Shown here: in pieces, positions 1 to 64,000 of the stretch
How positions within the stretch are numbered: the first letter of the stretch is position 1
How the letters are laid out: each line of letters begins with the position of its first letter
Assembly: GCF_013410345.1 (NCBI RefSeq)
Contig: NZ_JACCFJ010000001.1
Coordinates: forward strand, 4,506,501-4,570,500
Length of the DNA: 64,000 nt
Source: Saccharopolyspora hordei
GTDB lineage: Bacteria; Actinomycetota; Actinomycetes; Mycobacteriales; Pseudonocardiaceae
Direction of reading: 5' to 3'
Translations under genes and position numbers: made by a program
The notes under the pieces: generated by a model
The model's database searches: none
What the model saw: only the letters and a program-made list of their open reading frames with translations
What the model was told of the DNA's origin: nothing

Positions 1-768
1 GTCGATGGTGCCGACGCCGCGCTCGAACCCGAGGGTGCCCATCGCGACCTGCCAGCCCGAGCCCACCTCACCGACCACGTTGCCGGCGTCGGTGCGCGCG
101 TCGTCGAAGAACACCTCGTTGAACTCCGAGGTCCCGGTCAGCTGCACGATCGGCCGCACCTGCACGCCCGGCTGGTCCATCGGCACCAGCAGGTAGGACA
201 GGCCGCGGTGGCGCTGCTGGGTGGGGTCGGTGCGCGCCAGCACGAAGCACCAGTCGGCCACGTGCGCCATCGACGTCCACACCTTCTGGCCGTTGATCAC
301 CCACTCGTCGCCGTCCCGGTGCGCGGTGGTGGAGACCCCGGCGAGGTCGGACCCGGCACCGGGCTCGGAGTAGCCCTGGCACCACAGCTCGCGGACACCG
401 ACGATCCCGGGCAGGAACCGGCGCTGCTGCTCGGGAGTGCCGAAGGCGATCAGCGTGGGACCGAGCAGTTCCTCGCCGATGTGGCCGACCCGCACCGGCG
501 CGTTGGCCCGCGCGTACTCCTCGTGGAAGATCACCTGTTGCTGCACGGTGGCCTCGCGCCCGCCGAACTCGCGCGGCCAGCCCAGGCACGTCCAGCCGTG
601 GTCGGCCAGCAACCGGTCCCACGCCAGCCGCACGTCGAACCCCTCGTGCTCGCGCCCCGGGCCGCCGAGCCCGCGGGCCGCGGCGAACTCGCCGGTCAGG
701 TGCTCGGCGAGCCAGTCCCGCACGTCGCGGCGGAAGGCCGCTTCCTCGGCGTTGTCGGTGAGGTCCAC
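1..768 (-). CDS. acyl-CoA dehydrogenase, N-terminal part (runs off the left edge)
   Basis: This is an FAD-dependent acyl-CoA dehydrogenase, introducing the alpha-beta double bond into an acyl-CoA thioester. The first 256 residues are visible, starting VDLTDNAEEAAFRRDVRDW from a GTG at 768 with a GAGGAGG ribosome site at 774-780. Family motifs seen are CQGYSEPGAGSDLAG, in the flavin and substrate loop, and INGQKVWTSMAH. The C-terminal domain lies outside the window. It is transcribed divergently from the crotonase gene, and the shared 20-bp operator at 834-853 lies between the two starts. The frame is open from 768 to base 1 and coding is clear, but the substrate cannot be read from the sequence. 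It probably belongs to the same pathway as the neighbouring acyl-CoA genes. Confidence 0.9.
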   Translation of the reverse strand, partial: MDLTDNAEEAAFRRDVRDWLAEHLTGEFAAARGLGGPGREHEGFDVRLAWDRLLADHGWTCLGWPREFGGREATVQQQVIFHEEYARANAPVRVGHIGEELLGPTLIAFGTPEQQRRFLPGIVGVRELWCQGYSEPGAGSDLAGVSTTAHRDGDEWVINGQKVWTSMAHVADWCFVLARTDPTQQRHRGLSYLLVPMDQPGVQVRPIVQLTGTSEFNEVFFDDARTDAGNVVGEVGSGWQVAMGTLGFERGVGTID

Positions 769-833
769 GCACCCCTCCTCGCTCGACGCGGCTCGTGCTC
801 CGCGGCCGCTGGCCGGGGAGCCACGCCAGGACT

Positions 834-853
834 CTACCAAGCACTTGCTTGTT
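834..853. promoter_or_regulatory. TetR-type operator in divergent promoter (site 1)
   Basis: The 20-mer CTACCAAGCACTTGCTTGTT lies between the divergent acyl-CoA dehydrogenase and crotonase starts. Its core at 836-849 fits the published mycobacterial KstR2 consensus AnCAAGnnCTTGnT at every fixed position. A nearly identical copy lies upstream of the thiolase at 7200-7219. A possible crotonase -10 box (TATCTT, 858-863) sits just downstream, so a bound repressor would cover the -35 region. The regulator gene is not in this window. Confidence 0.7.
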
Positions 854-902
854 CGGCTATCTTCGAGCTGCCGCAACCGCAACGCCGAGCGAGGAGCGCC
901 CC

Positions 903-1757
903 ATGGCAGCAGAGCAAGCGGTCGTCACCTACGAACGCCGGGGCCGGGTGGCCGTGGTGACGATGAACCGGCCGGACTACCGCAACGCGCAGAACTCCGT
1001 GATGACCTACGCGCTCGACGACGCCTTCTACCGCGCGTGCGAGGACGACGAGGTCGGGGTGGTCGTGCTGGCCGGGGCGGGCGAGCACTTCTCCGCCGGG
1101 CACGACATCGGCTCTCCCGGGCGCGACATCGACGTCAGCTACCCGCGCCGCGCCGGCCTGTGGTGGGACCACACCCGGCACGAGGGCGGCGCCTCGCGCT
1201 TCGCCCGCGAGCAGGAGGTCTACCTGGGCATGTGCCGCCGGTGGCGGGAGATGCCCAAGCCCGCGATCGCCTCGGTGCAGGGCGCCTGCGTGGCGGGCGG
1301 GCTGATGCTGGCCTGGGTGTGCGACCTCATCGTGGCCAGCGAGGACGCGTTCTTCGCCGATCCGGTGGTGCGCATGGGCATCCCCGGCGTCGAGTACTTC
1401 GCGCACCCGTGGGTGCTCGGTCCGCGGATCGCCAAGGAGTTCCTGTTCACCGGCGGCCGGATGCCCGCGCAGCGCGCCTACGAGATCGGCATGGTCAACC
1501 GCGTGGTGCCGCGCGAGGTGCTGGAGAGCACCACGATGGAACTGGCCGAGCAGATCGCCGAGATGCCCTCGTTCGGCCTCTCGCTGACCAAGAAGGCGAT
1601 CAACCAGGCCGAGGACCTGATGGGCATGCGCGACGGGATGGACTCGGCCTTCGGTCTGCACCACTTCGCGCACGCGCACAACGCCGAGGTGAGCGACGAC
1701 TCGCTGAGCGGGATGGACGCGCGCAGCATGAAGCGCGCCGCGCAGGGGCAGGGGTGA
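903..1757 (+). CDS. enoyl-CoA hydratase/isomerase (crotonase) family protein
   Basis: A 284-residue crotonase-fold enzyme acting on a CoA thioester. The ATG at 903 starts MAAEQAVVTYERRGRVAVV. The oxyanion-hole segment HFSAGHDIGS (about 60-70) and the second loop GACVAGGLMLAWVCD (about 124-138) are present. The two catalytic glutamates of classical hydratases are not at their expected places: the GGGCE-like site reads AGGLM, and the second site reads FADPVVRMG. A hydrolase, isomerase or C-C cleaving role is therefore as likely as simple hydration. It is the first gene of a four-gene operon and overlaps the next gene at GTGA. The operator at 834-853 lies about 50 bases upstream. Confidence 0.9.
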   Translation: MAAEQAVVTYERRGRVAVVTMNRPDYRNAQNSVMTYALDDAFYRACEDDEVGVVVLAGAGEHFSAGHDIGSPGRDIDVSYPRRAGLWWDHTRHEGGASRFAREQEVYLGMCRRWREMPKPAIASVQGACVAGGLMLAWVCDLIVASEDAFFADPVVRMGIPGVEYFAHPWVLGPRIAKEFLFTGGRMPAQRAYEIGMVNRVVPREVLESTTMELAEQIAEMPSFGLSLTKKAINQAEDLMGMRDGMDSAFGLHHFAHAHNAEVSDDSLSGMDARSMKRAAQGQG

Positions 1758-2878
1758 GCACAGTGGACCTCGACCTCTCCCCCGCGGACGTGGCGTTCCG
1801 CGACGAGGTGCGGGAGTGGCTGCGCGAGCACGTACCGCGCGAGCCGCTGCCGTCGCTGGAGACCGAGGAGGGCTTCGCCGCGCACCGCCGCTGGGAGCAG
1901 GAGCTGCACGAAGCCCGGTTGTCGGTGGTGTCCTGGCCGGAGGAGTTCGGTGGACGCGGCGCGTCGCTGCTGCAGTGGGTGCTGTTCGAGGAGGAGTACT
2001 ACGCCGCGGGCGCGCCCGGCCGGGTCAGCCAGAACGGCATCTTCCTGCTGGCGCCGACGCTGTTCGAGCACGGCACGCCGGACCAGCAGCAGCGCTACCT
2101 ACCGCGCATGGCCGCAGGCACCGACATCTGGGCGCAGGCCTGGTCGGAGCCGGAAGCGGGCAGCGACCTCGCCTCGATCCGCTCCACCGCCCGCCGCGTC
2201 GACGGCGGATGGCTGCTGTCCGGGCAGAAGACGTGGAGCTCCCGCGCCGCATTCGCCGACCGCGCCTTCGGGTTGTTCCGCAGCGATCCCGAGGCGCAGC
2301 GGCACCGCGGGTTGACCTACTTCCTGTTCCCGCTGGACGCCGAGGGCGTGACGGTGCGGCCGATCGGGCGCATCGACGGCAAGCCGGCCTTCGCCGAGCT
2401 GTTCCTGGACGACGTGTTCGTGCCCGACGAGGACGTGCTCGGCGAGGTCGGCGAGGGCTGGCGGGTGGCGATGAGCACCGCGAGCAACGAGCGCGGGCTG
2501 ACGCTGCGCAGCCCGGGGAGGTTCCTCGCCACCGCGCAGCGGCTCACCGAGCTCCCGGGCGCCCTGGACGACGACCGGGTGGTGGACGCGTGGATCGCCG
2601 CGCAGGCCTACCGCTTGGCCACCTTCGAGACGGTGACCCGGGTGACCGAGGGCGGGTCGCTCGGCGCGGAAGCGAGCCTGAACAAGCTGTTCTGGTCCGA
2701 ACTGGACGTCGCGATGCACGAGACCGCGTGGGACCTGCTCGGACCCGACGCCGAGGTGTCGTCGTGGGTCGAGGGCTACCTGTTCTCCCTGGCCGGGCCG
2801 ATCTACGCGGGGACCAACGAGATCCAGCGCAACGTGGCGGCCGAGCGCCTGCTCGGGCTGCCGAGGGGGTCACGATGA
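1754..2878 (+). CDS. acyl-CoA dehydrogenase, FadE type (operon gene 2)
   Basis: A 374-residue acyl-CoA dehydrogenase that starts at GTG 1754 and shares four bases with the crotonase stop. GTG 1763 is an alternative start. Visible motifs include AQAWSEPEAGSDLAS (flavin loop), SGQKTWSSRAAFADRAFG and the C-terminal GPIYAGTNEIQRNVAAERLL. The segment usually written YEGT reads YAGT, so the catalytic glutamate is not at the medium-chain position. This is common in actinobacterial FadE proteins that work as heterotetramers. It is followed by two further acyl-CoA dehydrogenase genes, one of them short. That arrangement matches the paired alpha and beta subunits of steroid and cyclic-acid FadE complexes in mycobacteria. 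The pairing here is inferred. Confidence 0.9.
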   Translation: MSTVDLDLSPADVAFRDEVREWLREHVPREPLPSLETEEGFAAHRRWEQELHEARLSVVSWPEEFGGRGASLLQWVLFEEEYYAAGAPGRVSQNGIFLLAPTLFEHGTPDQQQRYLPRMAAGTDIWAQAWSEPEAGSDLASIRSTARRVDGGWLLSGQKTWSSRAAFADRAFGLFRSDPEAQRHRGLTYFLFPLDAEGVTVRPIGRIDGKPAFAELFLDDVFVPDEDVLGEVGEGWRVAMSTASNERGLTLRSPGRFLATAQRLTELPGALDDDRVVDAWIAAQAYRLATFETVTRVTEGGSLGAEASLNKLFWSELDVAMHETAWDLLGPDAEVSSWVEGYLFSLAGPIYAGTNEIQRNVAAERLLGLPRGSR

Positions 2879-3861
2879 GGTTCGCACCGGACCGCGAGCA
2901 GCAGGACATGGCCGCCACGCTGAGGGACCTGCTCGCCGACGCGGGCACGGCGAGGATCGCCCGCTCCTGGGCCGACGGGGAGAGCGCGCCGTGGTGGGAG
3001 GTGTGGCACCAGCTCGCCGAGCTCGGGGTCACTGGGCTCACCGTGCCGCCGGACCGCGGTGGGCTGGGGCTCGGCGCGGTGGAGATGGTGCTGTGCCTGG
3101 ACCAGCTGGGGTACGCGGCGCTGCCGGGCCCGCTCGTCGAGTCCCTCGCGTTCCTGCCGCGCCTGGTGCCGGAGTCGCCGTGGCTGGCGGAGCTGGCCGA
3201 GGGGCAGTCGGTCGGGACCGCGGTCGTCGCCGAGCACGTGCCGCGGGCGCTCGACGCCGACCAGGCGGGTGCGGTCTTCCGCTCAGACGGTGAGGAGGTG
3301 CGCCGGCTGAGCGGTTTCCGGTTGCAGCGGGCGGAGTCGGTCGACCCGGCCCGCCGGTTGTTCACCGTCGAGCACGCCACGGCCGAGCCGGTGGCCGCGG
3401 CCGACCCCGGTGCCGCCTTCGACCACGGGGTGCTGGGGTGCGCCGCCTACCTGCTCGGCCTCGGGCGGCGGATGCTCGACACCGCCACCGAGCACGTCAC
3501 GCAGCGGCACCAGTTCGGCCGCCCGGTCGGCGAGTTCCAGGCGGTCAAGCACCACCTGGCGAACGTGCTGCTGGAGCTGGAGTTCGCCCGCCCGCTCGTC
3601 TGGGGTGCCTGCCTGTCGGTCGACGGCCCGCGCGGTCCGCGCGACGTCTCGGCGGCCAAGCTCGCCGCGGGCGAGGCGGCCCGCACCGCCGCGCGCACCG
3701 CGCTCCAGGTGCACGGCGCGATCGGCTACACCGCCGAGCACGACCTGCACCTGTGGCTGACCAAGGCGACCGCGCTGCGCACCGCCTGGGGAACTCCGGC
3801 CTGGCACCGCGCCCGCGTCGCCAGGGCCCTGGCCACCGACACGGCGCCGATCGGCGCATGA
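2875..3861 (+). CDS. acyl-CoA dehydrogenase, short FadE type (operon gene 3)
   Basis: A 328-residue acyl-CoA dehydrogenase family protein starting at ATG 2875, overlapping the previous stop by ATGA. It begins MRFAPDREQQDMAATLRDLL and keeps the C-terminal four-helix domain (RHQFGRPVGEFQAVKHHLAN, then LQVHGAIGYTAEHDLHLWL). The middle beta-domain is unusually short, and no clear TEPxAGSD flavin loop is seen. This suggests a structural or partner subunit of a heteromeric dehydrogenase rather than a complete enzyme. The tight overlaps on both sides imply translational coupling and a fixed ratio to its neighbours. Confidence 0.85.
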   Translation: MRFAPDREQQDMAATLRDLLADAGTARIARSWADGESAPWWEVWHQLAELGVTGLTVPPDRGGLGLGAVEMVLCLDQLGYAALPGPLVESLAFLPRLVPESPWLAELAEGQSVGTAVVAEHVPRALDADQAGAVFRSDGEEVRRLSGFRLQRAESVDPARRLFTVEHATAEPVAAADPGAAFDHGVLGCAAYLLGLGRRMLDTATEHVTQRHQFGRPVGEFQAVKHHLANVLLELEFARPLVWGACLSVDGPRGPRDVSAAKLAAGEAARTAARTALQVHGAIGYTAEHDLHLWLTKATALRTAWGTPAWHRARVARALATDTAPIGA

Positions 3862-3878
3862 CGTCCGGAGGAGGAACC

Positions 3879-4964
3879 GTGCGCTTCGCGTTCACCGAGG
3901 AGCAGGAGGAACTGCGCCGCACCGTGCGCACGCTGCTCGACCGCCACGGCGGCCCGACCGTCCCCAGCCCCGACGAGCCGGCGCCGAGCCCCGACCCCGT
4001 GCTGTGGAAGCAGCTCGGCGAGATCGGCGCGCACGGCCTGGCCATCCCGGAAGAGCACGGCGGGGTGGGAGCGACCCTGCTGGAGACCCTGATCGTCGTC
4101 GAGGAACTGGGGCGCCGGCTGGTCCCCGGCCCGTTCCTCGGCAGCGCCGTGCTCAGCGCGCAAGCGCTGCTGGCCACCGGCAACGCCCGCGCCTGCGAGC
4201 GGCTGCTCCCGGGGATCGCGTCCGGTGAGCGGGTGCTCGCGCTCGCGTGGGCCGAACCGGGATCACCGCCGCTCCGCGACCGCTTCGCGACGACCGCGCG
4301 GGCGAGCGGGACCCACGGCTGGCTGCTGGACGGCACCAAGACGCTGGTGCTCGACGCGGTCCAGGCGGACACCCTGCTGGTCGTGGCGATGAACGACGGG
4401 GTGGCGTCGCTGTTCGAGGCGGCACCGCAGTCCACCGTGGCCTCGGCCGTGCCGGTGGACCTCACTCGGCACATGGGCGAGGTCCACCTCGCGGGCACGC
4501 CGGCGAAGCTCATCGGGCGGGCACCGTTGCAGCGGATGACCGACGTGGCGGCGGCCGCCCTCGCCGCCGAGCAGATCGGTGCGGCGCAGCGCTGGCTGCA
4601 CGAGATCGTGGAGCACACCAAGCTGCGCACGCAGTTCGGCCGTCCCATCGGTTCGTTCCAGGCGATCAAGCACCGGCTCGCCGACTGCTACGTGGCGGTC
4701 GAGTCCGCCCGCTCGCTGTCGTACGCGGCCGGCTGGGCGGTGTCCACGGGGGACGAGCGCGCGTCCGAGCTCGCCGCGATGGCGAAGTCCGCGTGCACCG
4801 AGGCGTACTCGCTGGTCGCGGCGGAGGGGATCCAGCTGCACGGCGGGATCGGCATCACCTGGGAGCACGAGGCCCACCTGCACCTGAAGCGGGCGCACGC
4901 GTCCAAGCACCTCTTCGGCACCCCGGAGCACCACCGCGCGACCCTGACGCTGCCGCGGAGCTGA
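3879..4964 (+). CDS. acyl-CoA dehydrogenase, FadE type (operon gene 4)
   Basis: A 361-residue acyl-CoA dehydrogenase. GTG 3879 is chosen because a strong GGAGGAGG lies at 3866-3873. An upstream in-frame ATG at 3858 overlaps the preceding stop but has no such site. The protein opens VRFAFTEEQEELRRTVRTLL and ends with LHGGIGITWEHEAHLHLKRA, the signature of the beta-type FadE subunits of mycobacterial heterotetrameric dehydrogenases. It is the last gene of the rightward operon. The convergent MaoC gene ends 65 bases further on, with a hairpin between. Confidence 0.9.
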   Translation: MRFAFTEEQEELRRTVRTLLDRHGGPTVPSPDEPAPSPDPVLWKQLGEIGAHGLAIPEEHGGVGATLLETLIVVEELGRRLVPGPFLGSAVLSAQALLATGNARACERLLPGIASGERVLALAWAEPGSPPLRDRFATTARASGTHGWLLDGTKTLVLDAVQADTLLVVAMNDGVASLFEAAPQSTVASAVPVDLTRHMGEVHLAGTPAKLIGRAPLQRMTDVAAAALAAEQIGAAQRWLHEIVEHTKLRTQFGRPIGSFQAIKHRLADCYVAVESARSLSYAAGWAVSTGDERASELAAMAKSACTEAYSLVAAEGIQLHGGIGITWEHEAHLHLKRAHASKHLFGTPEHHRATLTLPRS

Positions 4965-4968
4965 GGGG

Positions 4969-5000
4969 GCGCTGTGGCCCTGGCGTCTGGACCCCAGCGC
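4969..5000. terminator. candidate bidirectional terminator hairpin
   Basis: Arms GCGCTGTGG (4969-4977) and CCCCAGCGC (4992-5000) pair over nine positions with one mismatch. They lie between the convergent fadE operon and the MaoC/thiolase operon. Confidence 0.45.
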
Positions 5001-5029
5001 ACCGGGATGTCCAGTGTGGACGCGCGTCC

Positions 5030-5458
5030 TCAGCCGAGGCGGACGACCGCCCGCGCCTTGGCGAGGACCTCGACGTCGCCGCAGGTGGCCGTGAGGTCCA
5101 CCGCGACCTGCCGGTCCGGGAGCTTCTCGGCCACCCGGCCGGAGACCACGACCTCCACCCCGGTGTCGTCGTCGGGCACCACCACCGGTTTGGCGAAGCG
5201 GACGCCGTACTCCACCACCGCGCCGGGATCACCCGCCCAGTCGGTGACCAGGCGGGCCGCTTCGGCCATGGTGAGCATGCCGTGCGCGATCACGTTCGGC
5301 AGGCCCGCCTGCCGGGCGAGCCGCTCGTTCCAGTGGATCACGTTGAAGTCGCCCGACGCACCGCAGTACTTCACCAGCGTCAGCCGCTGGATCGGGTAGC
5401 GCTCGGGGCCGATCTCGGCGCCGACCGCCACGTCGTCGTAGCGCAGGTCCGCCGCCAT
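5030..5458 (-). CDS. MaoC-like dehydratase, catalytic subunit (HadB-like)
   Basis: A 142-residue single hot-dog protein, the same length as mycobacterial HadB. The hydratase motif is intact: SGDFNVIHWNERLARQAG carries the Asp and His that activate water, followed by VIAHGMLTMAEAARLV. It starts at ATG 5458, two bases after the stop of the upstream MaoC partner, so the two are almost certainly co-translated as a heterodimer. The expected reaction is reversible hydration of a 2-enoyl-CoA or -ACP. Next to a thiolase and several acyl-CoA dehydrogenases, a beta-oxidation role is more likely than fatty acid synthesis. The hadAB paralogue used in lipid synthesis usually sits next to the secE/nusG region, which is not here. 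Confidence 0.88.
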   Translation of the reverse strand: MAADLRYDDVAVGAEIGPERYPIQRLTLVKYCGASGDFNVIHWNERLARQAGLPNVIAHGMLTMAEAARLVTDWAGDPGAVVEYGVRFAKPVVVPDDDTGVEVVVSGRVAEKLPDRQVAVDLTATCGDVEVLAKARAVVRLG

Positions 5459-5460
5459 CG

Positions 5461-5925
5461 TCACTCCCCCGCCCCGGCCGCGGTCCCCCGCGACACGATC
5501 ACGTTGACCGCCGTGCACACCAGTTCTCCGCTCTCGTCGCGGATCTCGGTCTCCACCCGCACCAGCTCGTTGCGCCCCGCGTCGCGGATCTCGGCGATGC
5601 GCCCGGTCGCGGTGAGCACGTCACCGGCCCGGATCGGCCGCTCGTAGCGGAACCTCTGCTCGCCGTGCACCACCAGCCGCATGTCCAACCCGAACTCGGG
5701 CCGCCGGATCGGGTTGCTCTCCGCCGCGGCTCCGGCCGCCACGATGCCGAAGGTGGGCGGCGCGATGACGTCCGGCTGCCCGCGCTCCCGCGCGGCCTCG
5801 ACACTGCGGTAGACGGGGTTCGGGTCGCCGATCGCGTCGGCGAACTCCCGGATCTTGCCCCGCGTCACCTCGTACGCCTCGCCGGCAGTGAACTCGTGGC
5901 CGACGAACTCCCTGTTGACCGGCAC
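5461..5925 (-). CDS. MaoC-like dehydratase, non-catalytic subunit (HadA-like, FAS1_DH region)
   Basis: A 154-residue hot-dog protein with the MaoC_dehydrat_N layout: VNREFVGHEFTAGEAYEV at the N-terminus, then FADAIGDPNPVYRSVEAA and a C-terminal ETEIRDESGELVCTAV. Its length and features match HadA-type subunits, which bind the acyl chain and lack the hydratase Asp/His pair. The gene is read from GTG 5925 (GAGGGGAG just upstream). It follows the thiolase stop-to-start gap of 41 bases and precedes its HadB-like partner by two bases. Confidence 0.85.
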   Translation of the reverse strand: MPVNREFVGHEFTAGEAYEVTRGKIREFADAIGDPNPVYRSVEAARERGQPDVIAPPTFGIVAAGAAAESNPIRRPEFGLDMRLVVHGEQRFRYERPIRAGDVLTATGRIAEIRDAGRNELVRVETEIRDESGELVCTAVNVIVSRGTAAGAGE

Positions 5926-5966
5926 GCCACTCCCCTCGCTTCCCGATCCGCGCGACCCTCGCGGTG

Positions 5967-7127
5967 TCAGAGGCGTTCGATGATGGTGACGTTGGCCGTG
6001 CCGCCGCCTTCGCACATCGTCTGCAGGCCGTAGCGGCCGCCGGTGCGCTCCAGTTCGGACAGCAGGGTCGTCATCAGCTTCGCACCCGTCGCGCCCAGCG
6101 GGTGGCCGAGCGCGATCGCCCCGCCGTTGGGGTTGACCTTGGCCGGATCGACGTCGATCTCCTTCAGCCAGGCCAGGACGACGCTGGCGAACGCCTCGTT
6201 GATCTCCACCACGTCGATGTCCGATGTGGACAGACCGGTCTTGGCCAGCGCGTGCTTGGTCGCCGGGATCGGCGCGGACAGCATGAAGACCGGGTCGTCA
6301 CCGCGCACGCTCATGTGGTGCACCCGCGCCCGCGGGCGCAGCCCGTGCTCGGCGACCGCCCGCTCCGACGCCACCAGCAGCGCCGCCGAACCGTCGGAGA
6401 TCTGGCTGGACACGCCCGCGGTGATCCGGCCGCCTTCGCGCAGCAGCTTGAGCCCCTCGAGCTTCTCCTTGCTGGTGTCGCGGCGCGGGCCTTCGTCGTG
6501 CTCGACCCCGGCGATCGGCGCCAGCTCCTCGGTGAAGCGCCCCTCGTCGATCGCCGTGATCGCGCGGCGGTGGCTGGCCAGCGCCCACTCCTCCATGTCG
6601 TCGCGGGAGATCTGCCACTTCTCGGCCATCAGCTCCGCGCCGCGGAACTGCGTGACCTCCTCGTCGCCGTAGCGCTCCTGCCACCCGGTCGAGCCGGAGC
6701 CCGGGCCGTAGGCCACGGGGAAACCGAGGTCCGCGGCGCCCCGCAACGCGCTGCCGATGGGGATGGCGCTCATGTTCTGCACCCCGCCGGCGATCACCAG
6801 GTCCGCGGTACCGCTGAGCACCGCCTGCGCCGCGAAGTGCACGGCCTGCTGCGACGAACCGCACTGCCGGTCCACGGTCACGCCGGGCACGTGCTCGGGG
6901 AACCCCGCCGCGAGCCACCCGGTCCGCCCGATGTTGCCGGCCTGCGCGCCGACCGCGTCCACGCACCCCCACACGACGTCGTCCACCGCGGCCGGGTCGA
7001 TCCCGGTGCGCGCGACGAGGCTGCGCAGCACGTGCGCGGAGAGGTCCGCCGGGTGGATGCCGCTGAGCCCGCCCCCGCGCTTGCCGACCGGGGTCCGCAC
7101 CGCGTCGATGATGTACGCCTCGGCCAT
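5967..7127 (-). CDS. acetyl-CoA acetyltransferase (thiolase), FadA6-like
   Basis: A 386-residue thiolase that cleaves a 3-oxoacyl-CoA to acetyl-CoA and a shortened acyl-CoA. It starts MAEAYIIDAVRTPVGKRGGG at ATG 7127. The acylated cysteine is Cys89 in TVDRQCGSSQQA, and the C-terminal NGGAIALGHPLGATGAKL and QTMCEGGGTANV supply the catalytic His and second Cys. From memory, the whole protein reads very like mycobacterial FadA6, the last thiolase of cholesterol C/D-ring breakdown under KstR2 control. It leads an operon with the two MaoC genes. The operator copy at 7200-7219 is about 73 bases upstream of its start. Confidence 0.92.
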   Translation of the reverse strand: MAEAYIIDAVRTPVGKRGGGLSGIHPADLSAHVLRSLVARTGIDPAAVDDVVWGCVDAVGAQAGNIGRTGWLAAGFPEHVPGVTVDRQCGSSQQAVHFAAQAVLSGTADLVIAGGVQNMSAIPIGSALRGAADLGFPVAYGPGSGSTGWQERYGDEEVTQFRGAELMAEKWQISRDDMEEWALASHRRAITAIDEGRFTEELAPIAGVEHDEGPRRDTSKEKLEGLKLLREGGRITAGVSSQISDGSAALLVASERAVAEHGLRPRARVHHMSVRGDDPVFMLSAPIPATKHALAKTGLSTSDIDVVEINEAFASVVLAWLKEIDVDPAKVNPNGGAIALGHPLGATGAKLMTTLLSELERTGGRYGLQTMCEGGGTANVTIIERL

Positions 7128-7430
7128 GACCGTCCTCTCCGCCGCGCAGTCCAGCCCGGCAGCGCCTCGATCCGCCAACGCCCGCCCGCAGTCTAACGAA
7201 ACAAGCAAGCGTTTGGTAGACATGTGGGTGCGCAGAACCGGGTGCCCCCTCCGGAGGCACGGTGCCGCAACGCCGGGGGAGATCAGACGGCTGATCTCCG
7301 CTGGGACCGCGTTGATCACGATCACGCGGGACAGGCACCCGGCGGCGAAGGCCGAGTGCGCCGCACGACGCAGGATCCGCCTGCACGACCGGCACCGACG
7401 GGCGGGGCGAGCCGGGAACACCGGCACCGG
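7128..7430. other. intergenic region, thiolase promoter side
   Basis: No convincing gene is seen in these 303 bases. They hold the operator at 7200-7219 and a perfect 8-bp hairpin GAGATCAG-ACGG-CTGATCTC (7279-7298). The latter could be a weak terminator or protein site downstream of the methyltransferase gene. Confidence 0.6.
7200..7219. promoter_or_regulatory. TetR-type operator upstream of thiolase (site 2)
   Basis: On the minus strand this reads CTACCAAACGCTTGCTTGTT, identical to site 1 except at two positions in the core. It differs from the KstR2 consensus at one fixed position. Its position upstream of the thiolase/MaoC operon means the same repressor could control both halves of the cluster. 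Confidence 0.65.
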
Positions 7431-8267
7431 TCACGGTTTGCGGCCGACCGCTCCGGCGATGCAGTGCTGGACCGGGGAGAGCGGCGTGAGGCGCGGGCCG
7501 GTCGGCCACCAGTCCGCGCAGCGGACCAGGCCCGGCTCCACGAGCTCCAACCCGGGGAACATGCCCTCGATCTCAGCGCGGGTGCGGAACGACCCGGTGC
7601 CCATGGGGCTGTGCAGGAAGGTCTGCTCCATGCGCCGCGCCAGGTCGCTGTGCTCGTCGTCCTCGGGGTCCAGGAAGTGGCTGAGGGCGACGTAGGAGCC
7701 CGACGGCAGCGCGTCGACGTACTCGCGCATGATGTCCTGCGGCGGCCGCTCGCCGTCGTGGTGGTGCAGGGTCCCGATCTGGAACAGCGCGATCGGTTCG
7801 CTGAAGTCGAGGTGGGTGCGCACCACCTCGTCCTGCAGGACCTGCGCCGGCTCGAAGATGTCGGCCGCGCTGAAGGAGGTCTGGGGGTTCTCCTCCAGCA
7901 GGGCGCGCCCGTGCGCGAGCACCACCGGGTCGTTGTCGACGTACACCACCCGCGCCTCGGGCGCGAGCCGCTGCGCGACCTGGTGGGTGTTCTCCGCCGT
8001 CGGCAGCCCGGAACCGCAGTCCAGGAACTGGGTGATGCCGGTCTCGGCGGCGATGAACCGGGTGACCCGGATGAGGAACTGGCGGTTGTCCCAGGCGAGC
8101 TGGGCCGCCTCGGGGGCCACGTCGCGGACCCGGCGGAAGACCTCGCGGTCGACCTCGTAGTTGTCCTTGCCGCCGAGGAAGGCGTCGTAGACGCGGGCGA
8201 TGCTGGCCTTGGTGGTGTCGATGTGGAGGGGGAGCTCGTCGCCGGAGGCGCTGAGGTCAGCGGTCAT
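7431..8267 (-). CDS. SAM-dependent methyltransferase (DUF574/Methyltransf_19 family)
   Basis: A 278-residue class I methyltransferase of the actinobacterial DUF574 type. The N-terminus carries the family signature DTTKASIARVYDAFLGGKDN. Motif I is QFLDCGSGLPTAENTHQ, with YVDNDPVV for the acidic loop. LFQIGTLHHH and YVALSHF complete the Rossmann core. Many actinobacteria hold dozens of such paralogues. Substrates are mostly unknown and cannot be inferred here. It is divergent from the XRE regulator at 8393 with a 125-base gap, so shared regulation is possible. A second paralogue lies at 47640-48434. Confidence 0.88.
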   Translation of the reverse strand: MTADLSASGDELPLHIDTTKASIARVYDAFLGGKDNYEVDREVFRRVRDVAPEAAQLAWDNRQFLIRVTRFIAAETGITQFLDCGSGLPTAENTHQVAQRLAPEARVVYVDNDPVVLAHGRALLEENPQTSFSAADIFEPAQVLQDEVVRTHLDFSEPIALFQIGTLHHHDGERPPQDIMREYVDALPSGSYVALSHFLDPEDDEHSDLARRMEQTFLHSPMGTGSFRTRAEIEGMFPGLELVEPGLVRCADWWPTGPRLTPLSPVQHCIAGAVGRKP

Positions 8268-8392
8268 CGGTGTCCTCGCTGGGGCGTGCGTTCGTGGTGT
8301 GGGACTGGGAGTTGCACAGAGTACGAGCTTCGATGCGTTGAGTAAACGCCGGATGTGCTATGAACGGGGAGGGGCATCGGGGAGGTGCGGTG

Positions 8393-9262
8393 ATGGCGCG
8401 GGACGACGCTGCCCTGGACAGCAGCCCGACAGCACGGCGCATCATCGTGGGGGCTCAGCTGCGCCGCCTGCGGGAGGCCGCGGAAGTGCCGCCCGCGGAA
8501 GCGGCCCGGGCGATCCGCGGTTCGGAATCCAAGATCAGCCGCATGGAACTGGGCCGGGTCGCGTTGAAGGAGCGCGACATCGAGGACCTGCTCACCCTCT
8601 ACGGCGTGCACGACGAAGCCGAGCGCGCGCACTTCCTCCAGCTGGTCGCCGAATCCCGCCAGCCGGGCTGGTGGAACCGGTACGCGGACTCGATGCCGCA
8701 GTGGTTCCAGGACTACGTGGGCCTGGAGGGAGTCGCGTCCCGGATCCAGACCTACGAGCTGCAGTTCGTCCCGGGACTGCTGCAGATCGAGGACTACGCG
8801 CTCGCGCTGGCCAGCTCGGGACATCCCGCCCTGGCCGACGAGGACGCCCGCCGGCGGGTGGCGCTGCGGATGAAGCGGCAGAGCGTGCTGGCCCGCCCGG
8901 GCGCCCCGCGGCTGTGGGCGGTCATCGACGAGTCCGTGCTGCACCGCCCGATCGGCGGTGTCGCGGTGATGCGCGCGCAGATCGACCACCTGCTGGAGAT
9001 GACCAGGCACCCCAACATCGCGCTGCAGGTGGTGCCGTTCGCGCTGAGCGGGTACGCGGCCGAGGGGTCGTTCACCGTGCTGCGCTTCGCCGAACCGGAA
9101 CTGCCGGACATCGTCTACCTGGAGCACCTCAGCGGCGCGCTGTACCTGGACAAGCGGGAGGAGATCGAGCGCTACAGCCGTACACTCGATCGGCTGATGG
9201 TGGACGCGCGCACTCCGGAGCAGACCCGGCAGATGCTGCGAAAAGTCCGTGCCTCGCTGTGA
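8393..9262 (+). CDS. XRE family helix-turn-helix regulator with DUF5753 domain
   Basis: A 289-residue regulator. The helix-turn-helix spans about residues 15-75 (GAQLRRLREAAEVPPAEAA, then GSESKISRMELGRV). The remainder is the DUF5753 domain typical of WhiJ-like and DUF397-partnered actinobacterial regulators (IQTYELQFVPGLLQIEDYA, WAVIDESVLHRPIGG). ATG 8393 is chosen for the GGGGAGG about eight bases upstream. An ATG at 8360 has a poorer site. Downstream lie a DUF397 gene and a small partner, the usual genomic trio. Such regulators tend to act on nearby promoters and on development or secondary metabolism, but no target is proven here. Confidence 0.88.
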   Translation: MARDDAALDSSPTARRIIVGAQLRRLREAAEVPPAEAARAIRGSESKISRMELGRVALKERDIEDLLTLYGVHDEAERAHFLQLVAESRQPGWWNRYADSMPQWFQDYVGLEGVASRIQTYELQFVPGLLQIEDYALALASSGHPALADEDARRRVALRMKRQSVLARPGAPRLWAVIDESVLHRPIGGVAVMRAQIDHLLEMTRHPNIALQVVPFALSGYAAEGSFTVLRFAEPELPDIVYLEHLSGALYLDKREEIERYSRTLDRLMVDARTPEQTRQMLRKVRASL

Positions 9263-9337
9263 TTCACCGGTTCGTCTGACACGCTGAGTGATCGTCTCGT
9301 CGCGCAGCGCTGTGCTACCGTCTCGCGCAATGGCGTG

Positions 9338-9347
9338 TGCAATTGCA
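9338..9347. promoter_or_regulatory. TGCAATTGCA dyad upstream of DUF397 gene
   Basis: A perfect 10-bp palindrome TGCAATTGCA lies within the 110-base gap between the XRE gene and DUF397, 26 bases before the ATG. TTGCAC-type words also occur upstream of both XRE genes in this window (near 8315 and at 26952), which makes this a candidate operator for the regulator pair. Confidence 0.4.
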
Positions 9348-9372
9348 TGTGCGGTCGGCCCGGGGAGGCCCG

Positions 9373-9606
9373 ATGAACGGTAGGTTCGAAGTTCCCGTCA
9401 CCGCCCTGGAAGGCGTGACCTGGCGGAAGTCCCGGCACAGCGGCAAGTGGGGCAACTGCGTCGAACTGGCGGCCCTGGACGACGGCACCATCGCGCTGCG
9501 CCAATCGCGCGAGCCGCAGGGCACCGCGCTGATCTGCACCAGAGACGAACTGGCCGCGTTCCTGCGCGGCGCCAAGGATGGTGAGTTCGATGACCTCGTC
9601 CGTTGA
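9373..9606 (+). CDS. DUF397 domain protein
   Basis: A 77-residue DUF397 protein. The hallmark TWRKSRHSGKWGNCVELAAL is followed by DDGTIALRQSREP and the C-terminal TRDELAAFLRGAKDGEFDD. DUF397 proteins pair with the adjacent XRE/DUF5753 regulators and are thought to bind them, in a toxin-antitoxin-like or anti-regulator manner. ATG 9373 has GGGGAGG at 9362-9368. The 3' end overlaps the start of the next gene by 17 bases, which suggests translational coupling. Confidence 0.9.
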   Translation: MNGRFEVPVTALEGVTWRKSRHSGKWGNCVELAALDDGTIALRQSREPQGTALICTRDELAAFLRGAKDGEFDDLVR

Positions 9607-9925
9607 GGAAGACCCGTCAAGAACCGAGGAAGACCCGTCGAGCGCCCGGCTGCGCCAGCTCGTGGCCCGCGGTTTCCGCCTGATGCCCCCGGTCCGCGAC
9701 GCCGACGGCGAGCTGCTGGCGCTGATCTACGTGCGTCCCCACGGCGACATCGTCGACGTCGTCGAACTGCGCGGCGAAGACGACGTCCGCGCCGCGCGCG
9801 TGCTGCAGGAGCAGAGCCCGACCACCGCGGAGGCGAAGACCGAGTGGCACGCGGTCGGGCGCGCCTGCGAGGTCCTGGACCAGGTGCTGGCGCTGCCCGA
9901 CCGCCTCGTCGTCGCGCGCGCCTGA
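9590..9925 (+). CDS. small conserved-looking protein downstream of DUF397
   Basis: A 111-residue protein of unknown function, overlapping DUF397 (ATG 9590; an in-frame ATG at 9578 is an alternative). It has an acidic N-terminus with a tandem EEDPS repeat, then a compact predicted alpha/beta body (LVARGFRLMPPVRDADGELL, IYVRPHGDIVDVVELRGEDD). No signal peptide or membrane segment is seen. Its overlap with DUF397 implies it belongs to the XRE regulatory unit. I do not recognise the family. Confidence 0.7.
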   Translation: MTSSVEEDPSRTEEDPSSARLRQLVARGFRLMPPVRDADGELLALIYVRPHGDIVDVVELRGEDDVRAARVLQEQSPTTAEAKTEWHAVGRACEVLDQVLALPDRLVVARA

Positions 9926-9937
9926 CCCCGGCGGCAC

Positions 9938-12900
9938 TCACCCGAGCCGCCGCAGCAGCTCTTCCGCCTGCTCCGCGAAGGTCTCGTCCCCGGTGCGCCG
10001 CGCCCGGTCGAGGTGTTCCCGCGCAGCGTCGAGGTCCCCGCGCTGGTAGTGGAACTCACCGACGCGGTAGGCGGCTTCGGCGATGAGCTCCGGGTCGTCG
10101 GTGTGCGCGAGGGTGTAGCCGTAGTGCTGGGCGGCTTCGGCGAGTTCCCCGCGCCAGTGGTGGAGTTCCGCCAGGTGCGCGGCGGCCAGCGCCGCCGACG
10201 GGTGCCCGAGGTCGACCAGCACCTGGAACCACGGGGCGGCCTCCTCGACGTCCCGCCGCCGCTTGGCGATCACGCCGAGGTTCATCGCCGCCTTCGCCGA
10301 CAGCTCCGGGTCGTCGGACTCCCACGCGCGCAGGTTCCACGCGCGGGCTTCCTCGTCGTCGCCCTCGTGGAAGGCGATGGCCGCCAGTTCCAGCATGGCC
10401 TCGCCCGCGTAGCGGTCGTACGGGGCGGCTTCGACCAGCTGCTGGAAGGTCCGCCGCGCCTGCTCCACCTCGCCGTCCTGGTACAGCGACTGGGCCAGTG
10501 CGTAGATCGCCACCGGGGAGAACTCCTCACCGGCGCCGTCGGCCGCGTCGCGCAGCATCTCGATCGCCCCGGCCGTGTCGCCCGCGTCGCGGCGCTGGAG
10601 CCCCAGCACCGCCTTCAGCTCCGGCCCCAGCGGCTCGTCCGTGCGCTGCACGAGATCGGCGACTTCCGGGGCGTCCCAGCCGAGCAGCTCCACCAGCCGG
10701 TACTTCGCCACCGCGGCCGTGCGCTCGTCGCCGGTGGCGAGCACCCGCTCGTAGGCCTGTCGCGCGCCCGCGTCGTCGCCGCGGCGGTGCAGGGCGTCGC
10801 CCAGCGCCAGGACCGCCGCCGGTTCCGGGTCCGGCGCTCCGATCTCGACCGCGCAGCGCAGGTAGACCAGCGCCGAGTCGGTGTCCTCGGCGTCGAGGAA
10901 CTCCGTGCCCGCGTCGTGGGCCCACTCGGCCACGTCGCTCTCCGGCACGACTTCGGCCAGCCGGCGCAGCGTGTCCGTCGCGGCGTGGTGGTCGCCGTTG
11001 GCGTGCTGCTGCTCCAGCACCACCCGGGCACCCTGGACCGCGTCCTCGGCCAGGCCCTCGTGCACCGCGTGGACGGCGGCGTCGACGTAGGCCGCGACCG
11101 CACCGGGCAGGTCGCCCTCCTCGTGGCGGACCATGCCGATGCCCAGCTCGCCGCGCGCCGCGATGTCCGGGTTGGCGGACCGCGCGACCCGCTCGTACTC
11201 GATCCTCGCCGCGTCGCGATCCCCCTGCGCCAGCAGCATGTTCGCCAGCCTGCTGCGCGCCGCCTCGGACTGCTCCGGCACGCCGAGCTCCGCGGCCTGG
11301 CCGAACCAGTGGACCGCGGCGTCGAGGTCCTCGGCCTGCACCGCGCGTTCGCCGAGCCAGAGCATCGCGTTGATCGCCGTTCCCGGGTCCTCCGAGGCGG
11401 AGGCACGGTGCAGCAGTTCGCCGGCTTCGGCCGCGGTCTCCCCGATCTGCGCGATGCGGCGGTGCACCACCTCGCCGAACTGCGCGGCGCTCTCGGCGGA
11501 CGCCTCCGCCTGGTCCCAGACCCGGCGCGCCTCGACGGGGTCACCGGACTCGTGGTGCAGCTGCCCGAGCAGGACGCCGGCGTCCAGCGCGGGGACACCC
11601 GCCCCGGAGGTGAAGGCGTTGCGGCACGCGGACACCGCGCCTTCGACGTCGTCGAGCCGGGAGAGCAGCTGCGCGAGCAGCACCCCGGCCCGCGCGGCGT
11701 GCTCCGGGTCCGCGGCTCCGGTCGCGCGGCGGTACCAGCCCAGCGCGATCGCGTGCTCGCCCTGCTGCTCGGCGAGCTGCCCGAGCAGCAGCCGGGCCTG
11801 CGGCGCCAGGTCGGGGTGCCCGCGGTCGGCGACCACGCGGAACCACGTCCGCGCTTCGGCCGGGTCCTTCGCCGCGGCACCGAAGTCCAGCGCCAGCTGT
11901 GAGCAGGTGCGCAGGTCCTCGCCGCGGAACCCGGCCAGCAGCGCCGCCGCGCCGGGCAGGTCGGTCCACGCCGCGCACCAGAAGTCGGCCACCCGCGCCG
12001 AGCCGAACTCCTCGACCACCGCCGCGCGGGCGCCGTCGACGTCGCCCTCCGACATCAGCCGGTACGCGCGCAGTTCCGCGGTCTCGCCGCCCCGCTCCTG
12101 GTGGACGCGGAGGCTGACCTCCGGGTCGCCGAACTCCAGCGCCCGCTCGAAGGCGGCCTCGGCCCCGGCCTCGTCACCGAGGTCCCGCAGCAGGGTGCGG
12201 AGCCCCAGCGCGGCGCGGGCCTGCACCTGCGGCACCCCGGAGGCGATCGCGCGCTCGTAGGCGTCCTCGGCGAGCTCGGTCTCCCCGCGCTCGGCGAGCA
12301 GGGGAGCGCTGTGCGCGAGCGCCCAGGCGACCTCCTCCCGGTCCCCCACCGACGCAGCGCGGTCGAAGGCCTCCAGCGCGCCCTCGACGTCCGCCCGGTC
12401 CCGGCGCAGCACGCCCAGGCGCAACGCGGCCTCGCCAGCGCTGTCGGTGTCGCCCGCGGCGACCTCGGCCAGTTGCGCGTCCGCGCCGTCCAGGTCGCCT
12501 TCGTCCTGCAGCAGCCCGGCGAGGCTGCACCGGGCGACGGCTGCTTCGTGCGGTCTGTCCCCCAGCGCCGCCTGTTCCCACGCCGTGCGCGCCCGCGCTC
12601 GGTCGCCGGACTCGTGGTGCAGGGCGCCGAGGAACAGCAACGCCTCCTGCCGCCGGTCGGGGTCACCGGACCCGACGGCCAGCGTCAACGCCGCCTCGGT
12701 GAACGCGACGTCCCCCGTCGCCTGGTGCTGGTGCGCCAGGTTCAGGCAGAACTCGGTGGCGCTGCCCCGCAGTTCGGGTCGGTCGGCCAGCTCCACGAGG
12801 ACGGCCCGGGCGCTGTCGAGGTCACCCCGGACCGCGTGCGCGCCGAAGGCCGCCAGCGCGGCGACCTCCGACTCCGCGCCGGCGGCCCGCTCGAAGTGCT

Positions 12901-14947
12901 CCAGCGCCGCGCCGGGCTGGTCGGCGAGCGCCAGCTTCTCGCCCAGCAGGTAGGACGCGCGGGGCACGAGCTCGGGGTGGCCGCTGTCGATCGCCGTCCG
13001 GTAGAGCGCCTCCAGCTCCTCGTCGTGACCGGCGATGCGGTAGAGCACCTCCAGCTTGCCGAACACCTCCGCCAGCAGCGACGGGTACCCGGCTCCCGCC
13101 GCGGTGGCGAACGCGGCGATGACGTCCTCCGGTTCGCCGTGCTCCACCAGCAGGTCGCCGAGCTGCGCCGCCGACCACGGCACCAGCAGCGGGTGCCCGC
13201 CGTCGACGACCCGCTCCAGCAGCTGCACCGCCTCGTCGGTCCGCTGCTGCCGGACCAGCCAGGTCGCCAGCCGCTGGGCGGCCTTGGTCCACACCAGCTG
13301 GTTCGGCGAGTCGACCAGCAGGTCCAGCTGTTCCACGGCGGCGGTGACGTCGGAGACCAGCAGTGCCTCCGCCCGGACCAGCTGGGCCAGGTCACGCACC
13401 TGCGGGTCGTCGCTGGCGGCGAGCTCCTCCAGCCCGGCGTCCTGGCCCTGCTCGAGGTGGAACAGCGCCTCCAGCACGGGCCGGGCGCCCGGTTCGTCGA
13501 CGAGCGCGCAGCGGAAGGCGGCGTCCTGCACGAGCGCCGCCTCGTCGGAGGTCGCCGCGCGCTGGAAGGTCCGGCGGGCCTGGTCGAGGTCGCCCGCGAG
13601 GGCTTCCACCAGGCCGAGCGAGTTGGCCGCCATCGCCGACCACGTCCGCACGTCCATGTCGATGACCTGCTGGTACACCCGGCGTGCGCTGTCCAGGTCG
13701 CCCTCACCGGCCGCCTGGTGGGCGCGCAGCGCGAGCTGCCGGGCGTCGTCGGCGGCCGGGTCCGCGTCCATGACGTCCACCATGGACAGTGCGAGCTCGG
13801 CCTGGTGCGCCAGCTGCGGGTCGCCGGCCTGCGCTGCGCGGCGGAACGCCGCCACGGCCGCCTCCGCGTCGCCGCGCTCGTACTCCAGCACCCCGAGGTT
13901 GTAGGCGGCCAGCGGGGCCTTCTCCGGGTGCCCGGAGGCCACGACCCGGTGGAAGGTCTCGACCGCGCCCGCGACGTCACCGGTGTCGCGCTGCAGCTCG
14001 GCCAGCACGCCCAGCGCCTCGACGGAGAAGTGCGGGTGGCGCGTCCTGATCACCCGCTGGTAGGTCTCCCGGGCCTGGTCCACCTGCCCCAGCCGGCGCT
14101 GCTGCATGCCCAGGTGGATGAGGGCGTGCAGCCGGACGTTGGGGCGCGGGTCCTCGGCCGCCGCCCGGAACTGCTCGGCCGCTGCCGCCGCGTCGCCCAG
14201 GTCCTCCAGCACCCCGCCCAGCAGCACGTGGCCCCAGCCGAGGTGCTCGGGGTGCCGGAAGGCGATGATCCGCTCGGCCATCTGCCGCGCGATCGCCGGG
14301 TCGTCGGCGTGCAGCGCGTAGAGCTTCGCGGCGCTCAGCGACCCGTGGTGCGGGTGCCCGCTGTCCAGCAGCCGCTGCAGGATCGGTTCGGCGTCCTGGT
14401 CGCGCCCCTGCTCCAGCAGTGAGCAGGCCTGCTCGTAGGCGACCTGGAGGTACTGCTCGGTGGTGCGCTCGCCGGGCGCGGGCAGCTCCAGCTCCGAGGC
14501 GATCTCGAGCACGCCGGGGTCGTTGCTGGTCAGCGCCCGGTCCCGGGCTTCGCGGGCACCGTCGAGGTCGCCGAGCATGTGCAGCACCTGGGCCAGCAGC
14601 GCGTCGGCGCGACCGGCGGCGTCCGGGTCGGCGCCGTCGGCCGCGAAGCGCAGGACGGCTTGGGCTGCGGTCAGGTCGTCGGCGTCGAACAGCAGCAGGC
14701 CGAGGGAGATCGCGGCGAGCTGCGCGTAGATCGGGTGCCCGGAGTCGATGGCCCGCTGGTGCATCGCGCGGGCCTGCGCGCGGTCGCCGCGCTGCTCGAG
14801 CAGCCCGCCCAGCAGGTAGGCGGCGTGCGCGGCGGTGTCGAAGTCCCCGTCGTCCAGCACGGGGCGCAGCTCCCGCTCCGCGGCGGCGAGGTCACCGTTG
14901 CTCCACAGCTGCCGAGCCATGGTGACCCGCTGTTCCCACAGTGACAC
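9938..14947 (-). CDS. giant tetratricopeptide-repeat protein (1669 aa)
   Basis: A 1669-residue protein built almost entirely of TPR/Sel1-like helical hairpins with a period of about 36-38 residues, so roughly 40 repeats. A typical unit reads SGHP, then AAxxLGxLLxxxGDxxxA, then RxxFxRA. The N-terminus (VSLWEQRVTMARQLWSNGDL) begins directly with the first repeat. No signal peptide, transmembrane segment or catalytic domain is visible. GTG 14947 is chosen because GGAGG lies about eight bases upstream; the open frame extends to 15091. It stands alone, ending 12 bases from the convergent small gene at 9925. It is probably a cytoplasmic scaffold or solenoid. The length is far above ordinary bacterial TPR proteins, and no partner domain is attached. 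Confidence 0.88.
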   Translation of the reverse strand: MSLWEQRVTMARQLWSNGDLAAAERELRPVLDDGDFDTAAHAAYLLGGLLEQRGDRAQARAMHQRAIDSGHPIYAQLAAISLGLLLFDADDLTAAQAVLRFAADGADPDAAGRADALLAQVLHMLGDLDGAREARDRALTSNDPGVLEIASELELPAPGERTTEQYLQVAYEQACSLLEQGRDQDAEPILQRLLDSGHPHHGSLSAAKLYALHADDPAIARQMAERIIAFRHPEHLGWGHVLLGGVLEDLGDAAAAAEQFRAAAEDPRPNVRLHALIHLGMQQRRLGQVDQARETYQRVIRTRHPHFSVEALGVLAELQRDTGDVAGAVETFHRVVASGHPEKAPLAAYNLGVLEYERGDAEAAVAAFRRAAQAGDPQLAHQAELALSMVDVMDADPAADDARQLALRAHQAAGEGDLDSARRVYQQVIDMDVRTWSAMAANSLGLVEALAGDLDQARRTFQRAATSDEAALVQDAAFRCALVDEPGARPVLEALFHLEQGQDAGLEELAASDDPQVRDLAQLVRAEALLVSDVTAAVEQLDLLVDSPNQLVWTKAAQRLATWLVRQQRTDEAVQLLERVVDGGHPLLVPWSAAQLGDLLVEHGEPEDVIAAFATAAGAGYPSLLAEVFGKLEVLYRIAGHDEELEALYRTAIDSGHPELVPRASYLLGEKLALADQPGAALEHFERAAGAESEVAALAAFGAHAVRGDLDSARAVLVELADRPELRGSATEFCLNLAHQHQATGDVAFTEAALTLAVGSGDPDRRQEALLFLGALHHESGDRARARTAWEQAALGDRPHEAAVARCSLAGLLQDEGDLDGADAQLAEVAAGDTDSAGEAALRLGVLRRDRADVEGALEAFDRAASVGDREEVAWALAHSAPLLAERGETELAEDAYERAIASGVPQVQARAALGLRTLLRDLGDEAGAEAAFERALEFGDPEVSLRVHQERGGETAELRAYRLMSEGDVDGARAAVVEEFGSARVADFWCAAWTDLPGAAALLAGFRGEDLRTCSQLALDFGAAAKDPAEARTWFRVVADRGHPDLAPQARLLLGQLAEQQGEHAIALGWYRRATGAADPEHAARAGVLLAQLLSRLDDVEGAVSACRNAFTSGAGVPALDAGVLLGQLHHESGDPVEARRVWDQAEASAESAAQFGEVVHRRIAQIGETAAEAGELLHRASASEDPGTAINAMLWLGERAVQAEDLDAAVHWFGQAAELGVPEQSEAARSRLANMLLAQGDRDAARIEYERVARSANPDIAARGELGIGMVRHEEGDLPGAVAAYVDAAVHAVHEGLAEDAVQGARVVLEQQHANGDHHAATDTLRRLAEVVPESDVAEWAHDAGTEFLDAEDTDSALVYLRCAVEIGAPDPEPAAVLALGDALHRRGDDAGARQAYERVLATGDERTAAVAKYRLVELLGWDAPEVADLVQRTDEPLGPELKAVLGLQRRDAGDTAGAIEMLRDAADGAGEEFSPVAIYALAQSLYQDGEVEQARRTFQQLVEAAPYDRYAGEAMLELAAIAFHEGDDEEARAWNLRAWESDDPELSAKAAMNLGVIAKRRRDVEEAAPWFQVLVDLGHPSAALAAAHLAELHHWRGELAEAAQHYGYTLAHTDDPELIAEAAYRVGEFHYQRGDLDAAREHLDRARRTGDETFAEQAEELLRRLG

Positions 14948-15120
14948 GCCCGCGCCTCCGATCAGGTGATCATCGTCGGCGCGAGGATATCGGTCGGCGG
15001 CTTCCCGGGTCCGGACCTTCCCCCGCTTCGCCAGGACCGGGTGACCTGCGGGTCCCGCCGCCCGCCCGGCGGGCGGGACACCCGTGTCCACACAGGACGG
15101 ACGACGCGCCTGCGCACGGA

Positions 15121-15154
15121 GGAGCGGGCCGCCCGCTCTCGCGGACGGCCCGCT
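15121..15154 (-). terminator. hairpin downstream of the GH25 gene
   Basis: The arms GAGCGGGCCG (15121-15130) and CGGCCCGCTC (15145-15154) pair perfectly around a 14-base loop, 27 bases past the lysozyme stop on the minus strand. Confidence 0.6.
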
Positions 15155-15181
15155 CTCGTCCAGACGGCGCGGAGGCCGTGG

Positions 15182-16216
15182 TCAGCGCGCCAGCTTCTCC
15201 AGCCGGGCCATGCCTTCCTGGAACTGGTTCAGGTCGGTGTAGCCGCTGATGCCGTCAACGCTGCCCTTGTCGGTGTACTGCCAGAAGTGCCAGTTGCTGA
15301 AGCCGCTGGGCACGGTCGGGCTGTCCACGCCGTAGGAGGCCAGCCACAGCGGGTGCCCGTCGAAGCTGTCGGTGCTCCCCATGCACTGCCGCCAGAACGA
15401 CGGGTTGGCGTAGATGATCGGTTCCTTGCCGGTGCGCTCCTTGACCTTGTCGTTGAAGGTCTGGGTCCACTGGCGCATCTCGTCGACCGACATCCCGTAG
15501 CAGCCGCCCGAGTTCGGGTCGACCTCCAGGTCCAGCACCGGCGGCAGGGTCTTGCCGTCGGACTGGTAGTCGGCGACGTCGAGGAACCGGTCGGCCTGCG
15601 CCTCCGCGGACGACTCGTCCGGCCGCGCGAAGTGGTAGGCACCGGCGATCAGCCCGGCGTCCTTGGCACCGTGGTACTGCTCGCTGTACCGGGGGTTGCT
15701 GAAGTCGGTCCCGTCGGTGGCCAGCACGAAGGTGAACTTCTTGCCGTCCGCGGCGACCTCGTTCCAGTCGATGGACCCGTTGTGGTTGGACACGTCGATG
15801 CCCTCGACCGGCGGGCCGAGCGGGGCCTCCGGCTCGGGTGCCGGCTCAGCCGCCTTGGCCTCCGCCTGCTGCGGGGTCGGCTGCTGCTGCAGGGTGGCGT
15901 GCTGCTGCAGCACCTCCTGCTGCTGGGGGGCCTGCTGCATCGGGGCGGCCACCGCAGCCTTGTCGACCTCGGGGGTGGACGGGCCGCCGGCGGCGGTGCC
16001 GACCACCAAGCCCACCACGCCGACGGCGGCGACGGCGGCACCGGCCTGCACCGACCGGTTCCGGGACGCCCGTGCGAGGGGTTCGGGGAGCTTGTCCTGT
16101 ACCGCGGTCACGTGCGGCGCGACCCTCTCCCGGAAGCGCCGCAGCAGTCGCTGCGCGGTACCAGCCTTGTCGTTGGTTTCGGGGGACATCTGTTGGTCGG
16201 GCTTCTCGGGGTTCAC
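15182..16216 (-). CDS. membrane-anchored GH25 lysozyme-type muramidase
   Basis: A glycoside hydrolase family 25 protein expected to cleave N-acetylmuramyl linkages in peptidoglycan. The N-terminal part is cytoplasmic and basic. One membrane segment follows (AAVAAVGVVGLVVGTAAGG, about residues 60-80 from the start), then a Gln/Ala/Pro-rich linker and the GH25 barrel. Catalytic acids sit in EGIDVSNHNGSIDW and PVLDLEVDPN (the DxE pair). The order places the enzyme outside the membrane, tethered at its N-terminus. The start is uncertain: GTG 16216 is chosen, GTG 16228 and ATG 16189 are possible. Dyads at 16284-16299 and 16317-16333 lie upstream. Confidence 0.88.
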   Translation of the reverse strand: MNPEKPDQQMSPETNDKAGTAQRLLRRFRERVAPHVTAVQDKLPEPLARASRNRSVQAGAAVAAVGVVGLVVGTAAGGPSTPEVDKAAVAAPMQQAPQQQEVLQQHATLQQQPTPQQAEAKAAEPAPEPEAPLGPPVEGIDVSNHNGSIDWNEVAADGKKFTFVLATDGTDFSNPRYSEQYHGAKDAGLIAGAYHFARPDESSAEAQADRFLDVADYQSDGKTLPPVLDLEVDPNSGGCYGMSVDEMRQWTQTFNDKVKERTGKEPIIYANPSFWRQCMGSTDSFDGHPLWLASYGVDSPTVPSGFSNWHFWQYTDKGSVDGISGYTDLNQFQEGMARLEKLAR

Positions 16217-16795
16217 GTGTCCCCACACTCCAGCACGGAGCGTGTACCTGCATCGCGGTTTGTACGTGCCCAGATACCTAGATTACCCCTTCTGGGGTAC
16301 AGCGGGCCGCCCAATCCGTCACGGTTCGTGACGAAGACGGGTTCACCTTCCGCGTTCGTCGTGGTCCAGGTCACAGCACCTGCGGCGCGAGCACTGGGCC
16401 GGTGGGGCCGGCTCGCGCGCGCGGGGCCGGCGTCCGGACGGGCATCGTAGTGACCACCAACGACACGCCCGCGCCCACCTCTCCGGGTGTCGCGCCCCGG
16501 CCGGTCAGACGACCGCAGCGTCCGCGCGCGAGCACGCGCCGTGGGCGGGGTGGGGCGCCCGGTGCTTCGCGACCGCAGACGGTCCCGGACCGGGCACGCA
16601 GCGCACCGCGCGGACCGGCCTCCCTCCTCCCCCAGCCGCACCGCGGCGGGCGGACCTGGGGCGATGCCGGGGGCGCGGACGTGACGTGCGGCATCCCGAC
16701 ACGCCGACGTGAGCGGCGACGTAGCCTGCGGTCGCCGTCCGGCAGAATGTCCGGTCGGATCTGGCGAAGATCGCAGAGAAGGCGGAATCAGCATC
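16217..16795. other. intergenic region between divergent GH25 and tex
   Basis: No convincing gene is seen. On the lysozyme side it holds two tight dyads: TACCCC-TTCT-GGGGTA (16284-16299) and CGTCACG-GTT-CGTGACG (16317-16333). Both are candidate operators or hairpins in the lysozyme promoter or leader. The tex side is extremely GC-rich and shows no clear promoter by eye. Confidence 0.5.
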
Positions 16796-19144
16796 GTGAC
16801 GACTGTTCATCAGAAGATCGCCGAGGAGCTCGGCGTCCGCGAGCGCCAGGTGCAGTCCGCCGTCGAGCTGCTCGACGGTGGGGCGACCGTGCCGTTCATC
16901 GCCCGCTACCGGAAGGAAGCGACCGGCGCCCTCGACGACGCCCAGCTGCGCACGCTCGAGGAGCGCCTGCGCTACCTGCGCGAACTCGAGGAGCGGCGCG
17001 CCACGGTGCTGGAGTCCATCCGCTCCCAGGGCAAGCTGACCGACGAGCTGGAAGCGCAGATCAACGCGGCCGACTCCAAGGCCCGCCTGGAGGACATCTA
17101 CCTCCCCTACAAGCCCAAGCGCCGCACCAAGGCGCAGATCGCCATCGAGGCCGGCCTGGAACCGCTGGCCGACAAGCTGCTCGGCGACCCCAGCCTCGAC
17201 CCGCACGAGACGGCGGCCGGGTTCGTCGACGCCGACAAGGGCGTGCCTGACGCGCAGGCCGCGCTGGACGGCGCGCGGTCGATCCTGGTGGAGCGGTTCT
17301 CCGAGGACGCCGACCTGATCGGCGAGCTGCGCGAGAAGGTCTGGACGCGCGGTCGGCTGGTCTCCAAGGTCCGCGAGGGCAAGGAGGACGAGGGCGCGAA
17401 GTTCGCCGACTACTTCGACTTCTCCGAGGCGTTCACCGACCTGCCCTCGCACCGCGTGCTGGCACTGTTCCGCGGCGAGAACGAGGAGGTGCTGGAGCTG
17501 GCCCTGGAGCCCGACGACGGCTCCGAGCAGGTCGGCCCCACCGACTACGAGCTGCGCATCGCCCAGCGGTTCGGCATCGCCGACCAGGGCCGCCCGGCGG
17601 ACACCTGGCTGTCGAACGTGGTGCGCTGGGCGTGGCGGACCCGCATCCTGACCCGGCTGAGCGTGGACCTGCGCCTGCGGCTGCGGCAGAACGCCGAGGA
17701 CGAGGCGGTCCGGGTGTTCGCGGCCAACCTGCGCGACCTGCTGCTGGCCGCGCCGGCGGGGTCGCGCGCCACGATGGGCCTGGACCCGGGCTACCGGACC
17801 GGTGTCAAGGTCGCGGTGGTGGACGGCACCGGCAAGGTGGTGGCCACCGACACCATCTACCCGCACCAGCCGCAGCGCCAGTGGGACCAGGCACTGGCCA
17901 AGCTCGCGACGCTGGCCGAGCAGCACGGCGTCGAGCTGATCGCGATCGGCAACGGCACGGCCTCCCGCGAGACCGACAAGCTGGCCGGTGAGCTGATCAG
18001 CAAGCACCCCGAGCTCAAGCTCACCAAGATCTCGGTGTCCGAGGCGGGCGCGTCGGTGTACTCGGCCTCCAGCTACGCCTCCCGTGAGCTGCCGGACCTG
18101 GACGTCTCGCTGCGCGGTGCGGTGTCGATCGCCCGCCGCCTGCAGGACCCGCTGGCGGAGCTGGTCAAGATCGACCCGAAGTCGATCGGTGTCGGCCAGT
18201 ACCAGCACGACGTGTCCGAGACGAAGCTGTCGCGCTCGCTGGACGCGGTGGTCGAGGACTGCGTGAACGCGGTCGGCGTGGACGTCAACACGGCGTCGGC
18301 CCCGCTGCTGACCCGCGTGTCCGGCATCAGCGAGACGCTGGCGGCCAACATCGTCCAGCACCGCGACACCCACGGCCCGTTCCGCACCCGGCAAGCCCTC
18401 AAGGACGTGGCGCGGCTGGGTCCGAAGGCGTTCGAGCAGTGCGCGGGCTTCCTGCGCATCCAGGACGGCGACGACCCGCTGGACGCCTCGGCGGTGCACC
18501 CGGAGGCCTACCCGGTGGTGCACCGGATCCTGGACCGCACCGGCACCGGGATCCGCGAGCTGATCGGCAACACGCGGGTGCTGAGGTCGCTGAAGCCCCA
18601 GGACTTCGTGGACGACACGTTCGGCCTGCCGACGGTCACCGACATCCTCGCCGAGCTCGACAAGCCGGGCCGCGACCCCCGCCCGGAGTTCAAGACGGCG
18701 TCCTTCGCCGAGGGCGTGGAGACCCTCGCGGACCTCAAGCCCGGCATGACCCTGGAGGGCGTGGTCACCAACGTCGCCGCCTTCGGCGCCTTCGTCGACG
18801 TGGGCGTTCACCAGGACGGCCTGGTCCACGTCTCGGCGATGTCGAAGAACTTCGTCAACGACCCCCGCGACGTGGTCAAGTCCGGCGACATCGTCCGCGT
18901 CAAGGTCCTCGACGTCGACATCCCCCGCAAGCGCATCTCCCTGACGCTCCGCCTCGACGACGAACCCGGTGCCGGCGGCAAGCCCGACCGCGAAGCGGGC
19001 CGAGGCGGCGGCCGGGGCCAGGGCGGCCGCGGTGGCGGCGGCCGGAACGGCGGCCGCGGCGGCAAGGGCCGCGGCGGCCAGCGCGGCGGCGCCCCCACCG
19101 GCGCCATGGCCGAAGCCCTCCGCAGGGCCGGCTTCGGGAACTGA
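16796..19144 (+). CDS. tex: Tex family RNA-binding transcription accessory protein
   Basis: A 782-residue Tex protein, a nucleic-acid-binding factor tied to transcription and RNA metabolism. The domain order fits the family: N-terminal helical Tex_N, with [20 protein letters not shown] at about 28-47; a YqgF/RNase H-like domain around 330-450 ([20 protein letters not shown]); a helix-hairpin-helix region near 500-560; and an S1 domain near 650-720 ([20 protein letters not shown]). The C-terminus has a long Gly/Arg-rich tail ([14 protein letters not shown] and similar), longer than in typical Tex and resembling RGG RNA-binding tails. GTG 16796 is chosen because conserved sequence starts there. 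A strong hairpin follows the stop. Confidence 0.95.
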
Positions 19145-19149
19145 CAACC

Positions 19150-19192
19150 GCGAAGGGCGCCTTGACGGCAGCACCGTCAAGGCGCCCTTCGC
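19150..19192 (+). terminator. strong hairpin terminator after tex
   Basis: A 19-bp perfect stem (CGAAGGGCGCCTTGACGG and its complement, plus one outer pair) encloses a five-base loop six bases after the tex stop codon. Its AAGGGC/GCCCTT base is shared with hairpins at 27551 and, in part, 58468. Confidence 0.85.
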
Positions 19193-19826
19193 TCGCACCT
19201 CGATCTGGTCAGCCCTTCTCGTGGCTTCATGCGGCTCCACCCGCCACGTGTCCCGTCAACTGAGCCCGGTCTCCGCACCGTCGGACACGATGGCCGCGAT
19301 CTGTTCTTCGACTCCCTCAGGCAGCTACTGACCAGTGTGACCTCCACCGACCGCGGAGCAAGCGATGTCGAAGCACGGGCGCAACAGCTCAGCAGTCCTG
19401 CTGTCGGATGCGGGAGGGGGCGAGGGGAGCCGTCGTGCTCTCGACCGCTCGCACGGCGACGGCACAGCGCTGCGCGGGTGACGGTCGGCCGATCTGAGGC
19501 CGCACCGATGTCATCTCGCTGTCCCAGAGCAGCATGGTCGCCACGGTGTCGGCGCGATGGTGGCCCAGTCGCTATCACGCCCGACGGCACGAGGCGAACC
19601 GCCGTATTTCCACTTGCGCTCGGCTGCATGCCAACCGACGTCCTTGGATCAGGTGATCCGCTAGCAGACCTCGTCCCAGGTGAACGGCGTGTCGAACCGC
19701 AAGGCCGGTTCCCCGCTGGTGTTCGCGGAGATCTCCGAGAAGCACGCGAGCACCACGCAACAGCAGGCGGCCGCAGCTTTCCACGCGATCAAGAGCCCCT
19801 GAACGACGAAGCTCCGCGGAAGGTCT
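19193..19826. other. gene-poor gap between tex and the toxin operon
   Basis: About 630 bases without a gene I can support. Open frames are present on both strands, but none has a family signature or a convincing ribosome site. A short stretch near 19690-19802 could be read as a degraded coding fragment ending in TGA (AEISEKHAS, then AFHAIKSP). Base composition falls towards the toxin operon. This may be the scar of lost immunity or toxin cassettes, but that is a guess. Confidence 0.4.
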
Positions 19827-20282
19827 TCACTGACGCAAGATGGAATCAATCTTCCTGAGCTCGCCTGAATAGCGGTCTTGCCGAAGAAGTGAATTCATGT
19901 CCTGGAAGAACTCTTTTGCGGCGCACCCCAGCCTCTCGACCAACTCCTCTTCGTCTACAGAGACCTTCCTGATATCGTCACCAGCCTCGATCGAAACCAG
20001 GACGAGCGAGCTGGGAAGTCGTTCGAACTTCAGCTCGATCGGCTGATCAGGGAAGTACGTTCGAGACGTCCCGCTGCTACGGAGATCCTGGAGCATGGTG
20101 CAGATGTAGGCCCACAGCTGGTCGACATAGTCCCACATTTCCGTGTCGATGATTTGGGTGCCATTGATTTCGAGGTCGATGGCACCCGCTAGGTAGTACT
20201 CGTCAAGGTCGCCGGGATCAGCTTCGAGCACCGGGACGAAGGCGCCATCGGGCGTCCGCAGGAGCGACTGCACACCAATCAT
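19827..20282 (-). CDS. probable immunity protein for the Rhs toxin
   Basis: A 151-residue acidic, soluble protein beginning MIGVQSLLRTPDGAFVPVLE. It has no signal peptide or membrane segment. I do not recognise a family. The immunity call rests on position. ATG 20282 lies only seven bases past the Rhs stop codon with GAGG between, at the 3' end of the toxin operon, exactly where cognate immunity genes sit. Its DNA is visibly richer in A and T than the rest of the window, like the toxin tip it follows. An upstream GTG at 20315 lies inside the toxin coding sequence and is less likely. Confidence 0.72.
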   Translation of the reverse strand: MIGVQSLLRTPDGAFVPVLEADPGDLDEYYLAGAIDLEINGTQIIDTEMWDYVDQLWAYICTMLQDLRSSGTSRTYFPDQPIELKFERLPSSLVLVSIEAGDDIRKVSVDEEELVERLGCAAKEFFQDMNSLLRQDRYSGELRKIDSILRQ

Positions 20283-20289
20283 GAGATCC

Positions 20290-23200
20290 TCAAGGTTTCG
20301 GGTAGAGCTGACCAACGCGGCCGCGGTTCAATCCGAGAACGTATTCTTTTCCGTCCACCACCCCGGAAATCTGGTACATTCCATTGGTTCCCTTTTCGAT
20401 GAGCTCGCCCCGGTTCTGGTGCATGACCTCGACTGCGACATTTTCTATGTCCTTGACGGACATACTCCTGTCGAAGAAGGTTTGCGTCTTCTTGGTTTCC
20501 CCGGTCCAGTAGTCCGGATGATGCCGCTCCAGGAAGTGCTTCATCCCAGCCTTGTCGAGGAGGAACTGCTCGTTCCCGAACCACATCTTCCTGCTCTTCC
20601 AGTCACGCAGCGCCTCTTCTGCGCTAGTGCACTTCAACCCGAGCGGGTCGAGCCAGGTATGGGGGTTGGGAACGTACAGATGCGGGTTCACACCTCCTTC
20701 CAGACCGATCGGGTCACTGCTGCCGTACCGCCCGGTCACCGCGTCGTAATGGCGGTGGAAGTTGTAGTTGAAGCCCGTTTCCGGATCAGCGTACTGGCCC
20801 GGGAAGCGTAGCGGAGTGTAGACGCCGGTGCGACTTCGGTCCGTTGTGACACCCCACAACGTGGTCCGGTGGTACCAAGCGATGCCGCCTTGGTCGTTCA
20901 CCAGTTCTGTCGGCGTGCCGACAAGGTCAGTGACGATCGAGTAGAACTGCTCGTCAAACCACTGCTGGGGCGCGTCGCGGAGCTGCGAGCGTTCCCGCTG
21001 GACCAGAGGACGAAACGTGCCAGGTTCGTAGTCCCACACCATCACCCGGCGATCGGCCAGCTGCGGGCCGTTGGGCACACCGTCAGTGTGTGCCTGTTCC
21101 ACGAGAACCGTGTCGTCCCAGGTGAACTCAACTTGCTCAACAATACCTGAGCCATCCGGCGTCAGCCGCTGTTTCGCCACCCGGCGTCCGAGCGGATCAT
21201 AGCGATAGCGCCAGCGTGCCCCGGTCGGGGTGAGGACTTCGACCAAGCGGTCATCAGCATCCCAGGAGTAACGCCAGGTTTCTGGCTTGTGAGACAGGCG
21301 CTTGCGCTGGCGCAACACGACGCGACCTTGAGCATCGTACTCGTAGCGAACCCTGCCCGCGCGGCGGATCAGGGTACCGCTGTACTCGCGGTCACCAAGC
21401 GCTTCGGCATCCGCACCAGGCGACGTCGGCCATGAGGCGTGAGTGAGGTTGCCCGCAGCGTCATAGGCGTAGCGCTCGGTCCAGCCAGTTCCAGCGACGA
21501 CGGTGACACGGCCTGCTCGGTCGAGTTCGAACGTGCGCGAGCCGATGAGCTTGTCGTCTACGCTCGTCAAACAACCGTCAGCGCGGTAGGTGTACGAACG
21601 CTGCTGGATCTGCCGCCCGGCCGCCCCGGTGACTGTCTGCGAAAGCAACCGGTGGTTGGCGTCCCATGCCTGGGTGAGGACAGCCGTCGGTCCCATCTCC
21701 CGCTGGATCTCATTGCCAACGCGGTCGTAGCCGAAACGTAGCGTGCGCCCGGCCATGTGCAGGGCAACGGGCCGGCTGTTGGCGTCGTATTCCCACACGC
21801 TCTCCGCACCGGAGGGCGTGTGCCGCCGGATCCGGCGGCCCAGTGCGTCATAGACCGAGGCAACGGTGCGACCGTTGATGGTCTCGGCGAGGACGCGCCC
21901 GGCCGCGTCCCTCTGGAAAGTCACCCGCGTGTCGCCGTCCATCGCTTCGACCAAGCGCCCCAATGGGTCGTAGGTGAACGTCGCTGTGACCGCACCGCTG
22001 CGACGCTCGACGACGTTGCCGAAGGCATCGCGGGCGAACTGCGTGGTTTCGCCGACACCGTTGGTACGCGCGACCAGCTGCCCGGTGGCGTCGTGCTGGT
22101 AGGTGACCACGCGGCCGTTGAAGTCAGTCTCCCGGATCAGGTTGCCCACCGCGTCGTAGTCGTAACGCCACACTGCGCCTAGCTCGTTGGTGACGCACAC
22201 GAGGCGCAGTTCGGTGTCGTAGCCGAACCGCAGGCGTGTGCCGTCTGGGCGAATCTCTTCCGACGGAAGGTCGAAGTGCGTGAACTCAGTGCGTGTTTCC
22301 TGCCCCAAGACGTCGACGTGGACCCGTAGGTTTCCTTCCCCGTCGTAGATCCAACGCTCAGTTGCACCGTCCGGCAGCGTTCTCCACGCAGGCTTGCCAT
22401 CGACGGTCCAGCCGAGTCGCGTGACAGCACCCAGCGGATCGATCACTTCCGTGACGTGGCCAAACGGATCGCGCACACAACGGGTTGTGTTGCCCTGTGG
22501 ATCAGTCAGGGCCACCGGCAAGCCTGCCGCATCCGTCTCGATACGCCGCACGTTGCCCAACGCATCTGTGATGGTCGTCAGATGCCCGCGATCGTCATAG
22601 GTGTAGCTGGTGACCGCCCCGACGGGATCGATCGATGTGATGAGGTTGCCGCGCTCGTCGTACTCCCGCCGAGAGACCGAACCATCCGGCGCGATGACGG
22701 CAACTGGAAGACGAAGAGCGTTGTACTCGGCGCGAGCTTGGCTTCCGTCCGGTCGCGTGACGGCGATCAGGTTGCCATCATCGTCGTAGTCATAACGGAC
22801 CGTTCGGCCGAGAGGGTCTGTGCGCGAGAGCAGTTGATCATGCTCGTTCCACTCGAACCGGGTCTCGGCACCCAGTGGATCGATCTCGCGGATCGTTTGG
22901 CCCGCTTCGTTGAGGTGGTAGGTGGTGCGGGCGCCCTGGGAGTTCGTCCACGTGGTGATCCGGTTCTCGCGGTCGTACTCCATCGTGCCGCTGAGGAAGC
23001 CACCAGACCCCTCACCAGCCACCACACGACCCTCGGAGTCGTAGGTGAAGCGGTACCACGCGTCGTTGCGGTCCGTCCAGCTGGTGATGCGGCCGGCGTG
23101 GTCGTAGGTGAACCGCATCGGCAGGCCCGACGCGTTGATCACCTCAGTGAGCCGTTGCTCTTCGTAGACGTAACGCATGAGCGCCACGTCTTCGCCGTTG

Positions 23201-24039
23201 TCGGCTTCGCGGAGGTGCAGCGCCCTCACCAAGCCGTCCTCGGAGTCGACGCGGATGCGGTAGCCACCCGAGTGCCGCACTTCTACCGCTGTTCCGTCGG
23301 CATCGCGGTCGAACTCGATGCGGTGGCCGTTGCGGTCCACGACCGTCGCCAGCCACAGCACCCGGTCACCCGGGGAGAAGAGCAGCTTCCGACCGGTGTC
23401 GTGTTCGGTGAGGGTGTAGCCACCGTCTTCGCCGCGGGTGAGCTCATGGCGCGAGCGAGCGAACCGCACCGTGGCACCGACCGCTGGAGTCGGGGCGAGC
23501 AGCAGCTTGCCGTCTTCCGCGGCGAAGGACACACCGGCGCTGGTCAACTCCAACCGCTGGTCCAGGGTGGACGCCCAGGAGGGACCGAAGTGCTGTCCGA
23601 CCCGGTACGACGACAGGTGCATCCGCTTCAGGACCAGGGGGAGGACCGCCTGCAGCTCCACGTCGACCTGACGCAGGACCATCTCCCCGGTGGCGACGTC
23701 GATGGGATCGCCCTGGGTGTTGCGGTTGTCCGCGTCCCTGGTCGGGCTCTGCGGGTCGTCGGACCTGTCGTGCAGCGGGGTGTCGTCCTTGCCGCCAGGC
23801 TTCGTCGAGTGCGGGTCCGACGTGTTCGTCTTCGGCGGCGGTGTGTGGCCTGCCGGGGTCGTGGGGCTGTGGCCGTTGGAGCCGGCGCGGCCTGCGGTGG
23901 CGTACTGGTGTGTGGCGTCTTGGGCTTTGGAGACGCTGGAGCTGGCGTCTACGTGACCGACCTTCTGCGATGGCCGCGTCTTGTGGGAACTCCCGCCGGT
24001 ATCGCCTCCACCATTGCCTCGGGGCCTCTTCGGTGCCAC
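20290..24039 (-). CDS. Rhs/YD-repeat polymorphic toxin
   Basis: A 1249-residue Rhs protein. Residues 1-110 are a low-complexity Pro/Ser/Thr/Asp-rich leader with no Sec signal. A DUF6531-like entry follows (GDPIDVATGEMVLRQVDVEL), then many YD repeats (YDHAGRITSW, YDDDGNLIAVTRPDGS) that should form the shell. The conserved Rhs core motif RFPGQYADPETGFNYNFHRH and the boundary DPLGL end at about residue 1135. The last 114 residues are the variable toxic tip. They contain HFLERHHPDYWTGE and end GTNGMYQISGVVDGKEYVLG, then LNRGRVGQLYP, which resembles EndoU/BECR-type ribonuclease tips (tentative). GTG 24039 has GGGGGAG upstream. It lies ten bases after the WXG-like gene. Confidence 0.9.
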   Translation of the reverse strand: MAPKRPRGNGGGDTGGSSHKTRPSQKVGHVDASSSVSKAQDATHQYATAGRAGSNGHSPTTPAGHTPPPKTNTSDPHSTKPGGKDDTPLHDRSDDPQSPTRDADNRNTQGDPIDVATGEMVLRQVDVELQAVLPLVLKRMHLSSYRVGQHFGPSWASTLDQRLELTSAGVSFAAEDGKLLLAPTPAVGATVRFARSRHELTRGEDGGYTLTEHDTGRKLLFSPGDRVLWLATVVDRNGHRIEFDRDADGTAVEVRHSGGYRIRVDSEDGLVRALHLREADNGEDVALMRYVYEEQRLTEVINASGLPMRFTYDHAGRITSWTDRNDAWYRFTYDSEGRVVAGEGSGGFLSGTMEYDRENRITTWTNSQGARTTYHLNEAGQTIREIDPLGAETRFEWNEHDQLLSRTDPLGRTVRYDYDDDGNLIAVTRPDGSQARAEYNALRLPVAVIAPDGSVSRREYDERGNLITSIDPVGAVTSYTYDDRGHLTTITDALGNVRRIETDAAGLPVALTDPQGNTTRCVRDPFGHVTEVIDPLGAVTRLGWTVDGKPAWRTLPDGATERWIYDGEGNLRVHVDVLGQETRTEFTHFDLPSEEIRPDGTRLRFGYDTELRLVCVTNELGAVWRYDYDAVGNLIRETDFNGRVVTYQHDATGQLVARTNGVGETTQFARDAFGNVVERRSGAVTATFTYDPLGRLVEAMDGDTRVTFQRDAAGRVLAETINGRTVASVYDALGRRIRRHTPSGAESVWEYDANSRPVALHMAGRTLRFGYDRVGNEIQREMGPTAVLTQAWDANHRLLSQTVTGAAGRQIQQRSYTYRADGCLTSVDDKLIGSRTFELDRAGRVTVVAGTGWTERYAYDAAGNLTHASWPTSPGADAEALGDREYSGTLIRRAGRVRYEYDAQGRVVLRQRKRLSHKPETWRYSWDADDRLVEVLTPTGARWRYRYDPLGRRVAKQRLTPDGSGIVEQVEFTWDDTVLVEQAHTDGVPNGPQLADRRVMVWDYEPGTFRPLVQRERSQLRDAPQQWFDEQFYSIVTDLVGTPTELVNDQGGIAWYHRTTLWGVTTDRSRTGVYTPLRFPGQYADPETGFNYNFHRHYDAVTGRYGSSDPIGLEGGVNPHLYVPNPHTWLDPLGLKCTSAEEALRDWKSRKMWFGNEQFLLDKAGMKHFLERHHPDYWTGETKKTQTFFDRSMSVKDIENVAVEVMHQNRGELIEKGTNGMYQISGVVDGKEYVLGLNRGRVGQLYPKP

Positions 24040-24049
24040 GGACTCCCCC

Positions 24050-24751
24050 TCATCCGTTCAAGAGCTTGCTCAGGTTCGTGAGGCTGTCGATCAGGCTCGT
24101 GACGTAGGTGAAGATGCGGCCGACCCACTTGACCACCGCGGAGGTGATCTGGGCCGCGATCACCGGGATCGTCACCACGAAGATCGCTTCCGCCGCCCAC
24201 ACGATCACCCGTGCCACCAGGTCGGCGATGAGGTCGCGGACGATCTCCCGGGTCATCTCCACCAGGCCGCCGGCGCCTTCGGTGGCCGAGGCCATCGCTG
24301 CCGAGATCGCGGCCAGACCGCCGATGGCCTCCACGTTGTTGGCCATCATCGCCTGGTAGGCGTCGGCCGCCTCCCCCTGCCAGTCGGGAAGGTCGTTCTC
24401 CAGGCTCGACTTGAGGTCTTCGGCCATGGAGCCGAGTTCCTCGGCCATGTTGTTCCACGTCGCGGCGTGGGACCTGACCACGTCCGGCATGCCGGTGAGC
24501 TCGTCGAGGATCTCCCGCAACGGCTCGAAGTACTCCATGGCCCAGCCGATGCCGTTGGACAGCAGCGCGCTGAACGGGTCGAGCACGGTGGAGGCGACTT
24601 CGAGCCCCAGCCCCATCCCGGCCAGCGCGCCGGACACCCAGTCCTCGTTCTGGATGGAGGTGACGAGCCCCTCGACGCCCTCGGCCAGCCCGGAGCCGGT
24701 CCACGGCTTGCGGGTCGATTCGACCGGCGCGACCAGCGCACCGTCGCTCAT
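24050..24751 (-). CDS. WXG100-like / PPE-like type VII secretion partner protein
   Basis: A 233-residue mostly helical protein. The central region carries a WxG-type turn (DLPDWQGEAADAYQAMMANN, about 145-165) between two long helices, as in WXG100 and related ESX substrates. The C-terminal third is hydrophobic (VIVWAAEAIFVVTIPVIAAQ, then SAVVKWVGRIFTYVTSLIDS) and could insert into a membrane. It starts at ATG 24751, sharing four bases with the EspC-like stop, and is followed ten bases later by the Rhs gene. It is probably a chaperone, carrier or pore-forming accessory for export of the toxin. This role is inferred from operon structure. Confidence 0.75.
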   Translation of the reverse strand: MSDGALVAPVESTRKPWTGSGLAEGVEGLVTSIQNEDWVSGALAGMGLGLEVASTVLDPFSALLSNGIGWAMEYFEPLREILDELTGMPDVVRSHAATWNNMAEELGSMAEDLKSSLENDLPDWQGEAADAYQAMMANNVEAIGGLAAISAAMASATEGAGGLVEMTREIVRDLIADLVARVIVWAAEAIFVVTIPVIAAQITSAVVKWVGRIFTYVTSLIDSLTNLSKLLNG

Positions 24752-25065
24752 GGCATGTCTCCACCGGAGGCTTGGATGAGGTCCGCGTGCTCCTGGTCGA
24801 GGCTCTCGTAGTCGTCCGCGGTGGCGCGCAGCGACTCCGCGGCCAGCGAGAGGTTCTCCGCCACGAAGTCGATGAGCTCGTTCTGCCGGGCGTGCCGGCT
24901 TTCCAGGACGCCGGCGATCCAGCCGCAGAGCAGGCCGTAGGCCTGGTCGTCCTGCTGGATGTGCGCGCTGGCGGACTTCACCGCGTCGAAGCGGGCCTGG
25001 ATCTGTTCGACCTTGCTCGCGTGCGCGCGGATCTGCTCGGCGCTGACAGCGAAACCGTCACCCAT
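24748..25065 (-). CDS. EspC/DUF2580-like ESX secretion-associated protein
   Basis: A 105-residue all-helical protein (MGDGFAVSAEQIRAHASKVE, then ENLSLAAESLRATADDYESL) with the size and heptad pattern of the EspC/DUF2580 group of type VII secretion-associated proteins. These fold as paired helices and travel with ESX substrates. ATG 25065 is chosen for GGAGAAG eight bases upstream; GTG 25071 is an alternative. The gene is translationally coupled on both sides: it follows the YbaB stop directly and overlaps the WXG-like start. No ESX core ATPase or membrane component lies in the window, so the secretion machine must be encoded elsewhere. Confidence 0.75.
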   Translation of the reverse strand: MGDGFAVSAEQIRAHASKVEQIQARFDAVKSASAHIQQDDQAYGLLCGWIAGVLESRHARQNELIDFVAENLSLAAESLRATADDYESLDQEHADLIQASGGDMP

Positions 25066-25067
25066 GG

Positions 25068-25520
25068 TCACCACTTCTCCAAGAAGGACTGGTTCTCGGG
25101 GTCCTCCTCGACATCGGGCTCAGGGGCGGCCTTCTTCTCGGCCGGTTCGGTGCGCAGGTGGTTGCCGACGGATTCCGCGATGGCGCGCGCTGCCGGGGAC
25201 TCGGTGCCCACCGTCTCGGCGATGATCTCCTGGGAGCGGTCGGCCAGCTGGTTCTTCGCCGCGGCGAGGGTCTCCATGATCGTGCGCGAGACCTCGTCGG
25301 GGCGGGTGCTGGTCATCTTGTTGGTCAGCCTCAGGTCGACCAGCGCGCCCGTCGAGTCGATGGTGAGCTCGACCAGGCCCTTCGGGTCCGTCGTGGTGAC
25401 CCGGACTTCTTGCAGCCGGTCGCTCATCGTCTTGGTGTCAGCGGCGAGCTTTTCGATCCGGCCCTTCCACGCGGCCAACCGCTCGCGGGCTGCGTCCGGA
25501 TCGAGGATGTTGCCGTCCAT
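25068..25520 (-). CDS. YbaB/EbfC family protein, first gene of toxin operon
   Basis: A 150-residue YbaB/EbfC-family protein. The core ADTKTMSDRLQEVRVTTTDP, then GLVELTIDSTGALVDLRLTN, matches the nucleoid-associated YbaB fold. An acidic, charged tail (AEKKAAPEPDVEEDPENQS) extends beyond it. In actinobacteria YbaB homologues often open operons with EspC- and WXG-type genes and polymorphic toxins, as here. The molecular role in that setting is unclear and may be regulatory or chaperone-like. ATG 25520 has a strong GGGGGGAGG upstream. A 46-bp palindromic element (25542-25587) lies in its leader. Confidence 0.82.
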   Translation of the reverse strand: MDGNILDPDAARERLAAWKGRIEKLAADTKTMSDRLQEVRVTTTDPKGLVELTIDSTGALVDLRLTNKMTSTRPDEVSRTIMETLAAAKNQLADRSQEIIAETVGTESPAARAIAESVGNHLRTEPAEKKAAPEPDVEEDPENQSFLEKW

Positions 25521-25541
25521 GTCCTCCCCCCCAGGTCAGAG

Positions 25542-25587
25542 GTCGTGAGTGCATGAACCGGTTGGAGCCGGTCTGGGCACTCACGAG
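25542..25587 (+). repeat. 46-bp palindromic element, copy 1
   Basis: Outer arms GTCGTGAGTGC and GCACTCACGAG flank an inner CCGG-TTGGAG-CCGG core. It lies 22 bases upstream of the ybaB start, so it must be part of the toxin operon's leader. It shares an extra 12-base right flank (CCCATCGCGGTC) with copy 2. Confidence 0.9.
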
Positions 25588-25752
25588 CCCATCGCGGTCG
25601 GCTCTCGTCGTTGGGACACAAGGCGTCGCAGCCGCGAGCCTAACCAGCAGGGAACAACCGTGGGGACGGAATCGATCAATTCGCCCACCCAGACCGCAGG
25701 ACGTTCCGCTGGATGACGCAACGCGACAGGGCCGTCGATGCGGCCGTTCGGA

Positions 25753-25798
25753 GTCGTGAGTGCGTGGACCGGCTGGAGCCGGACTACGCACTCACGAC
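25753..25798 (+). repeat. 46-bp palindromic element, copy 2
   Basis: Outer 11-bp arms GTCGTGAGTGC and GCACTCACGAC are perfect, with the inner core ACCGGCTGGAGCCGG. It ends 11 bases beyond the stop codon of the minus-strand DUF397 gene, a terminator position. Confidence 0.92.
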
Positions 25799-25809
25799 AC
25801 CCATCGCGG

Positions 25810-26004
25810 TCAGCCGTCGAAGCGGCCTGCCTTGACGGCCGAGACGAACAGCTGCCACTGATGAGCCGTCGTCGTGAAGTAGCCGGCCTCCCGGTCCTTC
25901 GAGTCCCGAACCGCCGCGCCGTCATCGACCCGACCGACCTCGACACACGCAGTCTGCTGATGTGAACGGCTTGACTTCCGCCAGCCAGTCGGCTCCCGCG
26001 TCAT
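25810..26004 (-). CDS. DUF397 domain protein (second copy)
   Basis: A 64-residue DUF397 protein. It begins MTREPTGWRKSSRSHQQTAC and continues CVEVGRVDDGAAVRDSKDRE, ending with the usual WQLFVSAVKAGRFDG. It starts at ATG 26004, sharing four bases with the stop of the XRE/DUF5753 regulator, so it is translated with its presumed partner. The gene order, regulator then DUF397, is the same as at 8393-9606, but both copies are diverged. Confidence 0.9.
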   Translation of the reverse strand: MTREPTGWRKSSRSHQQTACVEVGRVDDGAAVRDSKDREAGYFTTTAHQWQLFVSAVKAGRFDG

Positions 26005-26858
26005 GTCATGTTCTCCATCTCCTCGGCGACCTCTGCTATGAGCTTGACCGAGTCGTCAGGGCTCATCGCCAGCCCGCGCAGCGTATCTGTCGCGCTTCGA
26101 TAGGCATCGGTTTGTTCGCGCTCGTGGAGGAACACAGCAGATGCGTACTGCTCCAGGTGAACGATGGGATCCGCCTTCGGGAACTCGAACAAGATGTAGG
26201 AGCCGTGCAGTGCCGGGTGCCAGATGTTCAGGTCTGCCGGGATGACTCGCACGGTGACGCTCGGCCACTCCGACATGGTCACGACCTGCCGGAGCTGGTC
26301 GGCCATGACCACCGGTCCACCGATCTTGGTGCGCAGCGCCGTCTCCATCACGAGGAACGTGAAGCGCGGCCCCTTCTTGCGGGTCAGCACATCACGCCGC
26401 CCCACGCGCAGAGTCACGCGAGTTTCGAGGTCTCCGGGAGACTCGGTGCCAGACGTCATCACTGCACGGGCGTAGTTTGAGGTCTGGAGCAGACCAGAGA
26501 TGACGAACGGTGAGACTTCCGTGATCTCGCTGGCCGTCTTCTCGAACTCGATCAGCGTGGTCAGCTCGTGGTCCGCGCTTGGGAGACCGGGAGAGAGCCA
26601 GTTCGTCCGATCCGCTCCGCGGGCCAACTCGATGACACGCTCGCGCTCAGCCTCCGGAACCCCCAGCGCTGCAAGCACACTGGCCACGAACTCGGGCGAA
26701 GCAGCGGTCTTCCCACTCTCGCAGCGAGACAGCTTCGAATGGTCCATCCCGAGCCTGCGCGCCAGTTCGCGCACGCCTACGTCATGTTCCTCTCGCGCTC
26801 GTCGCAGCTCAGCGCCGACGATCCGGGCCTTCGGACTTCCTCCGGTGGTGCGCGTCAT
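26001..26858 (-). CDS. XRE family helix-turn-helix regulator with DUF5753 domain (second copy)
   Basis: A 285-residue regulator. The helix-turn-helix spans about residues 14-70 (GAELRRAREEHDVGVRELAR, then GMDHSKLSRCESGKTAASPE). It is followed by DUF5753 (VSPFVISGLLQTSNYARAVM, then YILFEFPKADPIVHLEQYAS). It is coupled to the DUF397 gene downstream. It is divergent from the zinc-finger operon at 26978, and the 119-base gap holds three TGGTGCA-type words (26928-26958), a likely operator. Regulation of that small operon is therefore plausible. Confidence 0.88.
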   Translation of the reverse strand: MTRTTGGSPKARIVGAELRRAREEHDVGVRELARRLGMDHSKLSRCESGKTAASPEFVASVLAALGVPEAERERVIELARGADRTNWLSPGLPSADHELTTLIEFEKTASEITEVSPFVISGLLQTSNYARAVMTSGTESPGDLETRVTLRVGRRDVLTRKKGPRFTFLVMETALRTKIGGPVVMADQLRQVVTMSEWPSVTVRVIPADLNIWHPALHGSYILFEFPKADPIVHLEQYASAVFLHEREQTDAYRSATDTLRGLAMSPDDSVKLIAEVAEEMENMT

Positions 26859-26927
26859 GCACCAATCCTAGCTCTTCAAGACCACGTGTGGATCACCGAA
26901 TAGTGGAATTGTGCAGGGAAAACGTGG

Positions 26928-26958
26928 TGGTGCACTCTGGTGCACACCAGTTGCACCA
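26928..26958. promoter_or_regulatory. TGGTGCA operator-like cluster between XRE and zinc-finger genes
   Basis: TGGTGCA occurs at 26928-26934 and again at 26938-26944, exactly ten bases apart. Its inverse TGCACCA follows at 26952-26958. Direct repeats spaced one helical turn apart, plus an inverted copy, in a short divergent promoter region look like a regulator binding array. Confidence 0.5.
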
Positions 26959-26977
26959 ACTATTCCTGGGGGCGCCG

Positions 26978-27187
26978 ATGCATCCGTTCCACTGGGTGCC
27001 TGCTGCTGGGCAGCGGCACGCGAGCTGCACCGAGAAGCCCGTCGGGTGCGCCTACCCGACCGGGACGCAGGTGACGACGCTGTGCCAGCGGGACGTCCGG
27101 GCGGACAACAGCGAGGTGGCGTGGTTGTGGGCCACCTGCGCCGAGTGCAACCGGGAGGCTCGGCGGCTCGCCGGTGTCGAGCCGTGA
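26978..27187 (+). CDS. small zinc-finger protein
   Basis: A 69-residue Cys/His-rich protein (MHPFHWVPAAGQRHASCTEK, then VTTLCQRDVRADN and WLWATCAECNREARRLAG). The spaced HxxC, Cys and CxxC residues look like a structural zinc site. Proteins of this type are common in Pseudonocardiaceae next to XRE regulators and have no assigned role. The ATG at 26978 follows GGGGGCG. It overlaps the next gene at GTGA, and lies divergent from the XRE/DUF5753 regulator. Confidence 0.8.
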   Translation: MHPFHWVPAAGQRHASCTEKPVGCAYPTGTQVTTLCQRDVRADNSEVAWLWATCAECNREARRLAGVEP

Positions 27188-27378
27188 GCACCAGGACTGC
27201 CGCGCTGGCGACGTTCCTGCGCCGCGCCCAGTGGCTCCTCGACGACGTCGCGTTCCTCGCGGGCGCCGGTCGCCTCGACGCCGACCAGGTCGACGCGACG
27301 GCCTCCGCTCTGGAGGAGGTCGTCCGCCTGCTGCGCGAGGTCCGACCGACCGTGATCGACCAGCTGGGAGAAGACTGA
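27184..27378 (+). CDS. small helical protein, coupled to zinc-finger gene
   Basis: A 64-residue, mostly helical protein (VSTRTAALATFLRRAQWLLD, then TASALEEVVRLLREVRPTVI). GTG 27184 overlaps the zinc-finger stop. The family is not recognised. An amphipathic helical pattern suggests it binds a partner, perhaps the zinc-finger protein. Its stop overlaps the start of a third, tiny gene. Confidence 0.65.
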   Translation: MSTRTAALATFLRRAQWLLDDVAFLAGAGRLDADQVDATASALEEVVRLLREVRPTVIDQLGED

Positions 27379-27452
27379 TGTCGCTGCTCTGGCCCGAACA
27401 CCCACCGCTGGAGCTCCAGCAGCGCGTCCTGGAATCCCTGCGACGCCTCTAG
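27378..27452 (+). CDS. 24-residue micro-ORF in the zinc-finger operon
   Basis: A 24-codon frame encoding MSLLWPEHPPLELQQRVLES plus four residues. Its ATG overlaps the preceding TGA, and a strong GGGAGAAG (27366-27373) stands five bases before it. These two signals make real translation plausible despite the size. The function is unknown. It could be a small partner peptide. Confidence 0.5.
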   Translation: MSLLWPEHPPLELQQRVLESLRRL

Positions 27453-27550
27453 GACTCGGCTCGATGCACCTCCCCCGAGCGTCGAGCCGCGCGGCCGGGC
27501 GGTTTCGCCCCCTCCCCGACCCCGCCCGGCCGCACCCCATTGGGTGAGGA

Positions 27551-27597
27551 GTGAAGGGCATCTTTCGCCAATCCAGTTGGCGAAAGGTGCCCTTCAC
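27551..27597. terminator. long hairpin between convergent genes
   Basis: Two 21-base arms (GTGAAGGGCATCTTTCGCCA and its near complement) pair with one mismatch around the loop TCCAG. It lies between the zinc-finger operon and the convergent SUKH-LRR gene, so it probably stops transcription from both sides. Confidence 0.8.
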
Positions 27598-27607
27598 CTC
27601 GGAAAGA

Positions 27608-29167
27608 TCACTTCGTGGTGCCGGTGACGGTGTGGAGGGGGAGCCGGTGGCCGGTGAGCCATTCGGTCCAGTCCGCGGTGTCGCGGAGGGAGCTGGTGCC
27701 CGCTCGTTCGGCTGCGGCGAGGCGGGGTGGGCGGAGACCCGCACGGCGCAGCGCGTCCCACTGCTGGGCGTTGAGGACCAGCACGCGCAGACCGGGCAGG
27801 TCCGCCAGCGGGGCGAGGTCCGCGGCCTCCACTCCCGAGAGGTCGAGCCGGGTGAGGGACGGCAGGGTGCGCAGCACCGTCAGGTCCACCGCCTCGGCGG
27901 AGCCGGCCAACTTCAGGTCCCACAGCGTCTGCTGGTGCGCCAGGGCGTCGAGGTCGATGCGTCCCGCCTCAACTGCCAGGCACTCCAGGGCGGGGAGGTC
28001 GGCCACCGACGGCACGACCAGCTTCGCGCGGTTGATCCGCAGCTCGCGCAGGGTCCGCAGCGGCGCCAGCGCCGCCGGGTCCAGCTCGACCGCGTCGTTG
28101 AGCACGAGGCGCTGCGCGTCGTGGGCGGTCTCGACGACCTCCGCCAGGTCCCGGCTGCCGAAGTCGTGGTAGACCCGCTCGCCGAAACCCCCGCCCGCGG
28201 AGCCGGCGTGCGTCTGCAGGTAGTCCGACTCGGGGTCCTCGTCCTCGTAGTCCCCCTCGCGGAGCGCGGTGACGACACCCTCCAGCAGCTCGGTCACCGA
28301 ACCCGCCACGTACTCCGGCGGACCGGGGACGTCGCGCCCGTACTCGAAGACCTGGCCCGGCCTGCCGTGCTCGGCCGGGTCGAGGTCGACGGCGAGGTTG
28401 TTCATCGCGAAGTCGGTGGCGAAGGTGATCCACCAGTCGTTGCGGGACAGGCGCTTGATGGTGCCCGGCGGGTTCGACTCGAAGACCACCGCGTCGTCGA
28501 ACGGCCCGTCGTTCCAGCCCAGCGAACCCGGCTGGTGGTACTCGACGACGTCGTCCAGCGGGTAGGGCGAGAACCGGCCCAGCAGACCGGTTTCCGCCGC
28601 GTCGTCGCGGGTCATCCGGTACAGCGCCCGGAGGTCCTCCGGCAGCCTCACGCCCAGGTCGGCCTCGGCCGCGGCGATCTCCTGCTCGGAGTAGCCGGGG
28701 CGCAGCGCGGGCGGGCGCCCCTTGATCTGCTCGTACCGTTCGACGAACTCCTCGAACAGGGCGGAAACCTCGGCCAGCACGGCCGGATCGGTGGGCGCCC
28801 CGGTGTGCGCCGACCCCGGCGGCAGCGCCATGCCGGGCAACGGGTGGTTGGGCAACCGGAAGTCCTCGTCGAGCACCACGCGCGACTCCGACTCCAGGTC
28901 CGTGCTGTGGGCCAGCTCGAACCGGCCGGACTCGTGCACCACCAGCTCCACGACCAGCGGCCGGCTCCCGGACGGCACGGGGAGCAGTTCGGTCAGCGCC
29001 GACTTGGCGTCGAAGAAGTCGGGTTCGAGGTCGACCTCGACACCCACCGGGTACGTGATCCGCGTCGCGCCGCCCCCGATGCGCAGCCACACGACCGCAG
29101 GTCCGGTGTGCCCGGTGCGCACGCCTCGCGCCAACCGCCGGGCCGCCGCCTGGAGTCCCGTCGTCAT
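27608..29167 (-). CDS. SMI1/KNR4 (SUKH)-domain protein with C-terminal leucine-rich repeats
   Basis: A 519-residue protein. The N-terminal 140 residues form an unassigned domain. A SUKH domain follows (about 150-310), with the opening signature YSEQEIAAAEADLGVRLPED and the core WWITFATDFAMNNLAVDLDP. The C-terminal part holds leucine-rich repeats (LRTLPSLTRLDLSGVEAADL, then PLADLPGLRVLVLN). SUKH proteins are frequent immunity proteins against polymorphic toxins, and LRRs are protein-binding. A broad immunity or toxin-recognition role is therefore possible, given the Rhs operon 3 kb away. That link is inference. The ATG at 29167 has AGGAGGA about 12 bases upstream. Confidence 0.8.
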   Translation of the reverse strand: MTTGLQAAARRLARGVRTGHTGPAVVWLRIGGGATRITYPVGVEVDLEPDFFDAKSALTELLPVPSGSRPLVVELVVHESGRFELAHSTDLESESRVVLDEDFRLPNHPLPGMALPPGSAHTGAPTDPAVLAEVSALFEEFVERYEQIKGRPPALRPGYSEQEIAAAEADLGVRLPEDLRALYRMTRDDAAETGLLGRFSPYPLDDVVEYHQPGSLGWNDGPFDDAVVFESNPPGTIKRLSRNDWWITFATDFAMNNLAVDLDPAEHGRPGQVFEYGRDVPGPPEYVAGSVTELLEGVVTALREGDYEDEDPESDYLQTHAGSAGGGFGERVYHDFGSRDLAEVVETAHDAQRLVLNDAVELDPAALAPLRTLRELRINRAKLVVPSVADLPALECLAVEAGRIDLDALAHQQTLWDLKLAGSAEAVDLTVLRTLPSLTRLDLSGVEAADLAPLADLPGLRVLVLNAQQWDALRRAGLRPPRLAAAERAGTSSLRDTADWTEWLTGHRLPLHTVTGTTK

Positions 29168-29469
29168 GCGCGGGATTGTCCTCCTGCGCGCGGAGGGGAC
29201 CGAACCCGACTCCCCCTCCGGCCCGTGGAGGGCGCAGAACACCCACGTCTGAGGGGTGCTCTGCGCGCCTCCTCGACGGGGACCACGGTGGAACGATCGA
29301 GGCTTGCGTGCCAGGCAGGACGCGGTGAACACGCCCCCGCCACGCCCGGCCTGGCACACCCCCAGCACCTCGATTCCACGATCGTGGAATCTCGACAAAC
29401 GTTAGTCCAAGATGCGAGAATCCGTCAATCGGCGAAACGGTCCAAGCCCGGTGATGTCGGAGTGATGTG

Positions 29470-29880
29470 ATGGAAGACGCTGGTGCTGCCCTGGCCGAGC
29501 GGCTGGCGTGGTTGCGGGAGAACTTCCCCAACCCGGAGACGGGGAAGCCCTACGAGGTCAAGGCGATCGCCGCAACGACCGGGATCTCCGTGTCACAGCT
29601 GTACAAGATCCTCTCCGGCGAGTCCCCCAACCCCGGCTGGCAGCACCTGAAGGCGCTGGCCGGGTTCTTCGGCGTCCCGCTGGACACGTTCGCCGACACC
29701 GAGCACGGCGAGAAGGTCCGCAGCCAGCTGGCCACGCTGGTGGAACTCCGCGGCCTCAAGGAGGACGGCGTGGAGTCGGTGAGCCTCCGCGGCCTCACCC
29801 CCGCCCAAGCCGACCGCATCCGCGGCGTGGTCGAGGACCTGCGCCGCTCCAACACCACCTCCGGTCACGATGGCGCATGA
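29470..29880 (+). CDS. XRE-type helix-turn-helix protein of an ImmA/IrrE module
   Basis: A 136-residue protein with a central helix-turn-helix (YEVKAIAATTGISVSQLYKI, then LSGESPNPGWQHLKALAGFF, about 25-70) and a short C-terminal helical region. Its size and position, immediately upstream of an HExxH peptidase, match the repressor of cI/ImmA or DdrO/IrrE pairs. The downstream peptidase would cleave or remove it under an inducing signal. ATG 29470 has GGAG about eight bases upstream. The 3' end overlaps the peptidase frame. Confidence 0.85.
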   Translation: MEDAGAALAERLAWLRENFPNPETGKPYEVKAIAATTGISVSQLYKILSGESPNPGWQHLKALAGFFGVPLDTFADTEHGEKVRSQLATLVELRGLKEDGVESVSLRGLTPAQADRIRGVVEDLRRSNTTSGHDGA

Positions 29881-30508
29881 TCGGGATCACGAGTCGGAGC
29901 CGATGCCGTTCCGCTGCGCCCGGCTGGTGTTGGTCATGAGCGACGATCACGACGTGACACGGTCCCAGCAACGCGACCTCGCCGCCCGGTGCCAGGAGCT
30001 GGCCGCTGCCCTCCCACTGCCGTCGCCGTGGGACCTGGACACCTTCATCGCCGAGCTCGCCGAGCTCCGCGGCCGGCCGATCGAGCTGCGCCGGGTCTCC
30101 TCCGTGGAGTCCGAGAGCCCGTGCGGGGCGCTGGTCTCGCTCTCCGACCGGGACGTCATCGGCTACGTGCCGAGCACGCCCCTGCACGAGGAGCACATCA
30201 TCCTGCACGAGGTGGGTCACCTGGTGTGCGGGCACTCCGACACCAAGCTCGCCGACTCGCCGCTGGTCGAGGCGCTGGTCCCCGACCTGCCGCGCGAGCT
30301 GGTGCAGAGCGTGCTCGGCCGCTCGGCCTTCGACGCCTCCACCGAGCAGGAGGCCGAGCTGGTGGCCAGCCTCTACCTGTACCGCGCGGGTCGCGCGCCG
30401 GCGCCGCTGCGCCGCGTGCGCAAGCTCGACGCGAAGTCCGGCCGGACGCTGCGGGAGATCCAGGCCACGTTCGACAGCGCGCGGCGCAGTCCGGAGAAGC
30501 GCCGATGA
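29870..30508 (+). CDS. ImmA/IrrE-type zinc metalloprotease
   Basis: A 212-residue protein (if ATG 29870 is used; ATG 29936 gives 190) with the zinc motif HEVGH in EEHIILHEVGHLVCGHSD and a downstream acidic helix (STEQEAELVASLYLYRAG) providing the third ligand. These are hallmarks of ImmA/IrrE peptidases, which inactivate XRE repressors. It overlaps the XRE gene before it and the 7-TM gene after it by a few bases. The three proteins should therefore be made together. No signal peptide is seen, so it acts in the cytoplasm. Confidence 0.87.
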   Translation: MAHDRDHESEPMPFRCARLVLVMSDDHDVTRSQQRDLAARCQELAAALPLPSPWDLDTFIAELAELRGRPIELRRVSSVESESPCGALVSLSDRDVIGYVPSTPLHEEHIILHEVGHLVCGHSDTKLADSPLVEALVPDLPRELVQSVLGRSAFDASTEQEAELVASLYLYRAGRAPAPLRRVRKLDAKSGRTLREIQATFDSARRSPEKRR

Positions 30509-31689
30509 CCAGTGTCGTCCTCCAAGCGGCGGGGACCATCGCGGTGCTGGCCGCGATCGCCAAGCTCGTCCAGTCCCGGCGCTCGCTGACCCCGAGCGTG
30601 CTGCACCTGTGCGGCGCGATCGGGGCGGTGGGGGTGTCGGCCGCGCTGGTCGCCCAGGGGACCCTGGACTGGGTGGCCACCTGGGAGCCGGTGCCGAACC
30701 TCGGTCGCCTGGTGGCGAACCTGCTGGCCATCGTGGCGGCGGTGTGCGTGCACGGGCTGCTGGCACACCTGCTCCACGAAGACGCCGAGGCGCGCCGCGT
30801 GGTGCGCGTCCAGGTGGTGGTGGCCGCGCTCGCCGCGGTCGTCATGACGGTGCTGCTGCTGTCCGCGGGCATCCCGTTCGACCCGGACTTCCTGGCCGCG
30901 TTCGCCGACCGGCCGCCGGTCGCCGCCTACCTCGTGGTGTTCTCGCTCTACATCGGCTGGGCGACCCTGGCGTTCGGCTGGTTCCTCCGCCACTACATCT
31001 CCCAGACCAGCAGCCGCTGGCTGCGGGCCGGACTGCGCACCATCCAGGCGGGGTGCGTGGCGTCGGGGTGCTGGGCGGCGAGCAAGATCGCCGTCGCGGT
31101 CTGGTCGGCAACCGGTCACCAGCCCGGGATCCTCGACCCGATCGGCGGTGCGTGCGCGGCGGCGTGCGTGGCGCTGGTGGCGCTCGGCGCGACCATGCCG
31201 GTCTGGGGCCCGCGGGCGGTGCTGCCCTGGACGTGGTGGCGCGCCAAGCACCTCGACCGACGGCTTCGTCCACTGTGGAGCCGAGTGGCCGAGGAGCTGC
31301 CGCAGATCACCCTGCCCGCCGGGGCGATGGGGTCCAACGCGCAGTTCGCGCTCTACCGGCGGGTGGTGGAGGTCCGCGACGCCCAGCTCGTCCTGCGCCC
31401 CTACGTGCACCCGGAGGTCAGCGCCTGGGCCCGCCGGGCGGCCGAGGACGCCGGGCTCGACGAGCGGGCGGCCCACCAGACCGCGGAAGCCGCCTGCCTG
31501 GTCACCGCGCTCGACGCGCACGCCGCGGGCCACCGGCAGGACCCCGACGAGACCAGCGCGCCGTACCGGGGCGTCGCCTCGGACACCCACACCGAGGCGC
31601 GCTGGCTGATCGAGGTGGGCCGGGCGATCGAGCGCTCACCGATCGTGTCCGAGGTGCGGGAGCGGGCGCGCGCCGACCTCCCCGCGTGA
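30505..31689 (+). CDS. seven-transmembrane protein (DUF6545/MAB_1171c-like)
   Basis: A 394-residue integral membrane protein. About seven hydrophobic helices fill residues 5-235 (for example LVANLLAIVAAVCVHGLLAH, AAYLVVFSLYIGWATLAFGW). A soluble tail of about 160 residues follows (LPQITLPAGAMGSNAQFALY, then RVVEVRDAQLVLRPY). This topology and the tail sequence match the MAB_1171c/DUF6545 group, described only as putative transporters. It starts at ATG 30505 and shares four bases with the protease stop. The fixed trio suggests a membrane sensor that triggers the protease to remove the XRE repressor. That is a hypothesis. Confidence 0.8.
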   Translation: MTSVVLQAAGTIAVLAAIAKLVQSRRSLTPSVLHLCGAIGAVGVSAALVAQGTLDWVATWEPVPNLGRLVANLLAIVAAVCVHGLLAHLLHEDAEARRVVRVQVVVAALAAVVMTVLLLSAGIPFDPDFLAAFADRPPVAAYLVVFSLYIGWATLAFGWFLRHYISQTSSRWLRAGLRTIQAGCVASGCWAASKIAVAVWSATGHQPGILDPIGGACAAACVALVALGATMPVWGPRAVLPWTWWRAKHLDRRLRPLWSRVAEELPQITLPAGAMGSNAQFALYRRVVEVRDAQLVLRPYVHPEVSAWARRAAEDAGLDERAAHQTAEAACLVTALDAHAAGHRQDPDETSAPYRGVASDTHTEARWLIEVGRAIERSPIVSEVRERARADLPA

Positions 31690-31692
31690 CGG

Positions 31693-32310
31693 TCAGACCA
31701 GGGCGGCGAACACGCCGCCGCCGACGACCGCGCCCACGACCGCGCCGACGACCACCTGGGCTGCCGTGTGGTCCTGCAGCCGCACGCGGGACCACGAGAT
31801 CGCCGCCACCACCAGCAGCAGGGCCCAGCACACCGGGTGGAAGAGCACCGCGAGGACCACCACCGCGCCCGCGGCCACCGCCGAGTGCATCGAGACCTTC
31901 CACCAGACCGTGATGCCCCCGGTGACCAACAGCGACACGATCATGGCGATGTCCAGCGCGACGAGCAGCCACGGCGCGTGCAGCAGCACCAGCAGCCCCA
32001 GCCCGACCAGGCTCATCACGAGGAGCGCGACGAACGGCACGAACCGGCCCGCCCGGTCGCGCACGTGGTGGCTGTCCCAGCGCCCGGTGCGGGCACCCCA
32101 CACGATGACGCCCATCGGCAGGACGCTGCTGGTCACCGCGACCAGCAGGCCCCACCCCAGCGCCGGACCGACGGCGGCGGTGGCCCGCCACGCCACGGCC
32201 AGCGGCAGCAGCACGACGATCACCCAGGGCGCGAAGACCTCGGTCAACAACCGCGCCACGCGGTCCTCGGTCGTGCGCGCTGCTGCGGTCTCAGGTGCTG
32301 CGTTGGTCAT
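31693..32310 (-). CDS. PAP2-like integral membrane protein
   Basis: A 205-residue membrane protein with about five or six helices (WVIVVLLPLAVAWRATAAVG, then FVALLVMSLVGLGLLVLLHA). It resembles the phosphatidic acid phosphatase 2 group in layout. The catalytic motifs are weak: KVSMHSA replaces the PSGH-like box, and SWSRVRLQDHTAAQV carries one Ser-Arg and one His. Phosphatase activity is therefore unsure. ATG 32310 has AGAGGAAG upstream. It converges on the 7-TM gene with only three bases between the stop codons. Confidence 0.75.
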   Translation of the reverse strand: MTNAAPETAAARTTEDRVARLLTEVFAPWVIVVLLPLAVAWRATAAVGPALGWGLLVAVTSSVLPMGVIVWGARTGRWDSHHVRDRAGRFVPFVALLVMSLVGLGLLVLLHAPWLLVALDIAMIVSLLVTGGITVWWKVSMHSAVAAGAVVVLAVLFHPVCWALLLVVAAISWSRVRLQDHTAAQVVVGAVVGAVVGGGVFAALV

Positions 32311-32395
32311 CGCTTCCTCTGACGCTCGGACGGGCACGACGGAGTGTCACACACGCGCCTTCCCCGGCCGCGCGCGTGTCCGGTGCCGTCGCACG

Positions 32396-32823
32396 TCACA
32401 CCGTCTCGTCCAGCGCGGAGACGACCAGGCCGACGGCCAGCGCCCCGACGGTGAACAGCGCTGGAGCGAGCCCGGCTCTCGTGGCACAGCCGGGCCGCCA
32501 CGGACACGGTGGCACCGACGACCACCAGCACCGGGGGCACGGCCACCGCCGCCACCGGCCAGTTCGCCGCCGCCAGCTCGGCCGGGGCCTCCCGCCCGCG
32601 GTCGACGGCGACGCGCTGCGCCACCACCTGGGCGTACGGCCGGGCGACGAACAGCACCCGCCCCGCCCGCGATCGTCAGCGCCGTCTCCGCTGCGCCGCG
32701 GTGCTCGTCGGAGATGGAGTCGAGCGCGGGCAGCAGCACGATCGTGCCGTGGACCGCTTCGGCGAGGCGGCGACCTCGCTCGTGCGGCACCGCGCGCTGC
32801 TCGGTCCTCGACCTCGTGGCCAT
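32396..32823 (-). pseudogene. small membrane protein gene broken by two frameshifts
   Basis: Three pieces in different frames read as one protein. The pieces are MATRSRTEQRAVPHERGRRL through ETALTIAGGA; then VLFVARPYAQVVAQRVAVDR through VVVGATVSVAARL; then ATRAGLAPALFTVGALAVGL through VVSALDETV and a stop at 32396. The joined product would be about 140 residues, with three or four helices and a charged N-terminus. Each junction falls at a G/C-rich run, so either the gene is decaying or the assembly has two indels. It lies between the PAP2-like gene and the MerR gene, both on the same strand. Confidence 0.7.
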
Positions 32824-32902
32824 GGCGCCAGGGTGGGCGAGGCGGTCGTGGCGGGACCAGGGACTTCCGGTCACGGAGTCCACATCGGGCACCTGCGCGG
32901 GG

Positions 32903-33643
32903 TCAGGCCCGCTTGGCCTGGTCCTCGTTGGCGAGCATCTCGATCAGGCGGTCGCCGAGCACTTCCGGGATGACCCGCGCCGCGGAGCGGGCTGCCGCCG
33001 CGTTGAGCGCCGACATCACCAGCGGGCGCAGGCGGTGCAGCACCTCGCTGTAGTACGGGATCTCCTCCTGGGTCGGCACCGGACGGGTCAGCACGTGCTT
33101 GCGCACCACCTCCACCAGGTGGCCGGCGACGTGGTCGATGTCCTGCTGGAGCTGCTCGGCCAGGTCCAGCACCTCGCGGAGCGGGACGCCGAGGCTGACC
33201 AGCTCGGCACCGGCGTCCAGCAGCTGCGGGCTCGGCGAGACGAACCCGCGCCCGCGCCGCTCCAGCAGCCCGAGCTCGACCGCGCGCTTGACGTTGGCGG
33301 TGCTGAACTGCGTGCCGAACATCCGGCGCAGCTCAGCGGCGGACACGGCGCGCGGCGCCTCCTCCGCCCAGGACTCCCCGACGACCTCCTCCAGCCCGAG
33401 CACGTCGCCGAGGCTGCGCCCCGACTCCCAGGCCGTGATCATCTCCTTGATCTGGGCGAACGCGTAGCCCCGCTCCAGCATGTTGATGATCAGCCGAAGC
33501 CGGACCAGGTGCGCGTCGGAGTAGATCGCCGTCCGCCCCTGCCGCCGAGGTGGTGGCAGCAGCTCCCGGTCCTGGTAGACGCGCACGTTGCGCACCGTCG
33601 TACCCGCCGCCCGAGCAAGATCGTCGATCCGGTATTCCGCCAC
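32903..33643 (-). CDS. MerR family transcriptional regulator
   Basis: A 246-residue regulator. The N-terminal MerR helix-turn-helix is clear (YRIDDLARAAGTTVRNVRVY, then QDRELLPPPRRQGRTAIYSD), followed by the dimerisation helix (LIINMLERGYAFAQIKEMIT). The rest is an effector region with no cysteine cluster, so it is not a metal sensor of the usual kind. No ligand domain is recognised. Its target is unknown. The nearest same-strand gene upstream is YchJ, 51 bases away. Confidence 0.88.
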   Translation of the reverse strand: MAEYRIDDLARAAGTTVRNVRVYQDRELLPPPRRQGRTAIYSDAHLVRLRLIINMLERGYAFAQIKEMITAWESGRSLGDVLGLEEVVGESWAEEAPRAVSAAELRRMFGTQFSTANVKRAVELGLLERRGRGFVSPSPQLLDAGAELVSLGVPLREVLDLAEQLQQDIDHVAGHLVEVVRKHVLTRPVPTQEEIPYYSEVLHRLRPLVMSALNAAAARSAARVIPEVLGDRLIEMLANEDQAKRA

Positions 33644-33694
33644 TCGACGCAGTCTAGTTCCCGTGTTCGACCCCTGCCTCGGGGTCGTGCGGCG

Positions 33695-34081
33695 TCACTC
33701 GTGCTCGCCGTCGACGTAGGACCAGGCGCCGCCCTCCTTGGTGAAGCGGCTGTGCTCGGTCAGCACCCCGGTACCGCCCGGAGCCCGGTAGTGCGCGCGG
33801 AAGCGCACGGTGCCCTCGGTGTCGAACGGCCCGCCCCCGGTGCGGTCGAGGACCTCCAGCCGCACCCAGCGCAGCTCGGGGTCGAGGTCGACCTCCGCCG
33901 GCCGGGTCGAGGGGTGCCAGGTGGCCAGCAGGTAGTCCGCGTCCCCGACCGCGAAGGCGCTGAACCGCGACCGCACCAGCTCTTCGGCGGTGGCCGCGCG
34001 GCGCTCCCCGGAGTGCAGGCGGGCGCAGCACTCGGCGTAGGGCTCGCCGAGTCCGCAGGGGCATCGTTCGGCAGTGCTCAC
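33695..34081 (-). CDS. YchJ family protein with SEC-C motif
   Basis: A 128-residue YchJ-like protein. The N-terminal zinc-binding SEC-C motif is ERCPCGLGEPYAECCARLHS. The body has the NTF2-like fold (LVRSRFSAFAVGDADYLLAT, then WHPSTRPAEV). The family has no proven role. It starts at GTG 34081, 30 bases after the GntR regulator stop, so the two may be cotranscribed. Confidence 0.88.
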   Translation of the reverse strand: MSTAERCPCGLGEPYAECCARLHSGERRAATAEELVRSRFSAFAVGDADYLLATWHPSTRPAEVDLDPELRWVRLEVLDRTGGGPFDTEGTVRFRAHYRAPGGTGVLTEHSRFTKEGGAWSYVDGEHE

Positions 34082-34110
34082 CGCACCAGCTTCTCACCAC
34101 CGGCCCGGGC

Positions 34111-34854
34111 TCAGGACAGGAAGCCGCGCAACAGCGACGCGGTGCCCTCCAGGTGCTCGGCCATGGCCCGCCGGGCGGCGTCCGGATCGCCGTCGAGGAT
34201 GGCGCGCACGACCTCCTCGTGCTGCTCGTTGGAGTGCGTGATGTTGCGCTCCAGCAGCGGGATCGCGTCGAGCAGTTCGTTCAGCCGCATCCGCACGTCG
34301 GCGACCGCCGAGGTCAGCGACGCCGAGCCGGTCAGCTCGGCGATCGCCAGGTGCAGGCGCGAGTCCATCCGCCGGTAGTTGTGCAGCTCCGCGTTGCCCG
34401 CGTCGGACAGCCGGGAGACCAGGTGGGCGCGTTCGGCTTCGCTGAGCTCCCGGGCCGCGGCCTGCTCGGCCGAGCCCACCTCCAGGACGTGCCGGTGGGT
34501 CAGGGCGTCGTGCAGGTCGACACCCATCTCCCGGGCGATCCGGCGCGGCCCCTTGCGGCTGGACCGGGGCGGTTCGACGTTGACGAAGGTGCCGCCGTAG
34601 CGGCCGCGCCGGGACTCCACGTACCCGGCCTCCTGCAGTGCCCGGATCGCCTCCCGCAGCGTCACCCGGCTCACGCCGAGGCGGGTCGCCAGGTCCCGCT
34701 CCGCGGGCAGCCGCTCCCCCGGCGCCACCACGCCGAGGCGGATCGCCTGCAGCAGGCGCTCCACCGTCTCCTCGAACGCGTTGCCGGTGCGCACGGCGCG
34801 GAACAGCGCCTCGCTCGCCCGGCTCTGCAGCACCAGCGGCTCGTCCTGGCTCAC
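34111..34854 (-). CDS. GntR/FadR family regulator (amine-utilisation cluster)
   Basis: A 247-residue FadR-type GntR regulator. It has a winged helix (LGVVAPGERLPAERDLATRL, then GVSRVTLREAIRALQEAGYV) and an FCD ligand domain (RRMDSRLHLAIAELTGSASL with its His/Asp metal site). It is read from GTG 34854 at the 3' end of the glutamine synthetase-like/ALDH/SDR gene set, with copy 3 of the 46-bp element in between. The gap of 24 bases between the element and the start leaves no room for its own promoter, so it is probably cotranscribed by readthrough. A role as repressor of the ethanolamine-type cluster and its divergent permease is plausible. Confidence 0.88.
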   Translation of the reverse strand: MSQDEPLVLQSRASEALFRAVRTGNAFEETVERLLQAIRLGVVAPGERLPAERDLATRLGVSRVTLREAIRALQEAGYVESRRGRYGGTFVNVEPPRSSRKGPRRIAREMGVDLHDALTHRHVLEVGSAEQAAARELSEAERAHLVSRLSDAGNAELHNYRRMDSRLHLAIAELTGSASLTSAVADVRMRLNELLDAIPLLERNITHSNEQHEEVVRAILDGDPDAARRAMAEHLEGTASLLRGFLS

Positions 34855-34878
34855 GCCACCCCCTGTCCTCACGCGGAG

Positions 34879-34924
34879 GTCGTGAGTGCGCGGACCGGCT
34901 GGAGCCGGTCTTCGCACTCACGAC
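34879..34924 (+). repeat. 46-bp palindromic element, copy 3
   Basis: Perfect 11-bp arms GTCGTGAGTGC and GCACTCACGAC with the core GGACCGGCTGGAGCCGGTCT. It starts 15 bases beyond the SDR stop codon on the minus strand. Confidence 0.92.
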
Positions 34925-34939
34925 CCACCCCGACGATAC

Positions 34940-35707
34940 TCACAGGGGCGTGACGTAGGCGCCGGAGATGCCACCGTCCACCAGGAACTGCGAGGCGGTG
35001 ATGAACGAGGCGTCGTCGCTGGCCAGGAACGCGACCGCGGCGGCGATCTCGGTCGCCTCGGCGAAACGGCCCATCGGCACGTGCACCAGCCGCCGCTGGG
35101 CCCGCTCCGGGTCCTTGGCGAACAGCTCCTGCAGCAGCGGCGTGTTCACCGGCCCCGGGCACAGCGCGTTGACGCGGATGCCCTCGCGCGCGAACTGCAC
35201 GCCGAGCTCGCGGGACATCGCCAGCACGCCGCCCTTGCTCGCGGTGTAGGAGATCTGGGAGGTCGCCGCGCCCATCACCGCCACGAACGACGCGGTGTTG
35301 ATGATCGAACCCCGCTGCTGCCGCCGCATGTACGGCAGGACGTGCTTGCAGCACAGGTAGACCGAGGTGAGGTTGACCTCCTGCACCTTCCGCCACGCCT
35401 CGATGTCGGTGTCCAGGATGGAGTCGTCCTCCGGCGGCGAGATGCCCGCGTTGTTGAAGGCGATGTCGATGGAGCCGTACTCGGCGTCGGCGGTGGCGAA
35501 CAGCCGCTGCACGGCGTCGGCGTCGGTGACGTCGGTCTGCACGAACAGGCCGCCGACCTCGGCGGCCGCCTCCTTCCCGGTGTCCGGGTCGACGTCGGCG
35601 ATGACGACCCGCGCTCCTTCGCTGGCGAACCGGCGCGCGGTGGCCAGGCCGATCCCGCTGGCGCCGCCGGTGATGACGGCCACGCGGTCCTGCAGACGTT
35701 CCGGCAT
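34940..35707 (-). CDS. short-chain dehydrogenase/reductase
   Basis: A 255-residue classical SDR. The NAD(P) site is VAVITGGASGIGLATARRFA with an Asp after the second strand (VVIADVDPD), which favours NAD. NNAGIS and the catalytic ISYTASKGG (Tyr-xxx-Lys) are present. ATG 35707 has GGGAG upstream. It lies 53 bases after the aldehyde dehydrogenase gene in the same direction. A homologous SDR is found near glnA4 in Streptomyces ethanolamine clusters as I recall. The exact substrate, alcohol or aldehyde, is unknown. Confidence 0.88.
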   Translation of the reverse strand: MPERLQDRVAVITGGASGIGLATARRFASEGARVVIADVDPDTGKEAAAEVGGLFVQTDVTDADAVQRLFATADAEYGSIDIAFNNAGISPPEDDSILDTDIEAWRKVQEVNLTSVYLCCKHVLPYMRRQQRGSIINTASFVAVMGAATSQISYTASKGGVLAMSRELGVQFAREGIRVNALCPGPVNTPLLQELFAKDPERAQRRLVHVPMGRFAEATEIAAAVAFLASDDASFITASQFLVDGGISGAYVTPL

Positions 35708-35760
35708 GCTGTGACTCCCTGTCTCGTGCTGGACACCCGGTCGGCGCGGCGCGGACCCGC

Positions 35761-37125
35761 TCACGCGCCGGTCGGGATGAAGACGTTCTTGGTCTCGGTG
35801 AAGGCGTCCACCGCATCGGGCCCGAGCTCGCGGCCGAGCCCGGACTGCTTGAACCCGCCGAACGGCGTGTTGTAGCGCACCGAGGAGTGCGAGTTGACCG
35901 ACAGGTTCCCGGCCTCCACCGCGCGCGAGACGCGCAGCGCACGGGACACGTCGCGCGTCCAGATCGACCCGGACAGCCCGTACTCGGTGTCGTTGGCGAT
36001 GCGCACCGCGTCGTCCTCGTCGTCGAACGGCACCACGCAGACCACCGGGCCGAAGATCTCCTCGGTGAACGCCGGGTCCGCCGGGTCGGGCGTGAGGACC
36101 GTGGGCGGGAACCAGAAACCGCTGCCGCTCGGCGCCTCGCCGCGGAACGCCACCGGGGCGCCGTCGGGCACGTAGCCGGCGACCTTGGCGCGGTGCTCGG
36201 CCGAGATCAGCGGCCCCATCGCGGTCTTCGGATCGGCGGGGTCACCGACGACCACGCTCCGCACCGCAGGCTCCAGCAGCTCCATGAACCTCTCGAAGAC
36301 GGGGCGCTGCACCAGGATCCGGGACCGCGCGCAGCAGTCCTGCCCGGCGTTGTCGAACACGCCGTCCGGGGCGGTCGCCGCCGCGCGCTCCAGGTCGGCG
36401 TCGGCGAAGACGATGTTGGCGCTCTTGCCGCCGAGCTCCAGCGTCACGCGCTTGACCTGCTCGGCGCAGCCCCGCATGATCCGCTTGCCCACCTCGGTGG
36501 ACCCGGTGAAGACGACCTTGCGCACGTCGGGGTGGGTGACGAAGCGCTCCCCGACGACCTCGCCCACGCCGGGCAGCACCTGGAACAGCCCCTCCGGCAG
36601 GCCCGCCTGCAGCGCCAGCTCGCCGAGCCGCACCGCGGTCAGCGGGGTGAGCTCCGCGGGCTTGAGCACCACCGCGTTGCCGGCGGCCAGCGCCGGGGCG
36701 AACCCCCACGCCGCGACGGGCATCGGGAAGTTCCACGGCACGATCACGCCGACCACGCCCATCGGCTCCTGGAGCGTGACGTCCACGCCCCCGGCCACCG
36801 GGATCTGCTTGCCGAAGAGGCGGTCGGGTGCGGCGGCGTAGTACTCCAGCACGTCGCGGACGTTGGCCGCCTCGCCCCGGGCGTTGCCGATGGTGTGCCC
36901 GGAGTTGCGGACCTCCAGCTCGGCGAGGTGCTCGAGGTCGTCGTCCACCGCAGCGGCGAAGCGGCGCAGCAGCCGCCCCCGCTCGGCGGGGGCGAGCGAG
37001 CTCCACGCGCGCTGCGCCCGGACCGCGCGGGCGATCGCGGCGTCGGTCTCCTCGACGGTGCGCATCGGCACGGTGGCCACGACCTCCTCGGTGGCCGGGT
37101 TGATCACGTCATGTGCGGTGCTCAC
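35761..37125 (-). CDS. NAD(P)-dependent aldehyde dehydrogenase (gamma-glutamyl-aldehyde type)
   Basis: A 454-residue aldehyde dehydrogenase. The cofactor site is GVIVPWNFPMPVAAWGFAPA. The catalytic Glu is in VTLELGGKSANIVFADADLE, and the catalytic Cys lies in the NAGQDCCARSR motif. It overlaps the PuuD-like gene by 17 bases at its start (GTG 37125), so the two are tightly coupled. In gamma-glutamylated amine pathways this enzyme oxidises the gamma-glutamyl-aminoaldehyde to the acid before deglutamylation. The assignment follows the gene order. Confidence 0.9.
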   Translation of the reverse strand: MSTAHDVINPATEEVVATVPMRTVEETDAAIARAVRAQRAWSSLAPAERGRLLRRFAAAVDDDLEHLAELEVRNSGHTIGNARGEAANVRDVLEYYAAAPDRLFGKQIPVAGGVDVTLQEPMGVVGVIVPWNFPMPVAAWGFAPALAAGNAVVLKPAELTPLTAVRLGELALQAGLPEGLFQVLPGVGEVVGERFVTHPDVRKVVFTGSTEVGKRIMRGCAEQVKRVTLELGGKSANIVFADADLERAAATAPDGVFDNAGQDCCARSRILVQRPVFERFMELLEPAVRSVVVGDPADPKTAMGPLISAEHRAKVAGYVPDGAPVAFRGEAPSGSGFWFPPTVLTPDPADPAFTEEIFGPVVCVVPFDDEDDAVRIANDTEYGLSGSIWTRDVSRALRVSRAVEAGNLSVNSHSSVRYNTPFGGFKQSGLGRELGPDAVDAFTETKNVFIPTGA

Positions 37126-37837
37126 CGCGTCCCTCCCTCGCAGCCGCGGCCAGTGCCGCGAACAACCGATCGTCCACAGTGTCCTCTTCCGGGTGCCACT
37201 GCACCCCGATGGCGAACCGCCGTCCCGGGAGCTCGACCGCCTCGACGGTGCCGTCGTCGGCCCGCCCCACCACGTCGAGCTCCGCGGCGACCTCGGCGAT
37301 GGCCTGGTGGTGGTAGCAGGGCACCACCACCTCCTCGCCCAGGACCGCCGCGATCCGGCTGCCCGCGCGCAGCGCGACCCGGGTGCTGCCGAAGACCGCG
37401 GGTTCCGGCTGGTGCCGCCGGTGCTCGACCAGCTCCGGCAGGTGCTGGTGCAGCGTCCCGCCGAAGGCGACGTTCATGACCTGCGCGCCCCGGCACACCC
37501 CGAGCACCGGCAGGTCGCGGTCGAGCGCGGCGCGCAGCAACCGGACCTCCCAGGCGTCCCGCTCCGGCCGCACCGGGCCGAGCTCGTGGTGCGGCGGCTG
37601 CCCGTACCCCGCGGGGTCGACGTCCGGCCCCCCGGCCAGCACCACGGCGTCCACAGCGGACAGGTCGGGTCCGTCCGGCAGGACGGGCAGCAGCACCGGG
37701 ACACCACCGCCGCGGTGCACGGCCTGGACGTAGCTGGTGGGAAGCAGCGCGGCTTCGCGGTGCCACACGCCCCACCTCGCCGTCTCGACGTAGGTGCTGA
37801 TGCCGATGATCGGACGGTCAGAGCCGTTCGAAACCAC
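37109..37837 (-). CDS. class I glutamine amidotransferase-like gamma-glutamyl hydrolase (PuuD-like)
   Basis: A 242-residue amidohydrolase of the peptidase C26/PuuD group. The nucleophile Cys sits in LPVLGVCRGAQVMNVAFGGT. The His and Glu follow in AIGVQWHPEED. DAVVLAGGPDVDPAGYG and TLHQHLPELVEHRRHQPEPA are further family features. The likely reaction removes the gamma-glutamyl group from an oxidised amine product, giving glutamate back. GTG 37837 is chosen, with GGGAG six bases upstream, inside the 3' end of the synthetase gene (20-base overlap). That overlap again shows coupling. Confidence 0.88.
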   Translation of the reverse strand: MVSNGSDRPIIGISTYVETARWGVWHREAALLPTSYVQAVHRGGGVPVLLPVLPDGPDLSAVDAVVLAGGPDVDPAGYGQPPHHELGPVRPERDAWEVRLLRAALDRDLPVLGVCRGAQVMNVAFGGTLHQHLPELVEHRRHQPEPAVFGSTRVALRAGSRIAAVLGEEVVVPCYHHQAIAEVAAELDVVGRADDGTVEAVELPGRRFAIGVQWHPEEDTVDDRLFAALAAAAREGRGEHRT

Positions 37838-39176
37838 GGATGCGCTCCCAATCGGTGACCGCCGCGTCGAAGGCGGCCAGTTCCACCCGGGCCGCGTTGA
37901 CGTAGTGGTCGACGACGTCCTGGCCGAACGCCTCGACCGCGACCTTGCTCCGGGCCAGCAGGTCGGCCGCCTCCCGCAACGTCGTCGGCACGGTGCCCTT
38001 GTCGGAGGCGTAGGCGTTGCCCGCCAGCATCGGTTCCAGCGGCAGCTCCTCGGCGATCCCGTGCAGGCCGGCCGCCAGGATCGCCGCCACCGCGAGGTAG
38101 GGGTTGACGTCGCCACCGGGCACCCGGTTCTCCACCCGCAGGCTCGGCCCGTGGCCGACCACGCGCAGGGCGCACGTCCGGTTGTCCCGGCCCCAGGCGA
38201 TGGTGGTGGGCGCGAAGCTGCCCGCCGCGAACCGCTTGTAGGAGTTGATGTTCGGCGCCAGGAAGTACGTCAGCTCCGGCAGGCACGCCAGCTGGCCGGC
38301 GATGAAGTGCGCCATGAGGTCGGAGAACCCGTGCTCGCCGTCGCCGGGCATCGCCGAGCCGTTCTCGTCGTGCAGGCTCACGTGGATGTGGCAGGAGTTG
38401 CCCTCGCGCTGGTCGTACTTGGCCATGAAGGTGAGGCTGAGGCCTTCCGCGGCGGCGATCTCCTTGGCGCCGTTCTTGTAGAAGACGTGGTTGTCGCAGC
38501 TGGTCAACGCGTCGGCGTAGCGGATGGCGATCTCGTGCTGACCGAGGTTGCACTCGCCCTTGGCCGACTCGACGTACAGCCCGGCGCCGGCCATGTCGTT
38601 GCGGATCCGCCGCAGCAGCCCCTCCACTCGGGCGGTGCCGGCGATGGAGTAGTCCACGTTGTACTGGTTGACCGGCGTGAGCCCGTGGTAGCGCTTGTCC
38701 CACGCGCCCTCGTAGCTGTCGCGGAAGGCCAGGAACTCCAGCTCGGTCCCGACGTGCGCGGCGAGCCCGAGCTCGGCGAGCCGGTCGAGCTGCCCGCGCA
38801 GCACCTGCCGCGGTGACGGACCGACCGGTTCGCCGGAGTGCCACTGCACGTCGCAGAGCACCAGCGCGGTCGCCTCCTGCCACGGGACGAGGCGCAGCGT
38901 GTCCAGGTGGGGCTTCAGCACGAAGTCGCCGTACCCCTTCTCCCACGAGGTCAGCGCGTAACCGTCCACAGTGGTCATGTCGACGTCGACGGCGAGCAGG
39001 TAGCTGCACGCCTCGGTGCCGTGCGCGAGCACCTCGTCCAGGAAGTAGCGGGCCGAGCAGCGCTTGCCCTGCAGCCTTCCCTGCATGTCGGTCAGCGCGA
39101 CGACGACCGTGTCCACCTCGCCGGACTCGACCAACTCGCGCAGGCGTCCGAGTGTCAGCTGCTCGTTGCGCGGCAC
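37818..39176 (-). CDS. glutamine synthetase-like gamma-glutamyl-amine ligase (GlnA4/PuuA type)
   Basis: A 452-residue protein of the glutamine synthetase fold (ELVESGEVDTVVVALTDMQG at the N-terminus; AAHVGTELEFLAFRDSYEGA; KGECNLGQHEIAIRYADALT; GNSCHIHVSLHDENG; RVPGGDVNPYLAVAAIL). It does not sit in an ammonium-assimilation setting. It leads an operon with a PuuD-like hydrolase, an aldehyde dehydrogenase and an SDR, opposite an ethanolamine-type permease. That is the context of Streptomyces GlnA4, which ligates glutamate to ethanolamine, and of PuuA. I prefer ethanolamine or a related small amine. GTG 39176 is chosen for GGAGGGAG just upstream; the frame extends to 39245. Confidence 0.88.
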   Translation of the reverse strand: MPRNEQLTLGRLRELVESGEVDTVVVALTDMQGRLQGKRCSARYFLDEVLAHGTEACSYLLAVDVDMTTVDGYALTSWEKGYGDFVLKPHLDTLRLVPWQEATALVLCDVQWHSGEPVGPSPRQVLRGQLDRLAELGLAAHVGTELEFLAFRDSYEGAWDKRYHGLTPVNQYNVDYSIAGTARVEGLLRRIRNDMAGAGLYVESAKGECNLGQHEIAIRYADALTSCDNHVFYKNGAKEIAAAEGLSLTFMAKYDQREGNSCHIHVSLHDENGSAMPGDGEHGFSDLMAHFIAGQLACLPELTYFLAPNINSYKRFAAGSFAPTTIAWGRDNRTCALRVVGHGPSLRVENRVPGGDVNPYLAVAAILAAGLHGIAEELPLEPMLAGNAYASDKGTVPTTLREAADLLARSKVAVEAFGQDVVDHYVNAARVELAAFDAAVTDWERIRGFERL

Positions 39177-39210
39177 CGGCGTCTCCCTCCGGCCGGACCG
39201 TCCCGGCCTT

Positions 39211-39220
39211 GATTGGTATG
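39211..39220. promoter_or_regulatory. GATTGGTATG half-site in divergent amine promoter
   Basis: GATTGGTATG lies 34 bases upstream of the synthetase start. Its exact reverse complement, CATACCAATC, occurs at 39377-39386 upstream of the permease. Mirror-image copies of one 10-mer at the two ends of a divergent promoter region suggest a single regulator, perhaps the GntR at 34111-34854. Confidence 0.5.
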
Positions 39221-39322
39221 GGATCAGACCTTTGAGTGCGGACATGCAAGCACCCGCTCCACCGCGCCGTCAAGCGTCCGAACGGTTTCACCTGATTGAA
39301 ACGAGGTTTTTCCGCCGCGCTG

Positions 39323-39351
39323 TTGACATCCGCGATCCCCCGCAGCACGCT
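39323..39351 (+). promoter_or_regulatory. candidate promoter of the permease gene
   Basis: TTGACA at 39323-39328 is a perfect -35 box. CACGCT, 17 bases on (39346-39351), is a weak -10. The permease start is 52 bases further downstream. Confidence 0.35.
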
Positions 39352-39376
39352 CCTGGACCAACCAATGGGCCACGGT

Positions 39377-39386
39377 CATACCAATC
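39377..39386. promoter_or_regulatory. CATACCAATC half-site upstream of the permease
   Basis: The reverse complement of the 10-mer at 39211. It overlaps a GGT-CAT-ACC dyad (39374-39382), the shape of a FadR/GntR operator core. It lies 16 bases before the permease ATG, so it falls in the leader or start region. Confidence 0.5.
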
Positions 39387-39402
39387 CTGGGGAGGACCCG
39401 CG

Positions 39403-40857
39403 ATGGCCGAGAAGCGGCGGCAGGTGGACTACGAGCAGGTCGGCAGCGACTACCTGGACAAGCGGCGGCTCCGGCGGGGCGCAGCGGGCTGGCTCCTGCT
39501 CGCCGGGCTCGGTGTCTCGTACGTGATCTCCGGCGACTTCGCCGGCTGGAACTTCGGGCTCGCGCAAGGCGGCTGGGGCGGGTTGCTGGTGGCCACGGTG
39601 CTGATGGCGACCATGTACACCTGCATGGTGTTCGGCCTGGCCGAGATGGCCTCCGCGCTGCCGGTGGCCGGTGCCGGGTACGGCTTCGCCCGGCGCGCGC
39701 TCGGCCCGCTCGGCGGGTTCGCCACCGGCACCGCCATCCTCATCGAGTACGCCATCGCACCGGCCGCGATCGCGGTGTTCATCGGCGGCTACGTGGAATC
39801 GCTGGGCCTGTTCGGGTTGACGAACAGCTGGCCGGTGTACCTGGCCTGCTTCGTGGTCTTCATCGGCATCCACATCTACGGCGTCGGCGAGGCGCTGCGG
39901 CTGATGTTCGGCATCACCGCGGTGGCCGTGGTCGCGCTGGTCGCCTTCGTGGTCGGCATGGTCCCCGAGTTCTCCACGGCGAAGCTGTTCGACATCGCGC
40001 CCACGGACGCGGTCGGCGCCAGCACCTTCCTGCCGTTCGGCTACGCCGGGGTGCTCGCCTCGCTGGTGTACGGCATCTGGTTCTTCCTGGCGGTGGAAGG
40101 CGTCCCGCTCGCCGCGGAGGAAGCGCGCGACCCGCGCAAGGACATGCCGCGCGGGATCATCGCGGCGATCACGGTGCTGCTGCTGTTCGCCGCGGCGATC
40201 CTGGTGGTCGCGCCGGGCGGGGCGGGGTCGTCGGCCATCTCCGGTGCCGACAACCCGCTGCCCGAGGCGGTGCGCGTCGCGGCCGGCGGGAACAGCGTGC
40301 TCGCCGAGGTGGTCAACTACGTGGGCCTGGCCGGGCTGGTGGCCAGCTTCTTCTCCATCATCTACGCCGCGTCCCGCCAGCTGTTCGCGCTGTCCCGGGC
40401 CGGCTACCTGCCGCGCTGGCTGTCGGTCACCAGCAAGCGCCGCACCCCGCACCTGGCCCTGGTCGTGCCCGGCACCATCGGGTTCGCGCTGGCCACCGCC
40501 ACCCGCGACGGCGCCGTGCTCATCGACATCGCCGTGTTCGGCGCCACCGTCTCGTACGTGCTGCTGAACCTCTCGCACATCGTGCTGCGCCGCCGCGAAC
40601 CGGGCCTGGAGCGCCCGTACCGCACGCCGGGCGGCGTCGTGACCACGGCGGTGGCCCTGGTGCTGGCCGTCGCCGCGGTGGTCGCGACGTTCATCGTCGA
40701 CATGCTCGCGGCGGCGATCACCGCGCTGATCTTCCTGGCGGCGCTGGCCTACTTCTGGTGCTACAGCCGCCACCACCTCATCGCCTCGGCCCCCGAGGAG
40801 GAGTTCGCCGCCCTCGAAGCCGCCGAGTCCGAACTCACCCAGCGCGACGGGTCGTGA
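39403..40857 (+). CDS. ethanolamine-type APC family permease
   Basis: A 484-residue transporter of the amino acid-polyamine-organocation superfamily with about 12 membrane helices. The N-terminal YVISGDFAGWNFGLAQGGWG and VFGLAEMASALPVAGAGYGF are characteristic of the ethanolamine permease group (EutP/Eat). SFFSIIYAASRQLFALSRAG marks the conserved cytoplasmic loop. GGGGAGGA precedes ATG 39403. It is divergent from the GlnA4-like operon and should bring in its amine substrate. Its TGA stop codon lies inside copy 4 of the 46-bp element. Confidence 0.88.
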   Translation: MAEKRRQVDYEQVGSDYLDKRRLRRGAAGWLLLAGLGVSYVISGDFAGWNFGLAQGGWGGLLVATVLMATMYTCMVFGLAEMASALPVAGAGYGFARRALGPLGGFATGTAILIEYAIAPAAIAVFIGGYVESLGLFGLTNSWPVYLACFVVFIGIHIYGVGEALRLMFGITAVAVVALVAFVVGMVPEFSTAKLFDIAPTDAVGASTFLPFGYAGVLASLVYGIWFFLAVEGVPLAAEEARDPRKDMPRGIIAAITVLLLFAAAILVVAPGGAGSSAISGADNPLPEAVRVAAGGNSVLAEVVNYVGLAGLVASFFSIIYAASRQLFALSRAGYLPRWLSVTSKRRTPHLALVVPGTIGFALATATRDGAVLIDIAVFGATVSYVLLNLSHIVLRRREPGLERPYRTPGGVVTTAVALVLAVAAVVATFIVDMLAAAITALIFLAALAYFWCYSRHHLIASAPEEEFAALEAAESELTQRDGS

Positions 40858-40896
40858 GTGCGCAGACCGGCTGGAACCGGCCTGCGCACTCACGAC
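40851..40896 (+). repeat. 46-bp palindromic element, copy 4
   Basis: Perfect arms GTCGTGAGTGC and GCACTCACGAC. The permease stop codon (TGA, 40855-40857) is part of the left arm, and the convergent gene's stop starts three bases after the right arm. It therefore sits exactly between two convergent gene ends. Confidence 0.92.
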
Positions 40897-40899
40897 CCC

Positions 40900-41895
40900 C
40901 TACCTGCCGCAACGGTGGCAGCCGTGCGAGGGACCGCGCCAGCCTCCTCGGCGCAGCACGGCCAGGACCTCCGCTGCGACCGCGCACGGGTCCTCGCGGA
41001 CCTCGTGCCACCCGTAGACGAGTCGAGCCCGCCCAGCGAGCTCGGCAGCGTTGTCGCGACGGCGGTCCCGGAACGCGACCCGGCTGCTGGCGTGGAACTG
41101 CCGACCGTCCAGCCGGACCGTCAGAGGCACCCCGGCGGCGTCGTAGGTGACGTCTTCCCAGAGCACGACGCCGTCGACCGAGAACGGCGTCTGCCTGGAC
41201 GCTGCCGGCAACCCGTGGGCCTGTTCCACCTCCAGCTGGTACTCGGCTTCGAGCACGGAGAGGGCACCACCTGCCACGAGGTCGAGAGCAGCCCTCACGG
41301 CACTCCGATGCCGGTACGGCGGCCTCAGCTCGAGCTGGCTGTGCACCCTCCACAGCGGTACCCGGTTCGCGCCGACGAGCTGGACCACCACGTCACGCGC
41401 CCGCTCCGGTGTCGGTTCGGCGGCAGCCAGGTCGATGATGGTGTCCTCGCGGCTGGTCCTGGGCGGCTCCGCCGGCGCGACGATGTGCGAGAACGCCCGC
41501 GACCGGTGGACGTGCACCAGCGGGAGCTGGGACACGGCGGAGCGGGCGTAGGGGACCGTGATGTGCACCGGCGAGTCGTCCGCGACCGGCAGCATCCCCC
41601 ACTCCTCCGCAGCCGTGCGGTGGCTGAGCACCGCCCACGGTCCTCCGTACAGCAGGGCCGCGCTGATCAACGACGATCTCGGCGGGGGGCCGGTGAAGGT
41701 CGCGAACACGTTCGGCAGCACCCGCTGCCACCGCCGCGCTTCCAGCTGCGCGGGCCCCACGTGCCGGGACAGGCCGAAGTCCTGGAGCTGCCCGCCCGAC
41801 ACGATCCCGTGCTGGGAGTCCACCAGCTCGTTCCAGCGCTCGTGGTCCTCGGGACCGAACGACACGTGCCGCGACCACTTGTGGTTCTCCTGCAT
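40900..41895 (-). CDS. AbiEi-like antitoxin-domain protein with DUF559-like C-terminus
   Basis: A 331-residue protein. The N-terminal 60 residues (ELVDSQHGIVSGGQLQDFGL, then RHVGPAQLEARRWQRVLPNV) match the winged-helix AbiEi_4-type domain, as in type IV toxin-antitoxin AbiEi proteins. The C-terminal region (LTVRLDGRQFHASSRVAFRD, then RRRDNAAELAGRARLVYGWH) resembles DUF559/Vsr-like nuclease folds. This fused form is common and often solitary in actinobacteria. No AbiEii nucleotidyltransferase lies next to it, so a working toxin-antitoxin pair is not shown. ATG 41895 has TTGGGGGA upstream. Confidence 0.8.
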   Translation of the reverse strand: MQENHKWSRHVSFGPEDHERWNELVDSQHGIVSGGQLQDFGLSRHVGPAQLEARRWQRVLPNVFATFTGPPPRSSLISAALLYGGPWAVLSHRTAAEEWGMLPVADDSPVHITVPYARSAVSQLPLVHVHRSRAFSHIVAPAEPPRTSREDTIIDLAAAEPTPERARDVVVQLVGANRVPLWRVHSQLELRPPYRHRSAVRAALDLVAGGALSVLEAEYQLEVEQAHGLPAASRQTPFSVDGVVLWEDVTYDAAGVPLTVRLDGRQFHASSRVAFRDRRRDNAAELAGRARLVYGWHEVREDPCAVAAEVLAVLRRGGWRGPSHGCHRCGR

Positions 41896-41975
41896 GTCCC
41901 CCAAGATCGGCGCGCCCGGCCGGAGCCGGTAGGGCGGAACCGGAATCTGTGGACAGCTGACCCACCTGTGGACAC

Positions 41976-42021
41976 GTCGTGAGTGCTCGAACCGGTGGGG
42001 ACCGGCTTGCGCACTCACGAC
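41976..42021 (+). repeat. 46-bp palindromic element, copy 5
   Basis: Perfect arms GTCGTGAGTGC and GCACTCACGAC with a more diverged core (ACCGGTGGGGACCGG). It lies 12 bases downstream of the copper amine oxidase stop on the minus strand. Confidence 0.92.
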
Positions 42022-42033
42022 CACCCGCTCGGG

Positions 42034-43935
42034 TCAGGACTCGCAGCAGTGGGAGTGGGTGCTCGTGGTGGGTGGGACGTCGAGGGTGGGGTTGCGGTCG
42101 AGGAAGCCGACCGGCTTGAGGGTGAAGCCGCACGTGTCCACCGGCATGACCGGCCAGTCCTCGGTCCGCGGGAAGTGCGTGAGGCCGAAGGTGTGCCACA
42201 GGACGATGTCCTCGCCGTCGACGCTGCGGTCCTGCGCCGCGTAGGCCGGGAGCCCCGCCCCGCCGTGGTGCTGGTTCACCCACTCGCCCGCCGGGTACCG
42301 CTCGTCCGGCGAGCACTGGGTGACCCACAGGTGCTTGGTCGCGAACGCCGCGCGCCGGGCGATCGAGGACTCCGGGTCGGCCAGCAGCAGCGGGCCGCCC
42401 TGCGGGTGCAGCGCGTAGCCGACCGGTTGACCGAGGCGGTTGGTGCGCTCGGTGTTGACCACGTGCCAGACCCGGCCCGACGCCGGGTCCGCTTCGCGCG
42501 CCGCCTCGCTCTCCCGCGCCAGCCTGGTGACGCGCCGGGTGAAGGCGTTGCCGTGCGGGTTGTCCGCGCCGATCGGCACCCGCTGCACCTCGACCTCGTC
42601 CACCGCGTTGCGGGTGCCGTCCACCGTCATGTCCAGCCGCGCGCTGAACAGGTGCTGGTGGTACGGGCCGCCGAGCCCGGGAGCGAGCTCGGTGGCCCAG
42701 CGCGACCCCTCCTCCGGGTAGGCGGAGGTGAACACGATCCCCGTCGCCTTGGTCTCCAGCTGGATGGTGCCGTCCAGGTAGAGGTACCAGTAGAAGCCGT
42801 AGTCGTAGTTGCCGACCGAGACGAAGAACGACACCACCAGCCGCCGCTGCCGGCGGGTCTCGGCCGAGCCGGTGAACACGTCGGTGTGCTTCCACAGCAC
42901 CCCGACGTCCTCTTCGTGCAGGCACACCGCGTTGCGCAGCGTGCGGGGCGTGCCGTCCTCCTGCGCCACCACGGCGTCGAAGTACCGGATCTCGCCGAGG
43001 CAGTCGCAGCCGAGCACCAGTTCGTTGGCGAGCTTGCCCAGCGAGTACTCGCCGGCGTCGAAGTAGTTCTGCCAGAACCGGGCCGGGGACGGGTCGCCGT
43101 AGTTGACCACCATCTCGCTGATCGACGCCCGGTGGACCACCGGCCGCTCGTGGAAGGACAGCTGGTGCAGCACCAGGCCTTCGCGCGGGTCGAACCCGAT
43201 GCGGAACCGCCAGTCCTCCCACCGCACCTCGTGGCCGTCGACGTGGAAGCTCGGCCCCTCGGGCTGGGTGATCTCGATCGGTCGCAGCGACTCGCGGTGC
43301 GGGCCGCGCACCGCTTCGTCGGTGTAGTCGCCGCTCTCGGCCGGCACCGGGAGCGTGCGGTCGTCGACGACCTCCAGCACCCGCTGCTCGATCACGTCGA
43401 CGTAGGCCACCAGCCCGTCGATCGGGTGCGCCCACGGCAGTTCGTCCGGGCTGTCCTGCAGGAACGCCAGGGCGCGCAGCATCCGCCGACCGCGCTCCGC
43501 CGGGTCGCCGAACCACCCCGCCGACAGCGGGCACACCCGCACCGTGGACACGTCCTCGATGCCGCGGTCGCGGATCGCCCGCAGCCAGGTCTCGTCGGCA
43601 CGCACGATGCGCTCGACCAGCTCGTACTCGTCGAGCATGACCGGCGGCTGACCCTCGTCGACCGGGTTGACCACGGCCTTGTCCACCAGTTCGCCGCTGG
43701 TCAGCGAGACCACGGTGGTCATCACCTCACCGGTCTCGACGTCCAGCAGCACCGAGCGCGCCCGCCGCTCCACCGGATCGCCGTCGCGGTGCGCGAACAC
43801 CGCGGCCTTGTCCGGTTCCGCCAGCTGCACCAGGGGGAACCGGGTCGACGCGCGCAGCAGGCCGGCCTGCTGCAGGACGTCGCGGTTGCGCAGGACCTCC
43901 TCCGCGCTCAGCGGATCCAGCGGGTGCATCGCCAT
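42034..43935 (-). CDS. copper-containing primary amine oxidase
   Basis: A 633-residue copper amine oxidase that oxidises a primary amine to the aldehyde, releasing ammonia and hydrogen peroxide. The topaquinone precursor is Tyr377 in SVGNYDYGFYW. The catalytic base is Asp293 in YFDAGEYSLG. Two copper ligands are His426 and His428 in PYHQHLF. The Asp-to-Tyr spacing (84) and Tyr-to-His spacing (49) equal those in the Arthrobacter phenylethylamine oxidase. ATG 43935 follows AGAGG and GGGG runs. No signal peptide is seen, so it is cytoplasmic. It neighbours the gamma-glutamyl amine cluster and may serve another amine, such as phenylethylamine or tyramine. Confidence 0.93.
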   Translation of the reverse strand: MAMHPLDPLSAEEVLRNRDVLQQAGLLRASTRFPLVQLAEPDKAAVFAHRDGDPVERRARSVLLDVETGEVMTTVVSLTSGELVDKAVVNPVDEGQPPVMLDEYELVERIVRADETWLRAIRDRGIEDVSTVRVCPLSAGWFGDPAERGRRMLRALAFLQDSPDELPWAHPIDGLVAYVDVIEQRVLEVVDDRTLPVPAESGDYTDEAVRGPHRESLRPIEITQPEGPSFHVDGHEVRWEDWRFRIGFDPREGLVLHQLSFHERPVVHRASISEMVVNYGDPSPARFWQNYFDAGEYSLGKLANELVLGCDCLGEIRYFDAVVAQEDGTPRTLRNAVCLHEEDVGVLWKHTDVFTGSAETRRQRRLVVSFFVSVGNYDYGFYWYLYLDGTIQLETKATGIVFTSAYPEEGSRWATELAPGLGGPYHQHLFSARLDMTVDGTRNAVDEVEVQRVPIGADNPHGNAFTRRVTRLARESEAAREADPASGRVWHVVNTERTNRLGQPVGYALHPQGGPLLLADPESSIARRAAFATKHLWVTQCSPDERYPAGEWVNQHHGGAGLPAYAAQDRSVDGEDIVLWHTFGLTHFPRTEDWPVMPVDTCGFTLKPVGFLDRNPTLDVPPTTSTHSHCCES

Positions 43936-44529
43936 CACGCCCCACCTCTCGGTCTGGACTGGTCGACACGGGCGCGCCCAGGCTCTCCCGGCTCCGGTGG
44001 GGACGTCCAGTGCGAACCACCCGTTCGCCGCACCCGTTCGTGCCGAACGTGGACCGGGTGGGTGGTGGCCCGGCGGCGTCGCGGCGGTGGAGAGCGGGGG
44101 CGCCGCCGGTGGGTCTTGACGACGTCGTGAGTGCTGGGACCGGCTCCAGGCGGCTTTCGCACTCACGACCCCGGCGGGCACCCGGACCAGCGCACGTCGG
44201 TGGCCCGGTCGCCGGGGGATTTCACGACCGGGCCGCCTTCCACGACGGTGCCCGGGGGTGGACGGGCACCCGTTCCGCGCGTTTCCGCGGCCTGCGCCTC
44301 GCCGCCGCGGAACCACGCCCAGCGGCAGGCCGCTGGTCCGGGGCCGACGCGACCTCTCGCGAAGGCCGGGAACGTGATCCCCGCCATGCTGCACCGCCCC
44401 CGCGCACGCTGTCGCGCTTTTGCAGCTATCGACACTTCTGTCACTTGTGGAACCGGACGAAACGGCCGCGCTCGGGCGACGACCAGCGGAGGGTTACCGT
44501 TCGGCGCACCGGTCGTCGCGGAGGTGGAC
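43936..44529. other. intergenic region between divergent amine oxidase and sensor kinase
   Basis: About 590 bases with no supported gene. It contains copy 6 of the 46-bp element at 44124-44169, here away from any gene end. The remainder is GC-rich and featureless by eye, and promoters could not be assigned with confidence. Confidence 0.5.
44124..44169 (-). repeat. 46-bp palindromic element, copy 6 (reverse orientation)
   Basis: Perfect 11-bp arms. The asymmetric core reads CCGGCTCCAG, the reverse of the CTGGAG seen in the other copies, so this copy is inverted. It is the only copy in a divergent promoter region. Confidence 0.9.
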
Positions 44530-46107
44530 GTGCTGCGCGTGCAGACATCGCTGTCCCGGCAGCTGCTCAGCTGGCAGCTGCTGATCATCTTCGTGCTGCT
44601 CGCCTCGGTCGCGGTGTTCTCGGTGGCGCAGACGAACATCGCCTTCCGGAACAACGAGGGCCGCCGGATGCTCTCGGTCGCCGAGGACCTGGCCGCCACC
44701 ACCGGCGTGCGGGAGAGCCTGCAGGACCCCTACCGGCGCGACGCCCTGCCGATCTTCGCCGAGAGCGCCCGCAGCCTCTCCGGCGCGGACGACGTGATCA
44801 TCGCCGACGAGCGCGGCGTCGTGCTCACCTCGCCCGACCCCGCGCAGCGCGGCAAGCCGCTCCCGCTGGGCGAGAGCACCGTGCTGCAGGGCCGGTCGTG
44901 GATCGGCGTGGTCACCACCGACGGCGTCGAATCGCTGGTGGCGCACGTGCCGGTGCTCTCCGACGGCCTGCGCACCATCGGCGTGGTCGCCGCCGGCAGC
45001 AACACCCCGGACGTGCTGCAGGGCCTGCGCGAGGCCCCGGAGAACCCGCTCGCGCTGCTGGCCTTCGCCACGGTGCTCGGGGTGGCCGGGTCGGTGCTGC
45101 TGGCGCGCCGGGTCAAGCGGCAGACGCTGGGGCTCGAGCCGCGCGAGATCACGCGGCTGGTCGAGCACCGCGAGGCGCTGCTGCACGGCGTGCGGGAAGG
45201 CGTGCTCGGCATCGACGAGCAGAACCGCATCACGCTGGTCAACGACCAGGCGCGGCAGCTGCTCTCGCTGCCGGACGACTGCGTGGGCCGTGACATCGAC
45301 TCGCTGGACCTCAACGACCGCGCCCGCGACGTGCTCACCGGCCGCACCGACGGCGTGGACCAGATCGTGCTGCGGCGCGGCAAGGTCGTGGTGCTCAACC
45401 GGATGCCGATCTCCTCGGTCGGCGCGGTGGTCACCATGCGCGACCGCACCGAGCTGGTCGACCTGCAGCGGGAGCTCGCCGTGCACCGGGACACCACCGA
45501 CACGCTGCGTGCGCAGGCGCACGAGTTCAGCAACCGGCTGCACACCATCTCCGGGCTCATCGAGCTGGGCGAGTACGAGGAGGTGCAGCGCTACGTGATG
45601 CGCATCAGCCACCGCCACGAGCAGTGGCACGCCGAGGTCACCGCGCGCATCCACGACTCGGCGACCGCCGCGCTGCTGATCGCCAAGGCCAGCCTGGCCG
45701 CCGAGCGCGGCGTCGGGCTGCGCCTGGACGAGGGCAGCTACCTGCCCGCGCTCGACGACCGGCTCTCGGCCGACCTGGTCACGGTGCTGGGCAACCTGGT
45801 CGACAACGCCCTGGACGCGCTGGAGGGCGCGGGGGAGGCCGACGACCGCTGGGTCGAGATCGACGTGCGCTGCACCGACGAGGTCGTCGTCGTGGTGCGC
45901 GACTCCGGGCCCGGGGTGGCCGCCGAGATCGTCGAGGAGGTCTTCCGGCACGGCTTCACCACCAAGGCCGCGCGCGGCGGCGAGCGGGGGCTGGGGCTGG
46001 CCTTGACCAGGCAGATCTGCCATCGTCGCGGCGGCTCGGTGCACGTGCACAACGCACGCGGCGCGGTGTTCACCGCGACGCTGCCGCTGGGAGGACCGCA
46101 GGCATGA
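44530..46107 (+). CDS. CitA/DcuS-type sensor histidine kinase
   Basis: A 525-residue membrane sensor kinase. One membrane helix near residues 14-34 (LLSWQLLIIFVLLASVAVFS) and a second near 172-194 frame an extracellular Cache-type domain. A PAS domain follows (EGVLGIDEQNRITLVNDQAR). The phospho-acceptor His is in AHEFSNRLHTISGLIELGEY, about residue 331, the SPOB-like dimerisation form. NLVDNALDALEGAG, VVVRDSGPGVAAEI and RGLGLALTRQICHRRGG are the N, G1 and G2 boxes. Relatives sense di- and tricarboxylates. GTG 44530 has GGAGG six bases before it. It overlaps the response regulator by four bases. Confidence 0.9.
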   Translation: MLRVQTSLSRQLLSWQLLIIFVLLASVAVFSVAQTNIAFRNNEGRRMLSVAEDLAATTGVRESLQDPYRRDALPIFAESARSLSGADDVIIADERGVVLTSPDPAQRGKPLPLGESTVLQGRSWIGVVTTDGVESLVAHVPVLSDGLRTIGVVAAGSNTPDVLQGLREAPENPLALLAFATVLGVAGSVLLARRVKRQTLGLEPREITRLVEHREALLHGVREGVLGIDEQNRITLVNDQARQLLSLPDDCVGRDIDSLDLNDRARDVLTGRTDGVDQIVLRRGKVVVLNRMPISSVGAVVTMRDRTELVDLQRELAVHRDTTDTLRAQAHEFSNRLHTISGLIELGEYEEVQRYVMRISHRHEQWHAEVTARIHDSATAALLIAKASLAAERGVGLRLDEGSYLPALDDRLSADLVTVLGNLVDNALDALEGAGEADDRWVEIDVRCTDEVVVVVRDSGPGVAAEIVEEVFRHGFTTKAARGGERGLGLALTRQICHRRGGSVHVHNARGAVFTATLPLGGPQA

Positions 46108-46790
46108 TCAAGGTGTTGGTGGTGGACGACGACTTCATGGTCGCCAAGGTGCACAGCGGGTACGTGGCCCGGGTGCCCGGCTTCGAGGTCGTCGCGGCCG
46201 CGCACACCGGCGCGGAGGCCATCCGGGCGGTGGACGAGCTGCGGCCCGACCTGGTCCTGCTGGACATCTACCTGCCCGACATCGACGGCCTCTCGGTGCT
46301 GCGGGAGCTGCGCGCGCACCCGACGGCCGACCCCGACGTCATCATGATCACCGCGGCCCGCGACCTGGACGCGGTGCGCGGCGCCCTGCGCGGCGGCGCG
46401 CTGCACTACCTGATCAAGCCGTTCAGCTTCGAGGCGCTGCGCGACCAGCTGGAGGGCTTCCGGGCGCTGCACAGCAAGCTCAGCGAGCTGCCCGGCGACG
46501 CCCCGGCCGCGCAGCAGGACATCGACCGCCTCTTCGGCGCCCGCGTCCGGCGCACGGCGCTGCCGAAGGGGCTGACCACCGAGACCTCGGAGGTGGTCGA
46601 GCGCGTCCTGCGCGAGGCGACCGAGGCGGGCGGCGACCTGTCGGCGTCCGAGTGCGCCGAGGCCAGCGCGCTGTCGCGGGTCAGCGCCCGCAAGTACCTG
46701 GAGCACTTCACCGACACCGGCCGCGCCGAGGTCCGCCTCCGCTACGGCGGCACCGGCCGCCCCGAACGCCGCTACCGCTGGATCGGCTGA
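46104..46790 (+). CDS. CitB/DcuR-type response regulator
   Basis: A 228-residue regulator. The receiver domain shows the acidic pocket (VLVVDDDF), the phosphorylated Asp54 (DLVLLDIYLPDIDG) and the conserved Lys (HYLIKPFSFEALRD). A C-terminal helix-turn-helix follows (SASECAEASALSRVSARKYL). It overlaps the kinase at ATGA and is clearly its partner. Targets in related systems are dicarboxylate or citrate transporter genes, but none is adjacent here. Confidence 0.92.
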   Translation: MIKVLVVDDDFMVAKVHSGYVARVPGFEVVAAAHTGAEAIRAVDELRPDLVLLDIYLPDIDGLSVLRELRAHPTADPDVIMITAARDLDAVRGALRGGALHYLIKPFSFEALRDQLEGFRALHSKLSELPGDAPAAQQDIDRLFGARVRRTALPKGLTTETSEVVERVLREATEAGGDLSASECAEASALSRVSARKYLEHFTDTGRAEVRLRYGGTGRPERRYRWIG

Positions 46791-46803
46791 CCCCGCGCGG
46801 CCG

Positions 46804-46833
46804 GTGCGCCCCCGGTGGTGGCGCCGGGCGCAC
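46804..46833. terminator. candidate terminator between response regulator and SOD genes
   Basis: GTGCGCCC (46804-46811) and GGGCGCAC (46826-46833) form an 8-bp stem in the 60-base space between two convergent stop codons. Confidence 0.5.
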
Positions 46834-46850
46834 GGCCCGGCGCCCCGCGC

Positions 46851-47480
46851 TCAGGCGGTGGGCAGGCGCAGGCCGTTGTGGCCGGCCCGGGCGTCGGCGA
46901 AGCGCCGGGAGACCTCGTCCCAGTTGACGACGTTCCACAGGTTCTTGACGTAGTCCGCCTTCACGTTGCGGTACTGCAGGTAGTAGGCGTGCTCCCAGAT
47001 GTCGAACACCAGCAGCGGCGTGGTCGCGATCGACAGGTTCGCGTGGTGGTCCCGCAGCTGCTGGGTGATCAGCCGCCGCCCCACCGGGTCCCACGCCAGC
47101 ACACCCCAGCCGTTGCCCTGGATCGTGGTCGACACCGCCTCCATCTGGGCCCGGAAGGCGTCGAAGGACCCGAAGTCCTCGTCGATCGCCGCCGCCAGCT
47201 CACCGGTCGGCTCGCCCCCGCCGTCCGGCGAGAGGACCTTCCACCAGACCAGGTGCAGCGAGTGCCCCGCCAGGTTGAACGCCAGCGTCGTCTCCAGACC
47301 CACGATCGAGGAGAAGTCACCCTTCTCCCGCGCCTCGGCGATCTTCTCGATCGTGTCGTTGGCGCCCTTGACGTAGGTGGCGTGGTGCTTGCTGTGGTGC
47401 AACTCGTTGATCTCACCGGAGATCGCCGGCTCCAACGCCCCGTAGTCGTAGTCCAGCTCCGGCAACACGTACTGCGCCAT
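46851..47480 (-). CDS. sodA: iron/manganese superoxide dismutase
   Basis: A 209-residue Fe/Mn superoxide dismutase that converts superoxide to hydrogen peroxide and oxygen. Metal ligands are visible in [29 protein letters not shown] and [20 protein letters not shown] (Asp and His). The typical GGHxNH form is GHSLHL here. ATG 47480 has a strong AAGGAGG upstream. No signal peptide is seen, so it acts in the cytoplasm. Metal preference cannot be decided by eye. It is monocistronic. Confidence 0.95.
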
Positions 47481-47639
47481 CGAGATCGTCCTCCTTCGTC
47501 CGCGATGCGTGGAGGAGTCTCGAACTTCCAGCGCGCTCCAGGTCAACAGCGCGGGGCGCGTGTCCTCCGTCACCTCAGGCCTGTTCGCCGAGCGCCCGGG
47601 TCACTACCCTGCGCACCAGCACGGTCACCCGGAGGAACG

Positions 47640-48434
47640 ATGCCCGAGATCCCCGACTTCCCCTACGACCTGGACCTGGACCGCCCCAGCGGGGCACGGA
47701 TGCACGACTTCCTCCTGGGTGGAGGCAACAACTTCTCGTCGGACCGCGAGCTGGCCCGGGCGGTGCTCGCGGTGGCGCCGGACATCCGCCTGGACGCGCT
47801 GGCCAACCGGGCGTGCCTGCACCGCGTGGTGCGCGCGTGCCTGGACCTGGGCGTGCGGCAGTTCCTGGACATCGGCTGCGGCATCCCGACCGTCGGCACC
47901 GTGCACGAGACCGCGCAGCAGGTCCCGGACGCGCGGGTGGTCTACGTCGACAGCGAGCCGCTGGCGGTCACCCAGGGCGAGCTGCTGCTGGCGGGCAACC
48001 CGGGCGCGACGATCGTGCAGGCCGACCTGCGCGACGTGGACGCGGTGCTGAGCTCCGAGCGCGTCCGCGCCCTGTTGGACCCGTCCGAACCCGTGGCGGT
48101 GCTGATGTTCTCCGTGCTGCACTGCATCGCCGAGCACCCGGCCTCCGTGATCCGCAGCTACCTGGCGGCCTTCGCGCCGGGCTCCCTGCTCGGCCTGACC
48201 CACCTGACCGCCGACCACGCGCCGCAGACGGTGCAGGCGGCGCTGGACCTGCTGGCCTCCAGCCAGCACCCGGGCACCGCGCGCAGCCGCGCCGAGGTGG
48301 AGTCGCTGCTGGAAGGTCTGGAGCCGCTGGAGCCCGGCGTGGTGCCCACCACGGAGTGGCGGCCGGAGCAGGGCGACGCGGACCTGCGGACCGAGGACCC
48401 GTTGAGCTACGCCGTGCTGGCGCGGAAACCGTGA
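47640..48434 (+). CDS. SAM-dependent methyltransferase (DUF574 family, second copy)
   Basis: A 264-residue methyltransferase of the same family as the gene at 7431-8267. The family N-terminus DLDRPSGARMHDFLLGGGNN is clear. Motif I is QFLDIGCGIPTVGTVHETAQ, with VVYVDSEPLAVTQGE and MFSVLHCIAEHPASV after it. ATG 47640 has GGAGG at about 47631-47635. It is divergent from SOD with about 160 bases between. The substrate is unknown. Confidence 0.9.
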   Translation: MPEIPDFPYDLDLDRPSGARMHDFLLGGGNNFSSDRELARAVLAVAPDIRLDALANRACLHRVVRACLDLGVRQFLDIGCGIPTVGTVHETAQQVPDARVVYVDSEPLAVTQGELLLAGNPGATIVQADLRDVDAVLSSERVRALLDPSEPVAVLMFSVLHCIAEHPASVIRSYLAAFAPGSLLGLTHLTADHAPQTVQAALDLLASSQHPGTARSRAEVESLLEGLEPLEPGVVPTTEWRPEQGDADLRTEDPLSYAVLARKP

Positions 48435-48531
48435 CCAAGCCGACACAGCGCCCGCGGGTCACGCTGTTGGGCCATCTGCCCAGCTCAGAACGCGATGATC
48501 CTTCGGTATTCCGACAAACTACCCTGGTACG

Positions 48532-49665
48532 GTGACGTGCGTGCCCGAGATGACACCTACTGCCACGAAACGGAGCTCGGGCCGGAGCAAGCGCAAGATC
48601 AGCTGGGACGTGGTGCGCACCGCCTGCGTCGTGCTGGTGATGCTCTACCACTCCACCTTCCTGAGCACCTACCTGCACCCCGAGATGACGCCCCGCACGT
48701 TCGTCTTCCCGTTCCAGGTGGGGGCGAGCCTGCTGCTGGTGATCTCGGCGTACTTCGCGTGCGTGACCATCGGGCGCGGACCGTTGCTGCGCTACTGGTG
48801 GGGTCGGATTGCCCGGCTCGTGCCGCCGTTCCTCGGCGCCGTCGTGTTGATCTTCCTGGTGATGCGCTGGGCCGCCGTGGAGGGCTGGTTCTACCCCACC
48901 GGCAGTGACCTGGCGGCGAACCTGTTGATGCTGTGGAACTGGAAGCCCGCGGACTACTGGTTCATCGACGGTTCGCACTGGACGGTGCCGCTGCAGCTGA
49001 TGGGCTTCACCGCCGCCGCGGCCCTGTTCGCCACGAAGTGGGGGCACGGGCGGCGGATCATCGTCGTGCTGTGGCTGGCGGTGCTGCTGCCGATCGTGCA
49101 GTGGCCGCTGCGGGTGAGCGACCCGTCGGAGCTGTACCGCACCGTCGTCGACGGCATCGGGGTGCACCGGTGGCACCTGTTCGTGGTCGGGGTGGCGATC
49201 TGGCTGTGGTCGACGCGGCGGATCTCGCTGCCGCACTTCCTCGGGCTGCTGCTCGCGTGCATGACCGGGCAGGCGCTGCACAACTACGCCGAGACCCCCG
49301 AGGGCCTGGTGGCCGACTGGGGGTCCACGATCGCGGTGTGCGTGGGCATGGTCGTGGTGGCGCTGACCGCCCACGGCCCGGACTGGGACCGGGTGGTGCC
49401 GAGCTGGCTGGCCGGGCGGATCACCTGGTTCGCCGGCATCTCCTACGGCGTGTTCCTGACGCACCAGACGATCGGCTACATCGTGATGCGCGAGCTCGAC
49501 GACCTCGGGGTCGACCCGCTGCTGCAGACGCTGGCGATGCTGGTGACCGGGACCGTCCTCGGCTGGGCCCTGACCCGCGTGGTCGAACGCCCGTCGCACC
49601 GGTTCCTGATGAACGCCTACGACAAGCTCGCGGCGCGCCGCGCCACCCGCGCCGAGGTCGCCTGA
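48532..49665 (+). CDS. acyltransferase 3 family membrane protein
   Basis: A 377-residue integral membrane acyltransferase with about ten helices. The N-terminal ISWDVVRTACVVLVMLYHST carries the conserved Arg and His of the family. YWWGRIARLVPPFLGAVVLI and ISYGVFLTHQTIGYIVMREL are further family segments. Such proteins O-acylate sugars, peptidoglycan or lipids. GTG 48532, GTG 48541 and ATG 48550 are all possible starts and none has a good ribosome site. TACCCT at 48520-48525 could be a -10 box placing the transcript start at GTG 48532, a leaderless arrangement. Confidence 0.85.
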   Translation: MTCVPEMTPTATKRSSGRSKRKISWDVVRTACVVLVMLYHSTFLSTYLHPEMTPRTFVFPFQVGASLLLVISAYFACVTIGRGPLLRYWWGRIARLVPPFLGAVVLIFLVMRWAAVEGWFYPTGSDLAANLLMLWNWKPADYWFIDGSHWTVPLQLMGFTAAAALFATKWGHGRRIIVVLWLAVLLPIVQWPLRVSDPSELYRTVVDGIGVHRWHLFVVGVAIWLWSTRRISLPHFLGLLLACMTGQALHNYAETPEGLVADWGSTIAVCVGMVVVALTAHGPDWDRVVPSWLAGRITWFAGISYGVFLTHQTIGYIVMRELDDLGVDPLLQTLAMLVTGTVLGWALTRVVERPSHRFLMNAYDKLAARRATRAEVA

Positions 49666-49698
49666 CGGTGGTGCGGGCCCGGGACCTCGGCGTCGCCG

Positions 49699-49716
49699 GG
49701 CGTCCGGCCGGACGCC
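49699..49716. terminator. perfect 18-base palindrome between convergent genes
   Basis: GGCGTCCGGCCGGACGCC is a perfect dyad in the 76-base space between the acyltransferase and peptidase stop codons. As a loopless palindrome it would form a hairpin of about seven base pairs. Confidence 0.45.
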
Positions 49717-49741
49717 GTGCTGACCGGCGGGCTCGGCCGCG

Positions 49742-51112
49742 TCAGAGCGGGTGGCGTTCGAGCCGCTCGGCGTCGAGGACCGCGGAGCGCGCCGCCGGCG
49801 CGTCGGCACCGGCCCAGCGGCGCACGGTCGCCTCGGCCTCGGCCCGCTGCTCGGCCGGCAGGCCCTCGATCTTGGCGCCGTGGTTGGCACCGGGCACCAG
49901 GTAGCGGTACGAGTCGCGGGTGCCGGGGCCCAGCTCGAACGGTTCCGCGCTCCACGGGTCGCGCTCGCCGTTGACGAACATCAGTTCCGACCCCTGGCTG
50001 CGCACCCACGTGTCGACCTGGCGCATCACGCCCGGTTCGAAGCGCATCGGGATCTCGCGCGGCACCAGGTTGCGGGGCTGGCTCAGCTCGCGGTGGTGCA
50101 GCAGGTCGGCCAGCGGCTCGTCGGAGACGTGCGGCCAGCCCAGCTGCGTGCCCGCCTGGTAGTAGTACGGCGCGTACGGCTCGATGCCCTGGTCGGTGTA
50201 GAAGCGGAACTCGACGGTCTCGTCGAAGAACGCGTAGATCTCGTCGGTGCTGGCGGTGGTCGCCGGCACCTGGGCGCAGTCGTCCTGGCCGCGGTACTGC
50301 CAGAACGCGAACGGCGCGTCGAGCACCACCATCTCGAAGCCGCGGTCGACGTCGCCGATGATCCGGTCGAAGGTCAGCCCCTCGGCGTCGGCGTAGGCCT
50401 GGAACTTCGCCAGCAGCTCGTCGCGGCGGAGCAGCGCTTCCCGCTGCACCGCGGTCAGCGCGGCGCGGCAGGCCGGGTCGGTGCCGACCTCGGCCAGGAA
50501 CTCGTCGTAGCGGTCCCGGTCGTTGTCGACGTCGTTGGGCGCCACGTAGGCGATGGTGCCGTCCACGTCGTCGGGGTAGAAGCGCCGGTGGTAGACGGCC
50601 GTCATGCCGCCCTTGCTCGCCCCGGTGGTGAGCCACCGGCCCCCGTAGACGGAGCGCAGCGCGGTGATCACCCGGTGCTGGTCGGTCGCGGCCTGCCAGA
50701 TGTCCAGGTCGCCCCAGTCCGCCGGGTCCGGCCGGGACGGGGTGAAGAAGCGGTGCTCCAGGCTCACCTGGTTGCCGTCGACCAGCCGGGTCGGTTCGGC
50801 GCGGGTGGCCTCCGCGGGCAGGCCGTAGCCGGAGGTGTGGAGCACGGTCGGCCGGTCCAGGCCGCGGTGCAGCACGGTGAGCCGCTGCTCGAACTGCCCG
50901 GCCTCCGGGTGCCGGTGGTCGGCGGGCTGGGTGAAGGTCAGGTCGAACAGCCGGTACCCCGGTTCGGTGGGCCGCTCCCCCACCACCGTCAGCCCGGGGA
51001 CCGCCTCCAGCCGGTCGCGCACGTCATCGACCGGTGGCGCCGCGCCCACCGGTGCGCCGACCAGCAGCATGCCGCACACCGCGGCGATGGTGACCAGACC
51101 GCGCCAGTTCAT
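49742..51112 (-). CDS. secreted S37-type serine peptidase
   Basis: A 456-residue exported peptidase of the S37 (PS-10) group of streptomycete-type aminopeptidases. A Sec signal is clear (MNWRGLVTIAAVCGMLLVGA, cleavage near residue 25). The alpha/beta hydrolase core shows VLHTSGYGLP and NQVSLEHRFFTPSRPD. The nucleophile is Ser166 in LTTGASKGGMTAVYHRRFYP. FVNGERDPW and GANHGAKIEG supply the Asp and His regions. It should release N-terminal tri- or dipeptides outside the cell. ATG 51112 has GGGAGGCGGG upstream. Confidence 0.88.
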   Translation of the reverse strand: MNWRGLVTIAAVCGMLLVGAPVGAAPPVDDVRDRLEAVPGLTVVGERPTEPGYRLFDLTFTQPADHRHPEAGQFEQRLTVLHRGLDRPTVLHTSGYGLPAEATRAEPTRLVDGNQVSLEHRFFTPSRPDPADWGDLDIWQAATDQHRVITALRSVYGGRWLTTGASKGGMTAVYHRRFYPDDVDGTIAYVAPNDVDNDRDRYDEFLAEVGTDPACRAALTAVQREALLRRDELLAKFQAYADAEGLTFDRIIGDVDRGFEMVVLDAPFAFWQYRGQDDCAQVPATTASTDEIYAFFDETVEFRFYTDQGIEPYAPYYYQAGTQLGWPHVSDEPLADLLHHRELSQPRNLVPREIPMRFEPGVMRQVDTWVRSQGSELMFVNGERDPWSAEPFELGPGTRDSYRYLVPGANHGAKIEGLPAEQRAEAEATVRRWAGADAPAARSAVLDAERLERHPL

Positions 51113-51275
51113 CCCGCCTCCCGCTGCACTCCGAGTCACGTCGAACCTAGTGATCACGCGCGGTGCCGGGAAGGTCTCGGCGAGTTCCCGCAGCACCGCT
51201 GGTGGGATCTTCGCGGTTCGTGATCGGTTCCGCCCGCCGGGGCGTGCGCGGGCACCCGTGCGCGCAGCAGACGGC

Positions 51276-51322
51276 GGTGCCGCGGGAGGACACCCTGGGT
51301 GGGCGTGCCCCCTCGCGGCACC
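51276..51322 (-). terminator. hairpin terminator after the DivIVA-like gene
   Basis: The arms GGTGCCGCG (51276-51284) and CGCGGCACC (51314-51322) pair perfectly, and flanking GAGG/CCTC-type bases lengthen the stem. It starts 20 bases beyond the stop on the minus strand. Confidence 0.65.
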
Positions 51323-51342
51323 GCGGCGCCGTCCGGTGAGCG

Positions 51343-52290
51343 TCAGGCGCGGCTGGCCGCCGCCTCCTCGGGGAGCGGCTCCTCGTGGCGCTGCTCCGGG
51401 ACGTCGACCGGCTCGGTCGGCACCTGTCCGTTGTGGACGACCTCGGCGACGTAGCGCTCCGAGCTCTCGCTGGCCGCCCCCGTCTCGGTCGCGGTGAGGA
51501 ACGGCTCGGCCGCGGCCAGCACCTCGTGCGCGGCGCGGACCCGCTGCGCCAGGTCCTGGCGCATGCGCAGCATGGTCTCGGCGTACTCGTCGGCCCGCCG
51601 GATGCGCCGCTCCGCCTCCGCGGTGGCCTCGCGGACCCGCCGCTGCGCGGCCTCCCGGCTGGCCTGCTCGCGCTCGGCCATGATGCGCATCGCCTCTTCG
51701 CGGCGCGCCGCCATGGAGACCTCGAAGTCGTGCTCGACCTGGGTGCGCCGCTCCTCGGCCTCGGCGTCGAGCCGACGGCGGTGCTCCTCGGCCTCCTGCT
51801 TCATGGCCTGGACTTCCGCGCGGGTGCGGGCGAGCATCTCGTTGCGCTGCCGCTCGGACTGCCGCCGCCACTCGTCGGCCTCGGCGACCAGCTTCTCGTA
51901 GCGTTCGCGCAGCTCGGCCGCGGCCTGCTCGCTGCGCGCCCACTCGTGCTCGGCCGCTGCCTGCGCAGCGGCGACCACCTCGTTGGCTTCGTCGTGCGCG
52001 AGCCGGACCATCCGCCGCAAGCGGTCGCTGAGCGCGGACTCGTCGATCGGCGTGCGCGCCTGCTCGTCGAGCTGCTTCTTGAGCTCCTCGATCTCGGCGC
52101 GCGCCTGCTCCAGCTGCGCGGTCAGCTCAGCGACCTGGCTGAGCGCCGAATCCCGGTCCTCGGCGAGCATCCGGAGCTCGGTTTCGGTCTGCTGGATGTA
52201 GAACTTGACCTGCGATCGCCGGAATCCGTACCAGACTGTGTCGAAATCTGACTTCAGCGGCACCAATTCGCGGTCTTCGTTGTGCCCCAC
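51343..52290 (-). CDS. DivIVA/FilP-like coiled-coil protein
   Basis: A 315-residue protein. The N-terminal VPLKSDFDTVWYGFRRSQVK looks like the DivIVA lipid-binding segment. A long, almost unbroken coiled coil rich in Arg, Glu and Ala follows (about 40-270; for example MLAEDRDSALSQVAELTAQL, EAEERRTQVEHDFEVSMAAR). The tail is acidic. It resembles the Streptomyces FilP/Scy group of polar-growth coiled-coil proteins, often annotated as cellulose-binding proteins. A cytoskeletal or polar role is probable. GTG 52290 has GGTGGGG upstream; the frame extends to 52317. Confidence 0.82.
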   Translation of the reverse strand: MGHNEDRELVPLKSDFDTVWYGFRRSQVKFYIQQTETELRMLAEDRDSALSQVAELTAQLEQARAEIEELKKQLDEQARTPIDESALSDRLRRMVRLAHDEANEVVAAAQAAAEHEWARSEQAAAELRERYEKLVAEADEWRRQSERQRNEMLARTRAEVQAMKQEAEEHRRRLDAEAEERRTQVEHDFEVSMAARREEAMRIMAEREQASREAAQRRVREATAEAERRIRRADEYAETMLRMRQDLAQRVRAAHEVLAAAEPFLTATETGAASESSERYVAEVVHNGQVPTEPVDVPEQRHEEPLPEEAAASRA

Positions 52291-52561
52291 GGTCTCACCC
52301 CACCTGATGTCGATCAATCGTGCTGGGAGCGAGCCACGCCCCGACGCGGCAAGTTCCGTTGTACACCGGGGGAACGCACGGCGATGTGCTCCACCGGACT
52401 GAAACCGGCAGATCGGACGTCACGGCGCTGACGGTGCCACGGATCGCTGGCACCCATTCTTCACCTCCCGCGCGCGTAGATCAACAGCGCGGGATTCGGC
52501 GCAATGCAACGGACATCCGAACTTGACCGACCGGACACCCGGGGGAAAATGCCTGGCGGAA

Positions 52562-53137
52562 TCAGCTTTCCACGGGTCCGTCGAGCACCCTGCGGAACAC
52601 CATCTCGATCTCGTCTCGACTCGGCACCGATTCCCGGACGATCCCCTGCATCAGCAGGCCGCAGATCACCGCGGTCAGCGCCGCGCCGGTGGCCTCGTCG
52701 GTGTGGGCGGAGAACAGCTCGGCCATCGCGGTGTCCCACTCCTGGCTCACGTGGCGCAGCGCGGGCTTGTGCAGCGCGGCCACGTAGAGCTCGTGCTCGA
52801 CCGCGGTCTGCGCCCGGGCCGGGCCGAGGTAGTGCAGCACCAGGTCGGTCAGCGCGGCGGCCAGGTCGTCGTTGTCGGCCAGGCTCTCGGCCCAGCGCCG
52901 CAGGTGCGCCACGTCGTCGGCGGCGGCCTGCCGCAGGGCGCTGGCCAGCAGGTCGTCCAGGGTGGCGAAGTAGTAGGTGGTCGACCCCAGCGGGACACCG
53001 GCCTCGGCAGCGACCGCGCGGTGGGTGAGCTTGTCCACGCCGCGCTCGGCGACGACGGCGATCGCGGCGCGCGCGATGCGCTCGGGCCGGGCCGGGTCCT
53101 TCCGGCGGGCGGCGGGCGCGGGCTGCGTGGTCGACAT
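52562..53137 (-). CDS. TetR family transcriptional regulator (choline cluster)
   Basis: A 191-residue TetR regulator. The helix-turn-helix is RIARAAIAVVAERGVDKLTH, then RAVAAEAGVPLGSTTYYFAT (about 18-60). The C-terminal part is the effector domain. ATG 53137 has AGGAGGGA upstream. It is divergent from the betaine aldehyde dehydrogenase, permease and choline oxidase operon and is therefore its likely repressor, in the place of BetI. The dyad TGTACA-GA-TGTACA at 53314-53327 in the shared gap is a candidate operator. Confidence 0.88.
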   Translation of the reverse strand: MSTTQPAPAARRKDPARPERIARAAIAVVAERGVDKLTHRAVAAEAGVPLGSTTYYFATLDDLLASALRQAAADDVAHLRRWAESLADNDDLAAALTDLVLHYLGPARAQTAVEHELYVAALHKPALRHVSQEWDTAMAELFSAHTDEATGAALTAVICGLLMQGIVRESVPSRDEIEMVFRRVLDGPVES

Positions 53138-53616
53138 GCGCTTCGGCGTCCCTCCTGTGGCGTGGACCACTCCGCGGGCGGGCGAAGCGGATGACCATGT
53201 CCAGCCTGCCATGCCGGGGCGCCTGAACGATGCGGTCCACGTCACCGGAATCGCGTTCTGCCTGTTCGGAGCGCACTTTTCCGCTGGATGACCATCCGGC
53301 GAGGACCTCGAGATGTACAGATGTACACCAACGGTGTTAGGGTCTTCCGCAGCACTGAGACCGCTGACGCACCGGAGCCGAGGAATCGACCCGGCGCTGG
53401 AATTGGACGAAGACCGCGCACGGCCGCCACCGAATGCACCGCAGGAGGTGAAATCGCAGCACGGCGCGCCGACGCACCATTCGACGAATTCGCCCGGGTG
53501 CGGCGAGACGAATCGCGAGGCCAGTGCCCGCTCTCGCTGCAGTGATCACGCCGCGCAGTCGCGGCCGTGCGGTTCCAGCCCGGAATGCACGAATCAGACT
53601 TCACGGGGATACGAGC
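53138..53616. other. divergent intergenic region of the choline cluster
   Basis: No gene is supported in these 479 bases. They hold the TGTACA dyad at 53314-53327 and must contain both divergent promoters. The stretch is less GC-rich than its flanks, as promoter regions often are. Confidence 0.5.
53314..53327. promoter_or_regulatory. TGTACA-GA-TGTACA dyad, candidate TetR operator
   Basis: TGTACA occurs at 53314-53319 and again at 53322-53327. Since TGTACA is its own complement, the pair forms a 14-bp dyad with a two-base centre. It lies between the divergent tetR and aldehyde dehydrogenase genes. Confidence 0.5.
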
Positions 53617-55110
53617 ATGTCGCAAGCTGAGAATTCGGCCCCCACGCTGTTCATCGACGGCGAATGGGTGCGGGCCGCGGACGGCCGCGTCCGCGAGATC
53701 CGCTGTCCCGCCGACGGGACGCTGGTGGCCACCGTGGACGAGGCCGGGCGGGCCGACGCCGAGCGCGCCATCGCCGCAGCTCGCCGCACCTTCGACGAGG
53801 GCACGTGGGCGAGCAGCTCCGCGTGGGAGCGCGGGGACCTGCTGCTGCGGGTCAGCGACATCCTGAAGCGCGACAAGGCCGAGTTCGCCCGCGCCGAATC
53901 GCTCGACACCGGCAAGCGGCTGGTGGAGAGCGAGTACGACATGGACGACATCGCCGCCTGCTTCCGCTACTTCGGCAAGCTGGCCGGCACCGACGCGGGC
54001 CGGGTCGTCGACACCGGCTCGCCGGACTCGATCAGCCGCGTGCAGTACGAGCCGGTCGGCGTGTGCGGCATGATCACGCCCTGGAACTACCCGCTGCTGC
54101 AGGTGGCGTGGAAGGTCGCACCGGCCATCGCGGCGGGCGACACCTTCGTGCTCAAGCCCAGCGAGCTGACCCCCAGCACCGCGATCCTGCTGATGCGCGC
54201 GCTGCAGGAGGCCGGCCTGCCCGCCGGCGTCGGCAACCTCGTCCTGGGCACCGGCGCCGAGGTCGGCGCGGTGCTGTCCGAACACCCCGACGTGGACCTG
54301 ATCTCCTTCACCGGTGGCCTGCACACCGGCCGGAAGATCTCGGCCGCCGCGGCGCCGACGGTCAAGAAGGTCGCCCTGGAGCTGGGCGGCAAGAACCCGA
54401 ACGTCGTGTTCGCCGACGCCGACTTCGAGACCGCCGTGGACTACGCCCTGACCGCGGTGTTCCTGCACTCCGGCCAGGTGTGCTCGGCCGGTGCGCGGCT
54501 GATCGTGCAGGACGAGCTGCACGACGCGCTGGTGGACGAGATCGTGCGCCGCGCCGAGCAGATCCGCATCGGCGGTCCGTTCGACGAGGACGCCGAGACC
54601 GGTCCGCTGATCTCGGCCGCCCACCTGCAGAAGGTCGAGGACTACGTGGCCAAGTCCGTCGCCGAGGGCGCGGTGCTGCGCACCGGTGGCCGCCGCCCCG
54701 AGGGCGAGCGCTACGCCAACGGCCACTACTACCTGCCCACGGTGCTCGACGAGGTCGAGCAGGGCTCGTACGCGGTGACCGAGGAGTCCTTCGGCCCGGT
54801 GCTGACCGTGGAGCGCTTCTCCGACGAGGACGACGCGGTGCGCATCGCCAACGACACCCACTACGGCCTGGCCGGGGCGGTCTTCACCAGCGACCCCGCC
54901 AAGGCGCAGCGGGTCGCCAACCGGCTGCGGCACGGCACCGTCTGGATCAACGACTTCCACCCCTACCTGCCGCAGGCGGAGTGGGGCGGGTTCAAGCAGT
55001 CCGGCATCGGCCGGGAACTCGGCCGCGGCGGGCTCGGCGAGTACCAGGAGGCCAAGCACGTCTACCAGAACCTGCGGCCCGGCCCGCAGAACTGGTTCAC
55101 CGGCAAGTGA
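53617..55110 (+). CDS. betaine-aldehyde-type aldehyde dehydrogenase
   Basis: A 497-residue NAD-dependent aldehyde dehydrogenase. The cofactor segment is CGMITPWNYPLLQVAWKVAP. The catalytic Glu is in KKVALELGGKNPNVVFADAD, and the catalytic Cys in HSGQVCSAGARLIV. The C-terminal GFKQSGIGRELGRGGLGEY is standard. With choline oxidase and an APC permease downstream, the probable substrate is betaine aldehyde, giving glycine betaine. Since choline oxidase can do both steps, the enzyme may rescue escaping aldehyde. ATG 53617 follows GGGGAT. The permease gene starts 154 bases after its stop. Confidence 0.9.
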   Translation: MSQAENSAPTLFIDGEWVRAADGRVREIRCPADGTLVATVDEAGRADAERAIAAARRTFDEGTWASSSAWERGDLLLRVSDILKRDKAEFARAESLDTGKRLVESEYDMDDIAACFRYFGKLAGTDAGRVVDTGSPDSISRVQYEPVGVCGMITPWNYPLLQVAWKVAPAIAAGDTFVLKPSELTPSTAILLMRALQEAGLPAGVGNLVLGTGAEVGAVLSEHPDVDLISFTGGLHTGRKISAAAAPTVKKVALELGGKNPNVVFADADFETAVDYALTAVFLHSGQVCSAGARLIVQDELHDALVDEIVRRAEQIRIGGPFDEDAETGPLISAAHLQKVEDYVAKSVAEGAVLRTGGRRPEGERYANGHYYLPTVLDEVEQGSYAVTEESFGPVLTVERFSDEDDAVRIANDTHYGLAGAVFTSDPAKAQRVANRLRHGTVWINDFHPYLPQAEWGGFKQSGIGRELGRGGLGEYQEAKHVYQNLRPGPQNWFTGK

Positions 55111-55264
55111 GTGAGGTCCGTCGCTGCGGTGGTGTCCGGTCCACCGCAGCGACGGCCGCGCTGCCGCACGCGCCGCGCCAGCGAGTACGCGCGACGACAG
55201 CGACCACCCGGTCCAGCCCGCTCGCACCCGGCGGGCGGCGTTGACCGGGAAAGGAGTTCGGGGC

Positions 55265-56797
55265 ATGAGCGCGCCCAACTACGACGCCGAGCTCAACGAG
55301 TTCGGCTACACCAACAAACTGAAGAGGAGCCTCGGGGGTTTCCACACCTTCGCGGCCGGCATCAGCTACATCTCGGTGCTCACCGGCACCTTCCAACTGT
55401 CCTACTTCGGCTTGTCCCTCGGCGGACCCGCCTACTGGTGGTCGTGGCCGATCGTCTTCATCGGGCAGTTGCTCGTGGCGTTGAGCTTCGCCGAGCTGGC
55501 ATCCCGCTACCCGATCGCCGGCTCCGTCTACAACTGGGCGAAGAAGCTGGGCGGGCAGCACGTCGGCTGGTTGGCGGGCTGGATGATGCTGCTGGCCTCG
55601 ATCGTGTCGATCTCGGCCACCGCGCTGGCCTACCAGAACACCCTCCCCCAGATCTGGTCCGGGTTCCAGGTGGTCGGGGACAGCTCCAACAGCACCGACG
55701 CCGCGGTCAACGGCATCCTGCTGGCGCTGGTGCTGATCCTGTTCACCACGCTGGTCAACGCCTTCGGCGTCAAGCTGATGGCCCGCATCAACAGCAGCGG
55801 TGTGTTCATCGAGCTGATCGCCGCCGTGCTGCTGATCGTCGCGCTGGCGCTGGTCGCCGTGAACCCGCCGACCGTGGTGCTGGACACCAACGGCACCGAG
55901 AGCGCCTACGGCGGCAGCTACCTGACCGCGTTCCTGGTCGCCGGCATCGCCTCCTCGTACGTGATGTACGGCTTCGACACCGCCGCCTCGCTGGGCGAGG
56001 AGTCCATCGACCCGCACCGCAACGCGCCCAAGGCGATCCTGCGGGCGCTGATCGCCTCCTTCGTCCTCGGCGGCCTGATCATCCTGCTGGGCCTGATGGC
56101 CACCCGCGACTTCTCCGCGCCGGAGCTGAGCTCCAGCGGTCTGCAGTTCGTGCTCAACGACGCGCTGGGGCCGTTCATCGGCCGGTTGTTCCTGCTGGCC
56201 ATCTTCGTGGCGATCACGGTCTGCGTGCTGGCGGTGCACACCGCGGCCATCCGGATCGCCTTCGCCATGGCCCGCGACAACGCGCTGCCGGCGGGCAAGC
56301 TGCTGGCCCGCGTCAGCCCGCGGTTCCAGACTCCGGTGGTCCCCGCGATCGTCATCGGCGTGCTCGCGGTGGCGCTGCTGCTGGTCAACATCGGCCAGCC
56401 GCAGATCTTCACCGCGGTCACCAGCCTGGCGATCATCCTCATCTACATCTCGTACCTGCTGGTCACCGTGCCGATGCTGGTCGCGCGACTGCGCGGCAGG
56501 TGGAAGCCGGTCAAGGAGGAGGGCCGGTTCAGCCTCGGCAAGCTGGGGCTGCCGATCAACGTGCTGGCCGTGCTGTGGGGCGCCGGGATGACCATCAACC
56601 TCGCCTGGCCGCGCCGCGAGGTCTACAACGCCGAGCCGCCCTACCACTGGTACCTGCAGTACAGCTCGGTCCTGTTCGTCGGGATCGCGGCGGTTGCCGG
56701 ATTCGCGTACTACTGGTTCGTCCAGCGCCACAAGGTCGGCGTCCTGGCCGAGCACTCGTCCACTGCGGACGAGGACGAGACCATCCCGGTTGGCTGA
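55265..56797 (+). CDS. APC family permease, probable choline or related amine importer
   Basis: A 510-residue transporter with about 12 helices of the amino acid-polyamine-organocation superfamily. GGFHTFAAGISYISVLTGTF and SFAELASRYPIAGSVYNWAK mark the N-terminal half. SYVMYGFDTAASLGEESIDP and AFAMARDNALPAGKLLARVS mark the middle loops. GABA/choline permeases of fungi (HNM1/BAT1-type) belong to the same branch. AAAGGAG precedes ATG 55265. It lies between betaine aldehyde dehydrogenase and choline oxidase, so choline uptake is the natural inference. It ends 22 bases before the oxidase. Confidence 0.87.
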   Translation: MSAPNYDAELNEFGYTNKLKRSLGGFHTFAAGISYISVLTGTFQLSYFGLSLGGPAYWWSWPIVFIGQLLVALSFAELASRYPIAGSVYNWAKKLGGQHVGWLAGWMMLLASIVSISATALAYQNTLPQIWSGFQVVGDSSNSTDAAVNGILLALVLILFTTLVNAFGVKLMARINSSGVFIELIAAVLLIVALALVAVNPPTVVLDTNGTESAYGGSYLTAFLVAGIASSYVMYGFDTAASLGEESIDPHRNAPKAILRALIASFVLGGLIILLGLMATRDFSAPELSSSGLQFVLNDALGPFIGRLFLLAIFVAITVCVLAVHTAAIRIAFAMARDNALPAGKLLARVSPRFQTPVVPAIVIGVLAVALLLVNIGQPQIFTAVTSLAIILIYISYLLVTVPMLVARLRGRWKPVKEEGRFSLGKLGLPINVLAVLWGAGMTINLAWPRREVYNAEPPYHWYLQYSSVLFVGIAAVAGFAYYWFVQRHKVGVLAEHSSTADEDETIPVG

Positions 56798-56819
56798 GCA
56801 GAAACGGAGATTCGGACAC

Positions 56820-58367
56820 ATGACGGAACAGTTCGACTACGTGGTCGTCGGCGGCGGGAGCGCGGGTGCGGCCGTCGCGGCGCGGCTCTCCGAGGACCCG
56901 GACGTCACCGTCTGCCTGCTGGAGGCGGGCCCCTCGGACGTCGGCGACAAGGCGGTCCTGGAGCTCAAGCGCTGGATGGCGCTGCTGGAGTCCGGCTACG
57001 ACTGGGACTACCTGGTCGAACCGCAGGAGAACGGCAACTCCTTCATGCGGCACGCCCGGGCCCGGGTGCTCGGCGGCTGCTCCTCGCACAACTCCTGCAT
57101 CGCCTTCTGGGCGCCGGCCGAGGACCTCGACGAGTGGGAGTCGATGGGCTGCACCGGCTGGGGCGCCAAGGACGTCTTCCCGCTGTACCAGCGGCTGGAG
57201 AACAACGACGGGCCGGGCGACCACCACGGCCGCAGCGGCCCGGTCACCCTGCGCACCGTCCCGCCGAAGGACCCGTGCGGCGTCGCGCTGCTGCAGGCCT
57301 GTGAGCAGCAGGGCATCCCGACCACGCAGTTCAACTCCGGCAAGACCGTGGTGAACGGCGCCAACTGGTTCCAGATCAACGCCCGCGAGGACGGCACCCG
57401 CTCCTCGTCGTCGGTGTCCTACCTGCACCCGGTCCTGGACCGGCCGAACCTGGAGATCCGGACCAACGCGTGGGCCAAGAAGGTCGTCTTCGACGGCACC
57501 CGCGCCACCGGCGTGCAGTACCTGGACCCGGACCTGATCCACACCCGCACGGTGTCGACGCGCCGCGAGGTCGTGCTGTCCGCCGGTGCCATCGACACGC
57601 CGAAGCTGCTGATGCTGTCGGGCATCGGCCCGGCCGACCACCTGCGCGAGATCGGCATCGACGTGCTGGTCGACTCCCCCGGCGTCGGCTCCAACCTCCA
57701 GGACCACCCGGAGGGTGTGATCAGCTGGGAGGCCAAGAAGCCGATGGTCACCGACTCGACGCAGTGGTGGGAGATCGGCATCTTCACCACCACCGAGCCG
57801 GGCCTGGACCGGCCGGACCTGATGTTCCACTACGGGTCGGTGCCCTTCGACATGCACACCGTGCGGCAGGGCTACCCGACCTCGGAGAACAGCTTCTGCC
57901 TGACCCCGAACGTCACCCACGCCCGCTCGAAGGGCACGGTGCGGCTGCGCAGCCGCGACTTCCGGGACAAGCCGAAGGTCGACCCGCGGTACTTCACCGA
58001 CCCGCACGACATGCGGGTGATGACCGCCGGCATCAAGCTGGCCCGCGAGATCGTGGCGCAGCCGGCGATGCAGGAGTGGGCGGGCGCGGAGCTGTTCCCG
58101 GGCCCGGACGTGCAGACCGACGACGAGATCGCCGACTACATCAAGCGCACCCACAACACCGTCTACCACCCGGCGTGCACGGTGGCGATGGGTGCCGACG
58201 ACGACCAGAGCAAGCCGCTGGACGCGCGGCTGCGGGTCAAGGGCGTCCAGGGCCTGCGCGTCGCCGACGCCTCGGTGATGCCGTTCCTGGTCACGGTGAA
58301 CCCGAACATCACCACCATGGCGATCGGTGAGAAGTGCTCGGACATGGTGAAGGAAGACAACCGCTGA
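56820..58367 (+). CDS. codA: choline oxidase (GMC oxidoreductase)
   Basis: A 515-residue FAD-dependent GMC oxidoreductase that oxidises choline through betaine aldehyde to glycine betaine, using oxygen. It resembles Arthrobacter globiformis choline oxidase closely along its length. The FAD fold is FDYVVVGGGSAGAAVAARLS. The flavin-linking His is His90 in GGCSSHNSCIAFWAP. The substrate-binding Glu is Glu318 in STQWWEIGIF. The catalytic His450 (NTVYHPACTVAMG) and Asn494 (TVNPNITTM) are both present. All residues known to matter in the Arthrobacter enzyme are conserved. ATG 56820 is 22 bases after the permease stop. Choline oxidase is distinct from membrane BetA. Confidence 0.93.
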   Translation: MTEQFDYVVVGGGSAGAAVAARLSEDPDVTVCLLEAGPSDVGDKAVLELKRWMALLESGYDWDYLVEPQENGNSFMRHARARVLGGCSSHNSCIAFWAPAEDLDEWESMGCTGWGAKDVFPLYQRLENNDGPGDHHGRSGPVTLRTVPPKDPCGVALLQACEQQGIPTTQFNSGKTVVNGANWFQINAREDGTRSSSSVSYLHPVLDRPNLEIRTNAWAKKVVFDGTRATGVQYLDPDLIHTRTVSTRREVVLSAGAIDTPKLLMLSGIGPADHLREIGIDVLVDSPGVGSNLQDHPEGVISWEAKKPMVTDSTQWWEIGIFTTTEPGLDRPDLMFHYGSVPFDMHTVRQGYPTSENSFCLTPNVTHARSKGTVRLRSRDFRDKPKVDPRYFTDPHDMRVMTAGIKLAREIVAQPAMQEWAGAELFPGPDVQTDDEIADYIKRTHNTVYHPACTVAMGADDDQSKPLDARLRVKGVQGLRVADASVMPFLVTVNPNITTMAIGEKCSDMVKEDNR

Positions 58368-59001
58368 GCCGGGTGCGGGGCCCCGCACCCCGCAGCACCC
58401 GACGATCTCACCCGATCGATGCCGTCACCGGTGCTGTTCCCCGGGAGCAGCGTGGTGTTCGGTAGTTGTGAAGGCCCCTCCGGTCCCCCGCCCTGGAGGG
58501 GCCTTCACCCTTCCCGACGCGGCTTCAGCGCAGATCGGACATCCCGTCGCTCCGAGCGTCCCCGAGCGGAGCGGGTCACGTTCCCACCGCGGACAGGAGT
58601 CATCCCGCCGGGGTGCGCGCGGGGCAGGTCAGGTGGCCGGTGCACCGTTGTGTCCGCTTCGGCGCGTTCCCCGCGCGGCGACGTACGGGATCCCCCCCCC
58701 AGCGCCACGGCTCCGCGGTCAGCGCTGCGCGCTGCGGCGGACGAAGACCGCCACCGGGAGGAGGTCCGGGTCGAGCGGTGGTTCGCCGGACCGGCGGAGG
58801 TCACCTGCGACTGGACCGCCACCGCCTGGAAGTCCTCCGGCCTGCACACCGGGGCGGAGGGCCGGCCCGGGGCGGCAGTCCACCGAGGAGCTCATCGAGA
58901 AGGCCGGCCGGAAGATCCGCAGCGTCAACCGGGTCCGGAGCGGGTTCAGCCGGACGGCACAACGGCGGCGGGGCGTGCGCCCCGCCGCCGTGCTCGAGGG
59001 A
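58368..59001. other. gene-poor region after the choline oxidase gene
   Basis: About 630 bases with a clear terminator (58468-58508) and no supported gene. The stretch 58720-58970 has coding-like patches in shifting frames (DEDRHREEVRVERWFAGPAE, then STEELIEKAGRKIRSVNRVR), which may be the remains of a small gene. A run of nine or more C lies near 58690. I could not assign a family. Confidence 0.4.
58468..58508 (+). terminator. perfect 14-bp hairpin downstream of choline oxidase
   Basis: GTGAAGGCCCCTCC (58468-58481) and GGAGGGGCCTTCAC (58495-58508) pair without mismatch around a 13-base loop, about 100 bases after the choline oxidase stop. The GTGAAGG/CCTTCAC ends match those of the hairpin at 27551. 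Confidence 0.75.
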
Positions 59002-59637
59002 TCAGCCGATGGTCGTGGTCGTCAGGATCGGGTTGGGGTTGGGGAAGCAGCCTGACGGCACCTCGATGTCACCGATGATCGAGGACACCACCGCGGTGAA
59101 GGTGAGCCCCGGGTCGTCGTAGCTGGTGCCGTACAGCTTCGTCTCGATCGTGCCGGACTCACCGGCGGTGAGGTGCGCGGTCACGGTGGGCAGCTCGAAC
59201 TCCGCGCCGCCCGCGATCGGACCGTCCAGGTGCAGCGTGGCGATGTCGCCGTCCACGGTGAGGGTCGGCTCGTTCTCGCCGAGCCCGGAGCCGCCCTCCA
59301 GGTCGGCGGAGACGAACGTGGAGTTCTCCGGGATCGGGATCTTCAGGTCGATGCCCTCGATCTGCTGGACCGTGAAGCCGTTGACCTCGGAGGGGACGGT
59401 GTTCACGGCCGGGTCGATCACGATGTCCAGGGTGCCGCCGGGAGACACGGTCTCCGGGGCGGTGACGTCGGCGCTCTGCTGCAGGCTGAACTGCTGCTCG
59501 CCCACCGGGGAGTCGCCGGAGCAGTCGAAGTTGACGTCGAAGGCCGCAGCCAGGGCTTGGGGGGTGAACGCGAGCGCCGCGGCCGCGGTCAGGGCGACAG
59601 CAGTGGCAGCACGTCTGCCACGGAGCAGGGACGTCAT
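59002..59637 (-). CDS. secreted beta-rich protein of unknown function
   Basis: A 211-residue exported protein. The signal peptide is unmistakable (RAATAVALTAAAALAFTPQA, cleavage near residue 31). The mature part is beta-rich and Thr/Gly/Asp-rich (FDVNFDCSGDSPVGEQQFSL, then VTAPETVSPGGTLDIVIDPA) with two cysteines, near the start (FDCSG) and the end (PSGCF), likely joined. It resembles a group of actinobacterial secreted proteins without assigned function. No cell-wall anchor or catalytic motif is seen. ATG 59637 follows GAGGTGAGG. Confidence 0.82.
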   Translation of the reverse strand: MTSLLRGRRAATAVALTAAAALAFTPQALAAAFDVNFDCSGDSPVGEQQFSLQQSADVTAPETVSPGGTLDIVIDPAVNTVPSEVNGFTVQQIEGIDLKIPIPENSTFVSADLEGGSGLGENEPTLTVDGDIATLHLDGPIAGGAEFELPTVTAHLTAGESGTIETKLYGTSYDDPGLTFTAVVSSIIGDIEVPSGCFPNPNPILTTTTIG

Positions 59638-60001
59638 TGGCCTCACCTCGCAACTTCGGGGTCTGACAAGGGGGCCGCGCGGCGATCCGAATGCTTACCG
59701 ACGAGTAGGCACGGCGTCAACGCGCTCGTCGTTCCCACAATTCCCACCGGACACCCAGCGCTACCCGTGATCGTCCGCCGCGTCCCGCACAACCGCCTGC
59801 CGGATGAACGCCGTTGCGATGAACGAGGATCCGTCACCGCGAGTGCGCGACGCGCGGTGATCACCGCCCTGCCGTCGGGGTGGTTGCACGCTCACCCGGA
59901 GCGTGCCGGGCCGGTGAGCGTTGCCGCTGGTCCGAACGCAGTCCCCGGTGCACCCGTTGTGACGAGGCCGCGCGGTGCACCTCTCGGACAAGATGATCGG
60001 C
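59638..60001. other. intergenic region between divergent secreted protein and LLM genes
   Basis: No gene is supported in these 364 bases. A perfect 14-base dyad GCGGTGATCACCGC lies at 59854-59867, well placed for an operator. Confidence 0.45.
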
Positions 60002-60892
60002 ATGCGACTGGGACTGACGCTGCCGCAGTTCGGCCCGTTCTCCGACCCGACCCTGGTGCCCACGGTGGCCGCCGAAGCCGAAGCGCTCGGCTTCGAGAGC
60101 CTCTGGACGGGCGAGCGCGTGCACGCCGCGACCGACCCGATCACCCCGTACCCGGGTGGCACCATGCCCGAGGAGTTCCGCAGCGCGCTCGACCCGCTGC
60201 TGGTGCTGACGCTCGCGGCGCACGCCACCACCCGCCCGCTGCTGGGCACCAGCACGCTGAGCGCCCCGCTGCACGCCCCGGTCCACCTGGCCCGCAGCCT
60301 CGCCGGGATCGACCGGCTCAGCGGTGGACGGCTCATCGCCGGGTTCGGGCTGAGCTGGTCGCGCGACGAGTACGACGCGGTCGCGGTGCCGTGGCGGGAG
60401 CGCGGGGCGCGGCTGGACGAGACGCTGGACGTGCTGGCGGCCCTCTGGTCTGACGACCCGGTGCAGCACCGCGGCCGGTTCTGGACCGTCACCCCCGGCA
60501 CGTTCCAGCCCAAGCCCGCCCAGTCACACGTGCCGATCTACCTGGGCGGGGTGTCGCCGGCCGCGTTCCGCCGCATCGGCCGCCGCGCGGACGGCTGGCT
60601 GGGGGTGGCGATGCCGGTGCCTGCGCTGCGGGACGTGCTGGCGAGCATCGCCGAGCAGGCCCGGCAGGCCGGGCGCGGCCCGATCGCCACCGCCGTGCGC
60701 ATCAACGCCAAGCTCCAGGCCACCGCGACCGACACCCCGGGCACCGGCCCGGTCGAGCAGCTCGCGGACCACCTGCACGAGCTCGCCGAGCTGGGCGTCG
60801 AGGACGCCTTCGTCGACCTGCAGTTCAGCACCTCCACCCCGGCCGAGCTGCTGGACACCGCCGCGCGCATCCGCACCGCCTTCCAGCCCTGA
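60002..60892 (+). CDS. LLM-class (F420-type) flavin oxidoreductase
   Basis: A 296-residue luciferase-like monooxygenase fold protein. MRLGLTLPQFGPFSDPTLVP, ARSLAGIDRLSGGRLIAGFG and SHVPIYLGGVSPAAFRRIGR are typical of the actinobacterial LLM F420-dependent group. It probably reduces or oxidises a small molecule with F420 or FMN. The substrate is unknown. ATG 60002 is favoured; ATG 59993 is possible. It lies 97 bases upstream of the HAD/APH/ACAD operon but is separated from it by that operon's own operator. Confidence 0.87.
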   Translation: MRLGLTLPQFGPFSDPTLVPTVAAEAEALGFESLWTGERVHAATDPITPYPGGTMPEEFRSALDPLLVLTLAAHATTRPLLGTSTLSAPLHAPVHLARSLAGIDRLSGGRLIAGFGLSWSRDEYDAVAVPWRERGARLDETLDVLAALWSDDPVQHRGRFWTVTPGTFQPKPAQSHVPIYLGGVSPAAFRRIGRRADGWLGVAMPVPALRDVLASIAEQARQAGRGPIATAVRINAKLQATATDTPGTGPVEQLADHLHELAELGVEDAFVDLQFSTSTPAELLDTAARIRTAFQP

Positions 60893-60961
60893 GCCCGCCC
60901 CCGGCCCGCAGCCCCGGCGGGTGCGTGCCGCCGATTCGGCGGGTCGGGCACTAGCGCGACA

Positions 60962-60977
60962 TACCGGCTAGTCGGTA
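60962..60977. promoter_or_regulatory. TetR-type operator TACCGGCTAGTCGGTA
   Basis: A nearly perfect dyad TACCGGCTAGTCGGTA (only one mismatched pair) ends 12 bases before the HAD gene start, so it overlaps the transcription start. It differs from the operators at 834 and 7200 and would need a different repressor. None is encoded nearby in the window. Confidence 0.65.
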
Positions 60978-60989
60978 CGGTCCTGGGTC

Positions 60990-61709
60990 ATGGGTTCCGG
61001 TGACGCAACCCGCCCGGCGCGGGCGGTCGTCTTCGACTACGGCGGAGTGCTGACCACCCCCAGCCGCGTCGCCCTGCGCGGGTGGATGGAGCAGGAGGGC
61101 GTCCTCCCGGAGACCTTCTCCGCCGCGCTCAAGGAGTGGCTGTCGCGCAGCGCCCCGCCCGGCACCCCGATCCACCGGCTGGAGACCGGTGAGATCAGCG
61201 CCGAGGAGTTCAACCGCACCCTCGCGCAGCGGCTGCGCACCCGCGACGGCGGCCCGGTCGCGCCGGAGGGACTGCTGCAGCGCATGTTCGCGCGGTTGGA
61301 CAGCGAACCGGCCATGCTCGACCTGGTGCGCGCCCTGCGGCAGCGGGGCGTGCGCACCGCGCTGCTGTCCAACAGCTGGGGCAACGAGTACCCGTGGGAC
61401 GTGCTCGACGGGCTGTTCGAGGTCACCGTCGTCTCCGCGGACGTCCGGCTGCGCAAACCCGACCCGCGGATCTACCGCCTGGTGCTCGACCGCCTCGGCC
61501 TGCCCGCGGAGCAGGTGGTGTTCGTCGACGACGGCGCCCCCAACGTCGACGCCGCCGAGCAGCTGGGCATGCGCGCGGTGCTGCACACCGACCCGGCGGA
61601 CACCCGCGCCCGGATCGCCGAGCTCACCGCGACACCCGTGGACGTCGAACCCCCGATCGCACCGGACGGCGCAGCAGGAGCCGCCCCGCGAGGCAAGGAG
61701 ACCCGATGA
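60990..61709 (+). CDS. HAD-like protein of the ACAD10-type operon
   Basis: A 239-residue haloacid dehalogenase-fold protein. Motif I is VVFDYGGVLTTPS: the nucleophile Asp is present, but the second Asp, the usual acid/base of phosphatases, is Gly. Motif II (LLSNSWG), motif III Lys (RLRKPDPRIYRLVL) and motif IV (VVFVDDGAPNVDAA) are intact. The same FDxGGVL form occurs in the HAD part of epoxide hydrolase and ACAD10 proteins. It shares four bases with the kinase-like gene that follows. In human ACAD10 this domain is fused to the next two. It is the first gene after the TetR-type operator. Confidence 0.88.
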   Translation: MGSGDATRPARAVVFDYGGVLTTPSRVALRGWMEQEGVLPETFSAALKEWLSRSAPPGTPIHRLETGEISAEEFNRTLAQRLRTRDGGPVAPEGLLQRMFARLDSEPAMLDLVRALRQRGVRTALLSNSWGNEYPWDVLDGLFEVTVVSADVRLRKPDPRIYRLVLDRLGLPAEQVVFVDDGAPNVDAAEQLGMRAVLHTDPADTRARIAELTATPVDVEPPIAPDGAAGAAPRGKETR

Positions 61710-62734
61710 CCGCCGAACCGCTGCCCGGTCTGGACCTGGACCGGCTGCGCGCCCACCTCGACGCCGAACTGCCCGGCCTGCTCGCCGGCCCGCTCACCGG
61801 CGAGCTCGTCCAAGGCGGACGGTCCAACCTGACGTACGTGGTCAGCGACGGCCGGCAGCGCTGGGTGGTGCGCCGCCCGCCGCTGGGCCACGTGCTGGCC
61901 ACCGCGCACGACATGGGCCGCGAGTTCCGGGTGATGTCCGCGCTGGCCGGCACCCACGTGCCGGTCCCGCGCACCCACCTGCTCTGCCAGGACGACAGCG
62001 TGCTCGGCGCCCCGTTCTACGTCATGGAGCACGTCCCGGGCACCGTGTACCGGACCCCGCAGCTGACCGAGCAGCTGACGCCGCAGCAGCGCGTCGAGCT
62101 GTCCTGGCAGCTGGTGGACGTGCTCGCCGACCTGCACGCCATCGACCCGGAGTCGGTGGGGCTGGGCGACTTCGGCCGGCCGCAGGGCTTCCTGGAGCGG
62201 CAGGTGCGGCGCTGGAGCAAGCAGCTGGCCGCGTCCCGCAGCCGCGACATCGACGGCATCGAGGAGCTGGCCTCCCGGCTGGGTGAGCGCGTCCCCAGCA
62301 CGCCGCGCGCGGGCATCGTGCACGGCGACTACCGGCTGGACAACGTGATCGTCGGCGACGACCAGCGGATCCGGGCCGTGCTCGACTGGGAGATGGCCAC
62401 CCTCGGCGACCCGCTCACCGACCTCGGCCTGCTCGCGGTGTACTGGGAGGGGTTCAGCGGGGTCGAGCAGAACCCGATCGCCAAGGGCGTCGGCCCGGAG
62501 TACGGCTTCCCCACCGCGCAGCAGCTCATCGACCGCTACGTCGAGCGCAGCGGCGACCCGCTGGCCGACCTGGACTGGTACCTCGCCTTCGGCTTCTTCA
62601 AGATCGCGGTGATCTTGGAGGGCATCCACTACCGCTTCATCCACGGCCAGACCGTCGGCGACGGCTTCGAGCACGTCGGCGCCCTGGTGGCACCCCTCGT
62701 CGCGCAGGGCTTGGCGACCCTCAAGGAGGAATGA
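61706..62734 (+). CDS. aminoglycoside phosphotransferase-like kinase of the ACAD10-type operon
   Basis: A 342-residue kinase-fold protein. The nucleotide-binding start is [20 protein letters not shown]. The catalytic loop is [20 protein letters not shown] (HGDxxxxN). The metal site is [20 protein letters not shown]. These are the ACAD10/11-type APH signatures. In mammals the corresponding domain phosphorylates the 4-hydroxyl of 4-hydroxyacyl-CoA so that the dehydrogenase domain can remove it, and LvaA in Pseudomonas does the same in levulinate use. A 4-hydroxyacyl-CoA kinase role is therefore the best inference. It starts at ATG 61706 and ends against the dehydrogenase gene. Confidence 0.9.
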
Positions 62735-63945
62735 TGGATTTCGGCTTCGACGCACGCACCGAGGAACTGCGCGAGCAGCTCCTCGACTTCATGGACTCCC
62801 ACATCTACCCAGCCGAACCGGTCTTCCTGCAGCAGCTCGCCGAGGCCGAGGACCCGTGGGCAGCGCACCCGCCGATCATGGAGGAGCTCAAGGCCGAAGC
62901 GCGCAAGCGCGGGTTGTGGAACCTCTTCCTGCCCGGTGAGCACGGCGCCGGGCTGACCAACCTGCAGTACGCGCCGCTGGCCGAGATCATGGGCCGGTCC
63001 GGCAGGCTGGCCCCGGAGGCCACCAACTGCTCCGCCCCGGACACCGGCAACATGGAGGTGCTGGCGCAGTTCGGCACCGAGGAGCAGAAGAAGCAGTGGC
63101 TGGAACCGCTGCTGGCGGGGGAGATCCGCTCCGCGTTCTGCATGACCGAACCCGACGTGGCCTCGTCCGACGCCACCAACATCGGCACCCGCATCGAGCG
63201 CGACGGCGACCACTACGTGATCAACGGTCGCAAGTGGTTCTCCTCCGGGGCGATGAGCCCGCGCTGCAAGGTCCTCATCGTCATGGGCAAGACCGACCCG
63301 AACGCCGAGCGGCACCGCCAGCAGAGCCAGGTCCTGGTGCCCAAGGACACCCCGGGCGTGCGGATCGTGCGCAGCATGAACGTCTTCGGCTACACCGACG
63401 CCGACCACGGTGGGCACGCCGAGATCGTCTTCGAGGACGTCCGGGTGCCGGTGGAGAACGTCATCGCCGGGGAGGGCGAGGGCTTCGCCATCGCCCAGGC
63501 GCGGCTCGGCCCGGGCCGCATCCACCACTGCATGCGCGCGATCGGGATGGCCGAACGGGCGCTGGAGATGATGTGCCGCCGCACCAACGAGCGCGTCGCC
63601 TTCGGCAAGCCGCTGGCCGACCAGGGCGTCATCCAGCACTGGATCGCCGAGTCGCGGGTCAAGATCGAGCAGGCGCGGCTGCTGGTGCTCAAGACCGCGT
63701 GGCTGATGGACACCGTGGGCAACAAGGGCGCGCACACCGAGATCCAGGCGATCAAGGTGGCGGTGCCGGAGATGGCCACCTGGGTCATCGACCGCGCCAT
63801 CCAGGCCCACGGCGGCGGTGGCGTCAGCCAGGAGTTCCCGCTGGCCAACCTCTACGCCCACGCCCGGACCCTGCACATCGTCGACGGCCCCGACGAGGTG
63901 CACCGCCGCTCGCTGGCCCGCCGCGAGCTGAAGAAGTACCGCTGA
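62734..63945 (+). CDS. acyl-CoA dehydrogenase of the ACAD10/11 type
   Basis: A 403-residue acyl-CoA dehydrogenase. It begins [20 protein letters not shown] and has [20 protein letters not shown], with a TEPDVASSD flavin loop typical of ACAD10/11, then [20 protein letters not shown] and [18 protein letters not shown] at the end. Standard bacterial FadE enzymes read TEPxAGSD. With the preceding kinase it should convert a phosphorylated 4-hydroxyacyl-CoA to an enoyl-CoA that can enter beta-oxidation. ATG 62734 has AAGGAGG upstream; ATG 62731 is adjacent. The three genes overlap by single codons and surely form one operon. Confidence 0.92.
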
Positions 63946-63949
63946 CCGC

Positions 63950-63971
63950 GCACCGTCGTTGAGCACGGTGC
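63950..63971 (+). terminator. short hairpin after the ACAD gene
   Basis: GCACCGT (63950-63956) pairs with ACGGTGC (63965-63971) around an eight-base loop, just past the stop. A following gene start at 63998 suggests it is an attenuator or weak pause rather than a full stop. Confidence 0.35.
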
Positions 63972-63997
63972 ACGACCACAACGCACGAGGAGAACCC

Positions 63998-64000
63998 ATG
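63998..64000 (+). CDS. start codon of the next gene (only ATG visible)
   Basis: The window ends on an ATG preceded by GAGGAGAA (63987-63994), a good ribosome site. It implies a fourth gene in the ACAD10-type operon or a new unit. Nothing of the product can be seen. Confidence 0.5.

Follow-up and report, generated by a model that had tools for sequence, protein, structure and literature searches.

A HAD, kinase and ACAD11-class dehydrogenase operon of Saccharopolyspora hordei and its predicted role in 4-hydroxy acid breakdown

What the HAD domain of human ACAD10 does is not settled. An operon of Saccharopolyspora hordei encodes a HAD protein, a kinase, and an acyl-CoA dehydrogenase as separate neighbours, which raises the question of what such a HAD protein does beside such a kinase and on which substrate the set acts. 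The operon lies in the last part of the window, the whole stretch of 64,000 nucleotides that was analysed. An earlier, sequence-only reading of this DNA proposed that the three genes are a bacterial counterpart of ACAD10, controlled by a TetR-type repressor and used for the catabolism of 4-hydroxy acids.

Operon layout and the shared operator

The three open reading frames proposed as HAD, APH-type kinase, and acyl-CoA dehydrogenase were confirmed through their Pfam domains, all on the plus strand (Table 1), with overlaps of 4 bases at both the HAD/kinase and kinase/dehydrogenase junctions. The interval assigned to the unit, 60962-63945, does contain the trio and the dyad, but the operon continues past 63945: an SDR gene starts shortly after it and more genes lie beyond. 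The two dehydrogenases that follow the SDR are nearest to the PimC and PimD/IpdE2 models, with scores below the cut-offs of those models. Directly upstream of the HAD operon, on the same strand, an F420-dependent LLM oxidoreductase (TIGR03619, 224 bits) is encoded at window positions 59975-60892 (+); an LLM oxidoreductase gene also precedes the HAD operon in four of the regions from 14 relatives, although some regions are too short to show it. Farther upstream, a row of ORFs at 53524-58367 (+), judged from their translations only to be aldehyde dehydrogenase, permease-like, and choline-dehydrogenase-like, looks like choline/betaine metabolism.

Table 1. Positions of the operon's features, in window coordinates except for the last row.
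Feature	Position	Strand	Remarks
TetR-type operator dyad TACCGGCTAGTCGGTA (predicted)	60962-60977	.	12 bases 5′ of HAD start
HAD-IA phosphatase-like protein (P0001)	60990-61709	+	PF00702; nucleophile D16, D-x-G motif, S127, K156, D180/D181
APH-fold kinase, LvaA/ACAD10-11 type (P0002)	61706-62734	+	PF01636, 189 bits
ACAD10/11/LvaC-class dehydrogenase (P0003), predicted substrate 4-phosphoacyl-CoA	62731-63945	+	PF02771/PF02770/PF00441
FabG-like SDR, fourth operon gene: start codon	63998-64000	+	gene continues past window end
Further operon genes outside window: two dehydrogenases and MaoC	L001:6999-10566		after the SDR

The dyad is the sole match to its own pattern in the window at up to one mismatch (0.03 expected), and the pattern TACCGRCNNGYCGGTA has one exact match in the single-contig genome of 5.78 Mb, which is the dyad itself. 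A looser search of the genome, at up to two mismatches, gives 108 matches vs. 50 for the reversed pattern. Among the best 30 loci (L002-L031, with this genome among them), 25 carry the dyad 5′ of the HAD gene with at most one mismatch; these are the loci ordered HAD, kinase, dehydrogenase, and all 25 come from one family of bacteria. The TetR-type dyad claimed for the promoter is thus present and kept in the nearest relatives, but its presumed partner is not close by: the ORFs of the interval 60962-63945 include no TetR gene, and the likely one lies past the window end, at a distance of ~10 kb. It belongs to a second, facing (convergent) operon composed of ligase, SDR, SDR, TetR, ligase, and AbgT-family transporter genes, with a copy of the dyad bearing one mismatch ~20 bases 5′ of the first gene. 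The one ligase of this operon that was scanned is nearest to long-chain models, below cut-off. A simple scan of L001:3700-10700 gave no sigma-70 promoter.

Conservation of both operons was followed in 14 relatives' regions, which were picked by hand and fetched. The ten nearest regions all retain the HAD, kinase, and ACAD11-class genes as well as MaoC; from the facing operon they all retain the two SDRs and TetR (75-96% identical), and the operator is present in both copies. The two dehydrogenases are kept in nine of these regions, SDR1 in eight, and the transporter in five. One or both of this genome's ligases are kept in eight, and the other two show neither. Three more distant regions (L171-L173) have the HAD, kinase, dehydrogenase, and operator and none of the other genes, and the remaining region has dehydrogenase, TetR, and HAD. 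The HAD of S. kobensis, the nearest named contig, is 81% identical to P0001. A narrow peptide-pattern search of genome contigs returned 11 loci, with the whole trio in two.

A 55-kb Tsukamurella plasmid (NZ_LR134470.1, L236) carries counterparts of nine of the genes in one stretch, along with genes for a ligase and a member of the phosphotriesterase family. The counterparts are identical at 51% (HAD), 51% (kinase), 71% (ACAD11), 70% (SDR1), 55% (MaoC), 70% (ACADa), 44% (ACADb), 56% (SDR2), and 66% (SDR3). The phosphotriesterase-family gene, which was met in this locus only, is nearest to 4if2 and 2vc5; enzymes of this family can act on lactones. The stretch contains no match to the TetR of S. 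hordei, and no dyad lies 5′ of its HAD gene. By sequence, the two facing operons share one operator and one TetR in the ten nearest relatives; TetR is predicted to bind both operators and to respond to an acyl-CoA ligand. The shared operator could be used to report on the natural inducer, and through it on the substrate.

The kinase and the dehydrogenase

P0002 is homologous over its full length to the kinase domain of ACAD11 (E 7e-54), and the structures 9o56 and 3dxp match it better still; matches to antibiotic kinases are weak (E 1e-6 or worse). D208 and N213 of P0002 correspond to the catalytic Asp/Asn pair. R176 of ACAD11, which contacts CoA, corresponds to R165, whereas the CoA-contacting R86 has no clear counterpart: it falls on F74 at the offset that fits the other residues, although an Arg, R72, adjoins E73. 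P0002 is predicted to phosphorylate the 4-hydroxyl of 4-hydroxyacyl-CoA. A second kinase of the same family is encoded in this genome at G000:C1:4136787-4137743 (-), with an E-value of 5e-87.

P0003 matches ACAD11 (2wbi, 8v3u) and 4hr3 at E 1e-137 to 4e-142, and its best match to an ordinary dehydrogenase is 5e-51, as searched against the PDB only. The TEPDVASSD loop, noted earlier as a mark of this dehydrogenase group, is present in P0003 and is indeed the same in 2wbi and 4hr3. In mouse ACAD11, the 4-phosphate is stabilised by R626, H634, and R637, and D753 acts as catalytic base (PMC12440821). Once the PDB chain numbering is shifted by one residue, these residues correspond to R258, H266, R269, and D385 of P0003, and R263 completes a set of five sites. 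The catalytic position is Asp (D385) in P0003 and Glu in the ordinary dehydrogenase 4u83. The 8v3v chain has Asn in place of D753, which is consistent with the A* mutant described in PMC12440821.

In the loci scanned, the five-site pattern R-R-H-R-D occurs in 43/43 distinct ACAD11-class rows (E < 1e-60, letters at all five sites). Of 110 rows, 50 that were gapped at one of these positions had been dropped, and 9 of the 52 ACAD11-class rows counted before repeats were removed were such repeats. Above the E 1e-60 line, the pattern occurs in one of eight rows, that of locus L074 (E 3e-58), whose dehydrogenase is probably a diverged member of the ACAD11 class. By its matches and these residues, P0003 is firmly assigned to the ACAD10/11/LvaC class, and its conversion of 4-phosphoacyl-CoA to 2-enoyl-CoA is strongly suggested.

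The HAD protein and its partnership with the kinase

TIGR02247, which we take to include the HAD of ACAD10, matches P0001 at 100.5 bits, under its curated cut-off of 125.4. Among the PDB matches listed for the three proteins there is no ACAD10 sequence. Other linked HADs score 78-90 (four linked to a kinase) and 83 (one linked to a dehydrogenase), and five unlinked HADs score 103 (L119), 129, 182, 186, and 188. In a tree of 92 HADs, from which rows shorter than 180 aa, rows containing stops, duplicates, seven loci set aside by hand because they were repeats or came from this genome, and hence P0001 itself were left out, all linked HADs fall into one clade of 61 members (support 96/94), in a topology with some long branches and uneven inner support. 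Within this clade, 44 HADs occur with the kinase and four with the dehydrogenase, while 13 lack both in the sequence that was read; 0/31 outside it are linked. P0001, when added back, joins the same clade (support 96/95). The P0001 group is placed by its sequences as the sister of TIGR02247. Because P0001 stays under the cut-off of TIGR02247 and belongs to a sister clade, a common origin with the HAD of ACAD10 is not supported.

HAD and kinase lie on one strand in 43 of the 44 loci that have both, with the HAD first in 27 and the kinase first in 17, and are mostly spaced by 20-90 bases. A phylum sample of 198 genomes yielded a HAD at E ≤ 1e-25 in 40. At 29 loci of this sample (L044-L072), a kinase was found within 1.5 kb of the HAD in 17, as kinase-then-HAD in 16 and on opposite strands in one, and no kinase was found at 13 weaker HAD places (L118-L130). 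From 114 actinobacterial kinase places, 20 were chosen for having no adjoining HAD, and the 0/20 with a HAD among them is a result of this selection. Loci are often flanked by contig ends, so that their flanks are cut.

Gene orders elsewhere include kinase-HAD, dehydrogenase-kinase-HAD, and HAD-FabG-MaoC-kinase-dehydrogenase. Because the order varies among relatives, it is no proof of descent and was ruled out as proof of ACAD10 ancestry. The idea of an ACAD10 counterpart therefore stands for the HAD-kinase-dehydrogenase order at this locus, but is weakened by the varying order elsewhere and by the HAD's place below the cut-off and in the sister clade. Fusions of HAD and kinase were considered for bacteria, and the loci scanned contain none, nor any ORF with two domains of the trio. 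A HAD partner in Pseudomonadota was likewise rejected: the best HAD match in 249 genomes has an E-value of 3e-25, a kinase lies within 1.5 kb in 0/30 fetched HAD loci, and a HAD (E 1e-10) occurs in 0/40 kinase windows.

Whether P0001 is likely to be an active enzyme depends on how its D-x-G motif, with Gly in place of the second Asp, is read. D-x-G is found in 61/61 members of the linked clade, in 31/31 HADs outside it, and in E. coli YihX, while D16, K156, D180, and D181 are invariant in the 61-member clade and the Ser is kept in 60/61, with Thr in one. An AlphaFold model of the HAD (pLDDT 84, six rows) has its closest structural matches, with TM-scores near 0.6, in YihX and in the phosphatase domain of soluble epoxide hydrolase (sEH). 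As far as titles go, YihX is a glucose-1-phosphatase and the 8pno entry is a transition-state-analogue complex. D-x-G, present in all 92 HADs of the tree and in YihX, was therefore discarded as a sign that a HAD is inactive in the manner of ACAD10. The motif by itself does not mean a dead enzyme; catalytic activity of P0001 is putative.

The alternative that survives best is that the HAD is a non-catalytic brake, binding the kinase and throttling it on a metabolite, as has been proposed for ACAD10. The HAD of ACAD10 likewise lacks the second Asp, a feature to which its negligible phosphatase activity has been tied, and the D48A change raises kinase output and yields more phospho-intermediate (PMC11342911). 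The D-x-G motif of P0001 and the way the HAD tracks the kinase across loci would fit such a brake, which is a real possibility, though not the favoured one. However, it is opposed by the generality of D-x-G, including in YihX with its 8pno entry, by the conservation of the remaining catalytic residues, and by a histidine phosphatase gene, not related to the HAD, that lies close to some of the kinases in other phyla. Hydrolysis by the HAD of 4-phosphoacyl-CoA or of a stalled by-product is considered somewhat more likely than a non-catalytic brake.

The histidine phosphatase, unrelated to the HAD, was met in D. radiodurans, where its gene follows the kinase gene. Of 40 kinase windows from Pseudomonadota, each 11 kb long and taken by score from 82 places with second places of the same genome skipped, 12 contain a relative of this protein, all on the kinase strand (L177, L178, L183, L185, L187, L189, L192-L194, L201, L211, and L214), and 28 contain neither phosphatase; the profile used was built from the Deinococcus protein and its matches in these same loci. 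Two of the 20 chosen actinobacterial kinase windows contain it, both on the kinase strand, as compared with 0/43 kinase-free HAD loci, the windows of which are smaller (~3.3 kb or 5-9 kb vs. 11 kb). That this kinase has a phosphatase gene of separate ancestry near it in other phyla points to a concrete hypothesis, namely the clearing of the phospho-CoA intermediate. In its widest form, this would mean that bacterial 4-hydroxyacyl-CoA kinases are accompanied by a phosphatase dedicated to removing stalled 4-phosphoacyl-CoA, drawn from the HAD clade in actinobacteria and from the histidine phosphatases in part of Pseudomonadota and in Deinococcus, and that the HAD of ACAD10 is a fused, catalytically competent form reached separately; this generalisation is speculative and rather doubtful.

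It is unlikely that the HAD acts elsewhere, for example on a side product of other steps or on a sugar phosphate, and is merely co-transcribed. Its best solved relatives, the sEH phosphatase domain and YihX, would agree with another substrate, as would the FabG and MaoC genes that sit between HAD and kinase in Tsukamurella and R. opacus, but in the remaining 41 of the 44 loci with both genes, HAD and kinase are separated by just 20-172 bases, in either order.

Proposed pathway and comparison with known systems

The preferred reading, which is considered likely, is that the operon breaks down 4-hydroxy acids, or the gamma-lactones that they form, through the kinase and the ACAD11-class enzyme, with the HAD controlling the 4-phosphoacyl-CoA pool and TetR repressing both operons. 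A ligase, which in this genome would come from the co-regulated convergent operon, would first make the 4-hydroxyacyl-CoA. The kinase, judged by its residues and relatives, would then phosphorylate the 4-hydroxyl with ATP, and the ACAD11-class enzyme with FAD would expel the phosphate and leave 2-enoyl-CoA, which MaoC, SDR, and further dehydrogenases may take on via beta-oxidation. As the partner of the kinase, the HAD would hold down the pool of 4-phosphoacyl-CoA, while the TetR of the convergent operon would repress both operons until its acyl-CoA ligand arrives. A regulated 4-hydroxyacyl-CoA unit had been predicted before, and the prediction is upheld by the ACAD11-class residues R258, R263, H266, R269, and D385, by D208/N213 of the kinase, and by the operator kept in the nearest relatives; as a putative route, the step from 4-hydroxyacyl-CoA to enoyl-CoA is well supported. 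Several observations count against the preferred reading: the D48A and phosphatase results for ACAD10, which favour a regulatory HAD; the 13 clade members with neither kinase nor dehydrogenase close by; the ligases, SDR1, and transporter missing from some of the nearest regions, and the other genes from L171-L173; the Tsukamurella stretch with neither a match to this TetR nor the dyad; the single sighting of the phosphotriesterase-family gene; and R86 of ACAD11. The substrate and the role of the HAD are what we infer from this setting, and a medium or branched chain would be a guess. Processing of levulinate (4-oxopentanoate), as by the lva operon, is improbable. The LvaA/LvaC-type kinase and dehydrogenase and the SDRs and (in 8/10 nearest regions) ligase of the facing operon would suit it, but the two extra dehydrogenases (nearest PimC and PimD/IpdE2) and the long-chain-like ligase, all below cut-off, hint otherwise, and nothing found favours the levulinate-type substrate suggested earlier over other 4-hydroxy acids or gamma-lactones.

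The chemistry of LvaA/LvaC and ACAD10/11 has been published, and ACAD10/11, and as reported LvaC, expel phosphate to leave 2-enoyl-CoA (PMC11342911, PMC12440821). The open-licence papers listed in literature searches included no report of a bacterial HAD beside this kinase. The present analysis adds the association of HAD and kinase in actinobacteria, in both orders, the layout of two operons with a shared operator, the continuation of the operon beyond 63945, the HAD's place in a sister group of TIGR02247, the absence of the second Asp from YihX as well, and the histidine phosphatase gene near 12 of 40 Pseudomonadota kinases.

The nearest solved structures to the HAD model, E. coli YihX and the sEH phosphatase domain, are ~24-27% identical to it by fold alignment, and we know of no link of either to such a kinase. 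In the lva operon of Pseudomonas putida, the kinase LvaA and the dehydrogenase LvaC are of the same type as those of S. hordei and are likewise encoded by separate genes, but their neighbours differ, and the lva operon has no homolog of the HAD domain of ACAD10, as stated in PMC12440821. Mammalian ACAD11 (2wbi, 8v3u) resembles the S. hordei proteins in its dehydrogenase (E 4e-142), including the phosphate-binding residues, and in its kinase (E 7e-54), but ACAD11 is fused and lacks a HAD, whereas the S. hordei unit is unfused and has one. Mammalian ACAD10 has the same three parts in the same order, with kinase and dehydrogenase of the same families. However, ACAD10 is a single polypeptide, while S. 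hordei uses separate genes, its HAD belongs to the sister group of TIGR02247, and the gene order of its relatives varies. With the trio present as three separate proteins, in vitro work can omit, mutate, or restore the HAD with no fused polypeptide to disrupt.
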